IMG/VR virus record: IMGVR_UViG_3300025012_000252
Span: 1 to 27,806 of that record
Origin: a virus
Direction: 5' to 3' (one strand)
Length of the DNA: 27,806 nt
Position 1 is the stretch's first letter. Each line of letters begins with the position of its first letter. Below the pieces are notes generated by a model. The model was not told where the DNA came from. It was given only the letters and a program-made list of their open reading frames with translations, and ran no database searches. Positions 1 through 27,806 of the stretch are shown here, piece by piece. The position numbers and the translations under genes were made by a program.

Positions 1-1
1 A

Positions 2-211
2 AAGGTTGAATTCGATGAGATCTACATGGGCGAAGGCGCGGACCGGAAGGTTATCGGGCGGACGGGTAAGGTCCAGGCAATGAGCAAGAAGGCGGCGTAT
101 GAACTGCTCGGGAAGGCTCACAAGCTGTTTACGGACAAGTACGAGATCACGAAGAAGCGCAGCCTCGAAGAGATCCTTGGGGAGAGTGAAGCGGAGGGCG
201 CCGATGAGTAA
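2..211 (+). CDS. Terminase small subunit, C-terminal part (start lies before the window)
   Basis: The frame is open from the first bases and encodes about 69 residues before TAA. The visible part is charged and helical, with the stretch AYELLGKAHKLFTDK. An [AE]-L-L-G-K-x-x-x-L-F-x-D-K pattern near the C-terminus is typical of phage small terminase subunits, which bind the packaging site and load the large subunit. The stop overlaps the start of the large terminase by 8 bases, the usual small-large arrangement. An in-frame ATG at 26 has no clear ribosome binding site, so the gene probably begins upstream. The family call rests on this short motif plus context. The DNA-binding domain is not in view. 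Confidence 0.6.
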   Translation, partial: KVEFDEIYMGEGADRKVIGRTGKVQAMSKKAAYELLGKAHKLFTDKYEITKKRSLEEILGESEAEGADE

Positions 212-1700
212 GCAATCCGCCGCAACGCTTCGCGCCTGGAGGGAATATCCCGCTCAATTCGTGCATGACAATTTCCGGGCCGTGCCTGACGCATGGCAGA
301 AGGATTCCCTCGAAGCTATCGGAGGTGGGTATTGTCCTGTTCGTCGGGTAGCAAACAAGGCTTGTACTGGTCCCGGCAAGACCGCCTTTCTTGCGTGGGC
401 TGGCTGGCACCGGCTGTCATGTTACGGGAAAAAGGGAGCGCATCCAAAAGGGGCGGCTCTCTCGATCACGAAGGAAAACCTCAAAGATAACCTGTGGCCG
501 GAGCTGTCGCACTGGCAGGCAAAGAGTGAATACCTCTCCGCCGAATTCACCTACACCAAAGAGCGCATTTACGCGAACGATCATCCCGAAACCTGGTTCC
601 TCTCCGCTCGTTCCTTTGCCAAAGATGCAGACGCTGACGCGATAGGTCGGGCGCTCTCCGGGCTGCATTCTCCGTTCCCCTTCATTCTTCTCGACGAGAT
701 CGGGGATATGCCGGTTGCAGTGGGTCGGACCGCCGATCAGATCTTCACTGGATCACCTATCGACGCGGCTATTCTGGCAGCTGGCAACCCGACGAGCGTC
801 AACGGGCTTCTCTATCAGATATGCACGAAGCTCCGGGAAAGCTGGAAAGTGGTCACGGTTACCGCGGATCCTGACGATCCAAAGCGCACGCCTCGGGTAA
901 GTGCTGAACTGGCTCGGGCTCAGATTAAGGAATTCGGGAAAGATAATCCGTGGATCATGGCGACGATTCTCGGGCTGTTTCCTTCCGTCGGGTTCAACAA
1001 TCTGATAGGCGTCGAGGACGTCGAAACGGCGATGAAGCGCACCTATCACGAGACCGATTACTCTTTTGCTGCGAAGATCCTCGGGGTCGATGTCGCTCGT
1101 GAAGGGGATGACCGATCGACAATCTGTCCGCGTCAAGGGCTTGTATGCTTTAGGCCGAAAATATTCCGCAACATTCGCGGCAACGTCCTGGCCGGCTACA
1201 TTGCACAAGCTGAGGACAAATGGAGCGCGGACGGGACAATCGTCGACGGCACCGGGGGCTATGGTTCAGGCGTCATCGATGCCGGCTTCACGATGGGGCG
1301 CAGCTGGTTTGATTGCCAGTTTTCCGGGAAGGCGTTCAATCCGAAATTTGCGAACAAGCGAGCGGAAATCCTTTTCCTTTTTGCCGATTGGATCGTCAAA
1401 GGTGGCGCGTTGCCTTACATCCCTGAACTGCTCCGGGAACTGACCGGCATCACGTACACCTTCCAGGGCGATCAATTCCTCGTCGAGCCAAAAAAGATCA
1501 TCAAGGCGCGGCTCGGGGTATCAACCGACTTGACCGACGGCTACGCGACAACCTTTGCCTTCCCGATAGTGCCAAAACCAAAGATTCCCGCGAACATCCA
1601 CATCGGGGCAAATGGCGAATATGATCCGGTCGCTCGTGCTGCTGAACAAATGCAGAAAGCAGCACGCGGCGATTACAACCCTTTTGATGAGAGGAGATAG
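204..1700 (+). CDS. Terminase large subunit (DNA packaging ATPase/nuclease)
   Basis: This 498-residue protein is the packaging motor that drives DNA into the prohead and cuts the concatemer. The N-terminal ATPase shows a Walker A-type CTGPGKT at residues 54-60 and a Walker B FILLDE with D164 and E165. The C-terminal RNase H-like nuclease shows three spaced acidic sites: D296 in GVDVAREGDD, D348 in IVDGTGGYG and D445 in TDGYATTFAFP. The length is normal for the family. I chose ATG 204 because GGAGG at 193-197 lies just upstream. The frame stays open further up to 99, but that extension reads through the small terminase gene in another frame and looks like noise. It overlaps the small subunit by 8 bases and is followed 3 bases later by the next gene. 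Confidence 0.93.
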   Translation: MSKQSAATLRAWREYPAQFVHDNFRAVPDAWQKDSLEAIGGGYCPVRRVANKACTGPGKTAFLAWAGWHRLSCYGKKGAHPKGAALSITKENLKDNLWPELSHWQAKSEYLSAEFTYTKERIYANDHPETWFLSARSFAKDADADAIGRALSGLHSPFPFILLDEIGDMPVAVGRTADQIFTGSPIDAAILAAGNPTSVNGLLYQICTKLRESWKVVTVTADPDDPKRTPRVSAELARAQIKEFGKDNPWIMATILGLFPSVGFNNLIGVEDVETAMKRTYHETDYSFAAKILGVDVAREGDDRSTICPRQGLVCFRPKIFRNIRGNVLAGYIAQAEDKWSADGTIVDGTGGYGSGVIDAGFTMGRSWFDCQFSGKAFNPKFANKRAEILFLFADWIVKGGALPYIPELLRELTGITYTFQGDQFLVEPKKIIKARLGVSTDLTDGYATTFAFPIVPKPKIPANIHIGANGEYDPVARAAEQMQKAARGDYNPFDERR

Positions 1701-1703
1701 ACG

Positions 1704-1931
1704 ATGAAGTATTTCTCTGGCGCAGCAGTGGTGACTTGTAGCTCTTCGCCTCCCTCCCCTCCTCCTCCGGCGCCTCCTCCTCCTGAAGAACAAGATGCGG
1801 GAGTAGTTGCATCCAGGGATGGTGAACGGCGCCGTCGTCGGGCTGCGGCAAGTAACACGTTTCTCACGGCAAGCACCGCTGCGGCGGCTGCTCCTGCGAT
1901 GGTCGGCACAAAGACATTACTCGGGCAGTAG
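1704..1931 (+). CDS. Small Pro/Arg-rich virion protein with the shared leader
   Basis: This 75-residue protein starts with the leader MKYFSGAAVVT, then C12, a serine run, a polyproline segment around residues 16-29, an acidic patch, a run of five arginines near residues 42-46 and a C-terminus ending KTLLGQ. Small proteins with a Pro-rich front, a basic middle and a tLLG-like end often sit between terminase and portal in podoviruses. T7 gp7.3 has a loosely similar build and is a virion assembly protein. Relatives, as I recall them, begin near M-C, so the leader looks added. GAGGAG at 1691-1696 lies 7 bases before ATG. The reverse strand shows a poly-arginine frame here, which is a shadow of the polyproline codons. 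The function is inferred from position. Confidence 0.7.
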   Translation: MKYFSGAAVVTCSSSPPSPPPPAPPPPEEQDAGVVASRDGERRRRRAAASNTFLTASTAAAAAPAMVGTKTLLGQ

Positions 1932-1969
1932 CACGCCTATCGGGTCTTCTACTGTAGGAGAAAGCGGAC

Positions 1970-3655
1970 ATGAAATCAGAGAATCAGGAAATAGTTGAAA
2001 AGATCAATTCCCGGAAGGGTTCTCTCCGTTTGGAACGCTCCTCCTTCATTACTCACTGGCAGGAGATAACCCGGTACATCTCTCCTCGTTCGGCGCGGTA
2101 TCTGAGGACTGAGCGCAACCGTGGGGAGAAGGTGCATCAGGAGATCATCAACGAAACGGGGACCATTGCATCCCGAACGCTCGAATCCGGCATGATGGCG
2201 GGAATGTCTTCTCCTGCTCGTCCGTGGTTCATGCTCGGACCTCCGGACCCTGGGATGAAAGAATTTGGGCCGGTGAAGGAGTGGATCGATTTTGTCACGC
2301 GGACGATGCGAGACACCTTTTCACGGAGCAACATCTATTCCGTGCTGCCGAAAGCTTACGGCTCTCTCGGGGATTATGGGACTGCGGCGTTCGGACTGCT
2401 GGAGGATGACAAGGAAATTGTTCGGGCCTATCCCTTCCCCGTTGGTTCGTACTGCCTGGACTGCAACGACCGGATGACCGTTGACACCATCTACCGGGAA
2501 TACTCGCTCACGGTGCGACAAGTCGTCGAGAAGTTCGGGCTGGAGAACGTGTCAATTGCCGTTCGCAACCTGTGGGACAAAGGAAATTACGGGGTATGGA
2601 TTCCGATTGTTCATGCTGTCGAGCCGAACTTTGCAGCGCAACCGGGGAAGATGAACTCTCGGGACAAGGCCTTTCTTTCCGTCTACTACGAGGAGGGAGG
2701 CGACAGGAACCAGGCTCTCCGCGTCATGGGCTTCGATGAATTTCCTGCTCTTGGTCCCCGCTGGTCAGTGAATGGTGAAGATGTCTATGGGACGAACTGT
2801 CCCGGCATGCTGGCGCTCGGGTCGATTAAGTCGCTGCAACTCGAAGAGCGGCGGAAGTATCAGGCTCTCGACAAGCTTGTCAATCCTCCGATGAATGCCG
2901 ACGCGACACTCCGCAACACTGGAACCGATCTCCTCCCTGGTGGCACGAACTGGATTCCGGGAATGAGTCAGACCGGGAATCCCGGCATCCGTCCTGTCTA
3001 CGAGATCAATCCCCACATCCAAGAACTCATGCTTGATATTGAGAAGGTCGAGAATCGCATCCGTCGGGCCTATTACGAGGATCTCATGCTCATGCTGGCT
3101 CAGTCCGACAATCCGCAGATGACGGCGCGGGAAGTCGAAGAGCGGCATCAGGAAAAGCTGCTCGTCCTGGGTCCGATGATGGAGCAGCAGAACGATGACC
3201 TTTTTGATCCGCTGATTGACCGGACGTTCAACATCATGCTGCGTCGCGGAATGTTCCCTCCTCCTCCTCAAGAGCTCCTAGGAAAGCCTCTCCGCGTCGA
3301 ATACGTCTCAATCATGGCACAGGCTCAAAAGCTTATCGGTGTCGCTTCAATTGAGCGGTTCATCGGGTTCGTCACAAATATGGCGGCAACGACTCAGCGC
3401 TTCGATCTGCTCGACAAGGTGGATTTCGACCAGACGATTGACGAGTACGGGGACATGACCGGCGTGTCGACAAAGATCATCGTCCCGGATGATGTTGTCG
3501 CCGGGAAGCGGGAACAACGCGCACAGGCTGAACAGGCTCAGAGAGTGGCAGAAACTATGCCGGCAATGCAGCAGGGAGCACAGGCAGCAAAAGCGCTGAG
3601 TGAGACGGACATGGAAGGCGTGAACGCTTTGACTCGGCTTATGGGTGGCGCATGA
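1970..3655 (+). CDS. Portal (head-to-tail connector) protein
   Basis: The 561-residue product fits the podovirus head-tail connecting protein family, in which twelve copies form the channel at the capsid vertex through which DNA enters and leaves. Recognisable features are the early HWQEITRYISPR, the GMSSPARPWF segment, and the long helical region around residues 340-420 including AREVEERHQEKLLVLGPMME, typical of the T7-type connector stem. The C-terminus is rich in Gln and Ala, as in relatives. AGGAGA at 1956-1961 precedes ATG 1970. The stop TGA at 3653-3655 overlaps the next ATG, so the following gene is probably translationally coupled. It carries no shared leader, unlike several other virion proteins here. 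Confidence 0.92.
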   Translation: MKSENQEIVEKINSRKGSLRLERSSFITHWQEITRYISPRSARYLRTERNRGEKVHQEIINETGTIASRTLESGMMAGMSSPARPWFMLGPPDPGMKEFGPVKEWIDFVTRTMRDTFSRSNIYSVLPKAYGSLGDYGTAAFGLLEDDKEIVRAYPFPVGSYCLDCNDRMTVDTIYREYSLTVRQVVEKFGLENVSIAVRNLWDKGNYGVWIPIVHAVEPNFAAQPGKMNSRDKAFLSVYYEEGGDRNQALRVMGFDEFPALGPRWSVNGEDVYGTNCPGMLALGSIKSLQLEERRKYQALDKLVNPPMNADATLRNTGTDLLPGGTNWIPGMSQTGNPGIRPVYEINPHIQELMLDIEKVENRIRRAYYEDLMLMLAQSDNPQMTAREVEERHQEKLLVLGPMMEQQNDDLFDPLIDRTFNIMLRRGMFPPPPQELLGKPLRVEYVSIMAQAQKLIGVASIERFIGFVTNMAATTQRFDLLDKVDFDQTIDEYGDMTGVSTKIIVPDDVVAGKREQRAQAEQAQRVAETMPAMQQGAQAAKALSETDMEGVNALTRLMGGA

Positions 3656-4008
3656 GCTCGGCGGCTGAACAGCTTCTTCAGACGGCACTGGCAAGGGATC
3701 TTGCTCTCGATTCCGGGAAGATTTCAAAAACTGACATCGTCCAGTCTGTGGGCGCCGTCGGCAGTACTGAAAAAGTCCCGTCGGAGAGGGCTGTTCGTGG
3801 TGCTCTTACGTTCATGCTCAAGGGCGTTGTCTCAGCAGTAGAGCCGACGAGCCCGACGGCAGATCTTCTGTGGTTCGATCTGATGACAATGACAATCAAG
3901 GTGTGGAGCACGGATGTAAACGCCTGGTTATCGTTTGCCGGAGCTGGATCGGCGGTCACATTTGGCGGGGAAGAAGTAACGTTCGGGGGTGGAGATGTCA
4001 CGTTCTAA
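3652..4008 (+). CDS. Small protein of unknown function with C-terminal VTFGG repeats
   Basis: This 118-residue protein is joined to the portal by an ATGA overlap and overlaps the fibre gene by 14 bases. I do not recognise a named family. The middle section, LLWFDLMTMTIKVWSTDVNAW, resembles the short tryptophan-containing pattern seen in many fibre-associated phage proteins, where a value is displayed in a W-x-D...W frame. The C-terminus is a direct repeat, VTFGGEE, VTFGGGD, VTF, encoded by 21-base units. Its tight coupling to both neighbours suggests a partner or attachment role for the fibre that follows, but that is inference from context. It is unlikely to be a shadow because it has its own coupled start and fills the space between two real genes. 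Confidence 0.65.
   Translation: MSSAAEQLLQTALARDLALDSGKISKTDIVQSVGAVGSTEKVPSERAVRGALTFMLKGVVSAVEPTSPTADLLWFDLMTMTIKVWSTDVNAWLSFAGAGSAVTFGGEEVTFGGGDVTF
3955..4008 (+). repeat. 21-base tandem repeat, about 2.6 copies
   Basis: Units run 3955-3975, 3976-3996 and a partial 3997-4008. Each encodes V-T-F-G-G-x-[ED]. The second unit also holds the G-rich ribosome binding site and part of the start codon of the fibre gene, so the repeat end serves two reading frames. The units differ at several third positions, which means the repeat is not a very recent duplication. Confidence 0.75.
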
Positions 4009-7000
4009 GGTGAGGGAAAGAATCATTGCTCTGATAGGGATCATCCCGGTTTTGCTCATTACCTGCGTATGGGCGGCTGTCGAGCTGGATGTTGACAATA
4101 ACGGTGCTCTTGATGTGGATAAGGGGGGGACGAACTCGACGACGGCGGCGGGAGCACGTACAGCATTAGGCGTTGCAGCAACGAGCCACACTCAGGCGAT
4201 CAGCACGGTCACCAATCTGCAGACCACTTTGGACGGGAAGCAGCCTGTGATGATGAACGCTTCTACCCTGGCGCGATTTGGCGCGGGTCCGACTTACAAC
4301 GGATCTCCTATTGGCAGCGGCCACGACATAGAAGACGAGGGAATCGGGGTCACTCAGCGCAGCACTATCAATTTTACTGGAGCTGGAGTAACCGTCACGG
4401 ATGAGGCTGGAAAAACTACTGTGGCTATTCCGTCAGGTGGTGGAGTTTCCTCATTCAACTCTCGCACAGGTACGGTTGTTCCCGATGCCAGCGATTACGC
4501 TTCCCATTATTCGGACAAAGCCGTTATGGACGCCTACACCTCCGTAGGTGGTGGGAGGGCTACGGTGGATGAGGTGGCGGCAACGTATGCCACGAAAGCG
4601 CAGCAGCCCAAATTATTCATCTCGGAATCCACTATACCTATCCGCGCTTCAAGCTCTGTATACTTGGCTGTTTCTCCTAATGCTGGACATATTATAGCCG
4701 CAACCAGCCGCTATATTTACCGCTCAACTGATGGTGGCACTACATGGGGAACCGCACCAATATTCGATCTTGGCGAAGACGCCATGCGTTGTATGTTGCT
4801 GTGGGAAGATTCTTCAGGAAACATTTATTTTTCCTGGGAGGGGGGCACCAACGATGCCGTTAGCACCGACAAGACGGGAGTCTACCGGCTCACCAAGGCG
4901 AATTATGATGTAGGGAATTACACACAAGCATATTGGGTGAAAGTTGTTGGCCCTGCTGCTTCTACAGACGCTACATCACGTCCAAATACCACTGAGTTTT
5001 CCGCTAAAACATGGACGGTCAATCACTACGCATACCCCACATCCACCAAACGAAACGGGATGCTTTACAAGGTAACGGTTGCCTCTTCTGCTTCCACTAC
5101 TGAACCTGTATGGCCGATGATAAAAGGCAAGACCGTTACCAGCGGCGGCACTACTTTCGAGTGCGTTGGAATGCTTGACTGGCTTTCCGGCAGCAATGGA
5201 TACGGCATAACTGAGCCGGTGGCTGGCACCATCATTATGAACGTTTACCATCTCGGGCTTGTCAAGGGTCATTATGTCCTGCGTTCGACTGATGCCGGCG
5301 TGACGTGGACCGATGTGACTACTGCCGAAATGAATGTACCGTGGAGACAGCACGCGCACCAACTGATTACTGACAACACCTCCCCGACAAAGATAGTCTA
5401 TATGGGCGTGGGCGAGATGTCACCGGCTGCTTCTGTATGGGCTGACCTTGCCTCAAGTGTCGTTATCCATACCAGAGTCAGAATCAGCGACAGCAGCAAG
5501 ATGTTTCGGGCGCTCAATGCCGGGACGAAAGGAGCGGAACCTTCCTGGGCCTCTGCCTCCACAGTAGGAGATACCGTCACGGATGGGGCTGGTATCGTGT
5601 GGGAATACCTAGGCGATCCTAGGTGGGCAGACGGCAACGCCTTGATTATGAAATCAACCGATGCAGGGGCTACATGGTCAACCGATTGGGGGATTACTGT
5701 TGCTTCCTTTTTTGATGATGCTGCCGGGGCTGCGCTTACCACAACCCCCTCAATTGCTGGCAGCGTGACCTCCATGCTGCCTATCGGTAACGATGGGACG
5801 TTGATTGCGCAGATAGAGCGGCAAGGATTCAGCGACATTTACAAGCGAACCGAAGCGGGGTCTTTTACGCGAGTATTGAAAGAGGCAACACCGGTTGACA
5901 CGGTAGGTACTGAGCCTATAGAGGTAGGAGATACACCGGCAATGCCAACCTCCTACTGGCGCACTGAGGGGTTAGCAATACGGCAGTTTTCGACCTCTGA
6001 TATTTTCATCTTCTACCTGTGGAAAGCTGGTTACAGGGTTAGCCGGGACAACGGCGATACGTGGTCATACTTCCGGCAGATTGGCAATCAATGGGGCGGT
6101 GGAGTTACCTGGACAAGCAATATACACCCTGACTCCGATAGGGTGATGTTGTCGTACCGTTCCGACACCGGGCAAAATATGGGTTACTGGTCAGTGCCAC
6201 AGACCTATGACAACGCCATTATTCTGGATGTGGCAACCTCCAAGGATATAGATGTTTCCTTCACGCAAAGGGGCTTTCTGGTTACTGAGGATGTTCTTGG
6301 TTTCTCCGACACCACGGCAGGTAATGCGACTGTCGACAAACACGGACTGATGCCCAAGATCGGCACTGGCTTAACCGTGACCGATGGGGTGATTAGCGCC
6401 ACTGCGGGTGAAGGTAGCGGGACCACTATTAACGGCACAGCTTCCGGCGCACTGCCATTTTATGACGGTGATTCGTGGGAGCAGACAGACGGCGCGGGAA
6501 CAGATGGGCTTTTTTGGGACGATACGAATAAAAGAGTGGGAATAGGCACGAATGCCCCAACAAACCCGCTGCACATTGTAGGGTCAACGGCTCTTGGGGT
6601 CTTTGAGCGTAACTCTGCCGATACTTCTGTGCCGTCAAATATTCCCTCTTTCGTTATGCAGAATCCCAACACGACCGACAATAACACGGCTTCTTTTAAC
6701 TTTAACGGATACCAGACGGGTTCTGCTCCGCTGGCATATTTCATAGGGGCGCAGGTTACAGCGGTTTTCACTGACCACACCAAGGGCGCGGAATCAACCG
6801 AACTGGCTTTTGTAACCAGAGACAGCGGAACACGTACCGAGAAACTGCGCCTAAATGCGTCCGGTGCGGCTGTATCGGGATTAAAAATTGACCACGCAAC
6901 CGCCGCTGAAGGCTATGTATGGACAGCAACTGATGCCGATGGAAATGGGCAATGGGAGGCTTTTGCTAGTGGAATGCAATACAGCACTAAAGTTTCATAT

Positions 7001-7924
7001 GGAGACGGAGAAAATCCAACAGATGCTGATTTTGGGAAAGTGGTTGTTTTTACCGCAGGCACAGCTCACACAGTACCACAACTAATAGGCACAGGAACAA
7101 CATACACTGCTTCACCAAAACGCACACTATTAGTGAACGACTCAACTGCTGATATGACCATAGACAGTGCTTCTGCTGGAGATTATTTTAATATCAATGG
7201 TAATCGCAGTAATTCAGCATGGACGCTGGGAGCCAGAAAAAGTGCAGCCCTTGTCCCCTTGGATGCAGCAACCGGCAGCTATCAGGTAGAAGATATTTTA
7301 ACCGGCTCAACAAATAGTATTGGTGCCGGAGATACATCTTTAACGGCTACAGATACAGGCACCGGAAATATAACGGCCACGGTTGACACAGCAACCTCCA
7401 CCGTGACTACAGCCGGTAAATTTGGTGTTGGACTGACCCCTGCTTTCCCTGTGGATATAACCGGCAATCAAGCCAGTAACCCCACTTCACAGTTACATAT
7501 CAGTGCAAACAATTCGTCAGACGGTGCATATTTGACTTCAATCGGCACCTCAACCGCCCAATTGTCAGGGGGCATGGAAAGAACGGCAGGGGCATGGACA
7601 GCAAGAGCTACCAGCGGTTCAGTGATTTCGGCTACCTCTGGTGGTGTTACCTTTTCAGGAGATAACAGCCTGACTATTGGCAACACGTTCACACCTACTA
7701 CTAGGGTGGGTATCAGGGTAGACGGAGGTTTCAGAATATATGGTTCAACTGAGGCCGGAACCGTACCGGACCCAGCGCAACCAACTTGTGACGCGAACAG
7801 CCGAGGTACGTTCTGGTTTGAAAAGGCTGATGCAACCACTACCACACCGGACAGGCTGTTGTTTTGTAGCCATACGAACGTAGCCAATACATACGATTGG
7901 AAAGTCTTGTCAACGTGGCCGTAA
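3995..7924 (+). CDS. Large Asp-box tail fibre or adhesin with a signal-peptide-like N-terminus
   Basis: The 1309-residue protein starts at ATG 3995, with GGGGG at 3985-3989. A GTG six bases earlier is possible but less well spaced. Residues 1-27 look like a Sec signal peptide: basic start, hydrophobic IIALIGIIPVLLITC, then VWA-A. Next come repeats typical of fibres, including SFNSRTGTVV near residue 153. Four Asp-box motifs, S-x-D-x-G-x-T-W, lie near residues 243, 430, 553 and 683 and point to a sialidase-like beta-propeller. Near 849 there is GIGTNAPTNPLHIVG, common in fibre shafts. It ends with a compact Cys/Trp domain around LLFCSHTNVANTYDWKV. The likely role is recognition or binding of surface glycans. 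No catalytic set for a sialidase is evident. Its place between portal and Bbp19-like genes is unusual, and part of the gene is AT-rich relative to its neighbours. Confidence 0.75.
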   Translation: MSRSKVRERIIALIGIIPVLLITCVWAAVELDVDNNGALDVDKGGTNSTTAAGARTALGVAATSHTQAISTVTNLQTTLDGKQPVMMNASTLARFGAGPTYNGSPIGSGHDIEDEGIGVTQRSTINFTGAGVTVTDEAGKTTVAIPSGGGVSSFNSRTGTVVPDASDYASHYSDKAVMDAYTSVGGGRATVDEVAATYATKAQQPKLFISESTIPIRASSSVYLAVSPNAGHIIAATSRYIYRSTDGGTTWGTAPIFDLGEDAMRCMLLWEDSSGNIYFSWEGGTNDAVSTDKTGVYRLTKANYDVGNYTQAYWVKVVGPAASTDATSRPNTTEFSAKTWTVNHYAYPTSTKRNGMLYKVTVASSASTTEPVWPMIKGKTVTSGGTTFECVGMLDWLSGSNGYGITEPVAGTIIMNVYHLGLVKGHYVLRSTDAGVTWTDVTTAEMNVPWRQHAHQLITDNTSPTKIVYMGVGEMSPAASVWADLASSVVIHTRVRISDSSKMFRALNAGTKGAEPSWASASTVGDTVTDGAGIVWEYLGDPRWADGNALIMKSTDAGATWSTDWGITVASFFDDAAGAALTTTPSIAGSVTSMLPIGNDGTLIAQIERQGFSDIYKRTEAGSFTRVLKEATPVDTVGTEPIEVGDTPAMPTSYWRTEGLAIRQFSTSDIFIFYLWKAGYRVSRDNGDTWSYFRQIGNQWGGGVTWTSNIHPDSDRVMLSYRSDTGQNMGYWSVPQTYDNAIILDVATSKDIDVSFTQRGFLVTEDVLGFSDTTAGNATVDKHGLMPKIGTGLTVTDGVISATAGEGSGTTINGTASGALPFYDGDSWEQTDGAGTDGLFWDDTNKRVGIGTNAPTNPLHIVGSTALGVFERNSADTSVPSNIPSFVMQNPNTTDNNTASFNFNGYQTGSAPLAYFIGAQVTAVFTDHTKGAESTELAFVTRDSGTRTEKLRLNASGAAVSGLKIDHATAAEGYVWTATDADGNGQWEAFASGMQYSTKVSYGDGENPTDADFGKVVVFTAGTAHTVPQLIGTGTTYTASPKRTLLVNDSTADMTIDSASAGDYFNINGNRSNSAWTLGARKSAALVPLDAATGSYQVEDILTGSTNSIGAGDTSLTATDTGTGNITATVDTATSTVTTAGKFGVGLTPAFPVDITGNQASNPTSQLHISANNSSDGAYLTSIGTSTAQLSGGMERTAGAWTARATSGSVISATSGGVTFSGDNSLTIGNTFTPTTRVGIRVDGGFRIYGSTEAGTVPDPAQPTCDANSRGTFWFEKADATTTTPDRLLFCSHTNVANTYDWKVLSTWP

Positions 7925-7990
7925 TGTACCAACCCCACGAACGCAGCATCCTGGCAAACGAACTTCAAACACTGTGAGGACCGAAGCAGA

Positions 7991-8350
7991 ATGGATAGAA
8001 AAGAGACAATAGATTTTCTTCGACGCGAGCAGGAGATCGGGGATATGAAGAAGGTCATGGAGACACCGGAAGGCCGTCGGTTTAACTGGCGAATTCTTAG
8101 GGACGCTGGAATTTTCCGGCCGTCATTTGTAGCTGGATCTCCAGACGCAACAGCTTTCAACGAGGGCGCTCGGAACAACGGACTCACTCTCTTGAACGAG
8201 ATCATGACCGAAGCTCCGGGAAGTTTCCTCTTAATGCAAAAGGAGGCAATTGAACATGAAGAGAAACAACGATCTGTCCAAAACAGACACCGGGAGGAGA
8301 CTGATTTTTCTGCTGGCTACGGCGGTATTGACGACTCCAGGGGAAGGTGA
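7991..8350 (+). CDS. Bbp19-like phage structural protein
   Basis: This 119-residue protein has the features of the small Bbp19 family of BPP-1-type podoviruses: a W-x-I-L-R-D segment (WRILRDAGIF), an aromatic-rich FVAGSPDATAFNEGARNNGL block, then a helix ending in P-G-S-F-L-L-M-Q-K-E-A. The family lies beside the scaffold gene, and its exact role is not known to me. GAGGA at 7976-7980 is a moderate ribosome binding site. The last 32 codons extend past the expected end of the domain and overlap the scaffold gene in another frame (8256-8350), so the C-terminal tail is probably low-constraint sequence. Family call from motifs and gene order. Confidence 0.75.
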   Translation: MDRKETIDFLRREQEIGDMKKVMETPEGRRFNWRILRDAGIFRPSFVAGSPDATAFNEGARNNGLTLLNEIMTEAPGSFLLMQKEAIEHEEKQRSVQNRHREETDFSAGYGGIDDSRGR

Positions 8351-9086
8351 AGGAGAAGGCGCAGGGGGAGAGGGAGAAGGGTCAGGCGGCGAAGGTGCGT
8401 CCGGAGGTTCTTCTACAGGAGAAGAAGGCGGTGAGGTAGATATTACCACTCTATTCCCCACTGAAATGGTCGAAGCTCGGAAGGCTGAACTTGCTGCAGC
8501 CAAAGCGGAAGAAGAGCGTCGAGCGGCACTTACTGACGAGCAACGGGCTGAGGAGGATCGGGTCAAGTCGGAGGAGGCAGCAAAGAACCAAGTCCCCGAA
8601 GAGTACGTGGATTTTACCGTCGAGGAAGGCGTCATCATCGACGCGGACCTTCTCGAAGAATTTAAGCCTCTGGCAAAGGAACTCGGGCTCACGCAGGAGA
8701 AAGCTCAGAAGCTCATCGACCTATCGGCAAAGCACAATCAGAAGATCATGGACGGCATTATTGCAGCACACGAGCAGCGGAAAGCGTCATGGCTCGAAGC
8801 AGCAAAGAAAGACCCGGAGATAGGCGCTGACATCAGCCTCTTTGATGACAAAGATCCGGAGTCGGTCAAAAAGTCTGTTGCGTTTCGTGCATTCAACACG
8901 ATTGCTGCAGGGGCTCCAGGGCTCAAGGCAATGGTTGATGAATTGGGAATCGGCAACCACCCTGAGTTTCTTCGCGTGTTCCATCGCATCGGCAAGAACA
9001 TGAGGGAGGACACTTTCGAGCAGGGCAAGGGCGGCGGCGGCGGGGAGAAGACCATTGCTAAATCTCTGTGGCCGGGAATGAATTAA
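8256..9086 (+). CDS. Capsid scaffolding protein with the shared leader
   Basis: The 276-residue protein is acidic and helical and sits in the scaffold position just before the capsid gene. Residues 1-27 form a longer version of the shared leader, ending RRLIFLLATAVLTT. They are followed by a Gly/Glu low-complexity segment (residues about 28-65), a charged coiled-coil region rich in Ala, Glu and Lys (about 70-115), and helices to a short end, KSLWPGMN, like the L-Y-P ending of podovirus scaffolds. Such proteins template prohead assembly from inside and then leave. I prefer ATG 8256 over the in-frame TTG at 8250 because AAAGGAGG at 8239-8246 has better spacing to ATG. The whole leader lies inside the upstream gene's 3' end. 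Confidence 0.82.
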   Translation: MKRNNDLSKTDTGRRLIFLLATAVLTTPGEGEGEGAGGEGEGSGGEGASGGSSTGEEGGEVDITTLFPTEMVEARKAELAAAKAEEERRAALTDEQRAEEDRVKSEEAAKNQVPEEYVDFTVEEGVIIDADLLEEFKPLAKELGLTQEKAQKLIDLSAKHNQKIMDGIIAAHEQRKASWLEAAKKDPEIGADISLFDDKDPESVKKSVAFRAFNTIAAGAPGLKAMVDELGIGNHPEFLRVFHRIGKNMREDTFEQGKGGGGGEKTIAKSLWPGMN

Positions 9087-9114
9087 TCAACTTAAAAAAG
9101 GGGGAAGTAAGTCA

Positions 9115-9324
9115 ATGACACAAAACGATATAGACAACAGGTTTAAGTATCACGCTCCAAAAGAAGGACAACCGGAGAAGTATACGGTCATTCGCAATAA
9201 GGCAAAAGAATTGGCTGAAATGGTCAATGATCTTTGTCCGGAAAGCAGAGAAAAATCTTTAGCCATAACGAGCTTAGAAGAGTGTTCCATGTGGGCAAAT
9301 GCTTCGATTGCAAGACACGAGTAG
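9115..9324 (+). CDS. Acb2/Tad1-like small protein, candidate cyclic-nucleotide sponge
   Basis: This 69-residue protein closely fits, from memory, the Acb2/Tad1 hairpin family. It has an N-terminal RFKYHAP, an IRNKAKELAEMVNDLCP helix, then SREKSLAITSLEECSMWANA and an I-A-R end. Characterised members form oligomers that bind cyclic oligonucleotide signals and so block CBASS or Thoeris defence. Conserved-looking positions include Y12, R27, K31, S44-R45-E46, L54-E55, W60 and R67. The ribosome binding site is GGGGGA near 9101. It lies between scaffold and capsid genes, a place where small proteins of this family often occur, so it would be made late and in quantity. Whether this one binds a ligand is unknown. 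It could equally keep a capsid-linked role. No signal peptide or leader is present. Confidence 0.72.
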   Translation: MTQNDIDNRFKYHAPKEGQPEKYTVIRNKAKELAEMVNDLCPESREKSLAITSLEECSMWANASIARHE

Positions 9325-9414
9325 CAACCAATCCAACAAAAAGGAGGGAAACGGTTTTATCAGTGGCGCAGCAGGAGGACCGAAACCATAAATCAAGTGA
9401 AAGGAGTACAACAG
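9325..9414 (+). other. Spacer with extra ribosome-binding-site-like sequences
   Basis: This 90-base gap holds AAAAAGGAGG near 9339-9348, AGGAGG near 9372-9377 and the true site AAGGAG at 9401-9406 for the capsid gene. The first two have no convincing start codon at a workable distance. A GTG at 9363 opens a frame that merely shadows the capsid gene. No promoter or hairpin stood out. Confidence 0.4.
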
Positions 9415-10452
9415 ATGAAAAGAAAATTTGTCATGGGAGCGGCTATCCTGACAACCACAGCCGCTGGTGCAACCGCTCTAACTCTTGCAGATTGGGCAAA
9501 GCGACTTGATCCGGACGGGAACGTTCCCAAGGTTGTCGAGATGCTTTCTCAGAAAAACGAGATTCTTGAAGACATGCTCTTTGTCGAGGGCAACCTTCCG
9601 ACGGGGCATCGTTCGACCATCAGAACCGGACTCCCTGAGGCAGCATGGCGGAAGCTGAACTATGGAACTCCGCAGTCCAAGTCTCAGACCGTCACTGTTG
9701 ACGACAACTGCGGCATGCTGGAAGCTCGGGGGCAGATTGACCTGAAACTTGCTGCTCTGAACGGCAACTCGGCAGCGTTCCGCCTCTCCGAAAACTCCGC
9801 CTTCCTGGAGGCAATGAATCAGGAGATGGCGGAAGCGGTCATCTATGGCGACACCGATGTCGATCCTGAGAAGTTCCTGGGCCTGGCTCCCCGCTTTTCC
9901 GACATCGGGGCAGGCGCTCCTTCCAATGCCGTGAACATCATCGATGCAGGCGGCGAAGGGTCCGACAATACCTCCATCTATTTCGTCGCCTGGGGAGAGG
10001 ATACCTGCCACGGCATATTCCCGAAAGGTTCGAAAGCCGGGATTGTTCATCAGGATCTTGGCGAAGGGGACGCCTTTGATGCAGCCGGGAATCGCTTTCG
10101 GGCGCTCATGGATCTCTGGCAGTGGGACTGCGGTCTTGTGCTCCGGGATTGGCGGTATGTCTCCCGTATCTGCAACATCGACGTTCCTCTCATCAGGACT
10201 GATGTCTCCTCCATGAAGGCGCTGCTCAACTTCCTGGTCGATGCAGAGGAGCGCATCCAGGATATGAACACCGGCAAGGTTGCTATCTACTGCAACCGCA
10301 CTATCCGGGCGGCTCTCCGCAAGGCGATCATCGAGAAGCTTTCCAACAACCTGACGGAAGAAACCGTCGCCGGCAAGCGGGTTACCATGTGGAACGGGAT
10401 TCCTGTTCGCATCGTGGACAAGATCCTGTTGACTGAGACTCGCGTCGTTTAA
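9415..10452 (+). CDS. Major capsid protein (Bbp17-like) with the shared leader
   Basis: The 345-residue product forms the capsid shell. After the leader MKRKFVMGAAILTT and a short Ala/Thr linker, the family core begins near residue 23 with TLADWAKRLDPDG. It continues with LSQKNEILEDMLFVEGNLPTGH, here cited by its ends only (about residues 45-66), then the patterns RTGLPEAAWRKLNYG, SENSAFLEAMNQ, GLAPRFSDIG, NIIDAGGEGSDNTSIYFVAWG and PKGSKAGIVHQDLGEGD. All are characteristic of the BPP-1-type capsid family. I chose ATG 9415 because AAGGAG at 9401-9406 is 8 bases away. An upstream in-frame GTG at 9397 lies before that site and is rejected. Relatives start close to the TLADWAKR block, so about 20 residues are extra. 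A strong hairpin follows the gene. Confidence 0.93.
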   Translation: MKRKFVMGAAILTTTAAGATALTLADWAKRLDPDGNVPKVVEMLSQKNEILEDMLFVEGNLPTGHRSTIRTGLPEAAWRKLNYGTPQSKSQTVTVDDNCGMLEARGQIDLKLAALNGNSAAFRLSENSAFLEAMNQEMAEAVIYGDTDVDPEKFLGLAPRFSDIGAGAPSNAVNIIDAGGEGSDNTSIYFVAWGEDTCHGIFPKGSKAGIVHQDLGEGDAFDAAGNRFRALMDLWQWDCGLVLRDWRYVSRICNIDVPLIRTDVSSMKALLNFLVDAEERIQDMNTGKVAIYCNRTIRAALRKAIIEKLSNNLTEETVAGKRVTMWNGIPVRIVDKILLTETRVV

Positions 10453-10478
10453 CCTGTGATTCTACTACCGTAGAAGAA

Positions 10479-10504
10479 GGGGCCGCTCTTTCGAGGGCGG
10501 TCCC
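10479..10504 (+). terminator. GC-rich hairpin after the capsid gene
   Basis: Ten bases at 10479-10488 (GGGGCCGCTC) pair with 10495-10504 (GGGCGGTCCC), including two G-T wobbles, around a 6-base loop. No U-run follows, so it may be a weak terminator or an mRNA-stabilising element. Hairpins directly after capsid genes are common in phages and help set high capsid expression relative to downstream genes. Confidence 0.6.
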
Positions 10505-10533
10505 ATAACCAAACAAAGAAGGGAGTAAAGACC

Positions 10534-11010
10534 ATGTTACGAAAACTGAAGCTCTTCCTCGCGGGAGCGATCATCACGACGATAATCGACAAGTTCAACG
10601 AGTTCTCCGACGCTCAGGCATTCACGACCGGGGCAAATACCTCGACGTTCTCCTTCGACACTCACGGCGCGGATATCGGCTCGGGCGAGAATCTGTATCT
10701 CGTCATTCAGTGCGATGTCACTTGCACGTCGAACGGCGCGGCAACTGTCAAATTCGCCTACGTCGAGGATGACCTTGCAGACCTTTCGACTGCTACCGTT
10801 CTGCACGAGACGGCTGCAATCGGTAAAGCAACGCTTGTCGCCGGGTACCAGGTGCTGAAGATGAAGATCCCCGCAAACACGAAGCGGTATGTGGGCGTTA
10901 CCTACACCGTCGCAACTGCAGACCTGACTGCCGGGAAGTTCTCCGCGTTCCTCTGTAAAGACATCACGGACGCAAAAACCCGGATGTATCCGGCTGGCTA
11001 TACCATTTAA
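10534..11010 (+). CDS. Bbp16-like capsid cement/decoration protein with the shared leader
   Basis: This 158-residue beta-rich protein matches the Bbp16 cement family, which binds the outside of the capsid lattice and stabilises it. Features seen are IIDKFNEFSDAQAFT at residues 17-31, a G-A-D-I-G-S-G-E-N-L-Y-L-V segment near 47-60, and a C-terminal KRYVGVTYTV...AGKFSAFL...YPAGYTI pattern. Relatives usually begin directly at M-[IL]-[IL]-D-K-x-x-x-F-S-D-A-Q. Here that start is preceded by MLRKLKLFLAGAIITT, and the residue where the initiator would be is Thr encoded by ACG. AAGGGAG at 10519-10525 serves ATG 10534. It follows the capsid gene, as expected. Confidence 0.82.
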   Translation: MLRKLKLFLAGAIITTIIDKFNEFSDAQAFTTGANTSTFSFDTHGADIGSGENLYLVIQCDVTCTSNGAATVKFAYVEDDLADLSTATVLHETAAIGKATLVAGYQVLKMKIPANTKRYVGVTYTVATADLTAGKFSAFLCKDITDAKTRMYPAGYTI

Positions 11011-11034
11011 CGAATGACGGGAAGGAGGTAACTC

Positions 11035-11424
11035 ATGCCGTTTTATAAGGCACTCAAGACAGGATGGGACGGACGGCGCATCCGGAAGCAAGGCGCGGTC
11101 TTTCCGTTTGATGGTCCGAAAGGGTCATGGATGGCGGAATGTGACCAGGCAGGCAACATCAAGGCCGGGGAGCCGACGATTGTTCCTCAACGCGATGTCA
11201 GGGCGGGAGCAAGTAAGTCGACGGGGAAATCGCGGAACGAACTCCGTGATCAACTTCGGGAACTGAAGATCAGCTTTCCTGCAACTGCCGGCGCCGTGCA
11301 ACTGGCGGAACTGCTCCGTCAACATCAAGAAGGCGGTCCGGTTGAACCGAAGGCACCGGCAGAGGGAGATACATCAACTCCTGAAAGCGGCACCAAAGGG
11401 ACCGGCGACACGGACGTAATTTAA
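11035..11424 (+). CDS. Small structural protein with an HeH/SAP-like C-terminal motif
   Basis: This 129-residue protein has three parts. Residues about 1-60 are a compact basic region (KALKTGWDGRRIRKQGAVF...FDGPKGSWM). Residues about 61-100 hold a helix-extended loop-helix-like pattern, RDQLRELKISFPATAGAVQ then LAELLRQH, as found in HeH, LEM or SAP-type domains that bind nucleic acid or protein. The last 30 residues are a flexible Pro/Thr/Gly/Glu tail. Proteins of this build commonly follow decoration proteins in phage head operons, often with unknown function. GGAAGGAGGT just before ATG 11035 is one of the strongest ribosome binding sites in the window. I infer a structural or assembly role. 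Confidence 0.6.
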   Translation: MPFYKALKTGWDGRRIRKQGAVFPFDGPKGSWMAECDQAGNIKAGEPTIVPQRDVRAGASKSTGKSRNELRDQLRELKISFPATAGAVQLAELLRQHQEGGPVEPKAPAEGDTSTPESGTKGTGDTDVI

Positions 11425-11462
11425 CCCGCTTAGGCGGCATTCTTCACGGAAGGAGAGACAGC

Positions 11463-11852
11463 ATGAAGAAGCTCAACATTTACACCTTGCTAGCGGTTGT
11501 GGCAGCGCTCCTGATGACGTGTGCTCTTGCATTCGGACAGGGCAAGGCGGAAAGGTATTTCGACGGTAGCGGGGAGACGGTGGACGGATTTGCAGTCAAG
11601 TCCATTACCCACTATCCCCACACAAAGGCAAACGTCACGGTCCCTCTCGCGGCAAGTGGGACTTCCACCGTTGCAAAGTTCTGTGCTTTCTGCACTAAGG
11701 CATTGACGGTCATGTTAAACGGCACTGGTGATGCCCGGACTATACCCGCAAATACCGAATACTGCCGAACGGTCAGAAGGGGGGTGACTTCTCTTGTATT
11801 TGGGGGAGCCTCGTCCGCCTCGACAAATATTCAATTTGAACGCGGATATTAA
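11463..11852 (+). CDS. Small secreted-looking phage protein (signal peptide plus beta-rich domain)
   Basis: The 129-residue product begins with a classic Sec signal peptide, MKKLNIYTLLAVVAALLMTC followed by ALA-FG, with cleavage likely near residues 23-25. The mature part is Thr/Ser/Gly-rich with scattered Cys and short beta-like segments, ending TSLVFGGASSASTNIQFERGY. Similar endings occur in small head- or neck-associated phage proteins, but I cannot name a family. The signal sequence ends with M-T-C, echoing the [LIVM]-T-[TC] end of the shared leader on six other virion proteins, so it could be a stretched variant rather than a secretion signal. GGAAGGAGAG lies just upstream of ATG 11463. 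A terminator-like hairpin follows. Confidence 0.6.
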   Translation: MKKLNIYTLLAVVAALLMTCALAFGQGKAERYFDGSGETVDGFAVKSITHYPHTKANVTVPLAASGTSTVAKFCAFCTKALTVMLNGTGDARTIPANTEYCRTVRRGVTSLVFGGASSASTNIQFERGY

Positions 11853-11874
11853 TCGATCCATTACCTGTTGATAG

Positions 11875-11906
11875 AACGCCGGGGCTTTCCGGTTCCGGCG
11901 TTTTCT
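11875..11906 (+). terminator. Rho-independent terminator
   Basis: AACGCCGG at 11875-11882 pairs perfectly with CCGGCGTT at 11895-11902 across a 12-base loop, and the right arm runs into a short T-rich tract (TTTTCTT). It sits in the 90-base gap after the secreted-looking protein and marks the likely end of the head transcript, although partial read-through into the tail genes is plausible. Confidence 0.75.
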
Positions 11907-11942
11907 TGAGCAGGTAAACGAAACGAAGAGGGGAGGCGAATT

Positions 11943-12314
11943 ATGGGGGGTGCGGCTGATGAGCATAAATGCGCGAAGGAATATGAATTCGGTGAAATAT
12001 CTACGACTCTCAGATTTTTCCAAGATGCAGAAATGCGGCGGGAAAAACGCGATGAGAAGATGCTTGAAACAATGGAAACTATCGCGGCACAGGGAGCAAC
12101 GATTCAATCCCATGCAGAAACTTTAGCTCGTCATGACAAATCCCACAGAGAAGCATTCTCCCGTATTCGCAGCCTCGAATCTCCGATAGGCCGTCTCTTT
12201 ATGGGAAAGAAAGGTCCGTACATCCTGGCCGTGCTGGTTGCCGGCTTTTTGGTCGGGCTGGGGTCAAATTATGAGGCAGTCGCAAAACTGGCGGTAAAGG
12301 TTGTATTCGGATAA
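11943..12314 (+). CDS. Coiled-coil protein with one C-terminal membrane segment
   Basis: This 123-residue protein has a charged helical N-terminal region (about residues 25-80, including EMRREKRDEKMLETMETIAA) that looks like a coiled coil, then one hydrophobic segment near residues 91-107 (YILAVLVAGFLVGLG) and a short tail. This coiled coil plus tail anchor resembles XhlA-type hemolysin-associated proteins and some accessory holins. It is the only single-span membrane protein of this kind in the window, so it is a candidate lysis-accessory protein. However, it lies far from the lysozyme gene and directly before tail tubular A, so a virion or membrane-contact role is equally possible. A strong GAGGGGAGG site precedes ATG 11943. 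Confidence 0.6.
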   Translation: MGGAADEHKCAKEYEFGEISTTLRFFQDAEMRREKRDEKMLETMETIAAQGATIQSHAETLARHDKSHREAFSRIRSLESPIGRLFMGKKGPYILAVLVAGFLVGLGSNYEAVAKLAVKVVFG

Positions 12315-12332
12315 TCGGAAGGAGTCACGCTC

Positions 12333-12959
12333 ATGGCAAAAGATGACGTAGCAATCGGCAATCTGACGCTTTCCCGGATAGGAATCACGCTGAAAATCGA
12401 TTCTCTCGATCAGCGGGTCAAGGAAGCGATCGAACTCAAGAACGTGTTTGAAGAAACTCGGGACCGGGTTCTTTCCGCTGCTCCATGGCCGTTCGCTCGG
12501 AAACTGGAAACTCTGCAGCTTACCGGGGCGACTCCTCTCAAGTGGGCCTATCGCTATCAGTACCCGAACAACTGCATCGCGGTTCGGGCGGTGCATCCTC
12601 CTATTGGCGCCGGCATGTCGAAGGAATCCTATCGGCGGTCCCTGAGTCAAAACAAGATCCCTTTTGAAGTCGAAATTGACGGCGACGATTCGCAGACCAT
12701 TTGCACCGATCAGGAAAACGCGATCATCGAGTTTACTGTCCGGGTGACAAATCCGATGCGGTTCAATGCAAGCTTCACTTCCTGCTTTGCGTGGGCTCTT
12801 GCTGCTGAGGTTGCTCTCCCTCTGGCAAAGGGTATCGATTACGCAAAGAATGCGGCGGCGGCATACGAGAAGGAGCTTCTTGAGGCATCAGCGCGAGCGT
12901 TCAATGAAGAGCTTACGCCTGAACCTCCGGATTCTGAATTTGTCAGGGCGCGGCTGTGA
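12333..12959 (+). CDS. Tail tubular protein A (T7 gp11-like)
   Basis: The 208-residue protein matches the gp11-type adaptor that forms a ring between portal and nozzle in short-tailed phages. Typical features are an early N-L-x-L-x-x-I-G (NLTLSRIG), a helix ending in the ETRDRVLSAAPWPFAR pattern near residues 39-56, the W-A-Y-R-Y-Q-Y-P-N-N-C block near 71-81, and a C-terminal helical region. The length is normal. GGAAGGAG lies upstream of ATG 12333, 18 bases after the previous stop. A perfect 14-base palindrome follows within the gap to the next gene. No leader is present. Confidence 0.88.
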   Translation: MAKDDVAIGNLTLSRIGITLKIDSLDQRVKEAIELKNVFEETRDRVLSAAPWPFARKLETLQLTGATPLKWAYRYQYPNNCIAVRAVHPPIGAGMSKESYRRSLSQNKIPFEVEIDGDDSQTICTDQENAIIEFTVRVTNPMRFNASFTSCFAWALAAEVALPLAKGIDYAKNAAAAYEKELLEASARAFNEELTPEPPDSEFVRARL

Positions 12960-12966
12960 AATTGTC

Positions 12967-12980
12967 AAATTGCGCAATTT
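12967..12980. promoter_or_regulatory. Perfect 14-base palindrome between the tail tubular genes
   Basis: AAATTGCGCAATTT is its own reverse complement and lies in the 59-base gap between tail tubular A and B. TTGTCA at 12962-12967 resembles a -35 element, but the sequence 17 bases on is a poor -10 match. The palindrome could be an operator, a small RNA hairpin or chance. AT-rich palindromes this long are not common in this GC-rich setting. Confidence 0.35.
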
Positions 12981-13018
12981 TGCAAACTGAACTTTCATGC
13001 TTGAGCGGGAGGCTTTGA

Positions 13019-15682
13019 ATGACGGCAATAGCGCAACCTTCATTTACCACTGGTGAGCTTTCCCCTTCCCTTCAGGCTCGGGTCGATCTGGCTCGATATT
13101 ATACCGGTCTGCGAACGTGCCGGAATTTTATCGTCCGTCCGTACGGTGGGGTCATGAACCGGTCGGGATCTATCTTCTGTCTGGAAGTGAAGGACTCGAC
13201 GAAGAAGGTCCGTCTCGTCGAGTTCATTGTTTCGTCTACTCAGGCGTACATCCTTGAAGTTGGTCCGCTTTATACCCGATTCATCAATGCCGGTGCATAC
13301 GTCAAGGTTGGCGGGGTTCCCGTCGAGGTTGCGACTCCGTACCTGGAAGATGATCTTGCTCTCCTGAAGTGGGTTCAGTCCATCGACGTTCTGACCATCT
13401 GTCATCAAAACTACAAACAGCAACAACTCAGCCGGCTTTCTTCAACGTCCTGGACACTGACGGAATTTGCCAACGCGGAAGGTCCCTTTCAAGAAATCAA
13501 CGTTGACACGTCGAAAACGCTCTATGCCAGCGCAGTGACCGGCAATGTGACGGTAACGGCAGCTGAGGACATCTTCACGGCGGACATGGTCGGTCAGATG
13601 CTTTACATCGAACAGGCGCCGGACCACGTAACGAGCAAGTGGGAAGTGGCGAAGGCGATGGTTGTCAACGACGTTCGTCGAGCTGGGTCGAATTACTACC
13701 AGGCGCTGACTTCAGGCACAACGGGAACTGTTCGACCGGAGACGGCTGACGGTACGGAGCGGGACGGAGATCCGGGGGTAACCTGGCAATACCTTCATAA
13801 CGGATTTGGCACTATTCGAATAACAGGATTTACATCGGCAAAGATCGTTACAGGAACGGTGCTTTTGCGCCTCCCCGATTCCGTGCTGACTGCGACACAG
13901 GTCCGCAACGTAACCGGAGTCACTGCTTACGATCCGGATACAACGCCGGCAAGCGGAGACGAGTATGCAATCGTCGAGATCCTTGCTCATGGATTCCAGA
14001 CAGGCGACTCGGTAACGTTTGCAGCCGTGGGCGGGTCAACGGAACTCAACGGGGTGAGGCAAGTTGTTGTTACTGATGCAAATCATGTTCGGGTAAATGT
14101 CGAAGTGACGAATGTCTACACTGCTGGCGGTACGGCTACGCGGACCTTGACGGCGGTTCCTACCTACAAATGGGCGCTGGAGGCGTGGGGTGGAGATCAG
14201 AAGTATCCGACGACGACGACGTACTATCAGCAACGACAGATATTCGGCGGGACTGCCGGACTGCCGCATACGGTCTGGATGTCACGAAGCGGCGGGTTCC
14301 TGGATTTTGGCCGGTCTATCCCTGAAATGGATGATGACGGTATCACCTTTGCCGTAGTTTCCGAGAAACTGAACGAGATCCGTCATTTCGTCCGCATGAA
14401 AAACCTGATTGCGCTCACGTCCGAAGCGGCGTGGATGATTACGAAGGAGCAGGGAAACCGGATTCCGATCACCGATCCGCAAGAAGACGGCGGGGCTTCT
14501 CACGTTCGACCGTTAAAGATTGGCAAGAAGGCTATCTATGTCGAGGCGAACGGAAGCGCAATCCGTTCTCTCGGGTATGAATTCAGCTCTGATGCTTACG
14601 AAGGAATGGACCTGACAATGACCGGCTCACATCTCTTTGACGGGCGGACGGTCGTTGATTGGGCATATCAGAAGAATCCGTTCCGGTGCGTCTGGATTGT
14701 GCTCGACAATGGCGCACTTCTCGGGCTGACGTATCTTCCAGATCAAGAGGTCATTGGCTGGCATCGGCATGACACGGACGGCGGCTATTTTGAGTCTGTC
14801 GCGTGTATCCCTGAATGGAACGAGGATGTTGTGTATGTTGTCGTCCGTCGGCTGATAGATGGAACATGGAAGCGATACATCGAGAAGTTTGCTTCACGGA
14901 TGTTCACAGACATCAACGACGCTTTCTTTGTCGATTCCGGGCTCACGTATGACGGGCGGACGGCTGGAGCCGGGGTGACATTCACCTTGTCCGGTGGGAC
15001 GGAATGGACTCACGAAGAATCGCTTACGTTCACGACAACGACAAATTTCTTTGTTGGCGCCTCCGACGTGGGGGACATGATCGTTCTGCACGATGCGGAC
15101 GGCGAAGCTCTCCGACTGACAATTCTCGGCTACACGTCGGCAAAGGTGGTCACGGTATCGGCAAATCGGACGGTCCCCGCGGAGTTCAGGGCCATAGCAT
15201 CGACCGGCTTCCAGGTGGCACGGAACACGTTCACCGGATTGGATCACCTGGAAGGGGAAACTATTTCGATCCTGGCAGACGGCAACGTCGAGACTCAACA
15301 GGTTGTAGCAAACGGTTCTTTTGCACTGGCGAATCCGGCGATTGTGGTGCATGCAGGGTTGCCGATTGAAGCAGACCTTGAGACGCTTGACATCAATGTT
15401 CAGGGTCAGTCGATACAGGACCGGGTAAAGAATGTGAAGAGCGTCACGCTGCTGGTAGAAAAAACAAGAGGCCTTCTTGCCGGTCCCGATGCCGATCATC
15501 TCCTCGAGTACATGCCGGATATGTCCGGGGAGTACGACATGCCAGTCGAACTGAAGACAGGCGCCATAGAGATGAACATCATCTCGGATTGGTCGAAAGG
15601 CGGACGGGTGCTCGTGCGACAGAGCGATCCCCTCCCCGCTTCCATCCTGGGGGCAGTCCCGGAGGTAACCATCGGTGGGTAA
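13019..15682 (+). CDS. Tail tubular protein B (T7 gp12-like nozzle)
   Basis: The 887-residue protein fits the gp12 nozzle family, which forms the lower part of the short tail and the attachment point for fibres. The N-terminus is diagnostic: PSFTTGELSPSLQARVDLARYYTGL, here by its ends (residues about 7-31), then RNFIVRPYGGVMNRSG. Further family-like patterns are YYQQRQIFGG near residue 402, VWMSRSGGFLDFG near 420, EKLNEIRHFVRMKNLIALT near 445-465, and SYEF-like plus DLTMTGSHLF near 535. GGGAGG at 13008-13013 precedes ATG 13019. The stop overlaps the next start by 8 bases. The length is somewhat above T7 gp12, with two beta-rich insertions. Confidence 0.9.
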   Translation: MTAIAQPSFTTGELSPSLQARVDLARYYTGLRTCRNFIVRPYGGVMNRSGSIFCLEVKDSTKKVRLVEFIVSSTQAYILEVGPLYTRFINAGAYVKVGGVPVEVATPYLEDDLALLKWVQSIDVLTICHQNYKQQQLSRLSSTSWTLTEFANAEGPFQEINVDTSKTLYASAVTGNVTVTAAEDIFTADMVGQMLYIEQAPDHVTSKWEVAKAMVVNDVRRAGSNYYQALTSGTTGTVRPETADGTERDGDPGVTWQYLHNGFGTIRITGFTSAKIVTGTVLLRLPDSVLTATQVRNVTGVTAYDPDTTPASGDEYAIVEILAHGFQTGDSVTFAAVGGSTELNGVRQVVVTDANHVRVNVEVTNVYTAGGTATRTLTAVPTYKWALEAWGGDQKYPTTTTYYQQRQIFGGTAGLPHTVWMSRSGGFLDFGRSIPEMDDDGITFAVVSEKLNEIRHFVRMKNLIALTSEAAWMITKEQGNRIPITDPQEDGGASHVRPLKIGKKAIYVEANGSAIRSLGYEFSSDAYEGMDLTMTGSHLFDGRTVVDWAYQKNPFRCVWIVLDNGALLGLTYLPDQEVIGWHRHDTDGGYFESVACIPEWNEDVVYVVVRRLIDGTWKRYIEKFASRMFTDINDAFFVDSGLTYDGRTAGAGVTFTLSGGTEWTHEESLTFTTTTNFFVGASDVGDMIVLHDADGEALRLTILGYTSAKVVTVSANRTVPAEFRAIASTGFQVARNTFTGLDHLEGETISILADGNVETQQVVANGSFALANPAIVVHAGLPIEADLETLDINVQGQSIQDRVKNVKSVTLLVEKTRGLLAGPDADHLLEYMPDMSGEYDMPVELKTGAIEMNIISDWSKGGRVLVRQSDPLPASILGAVPEVTIGG

Positions 15683-16145
15683 AAAAGCGCAGATCATAAC
15701 GGCACTGCCGGGACATATCGGGCCGATAGGTCAAAACGTGCGTGAAGCTGACAAGCTCGAATTCGCGGCGAACATGCGGACGGCTGAACAGGTCATGGCA
15801 GCAGGGCTGAAGATTTCAACCGTGGCATGGACCGGACTTGTTGACGACGTGCCGGTCTGCATGTTTGGAGTGGCGCCGGCTGGTTCAATCTTCATTGCGG
15901 AATATGGTCGTCCGTGGATGGTGGGAACACGGCTGCTCGATGACGTTGCTGTTCTCTTCCTCCGTCGCTGCCGGGGTCAGATTAAGGAAATGCTCGACTT
16001 GTATCCGGTGCTTTCTAATTACGTGGCTGCTTCCAATACTCAGGCTATTCGCTGGCTGCGGTGGCTTGGCTTCAAGGTTTCCGATTTCCCCGTACCGATG
16101 GGAATACGGGCCGTTCCCTTTCTACATTTCGAGCTTGGGAGGTAA
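15675..16145 (+). CDS. Gp13-like internal virion/assembly protein (GNAT-like fold family)
   Basis: This 156-residue protein matches the T7 gp13 family (DUF2833), which has an acetyltransferase-like build and in T7 is needed for assembling the ejection apparatus. The key block is LSNYVAASNTQAIRWLRWLGFKV near residues 112-135 (23 residues, quoted here by its core NTQAIRWLRWLGF), preceded by a G-R-P-W-M-V-G-T-R-L-L segment. The start is GTG at 15675 with GGAGGT at 15660-15665. It overlaps tail tubular B by 8 bases, so translation is probably coupled. No intact acetyl-CoA loop is obvious, so enzymatic activity is doubtful. It heads the gp13-gp14-gp15-gp16 order. Confidence 0.8.
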   Translation: MGKKAQIITALPGHIGPIGQNVREADKLEFAANMRTAEQVMAAGLKISTVAWTGLVDDVPVCMFGVAPAGSIFIAEYGRPWMVGTRLLDDVAVLFLRRCRGQIKEMLDLYPVLSNYVAASNTQAIRWLRWLGFKVSDFPVPMGIRAVPFLHFELGR

Positions 16146-16148
16146 GGC

Positions 16149-16724
16149 ATGAAAAAGTTTATCTGTGGGACCGCTGTCATGACGTGCGAGCCGACAACAA
16201 TCGCAACCATTGCAGCGGTCGCGGCAACCGTCGGAGCTGGAGTCTCGGCTTATTCGCAGTATCAAACGGGACAATCCACCAAAAAGGCTGGGGAGTACAA
16301 CGCTGAGATAGGCCGGCAGAAGGCACAAGATACATTGCAGCGGGGAGCGATCGACGCGGCGAACAAACGGACTCAGGCGCGAAAGGTGGCGGCGGCACAG
16401 GCAGAAGGCGCGGCAATGTCCGGGGTGGCGTTGGACTCTGGGACTCCGCTTGCTCTCCTCACTGAAACGGCAGGGCTCGGGGAACTGGATGCAATGAGAA
16501 TCAGGAACAACGCCTTCCGGGAAGCGTACGGCTACAAGGCTCAGTCTGAACTTGACATTTACCAGGGCAAGGCTGCGGGACGGGCGGGAATTCTCAATGC
16601 AGGGGGGACATTTCTTTCTGGTGTCGGATCTGCGGCAAGTTCTTATTATGGGGCCATGAACAGTGCAAAACCTGTTGCGACAGGTGATACCTATTTCCCT
16701 GGTTACGGCTGGCAAAAAGGATAA
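16149..16724 (+). CDS. Gp14-like internal virion/ejection protein with the shared leader
   Basis: The 191-residue protein is Ala/Gly/Gln-rich and helical, with the profile of T7 gp14, which is ejected and forms the outer-membrane part of the DNA conduit. After the leader MKKFICGTAVMT the family-type start CEPTTIATIAAVAATVGAG follows (residues 13-31), then SAYSQYQTGQSTKKAGEYNA and a long helix with QARKVAAAQAEGAAMSGVAL. The C-terminal GGTFLSGVGSAASSYYG is also typical. Relatives often begin M-C-[DE]-P, so Thr12 (ACG) sits where the initiator would be. GGGAGGT at 16137-16143 precedes ATG 16149, which starts 3 bases after the gp13-like gene. Confidence 0.82.
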   Translation: MKKFICGTAVMTCEPTTIATIAAVAATVGAGVSAYSQYQTGQSTKKAGEYNAEIGRQKAQDTLQRGAIDAANKRTQARKVAAAQAEGAAMSGVALDSGTPLALLTETAGLGELDAMRIRNNAFREAYGYKAQSELDIYQGKAAGRAGILNAGGTFLSGVGSAASSYYGAMNSAKPVATGDTYFPGYGWQKG

Positions 16725-16733
16725 GGGGGAGCG

Positions 16734-18509
16734 ATGAAGAGAATTTTCTTTAAATACGGAGCGGCGGTACTGACAACGCCTCAAGTTCCGCGTTATGTCG
16801 AATCGGTTGAGAATGCGCCGATTCAAACTCCTCGGACTCAGGGACTCGGGCCGGAAGCGTTCGGGGCGGGGCTTGGTCAAGGGCTGCAACGGGTGGGGAA
16901 TATTGGACTGGCTCTAGCAAAAGAAGAACGGGACAAGGCCGTCCGGACGATGACCATTGAGGGGCGGACGAAGATTGATCAGGCGGAAGTCGACCTTCTT
17001 TATCATCCGGAAAAGGGCGCTCTGGCGAAAAAGGGGAAGAACACTTTCGGCATAGAAGAACCGACGTTGAAAGCCTTTGACGAATCCATATCGAAACTTG
17101 AGCAGGAAATGACGGCTCCTGAAGCAAGGGACGCTCTCAAGCTGTTTGGGCAACAGCGGAGGGTAGAGATCCAGAAGCAAATTCAGCGGCACGTCTCCGG
17201 GGAAACCAGGGCGTATGTTGAAGAAACGAATAAGGCAAGTCTGGAGTCGACACTTAACAACGTAATGACTTTCTACCAAGATCCTGACCGTGTTGATCAG
17301 GAGCGAAAATATGGACTTGGCGTCATCATGGTAGACAACGACAACAAAGGACTCCCTCCGGAAGTGGTCAAGATGAAGGCCGCGACGTGGGAATCAATGG
17401 TGCATCGGGGAGTGATTGAGCGAATGTCGGTCGATTCTCCATCGAAGGCGAAGGAGTATTTTGAGAAGAACAGGGATTGGCTCCTTCCTACCGATGCGGC
17501 AAAGATCGAAGGAACGCTCAAGCCTCTCGTCTCGAAACAGGCCGGCATGGACACAGCGCTCGAACTGGCGCGCCCTTTTGCCGGTATCACGGACCCGATG
17601 GAACTAGACAAGGCGGTCGACGTGGCCCTTGCAGAAGCACAGACTCGGCACAAAAGCAATCCCGACGCCTACAACATAGCGGAGGCTCAAATCTATCAAG
17701 TGGCGGCCAAGAGAGAGAAGGGGATTAATATCGCACGGCGAGAAGTAGAGTTACCCATAAACAGGGCAATGGCAAATGCTCGCAAAGAAGGACGCATACC
17801 TTCTCTTGACGACTTCGACCAGGCGGAATGGTCAAATTTAGTATCTATCAACCCGGATAAGGCCAACGACATCCTCAGAAACATTCAGAACGAATCGCGC
17901 ATGGAGAGGGACCGGCGAGAGGCAAAGCTTGACCGCGAAGAGGGTAGGAGGGAGCGCAAAGAATTAAAGGCTGAACGCGACAAGCTGAAAGAGGCTGAGG
18001 CTACGAGAAAGAAGAACCAAAACACCAATTTTTCCAACCTGTGGGGCAATCCTCGCATGTTGGCCGATGCCGACATTACCGGCATGGTGGGGATGGGGGA
18101 TCTGACACCGGAGGATGGTGCAAAACTGGAAACTCGGTTGAAATCCTACGATCCCGACCATATTTTTGCTGAGGCGAGAGGCGTTGATAAGGTGCTCAAG
18201 GCGGCAAATGTGGCTCTTGAAAGTGATGAGGCTACGCAGGTTAGACGCTACGTTGCTGATAGGATCATCAACTCCAAGGAGCGTCCTACTCCTGAACAAG
18301 TCCTCGACTTCACCAGAGAGGCTGTTTATGACGTTGACGTTACGGTCTGGAATAGAAGAAATAAGCCCGCCTATCAAATGTCCATTAATGATGTTCCTAA
18401 GGATGAGCAGGCAGAAATAAAAGTTGAACTACAAAGACGACGACGGGCCGTTACTGACGGCAATATCGTTGCTGCATACGTGGCACAACAACGCAAGGAG
18501 TCAAAATAA
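16734..18509 (+). CDS. Gp15-like internal virion/ejection protein with the shared leader
   Basis: The 591-residue protein is mostly helical and occupies the gp15 position. In T7-type phages this protein forms the periplasmic tube for DNA entry. It opens with the leader MKRIFFKYGAAVLTT, then PQVPRYVESVENAPIQTPR and AFGAGLGQGLQRVG, a start pattern common to podovirus gp15 analogues without the leader. The centre contains repeated helices, and residues about 375-425 are a strongly charged coiled coil (ESRMERDRREAKLDREEGRR onward). AAGGGGGA at 16723-16730 overlaps the previous stop. The TAA stop shares one base with the next ATG. Residue Thr15 (ACG) lies where relatives would have Met. Confidence 0.82.
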   Translation: MKRIFFKYGAAVLTTPQVPRYVESVENAPIQTPRTQGLGPEAFGAGLGQGLQRVGNIGLALAKEERDKAVRTMTIEGRTKIDQAEVDLLYHPEKGALAKKGKNTFGIEEPTLKAFDESISKLEQEMTAPEARDALKLFGQQRRVEIQKQIQRHVSGETRAYVEETNKASLESTLNNVMTFYQDPDRVDQERKYGLGVIMVDNDNKGLPPEVVKMKAATWESMVHRGVIERMSVDSPSKAKEYFEKNRDWLLPTDAAKIEGTLKPLVSKQAGMDTALELARPFAGITDPMELDKAVDVALAEAQTRHKSNPDAYNIAEAQIYQVAAKREKGINIARREVELPINRAMANARKEGRIPSLDDFDQAEWSNLVSINPDKANDILRNIQNESRMERDRREAKLDREEGRRERKELKAERDKLKEAEATRKKNQNTNFSNLWGNPRMLADADITGMVGMGDLTPEDGAKLETRLKSYDPDHIFAEARGVDKVLKAANVALESDEATQVRRYVADRIINSKERPTPEQVLDFTREAVYDVDVTVWNRRNKPAYQMSINDVPKDEQAEIKVELQRRRRAVTDGNIVAAYVAQQRKESK

Positions 18510-21500
18510 TGCCGACAGTTCCCGGTAGAAGCAAATACTCCGATCTTTTTGACGAGCAGGACCGTGAGCAATCAAGCAGAATTTCTCGTGCCGTATACCT
18601 GTCGGCAGATACCAACCCTGACCAAGAATCTGCTCTCCACAAGATTTCTCAACGTTCGGGAATACCTGTGGAAGCACTGCGCCTGGACAACGGCACAGAG
18701 GCAAAACGGCGCATTGCTGTGCAGGAAGTTGAAAGCCTCCCCACTGTGGCGCCACGTACAGCCGAATATCTTACGAATCCTGAAAACGCTCGGCTCTCTT
18801 ATGACGATGTACAGGAGCTGGCGAAGATTGAAGGAATGTTCTTGCGTCCGGTTTCCACCGTGGGTATTGCTTCCCCGAATGACCAGAAAACGGGGAAGCG
18901 CGCAAAGTCGATTGGTGGGGCATTTGTCGAAGGCGTTACAGTGGCTCCGGAAAAGGTCAATGAAGGGCTTGCGCGAACTGGTCAGATGCTGGCGGATTTT
19001 GTTGATTGGAGTCTTGCCGCTCTTCCTGACGAAACAGGCTTGAGAAAGAGGATTGCCGATACTGCAAAGGAAAGCGCCGATTACTGGAAGAATGCAGCGG
19101 CAGCAAAGGCACCGGCAAAGGAAGCCGGGACCGTTGAAAGCTATTTCCAACAGGCGGGGCAGAGTATTGGAACTTCTATTCTTGCGGCTCCATTCGGGAT
19201 AGGAGGCGAGGGGGCGGCGCTCGGCATGTTCGGTCTTTTCTCTGAAGGTGGATATGAGGAGATGAGACAAGGGGGCGTCTCCCAGCCGGTAGCAATGGCG
19301 CTCGGCACTTCCAACAAACTCATGGAGGGCCTGACCGAAAAACTCGGGCTTGACCGAATATACAACGGGACCGGGCCGATCCTCAAAAAAGCAATCGGCT
19401 TTGTCCTGGGAGACCTGGCAGGCGAGGAAATCAATACTCTTTATTCGGCTCTTGTGGACAAGGTGACAATCAAGCCTGATATGGCAATGTCTGATGTAAT
19501 TCAACAGGTCATTGACACGGCAATCGTGAGCTCTATAGCGGGACCGGCACAGGGCGTCACAATGTCGGGAGCAGCTAAAGCCTCCGGTTCCCTCTATGAC
19601 AACTATCTGAAACAGCAGCAGGCAAAGCAAGCCGAAAGCTTTCTTCTTGCGCTGGGCGACGGGGTGAAGGCGAGCAAGACCTTCGCGCGGTTGCCTGAAA
19701 AGGTGCAGGAACTGGTGAAGGCGGCTAAGGAGAATGGCCCGGTCTCCGATGTCTTTGTCCCGGTGGAGCGGTTCACGGAGCTCTTCCAGTCTCAGGGGAT
19801 AAACCCGACACAGGCAGCGGAGCAGATTCTTTCCGATCCGAAACGGTTCTACGAGGCGGCGGCGAATGGCGGGGACGTGGCGATTCCGCTGGAAGAGTTT
19901 GCAACGCTGGCAAACGAGCCCTTCTTTGCCGAACTGGTGAAGGATTCCCGAACCTCCATTGACGGCATGACGCCTCGGGAAGCGGAGGCGTTCGGGGCTG
20001 ATTCTGAATCATTCATCAACGATCTTCTTTCACAGGCTTCCGAGGAAGCGCCCGTCGAGGATGCAAAATATCAGGACGCCTATCAACGGATTTATGATGA
20101 TACATACGGGCAGCTCATAGGGATAGGCCGTGACCCTGGACAGGCGAAAGCCGATGCAACTATTAGGGCAAAAGGTCTTGCGACTCTGGCGGAGCGATAC
20201 GGGTACGATCCGGCAGACCTTGAAAAGCGATTCCCGATGGTGATTACCAGGGGAGACACCGCGCCGTCGATGGCCGCTCAAACGATGGGACAGGGCAAGG
20301 ATAAAAAACGGGGCTACATCCGATTTGACAAAGGCATTCCCAGTTTTGAAGTTGGATTACTGAAAGATGCAGATTCGAGCACGTTTTTGCATGAAAGCGG
20401 CCATTACTATTTGGAAGTTATGGGAAGGCTGTCAGAACCTGAAGAGGTCCCAAAAACACTAAAGGCCGATTACCAGACCATTCTGAACTGGTTGGGCGCC
20501 GAGTCTCGGGAAAAGATTACTGTAGAGCAAAACGAAAAATTCGCACGAGGCTTTGAAGCGTATCTTTTTGAAGGCAATGCACCTTCTCAGGAACTGCGCG
20601 GAGTGTTCCAGCGGTTCAAGGTGTGGCTCAAGGCTGTCTATTCCTCACTGAAATCTTTGAATGTCGAACTGTCTGACGAAGTGCGCGGGGTCTTTGACAG
20701 GCTTCTTGCTACCGACGAGGAAATAGCGGCCGCTGAGAATGAGCAGAACGTGAAGCCGATCTTCACCACGGCCGAAGAAGCTGGTATGTCTCCGGCAGTC
20801 TTTGAGGCTTACCGGGAACTTGCAGAACAGGCGCACAAGGAAGCAAAGGACAGGCTCGAACGCCGGAAGTTGAAAGAGATAAAGCGGCAACAAGAAGCAT
20901 GGTGGAAAGAGGAAAAGGAGAAAGTCCGCGCCGAGGTTGAAGCGGAAGCGAAAGAGAATCCAGTTTATGAGGCGGTGAACTTTCTCTATACCGGGAAACT
21001 TTTTGACGGGTCAGTTTTTGAGGGTGAAGTATTTAAGCTTTCCAAAACTGACCTGTTGAAAATGTATGACGCCGTGACTTTGAAAGCCATACAGAAAAAA
21101 CTTGGATACGTCTACAAGGTGGAAGGCGGTCTTTCTCCTGACGTCGTCGCTGAGATGTTCGGCTTTTCCTCTGCTGACGAGATGGTGAAGCGGATGATGG
21201 AAGCGCCGAAACTGCGTGAGTACGTCAAGGCCGAAACCGACCGGCGGATGTTGGAGCGGCACGGGGAGATGAACGCGGCTGAGATTGCAGAGGCGGCAAT
21301 CCTGGCGGTGCATAATGACGATCAGGCGAAGCTTCTCAGGGAAGAAATGAAAGCGTTGCAGCGCAAGGCTAAGGGCGCGGCTGGTGTCTCTCCTGTTGAA
21401 TTCTACAAAGAAACGGCGCGGCGGGTCCTTTCCGGCAAAAAGGTATCTGAAATAATGCCGGGGGTCTACAGCCGTGCAGAGGCTAAGGCAGCAAACGAGG

Positions 21501-23977
21501 CTATAAATTTTGCAGCTGAGAAAAAATACAGGGAAGCTGCAGCGGCGAAACAGCGGCAACTTCTTAATCACTACCTGTACCGTGAAGCAGTTCAGTCGCG
21601 GGAAGATGCCGACAAGATAGCGGCCTACATGCGGCGGCTTGAAAAACCGAAGGCACAGCAGCGCATCGGTAAGGCAGGACAGGACTATCTTGAACAGGTG
21701 AACGCCCTGCTTGAACAGTACGAGTTCAGGCGTGTCACGAACGAGCGGATGGGAGAGCGTGAACGGCTGATAGACTGGCTGGAGCGCAAAGAAAAGGAGA
21801 CGGGTATTTCCCCGCCTATTCCTTCTTCTATCCTAGAAGACGCGCTCCAGGTGAACTATCGGACCCTCACCATTGAAAAGCTGCGTGACGTGTTCACGAC
21901 CGTGGAAGCGATTGTGCATCTGGCAAGGGAGGACGGGAAAATACAGGTAGGCGAGCAGAAGCGCGAGATTGCCGAACTGGCAGATGAAGCTGCTGCGAGC
22001 ATAGAAGAACACTCCAAGGGTCAAAAGCCGCGCAAGCCGGAAAAGAATCTCCCCCAGGACCGGCCGGGCGCCCTGATAGAAAACTACTTTGCTTCGCATC
22101 GGAAAATGTCATCTCTGGCGCGGCAGATGGACGGGTCCAATGACGGTGGGGTGATGTGGAACCTGATTATTTGGCCACTCAACGAAGCCGGAGATAAAGA
22201 AGCCGTCATGCGAGCGGAGGCCGCTGAAAAGTTGAACGGTATCTTCCGCGCTTATTCCGCGCTGGAACGGACGAAGATGCACCGCCGGGAGTTCATACCC
22301 GAGATCAACACGAGCATGTCGAAGTGGGGGCGGATTGTCGTTGCGCTCAACATGGGGAACGAAGGCAACCGGCAGCGCCTTGCGTCTATGTTCAAGCCGG
22401 AGCAGGTGTCCGCTATAGTCGATACGCTGGATGAGCGCGATTGGCAATTTGTCCAGAACGTGTGGGACGCAATCAACGAATACTGGCCGGCAATTGAGGC
22501 GAAGGAAAAGCGGGTGCATGGGGTGGCGCCTGATAAGGTCGCGGCCATGCCGGTGCCGACAAAGTACGGGACGCTCCGGGGCGGCTATTACCCGATCAAA
22601 TACGACCGGGAAGAAACGGCAAAGACCGGCGCACAGGAAGAGGAAGAGATTTATAAGCAGATGATGGGCGGGGCATTCACCAGGGCAACGACGCGCCACG
22701 GCCACACGGAAGCGCGTCTTGAAGCGGTCAATCGCCCTCTGTCACTTTCAATCGATACGCTTTTCCAGCACATGAACCAGGTAATCCATGACCTGACGCA
22801 CCATGAAACGCTGATGAACGTCAACAGGATTCTGTCCACCGATCAGGTTCAAGAGGCGATTCGGGACTATTACGGGATGGAAGCGTACCGGGTTTTTATG
22901 GATGGAATCCGGGATGTTGCTATCGGCGACATTCCGGCAACGGATGCTTTCGAGAAGTTTACGGCGTACTCGCGGGTAGGGATTTCAACTGCGGGGCTTG
23001 GCTATAACCTCATTACCTCGATGATGCAGCCGCTCGGTCTTACACAGTCCATGGTGAGGATCGGAACGAAGTGGGTCGGCAAGGGAATAGGTCGCTGGAT
23101 GGGGAGCCCGAAGCGGATGTTTACCGGCGTCCCGGAAATGATTTACGAGAAGTCTGCTTTCATGCGGCTGCGTGGCAAAACCCAGATGCGCGAGGTTGCC
23201 GAAATTCGCAATCAGTTGACCGTGGGGGTCATACCGCACGCGGTGCGTGATTCGTTTTTTTACTTTATTCAGCAGGGCCAAAAGTTGGTCGATATCCCGA
23301 CGTGGCTTGGGCAGTACGAGAAAAGCATGGATGCACACGGCAACGAAACGGACGCGATAGCTGAAGCTGACCAGGCCGTCATCGACTCGCAAGCCTCAGG
23401 ATACATCAAGGATCTGGCGAGAATTCAACGGGGCGGACCTCTCAAGAAACTGTTCACTACCTTCTATTCGTTTTTTTCCACGACCTACAACCTGGCAGCG
23501 GAGGCGCGGGGCCGGACGCATTTCAAGAACCCTTCCGAAGTCGGCAGATTCATGGTGGACATGCTGCTCCTCTATACGGTCCCGGTTGTGCTGGTAACGA
23601 TGCTGAAAGAAGGAATCAACCGGGCGATAGGCGGCGACGATGACGACGAGGACCTGCTTAAGAAGCTGGCCGGGGAACAACTCGGGTATGTGATGGGCGG
23701 ATTTATAGGACTGCGGGAACTGTCATCGACGTTCACGGGATTCTACGGTTACGAGGGGCCGGCAGGCGCAAGGGTCTATTCCGAGACTGGGAAGTTGGTG
23801 AAAGAGGTTGAACAGGGAGAATGGGACGCGGGACTGTTCAAGCGGCTGAACAGCGCCGGCGGGATACTGCTTCACTATCCCTCAACTCAGGTGCAGCGTG
23901 TGACAGATGGGATGATCGAACTATCGGAGGGCAGAGGAAATATGCTTTCACTGCTTTTCGGCAAACCGAAAAAATAG
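18509..23977 (+). CDS. Giant gp16-like ejection protein with an HExxH metallopeptidase-type motif
   Basis: At 1822 residues this is the largest protein here and sits in the T7 gp16 position, the last protein ejected, which crosses the inner membrane. The start, ATG 18509, overlaps the previous TAA by one base, with AAGGAG at 18495-18500. The N-terminal third is Ala/Gly-rich and helical. Residues 628-632 are H-E-S-G-H inside STFLHESGHYYLEVMG, a zinc-metallopeptidase signature seen in some large phage polyvalent proteins. Residues about 770-820 are a charged coiled coil. Long helical sections follow. A hydrophobic segment lies near 1681-1703 (VDMLLLYTVPVVLVTML) with a downstream DDDDED. The C-terminal pattern FYSFFSTTYNLAAEARG is typical of podovirus gp16 analogues. 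No lytic transglycosylase motif was seen. It lacks the shared leader. Confidence 0.85.
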   Translation: MPTVPGRSKYSDLFDEQDREQSSRISRAVYLSADTNPDQESALHKISQRSGIPVEALRLDNGTEAKRRIAVQEVESLPTVAPRTAEYLTNPENARLSYDDVQELAKIEGMFLRPVSTVGIASPNDQKTGKRAKSIGGAFVEGVTVAPEKVNEGLARTGQMLADFVDWSLAALPDETGLRKRIADTAKESADYWKNAAAAKAPAKEAGTVESYFQQAGQSIGTSILAAPFGIGGEGAALGMFGLFSEGGYEEMRQGGVSQPVAMALGTSNKLMEGLTEKLGLDRIYNGTGPILKKAIGFVLGDLAGEEINTLYSALVDKVTIKPDMAMSDVIQQVIDTAIVSSIAGPAQGVTMSGAAKASGSLYDNYLKQQQAKQAESFLLALGDGVKASKTFARLPEKVQELVKAAKENGPVSDVFVPVERFTELFQSQGINPTQAAEQILSDPKRFYEAAANGGDVAIPLEEFATLANEPFFAELVKDSRTSIDGMTPREAEAFGADSESFINDLLSQASEEAPVEDAKYQDAYQRIYDDTYGQLIGIGRDPGQAKADATIRAKGLATLAERYGYDPADLEKRFPMVITRGDTAPSMAAQTMGQGKDKKRGYIRFDKGIPSFEVGLLKDADSSTFLHESGHYYLEVMGRLSEPEEVPKTLKADYQTILNWLGAESREKITVEQNEKFARGFEAYLFEGNAPSQELRGVFQRFKVWLKAVYSSLKSLNVELSDEVRGVFDRLLATDEEIAAAENEQNVKPIFTTAEEAGMSPAVFEAYRELAEQAHKEAKDRLERRKLKEIKRQQEAWWKEEKEKVRAEVEAEAKENPVYEAVNFLYTGKLFDGSVFEGEVFKLSKTDLLKMYDAVTLKAIQKKLGYVYKVEGGLSPDVVAEMFGFSSADEMVKRMMEAPKLREYVKAETDRRMLERHGEMNAAEIAEAAILAVHNDDQAKLLREEMKALQRKAKGAAGVSPVEFYKETARRVLSGKKVSEIMPGVYSRAEAKAANEAINFAAEKKYREAAAAKQRQLLNHYLYREAVQSREDADKIAAYMRRLEKPKAQQRIGKAGQDYLEQVNALLEQYEFRRVTNERMGERERLIDWLERKEKETGISPPIPSSILEDALQVNYRTLTIEKLRDVFTTVEAIVHLAREDGKIQVGEQKREIAELADEAAASIEEHSKGQKPRKPEKNLPQDRPGALIENYFASHRKMSSLARQMDGSNDGGVMWNLIIWPLNEAGDKEAVMRAEAAEKLNGIFRAYSALERTKMHRREFIPEINTSMSKWGRIVVALNMGNEGNRQRLASMFKPEQVSAIVDTLDERDWQFVQNVWDAINEYWPAIEAKEKRVHGVAPDKVAAMPVPTKYGTLRGGYYPIKYDREETAKTGAQEEEEIYKQMMGGAFTRATTRHGHTEARLEAVNRPLSLSIDTLFQHMNQVIHDLTHHETLMNVNRILSTDQVQEAIRDYYGMEAYRVFMDGIRDVAIGDIPATDAFEKFTAYSRVGISTAGLGYNLITSMMQPLGLTQSMVRIGTKWVGKGIGRWMGSPKRMFTGVPEMIYEKSAFMRLRGKTQMREVAEIRNQLTVGVIPHAVRDSFFYFIQQGQKLVDIPTWLGQYEKSMDAHGNETDAIAEADQAVIDSQASGYIKDLARIQRGGPLKKLFTTFYSFFSTTYNLAAEARGRTHFKNPSEVGRFMVDMLLLYTVPVVLVTMLKEGINRAIGGDDDDEDLLKKLAGEQLGYVMGGFIGLRELSSTFTGFYGYEGPAGARVYSETGKLVKEVEQGEWDAGLFKRLNSAGGILLHYPSTQVQRVTDGMIELSEGRGNMLSLLFGKPKK

Positions 23978-24008
23978 GGGTTGGTGGACAAAAAAAGGAG
24001 GGTAGGCG

Positions 24009-24668
24009 ATGACGGTCGCAGTGAACGAGAGTGACAAACGGTTTCATGGTTCCGGGAGCACAGGTCCGTTTACCTGGACGTGGCGCTTTCTGGCGAATGC
24101 AGACATTCAGGTTTACCGGGTTGCGGTTCCTGATGAGACGAACCCATTAAGAGAGGAACGTGTTCTTCTGGTCGAAGGCGTCGACTATGCCCTTACGGGC
24201 GCCGGGACGTATCAGGGTGGAAGCCTGACCTTGACCGATGCTCTTGCGAACGGGACCGATCTTTACGTTCGGCGCAATACGGCAGCGCTTCAGGCGATCT
24301 CGATCAGGAACCAGGGAAACAACTTCAGGCCGGAAGTGCATGAAGAAGTGTTTGACAGGTTGACAATGATAATCCAGGACCGGGAGGCTCGCCTAACAGA
24401 CATTGAAGCGAGAGGCTATACGGTTACGCTGCAGCAATCAGAAGCGGGGACCGTTGTCACAACCGCGATTGATACCTCTCTTGGTAATGTGGAAGTCGAG
24501 CTTCCAGCCTCGGGGATTGTCAGGCTTTTAAAAGACGGCGAAGCGAATCTAGTTTCCTGGGTGACTACTGTTGAAGGTCAGACGGTTGATCCTTGGGATT
24601 CGCTTTCTGGCGATGGAGAGTTTATTCAATTGGAATTGATCGGAACAAAATGGAGGAGAACGGGATAA
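24009..24668 (+). CDS. Tail fibre/tailspike adaptor (T7 gp17 N-terminus-like)
   Basis: This 219-residue protein carries the T7-type fibre anchor domain at residues about 10-135: a FTWTWRFLANADIQVYRV segment, the VEGVDYALTGAGTYQGGSL turn, LYVRRNTAALQAISIRNQG near 85-103, then FRPEVHEEVFDRLTMIIQDREARL. That order, ending in a helix rich in D-R-L, is diagnostic. In relatives it docks on the gp11/gp12 tail and carries the receptor-binding protein. Here the fibre shaft is missing and only a short beta domain follows, so it probably acts as an adaptor for the separate tailspike encoded next. AAAAAAAGGAGGG precedes ATG 24009. Confidence 0.85.
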   Translation: MTVAVNESDKRFHGSGSTGPFTWTWRFLANADIQVYRVAVPDETNPLREERVLLVEGVDYALTGAGTYQGGSLTLTDALANGTDLYVRRNTAALQAISIRNQGNNFRPEVHEEVFDRLTMIIQDREARLTDIEARGYTVTLQQSEAGTVVTTAIDTSLGNVEVELPASGIVRLLKDGEANLVSWVTTVEGQTVDPWDSLSGDGEFIQLELIGTKWRRTG

Positions 24669-24675
24669 CAAACGG

Positions 24676-24689
24676 CTGTTGTTCAACAG
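24676..24689. other. Small inverted repeat before the tailspike gene
   Basis: CTGTTG at 24676-24681 and CAACAG at 24684-24689 pair across two T residues. It lies in the 75-base gap between adaptor and tailspike genes. There is no following T-run, so a terminator is unlikely. It could be a weak hairpin or part of a module boundary. Confidence 0.3.
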
Positions 24690-24743
24690 TTATCGCCGCT
24701 GACGGTTCATCCACCTGTAATTAAACCAAAGGAGTCAAATATC

Positions 24744-26405
24744 ATGGCAATACTCATATTTTCATCAAATGGCGAATTAACAACCGAAACCACTCTAGCA
24801 GCTGCGCTTACCGCATCAAGCACAGCAGGAAAGCGGATTGTCATAACCACACCGGGGCTATCGGTCACAACGGCATTAACAGTAGAAGGGGGGAGAACTT
24901 TAGAATGTGCAAACGGGGGCTACATCGCTTTGAGCGGCGCGGGGTCAATATCCGGCGTTAATCTAGTCACTCCTGAAATGTTTGGAGCCAAAGGCGATAA
25001 CTCAACAGATGATATTCTTGCTCTTGAAGCGGCAATTTCTGTGTTGAAACTCAGTGGCGGCGGCGAGCTAAAACTATCAAAGCTCTACAAGATCAGCCGC
25101 ACTTGGTACATATCCGGAACCATACCGTTAGATCCTGCTGTGACTCATTATTACGGTTATATCAAAATAACCGGCACGTCAAAAAGTGTGGGTATCGTAG
25201 GCAGCATGGTTGCAGGGAGCGTTGTCCAGTTCGGCACAGATACGGTTGCCATGTCATTTCCGACAATAATGGACGAGATGCAACTCAACGGCGGGGGGAA
25301 TAACGTCATAGTGCTAAATGGCGGGCTTTCAACAGCAAACTTTTCTCATATCGCAGAAGTCCGCAACATTTTGATTCTAGGTTTTGCCGGTGCTGATTCA
25401 GTGGGCTTCGATGAGGGTAGGATCACTGATGGTACAGTGTTAAACGTGCGCATATTGGGTGACAATGTCACGGGTAAAGGAGTCATCCAACGTCGTTCAA
25501 CGGTACAACTGCAAAACGTGAATATCTTTTATTGCGCTCATGGAGTGTATGTGCCTGGGACGGCAGAGGCATGTATTCAAATGATCGGCGGCAGCATCTT
25601 GCTGTGCTACAGCCTGATTACTTTTGAGGGCACTCTTGGCAATCATAATGCGAACTATCTGTTTGGTACTTTTGTAGGAGAATTGGAAGTATCAGCCGGA
25701 ATGAAAACCATTACCACTACAGGAACGCCTTTCGTCCCTTCATTGACATTTTACGGCTGTCTTTTTGGAAGCCGGGAATTTAACGACGTGACGCTAATAG
25801 ACTTCACTGATTTTAGCGGGTCCGTGTCCATGATTGGATGTGTCGGATGGGAAAACGGCGGGTCGGTTGAAGTCCTGATACCGTCAACTTTAGAATTTAA
25901 CAGCATTGGTAATACCAATATAACTATTGCCGCAGGGTCGGCTAAATATATGATCGACAAGCCAACCAACGAAACAAAACCGGCCTTTTCTGCCACCATA
26001 ACCGCCACACAGGCTGATGTTACAGGCGATGCGACAGCCTATACAGTTTTGTTTGGTACGGAACTTTTCGACAATTCCGCAGCGTATGACCCCACAACTG
26101 GTATTTTTACGGCGCAGGTCGCCGGCAAATATCGCTTTAATTCTTCTTTATATCTGACGGGTCTGGCGACTGGTCATACCACTGTAAGCATATCGTTGGT
26201 AACACCTACTTTAACTTACGTTAAACGGCATATTGCGTCGCTGGCCGGTGATAGATCGATCGATATAGATCAAATAGTCGACATGGCAGCAGGAGATACC
26301 GCGAAAATTGTTCTGACGGTGAGCGGGGGCACCAAGGTTGTAGATGTTTATGGAGATAACACCGCTAACCAATACTCGTTATTCAGTGGGGAGATGATTT
26401 TTTAA
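24744..26405 (+). CDS. Tailspike, pectate-lyase-like beta-helix with a C1q/TNF-like C-terminus
   Basis: The 553-residue protein starts with a short Thr/Ala-rich segment and then shows the hallmark of phage beta-helix spikes, VTPEMFGAKGDNSTDDILAL near residues 75-94. Beta-strand repeats (about 95-400) follow. Residues about 412-553 look like a jelly-roll C1q/TNF-type head: an early FSATITA, the NSAAYDPTTGIFTAQVAGKY segment with YRF, and an end at SLFSGEMIF. The likely role is binding, and perhaps cleaving, a surface polysaccharide. No catalytic residues can be assigned by eye. AAAGGAG at 24727-24733 precedes ATG 24744. The gene is more AT-rich than the ejection genes before it, suggesting exchange of the host-range module. 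Confidence 0.82.
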   Translation: MAILIFSSNGELTTETTLAAALTASSTAGKRIVITTPGLSVTTALTVEGGRTLECANGGYIALSGAGSISGVNLVTPEMFGAKGDNSTDDILALEAAISVLKLSGGGELKLSKLYKISRTWYISGTIPLDPAVTHYYGYIKITGTSKSVGIVGSMVAGSVVQFGTDTVAMSFPTIMDEMQLNGGGNNVIVLNGGLSTANFSHIAEVRNILILGFAGADSVGFDEGRITDGTVLNVRILGDNVTGKGVIQRRSTVQLQNVNIFYCAHGVYVPGTAEACIQMIGGSILLCYSLITFEGTLGNHNANYLFGTFVGELEVSAGMKTITTTGTPFVPSLTFYGCLFGSREFNDVTLIDFTDFSGSVSMIGCVGWENGGSVEVLIPSTLEFNSIGNTNITIAAGSAKYMIDKPTNETKPAFSATITATQADVTGDATAYTVLFGTELFDNSAAYDPTTGIFTAQVAGKYRFNSSLYLTGLATGHTTVSISLVTPTLTYVKRHIASLAGDRSIDIDQIVDMAAGDTAKIVLTVSGGTKVVDVYGDNTANQYSLFSGEMIF

Positions 26406-26453
26406 AAACGCTGAATGGATTGGGCCAATACGGTCACAATAGGGAGGCACTGA

Positions 26454-26939
26454 ATGGACGAGGCTAGACTATTAAAAACCTTGAAAGGTGATGAGGGCTT
26501 TATTCCAAAAGCGAAGTGGGATGTCAAGCAATGGTCGTATGGTTACGGCTGTCGCGCTCCGGGCAAAAATGCCACGATCACAGAGCCGGAAGCGGCTAAG
26601 GTTGTAGCGGCCAAGATGTATGAGTCGATAGCTGATTTCAATAGGATTTTTAAAGGGCATACCCAAAAGTTTAACGATGTCCGGGCTGAGTGCTTTGTCA
26701 ATCTCATTTTCAACATGGGACCGGGGAGACCTGGGGGGAGTGAGGGACTGCTCTCGTTTAAAAACACGCTCGGGTTGATCTTCAAAAATAAAGAAGTTCC
26801 TTGGTTGGATGTGGCAAAGGGATTGAAGGCTTCTCTCTGGTATAGACAGGTAGCAAAGAGCGGAGATTCTGACGGGCCGGGACCGGATGAAGGGCGCGGG
26901 GATCGTATCGTCCGACAGGTGGCCACAGGTATTTTTTAA
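26454..26939 (+). CDS. Endolysin, T4-type lysozyme (GH24-like)
   Basis: This 161-residue protein has the layout of a T4-type muramidase that cleaves the peptidoglycan glycan strands at lysis. E14 in LKGDEGF and D23 in KWDVKQWSYGYG have the nine-residue spacing of the T4 lysozyme pair E11/D20. S28 takes the place of the usual Thr. Downstream are the family-like FNDVRAECFVNLIFNMG segment and a C-terminal SLWYRQVAKSGDSDGPG-type loop ending R-G-D-R, comparable to the R-R-x-x-E region in relatives. No signal peptide or membrane anchor is visible, so release needs a holin. No holin is evident next to it. GGGAGG near 26442 precedes ATG 26454. Confidence 0.85.
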   Translation: MDEARLLKTLKGDEGFIPKAKWDVKQWSYGYGCRAPGKNATITEPEAAKVVAAKMYESIADFNRIFKGHTQKFNDVRAECFVNLIFNMGPGRPGGSEGLLSFKNTLGLIFKNKEVPWLDVAKGLKASLWYRQVAKSGDSDGPGPDEGRGDRIVRQVATGIF

Positions 26940-27019
26940 GTTTCATTTCTACGATTGTTAACGGAGGGTGGCGGGGTATGCGCCTGCAGATGGCAGTATT
27001 TACGCATAGGAGGGGTATC

Positions 27020-27568
27020 ATGGCGGCAATAGTTGGGACAATCAATCAATCGATTCTTGACAACGGTCATTACCTACTGAATGAGCGGATCGTCTATTAT
27101 TCTCCTCGGTACATGAAAACGATCACTGTATCGAAGGGGCGCGATTCAGACGGCGCAACAGGCGCTTTTGACGTTGTAAGCTGCGGCTGGTGGGTACATG
27201 ACGAGCTGTGCAAAAAGGGATGTTGGGACGACGGGACAAAGCTTTCGAACTGGCAGTGCTCCCAAGTTCTTCAGGACATCCTAGAATCGGAAGGGCGAAG
27301 GTTACAAGGGCTTTACTGGTTTTGGTTCACGCTGGCACTTGGCGGGGGAGAAGCGCGGAAGAATGGTATGTTCAGGGTGGCGTCAACGCTCTTGCTGATC
27401 GTGACGCTTTCTGGCTGCTCAACATTGGAGGCAACTAGCGACATTCTTGACATTCTGTACGATGACCCTGAAGCAGTATGCGACTCGGAATCCGTGGGAC
27501 TGCAATGGAAAGGAGAGACGTGCTTGAAGTATTCTGATGGCACGTATAGATGGAGTGCAACAAAATGA
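27020..27568 (+). CDS. DUF1353-like protein fused in frame to a lipoprotein sequence
   Basis: From ATG 27020 (strong AGGAGGGG at 27008-27015) the frame encodes 183 residues. An upstream ATG at 26978 is possible but less well placed. Residues about 35-90 show the DUF1353-type pattern: D-S-D-G-A-T-G-A-F-D, then WWVHDELCKKGCWDDG and a helix SNWQCSQVLQDILESEGRR. Relatives usually end soon after a Trp/Phe-rich helix and a G-G-G-x-A-R-x-N-G-M block, which is present here near residues 107-117. Instead of stopping, the frame runs on into a sequence that looks like a complete lipoprotein precursor. The product may be the fusion, two products, or both. DUF1353 function is unknown to me, although such genes often lie near phage lysis genes. 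Confidence 0.65.
   Translation: MAAIVGTINQSILDNGHYLLNERIVYYSPRYMKTITVSKGRDSDGATGAFDVVSCGWWVHDELCKKGCWDDGTKLSNWQCSQVLQDILESEGRRLQGLYWFWFTLALGGGEARKNGMFRVASTLLLIVTLSGCSTLEATSDILDILYDDPEAVCDSESVGLQWKGETCLKYSDGTYRWSATK
27368..27568 (+). CDS. Possible internal-start lipoprotein within the DUF1353-like frame
   Basis: Starting at the in-frame ATG 27368, the last 66 residues form a textbook lipoprotein precursor: short basic start MFRVAS, hydrophobic TLLLIVT, and lipobox L14-S15-G16-C17. The mature part has two more cysteines and a W-K-G-E-T-C-L-K-Y-S-D-G-T-Y-R-W end. GGAAG about 6 bases upstream could serve as the ribosome binding site. Its stop overlaps the next lipoprotein gene in an ATGA. A lipoprotein beside a lysozyme gene suggests an outer-membrane spanin-like or surface role, but no Rz-type inner-membrane partner is visible. 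Confidence 0.5.
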   Translation: MFRVASTLLLIVTLSGCSTLEATSDILDILYDDPEAVCDSESVGLQWKGETCLKYSDGTYRWSATK

Positions 27569-27806
27569 GATGGATACTGATAGCGGCACTATTATTCCTT
27601 ACTGGCTGCGTCGGGCTTGGCGGTCGGGATTCCTACGTCAGAACTTCAGACGGGAGAGAGTATCTGGTCCGCTGCCAAAGCGACGGAAAGGTCGAATACA
27701 CTGACGGGAACGTGAAGATCACCGTTGACAACCGTGGGCCACTCGGTCAGGTATGGGCGGCAGGAACGGCATCGCTCGGGAAAATTTACGACAAGGTGAA
27801 GGGTGA
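27565..27806 (+). CDS. Second lipoprotein, cut by the window end
   Basis: ATG 27565 overlaps the previous TGA. Eighty codons are visible before the window stops in mid-codon. The N-terminus MRWILIAALLFLTGCVGLGG has a lipobox L12-T13-G14-C15 and a Gly at +4, so lipid attachment at the outer or inner membrane of a Gram-negative host is expected. The mature part contains SDGREYLVRCQSDGKVEYTDG and a TVDNRGPLGQVW segment. I do not recognise a family. The paired lipoprotein genes after the lysozyme may belong to the lysis block or may be surface-modifying extras. Confidence 0.72.
   Translation, partial: MRWILIAALLFLTGCVGLGGRDSYVRTSDGREYLVRCQSDGKVEYTDGNVKITVDNRGPLGQVWAAGTASLGKIYDKVKG

Follow-up and report, generated by a model that had tools for sequence, protein, structure and literature searches.

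What might a gene for a 69-aa protein be doing among the head genes of an uncultivated phage? The gene (9115..9324, plus strand, like the insert, the Shine-Dalgarno-like sequence, the scaffold-like ORF and the capsid gene described below) lies in a 27.8-kb virus contig from IMG/VR, whose full 27,806 nucleotides form the window analyzed here. It begins with ATG, follows a Shine-Dalgarno-like GGGGGAAG (9100..9107) that by direct reading is its putative ribosome-binding site, and translates to MTQNDIDNRFKYHAPKEGQPEKYTVIRNKAKELAEMVNDLCPESREKSLAITSLEECSMWANASIARHE. A first-pass annotation had taken the product for a candidate anti-CBASS/anti-Thoeris sponge from three motifs, and these are all present in the translation: R9-F10-x-x-H13, I26-R27-x-K-A-K-E-L-A34, and S44-R-E-K-S-L-A-I-T52 with M59-W-A-N-A-S-I-A-R67. 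Its placement of the gene between scaffold and capsid genes also holds. Directly upstream is a scaffold-like ORF (8250..9086), so called for its position and composition only and with no significant match in a profile search, and directly downstream is the gene for a major capsid protein of the GP7 family (9415..10452; PF20911, E 1.8e-136), with a Bbp16-type gene next at 10534. Judged by its PF24729 and PHROG 1454 matches, its relatives and its suppressed non-synonymous change, the ORF is a real gene and not a chance reading frame.

The protein matches PF24729 (Acb2/Tad1, hairpin domain) with 83.4 bits (E 1.3e-23) over profile positions 1-58 of 58, where the curated cut-off is 27 bits. It thereby outscores T4 Acb2 (71.4) and PaMx-type Acb2 (66.5); B3-like Acb2 scores 59.6, the StellaBean mycobacteriophage ‘cyclic nucleotide sequestering protein’ 59.1 and SBSphiJ7 Tad1 34.2. 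The family assigned at first pass was thus clearly borne out by the profile search proposed as its check. PF24729 also takes in the Acb2 of T4, that of the PaMx type and the hairpin of Tad1, and the sponge-family reading is supported. The protein also matches PHROG 1454 (E 4.3e-31), a family with no assigned function, and has relatives numbering 209 in IMG/VR and 368 in phage records. Against its two closest homologues, dN is 0.12 and 0.11 per site with synonymous sites saturated; the gene is under purifying selection, with non-synonymous change strongly suppressed. For finer comparison we built one profile from 59 relatives of the protein (hereafter the branch) and another from 50 classical Acb2 sequences. 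The two profiles align to each other (P 2.7e-6), pairing R27 with K26, R45 with R67 and T52 with T74. Searched singly against the PDB, the protein gave marginal matches (9ptq, ‘Acb2 homolog 43’, E 0.025; Tad1, E 0.23) that became significant only with the 59-sequence profile (9ptq, E 2.4e-5; several Tad1 chains, E ~0.004). PADLOC and NCBIfam searches of the protein returned no match.

Two further observations concern the family at large. Many records of Paenibacillus and Brevibacillus phages label its genes ‘phosphomannomutase’, apparently an annotation error that has been propagated. In addition, some homologues extend N-terminally with a zinc-ribbon-like cysteine motif, KNKCFSPDCNNKSETEFCPECLANGGF (L035:5890-6195, L052:1156-1461, L056/L060:227-532), possibly a fused domain or the result of an earlier start codon.

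AlphaFold2 places helices at residues 3-9, 21-40 and 45-68 of the protomer (mean pLDDT 91). The predicted protomer is, with confidence, Acb2-like, having a short N-terminal helix and an antiparallel hairpin (21-40/45-68), the layout described for Acb2 itself (PMC12043709, PMC10419184). Its best structural matches in BFVD are mostly proteins named Acb2/Tad1 hairpin. Foldseek and VIA-align searches of the PDB gave no informative match, and known Acb2/Tad1 chains were absent from the rows returned; such results are common for short helical hairpins and are not counted against the family reading.

How much of the Acb2 ligand sites does the protein keep? The T4 protein, Vs.4, forms a hexamer, binds cGAMP with an affinity of ~30 nM and blocks CapV; the ligand pi-stacks with Y8/F82 and has polar contacts with Y8, H11, K23 and R79, S74 has an effect, and hexamer contacts are made by L29, A66, A73 and A77 (PMC10097602). 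We set the residue register by profile alignment, in which T52 equals T68 of T4 and T74 of PaMx. R27 then corresponds to K23/K26, A63 to R79/R85, and A50, C57, S58, A61 and A66 to T4 A66, A73, S74, A77 and F82, respectively. Y12 stands 15 residues before R27, just as in Acb2 Y8 stands before K23 and Y11 before K26, so that R27 supplies the basic pocket residue at the expected distance; this pairing of Y12 is by spacing only, as the profile alignment begins at residue 22, and F10-x-x-H13 may instead pair with Y8-x-x-H11. Across the branch, R45, E46, T52, H13, Q19, Y23, P42, W60, N62, A63 and A66 are invariant (59/59), R27 and Y12 are each found in 58/59, and R67 is near-invariant. The small residues at the T4 hexamer interface are kept as A50 and A61 (each 57/59). 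Classical Acb2 has Y11, N23, K26, M81 and R85 in 50/50 each and R67 in 38/50. We take R67 and T74 of PaMx-type Acb2 to be trinucleotide-site residues, and their equivalents, R45 and T52, are retained in all 59 branch members. The pocket arginine R79/R85, present in all 50 classical Acb2 sequences, is alanine throughout the branch. The first-pass annotation had named missing ligand-contacting residues as what would count against a sponge, and the outcome is mixed: R45/T52 are there without exception, whereas the counterparts of T4 R79 and F82 are alanines. A kept trinucleotide site with a dinucleotide site altered in a branch-specific way supports a protein that may well work as a sponge.

Comparison with known proteins places the 69-aa protein more closely. 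Like Acb2 (T4 Vs.4, PaMx41/PaP2, B3-like), it appears to be a stand-alone PF24729 hairpin with a short N-terminal helix and no extra domain. It differs in its shorter hairpin, in having no GYRDLSQEEIDLMN signature, in A63 for the invariant arginine and in an invariant set of its own (H13, Q19, Y23, P42, E46, W60, N62). Given this altered dinucleotide site, the protein, as far as profile and register can tell, belongs to the PF24729 superfamily and is filed there rather than as a classical Acb2. The closest solved relative by sequence, PDB 9ptq, shares P-x-x-REKS-x-x-x-T-K-L-E-E-A but has lysine at the A63 position; we found no description of its ligand in the papers searched. Mycobacteriophage proteins of PHROG 1454 (StellaBean, Xandras, BigBubba) fall by sequence in the same branch, sharing the F-K-x-H-A-P-K start, P-x-x-REK and the W-A-N-A-x-I-A-R end, with StellaBean gp101 36% identical in a joint alignment. 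Their ‘cyclic nucleotide sequestering protein’ label is a homology annotation only, and their role is stated to be unknown (PMC11953737). A literature search found no binding or oligomer data for the protein or its branch.

Taken together, the protein is very probably a stand-alone, hexameric Acb2/Tad1-hairpin sponge that sequesters cyclic nucleotides and acts against CBASS-like signalling. Protomers would assemble into a hexamer like that of T4 Vs.4, in which R45 and T52 would line a trimer-interface pocket for cyclic trinucleotides, while Y12/F10, H13 and R27, with the branch-specific W60, N62 and R67, would form a dimer-interface pocket. The hexamer would hold cyclic oligonucleotide signals uncut, and CBASS effectors, or NucC-type effectors fed by cA3, would stay inactive.

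The alternative that survives best keeps this fold and asks which signal is held. It is possible, if less probable, that re-tuning of the dinucleotide pocket has left the sponge taking up mainly cyclic trinucleotides, or some other nucleotide signal, in preference to dinucleotides of the cGAMP type. The exchange of the classically invariant arginine for A63, the branch-invariant W60, N62, H13 and Y23 with near-invariant R67, and the unbroken retention of R45 and T52 all point this way. However, the phosphate contact could pass to R67 or N62, and PaMx-type Acb2 already has alanine at F82 even though that group's Acb2 binds cGAMP (PMC10419184). A re-tuned pocket is, moreover, compatible with the sponge explanation and does not exclude it.

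A Tad1-like role against Thoeris, by binding of gcADPR, is improbable. In its motif RE-x-x-x-A-I-T-x-L-E-E-x-x-M-W-x-N the hairpin resembles the C-terminal hairpin of Tad1 (SBSphiJ7, CbTad1; RE-x-A-x-A-I-T-K-L-E-E-x-x-M-W-x-N), with 13/25 residues identical. Yet the N-terminal beta-domain of Tad1, which forms much of the gcADPR pocket and bears most of the ligand loops (PMC12043709), is missing from the 69-aa protein. Only ~10 residues precede the hairpin domain, and SBSphiJ7 Tad1 aligns at residues 108-132 only. Tad1 N92, which we count as a functionally relevant position, is K47 here. Of the dual proposal made at first pass, the hairpin-family part therefore stands, whereas the anti-Thoeris half is weak, the Tad1 matches running through the C-terminal hairpin only.

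Is the gene part of head morphogenesis? It lies in a 246-bp insert (9094..9339), which also contains the Shine-Dalgarno-like sequence and has 41% GC compared with 53% for the window, a figure attained in just 0.3% of stretches of that length. A sister phage, L087 (a 45.5-kb record), encodes a capsid protein 99% identical to that of the window and is ~88-94% identical in DNA across most of the terminase-to-head module. The insert is absent from L087 at exactly this place, and the hairpin gene is absent both at the locus and across the whole 45.5-kb record. By BLAST, both ends of the insert align to one 11-nt stretch of L087 (19202-19212), in a Shine-Dalgarno-like AAAGGAGGGAA region; the insert junctions thus lie in two similar ribosome-binding-site sequences. 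Nor is the gene found in the record of L090, whose capsid protein is 81% identical. Because a near-identical phage is without exactly these 246 bp, the hairpin gene is accessory, gained or lost as one discrete insert, and not a part of morphogenesis; a role in morphogenesis was rejected on the same comparison. A capsid-assembly or head accessory protein, though in keeping with the gene's position and with the head and packaging genes that often neighbour its relatives, is hardly credible, given the absence just described, the lack of the gene inside the fetched flanks of any of 83 related capsid/scaffold loci, and relatives that in other phages adjoin genes for a sigma factor, SSB or thymidylate synthase.

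Compared with L087, the window has a structural module that is mosaic in several places. At window positions 3656-7990, a 4-kb segment carrying a tailspike-like ORF of 1311 aa takes the place of ~650 bp in L087, and L087 carries a 2.4-kb insert (652-aa ORF) at window 12314/12319 that the window is without. Structural ORFs at 1704, 9415, 16149 and 16734 start with a similar hydrophobic N-terminal peptide, variants of which occur at 8250 and 10534; these start peptides, such as MKRKFVMGAAILTTT (capsid), MKRIFFKYGAAVLTTP, MKKFICGTAVMTCEP and MKYFSGAAVVTC, lie outside the Pfam domain. Among 129 loci the pattern is confined to the window's clade, bar one chance-looking match. Capsid relatives in genomes (Desulfovibrio, Pelotomaculum, Caldimonas and others) reach at most ~55% identity over the whole protein and are thus too distant for naming a host.

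What, then, would the head operon offer a sponge? No promoter or terminator match was found between the scaffold and capsid genes, and the hairpin gene is therefore probably expressed along with those for the late head proteins. Similar placements recur among relatives. In L001, the closest homologue (84%), the gene has a scaffold-like ORF on one side and, on the other, a major head gene from another family (PHROG 1357); in L059 and L061 it lies between head-morphogenesis and head-maturation-protease genes, and in L041 after the portal gene. In PM105, a B3-like phage, a single small ORF separates the major head gene from the Acb2 homologue that follows it. Head proteins were the commonest PHROGs, by raw count, among 96 neighbours from fetched loci; other relatives are next to genes for a sigma factor and HicAB, for SSB and a ClpP-like protease, or for nucleotide metabolism. 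In phages with unrelated capsids, superfamily sponge genes were seen beside head morphogenesis genes at L001:3160-5461, L059:3319-6043, L061:2632-4945 and L293:1313-2809.

The first-pass annotation had worried that late expression comes too late to counter defence. Because Thoeris can be triggered by major head protein (PMC12578639), and phages deleted for acb2 are helped to escape CBASS by a mutation in the capsid (PMC10419184), late co-expression could suit a sponge, and we infer from these reports the link to capsid-triggered defence. The sponge would then appear alongside the late head proteins, at the stage where capsid products are likeliest to set off signalling defences. The precedent of PM105 and the capsid-triggered signalling defence ease the worry about timing. 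More speculatively, and rather doubtfully as a whole, PHROG 1454 might be a separate sponge branch that joins Acb2 architecture to a Tad1-like hairpin motif and a rebuilt dinucleotide pocket (invariant A63, N62, W60, H13 and Y23; near-invariant R67), recognises chiefly trinucleotides, or else a signal so far unconnected with sponges, and is repeatedly placed in head operons to have the sponge produced along with the alarm-triggering capsid product.

The sponge family is already known, and the 69-aa protein is a further member with a divergent pocket, ordinary in its broad function. Less ordinary are the rebuilt dinucleotide pocket of a large, seemingly unassayed branch, the pair of phages with and without the gene, and the repeated head-operon placement. 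The hairpin gene is a well-defined counter-defence candidate from an uncultivated phage, for which the near-identical L087 offers a natural with/without comparison. PHROG 1454 marks a large, apparently uncharacterised sponge branch, often labelled ‘hypothetical’ or wrongly ‘phosphomannomutase’, and raises the question of whether loss of the dinucleotide-pocket arginine means that a different signal is bound.
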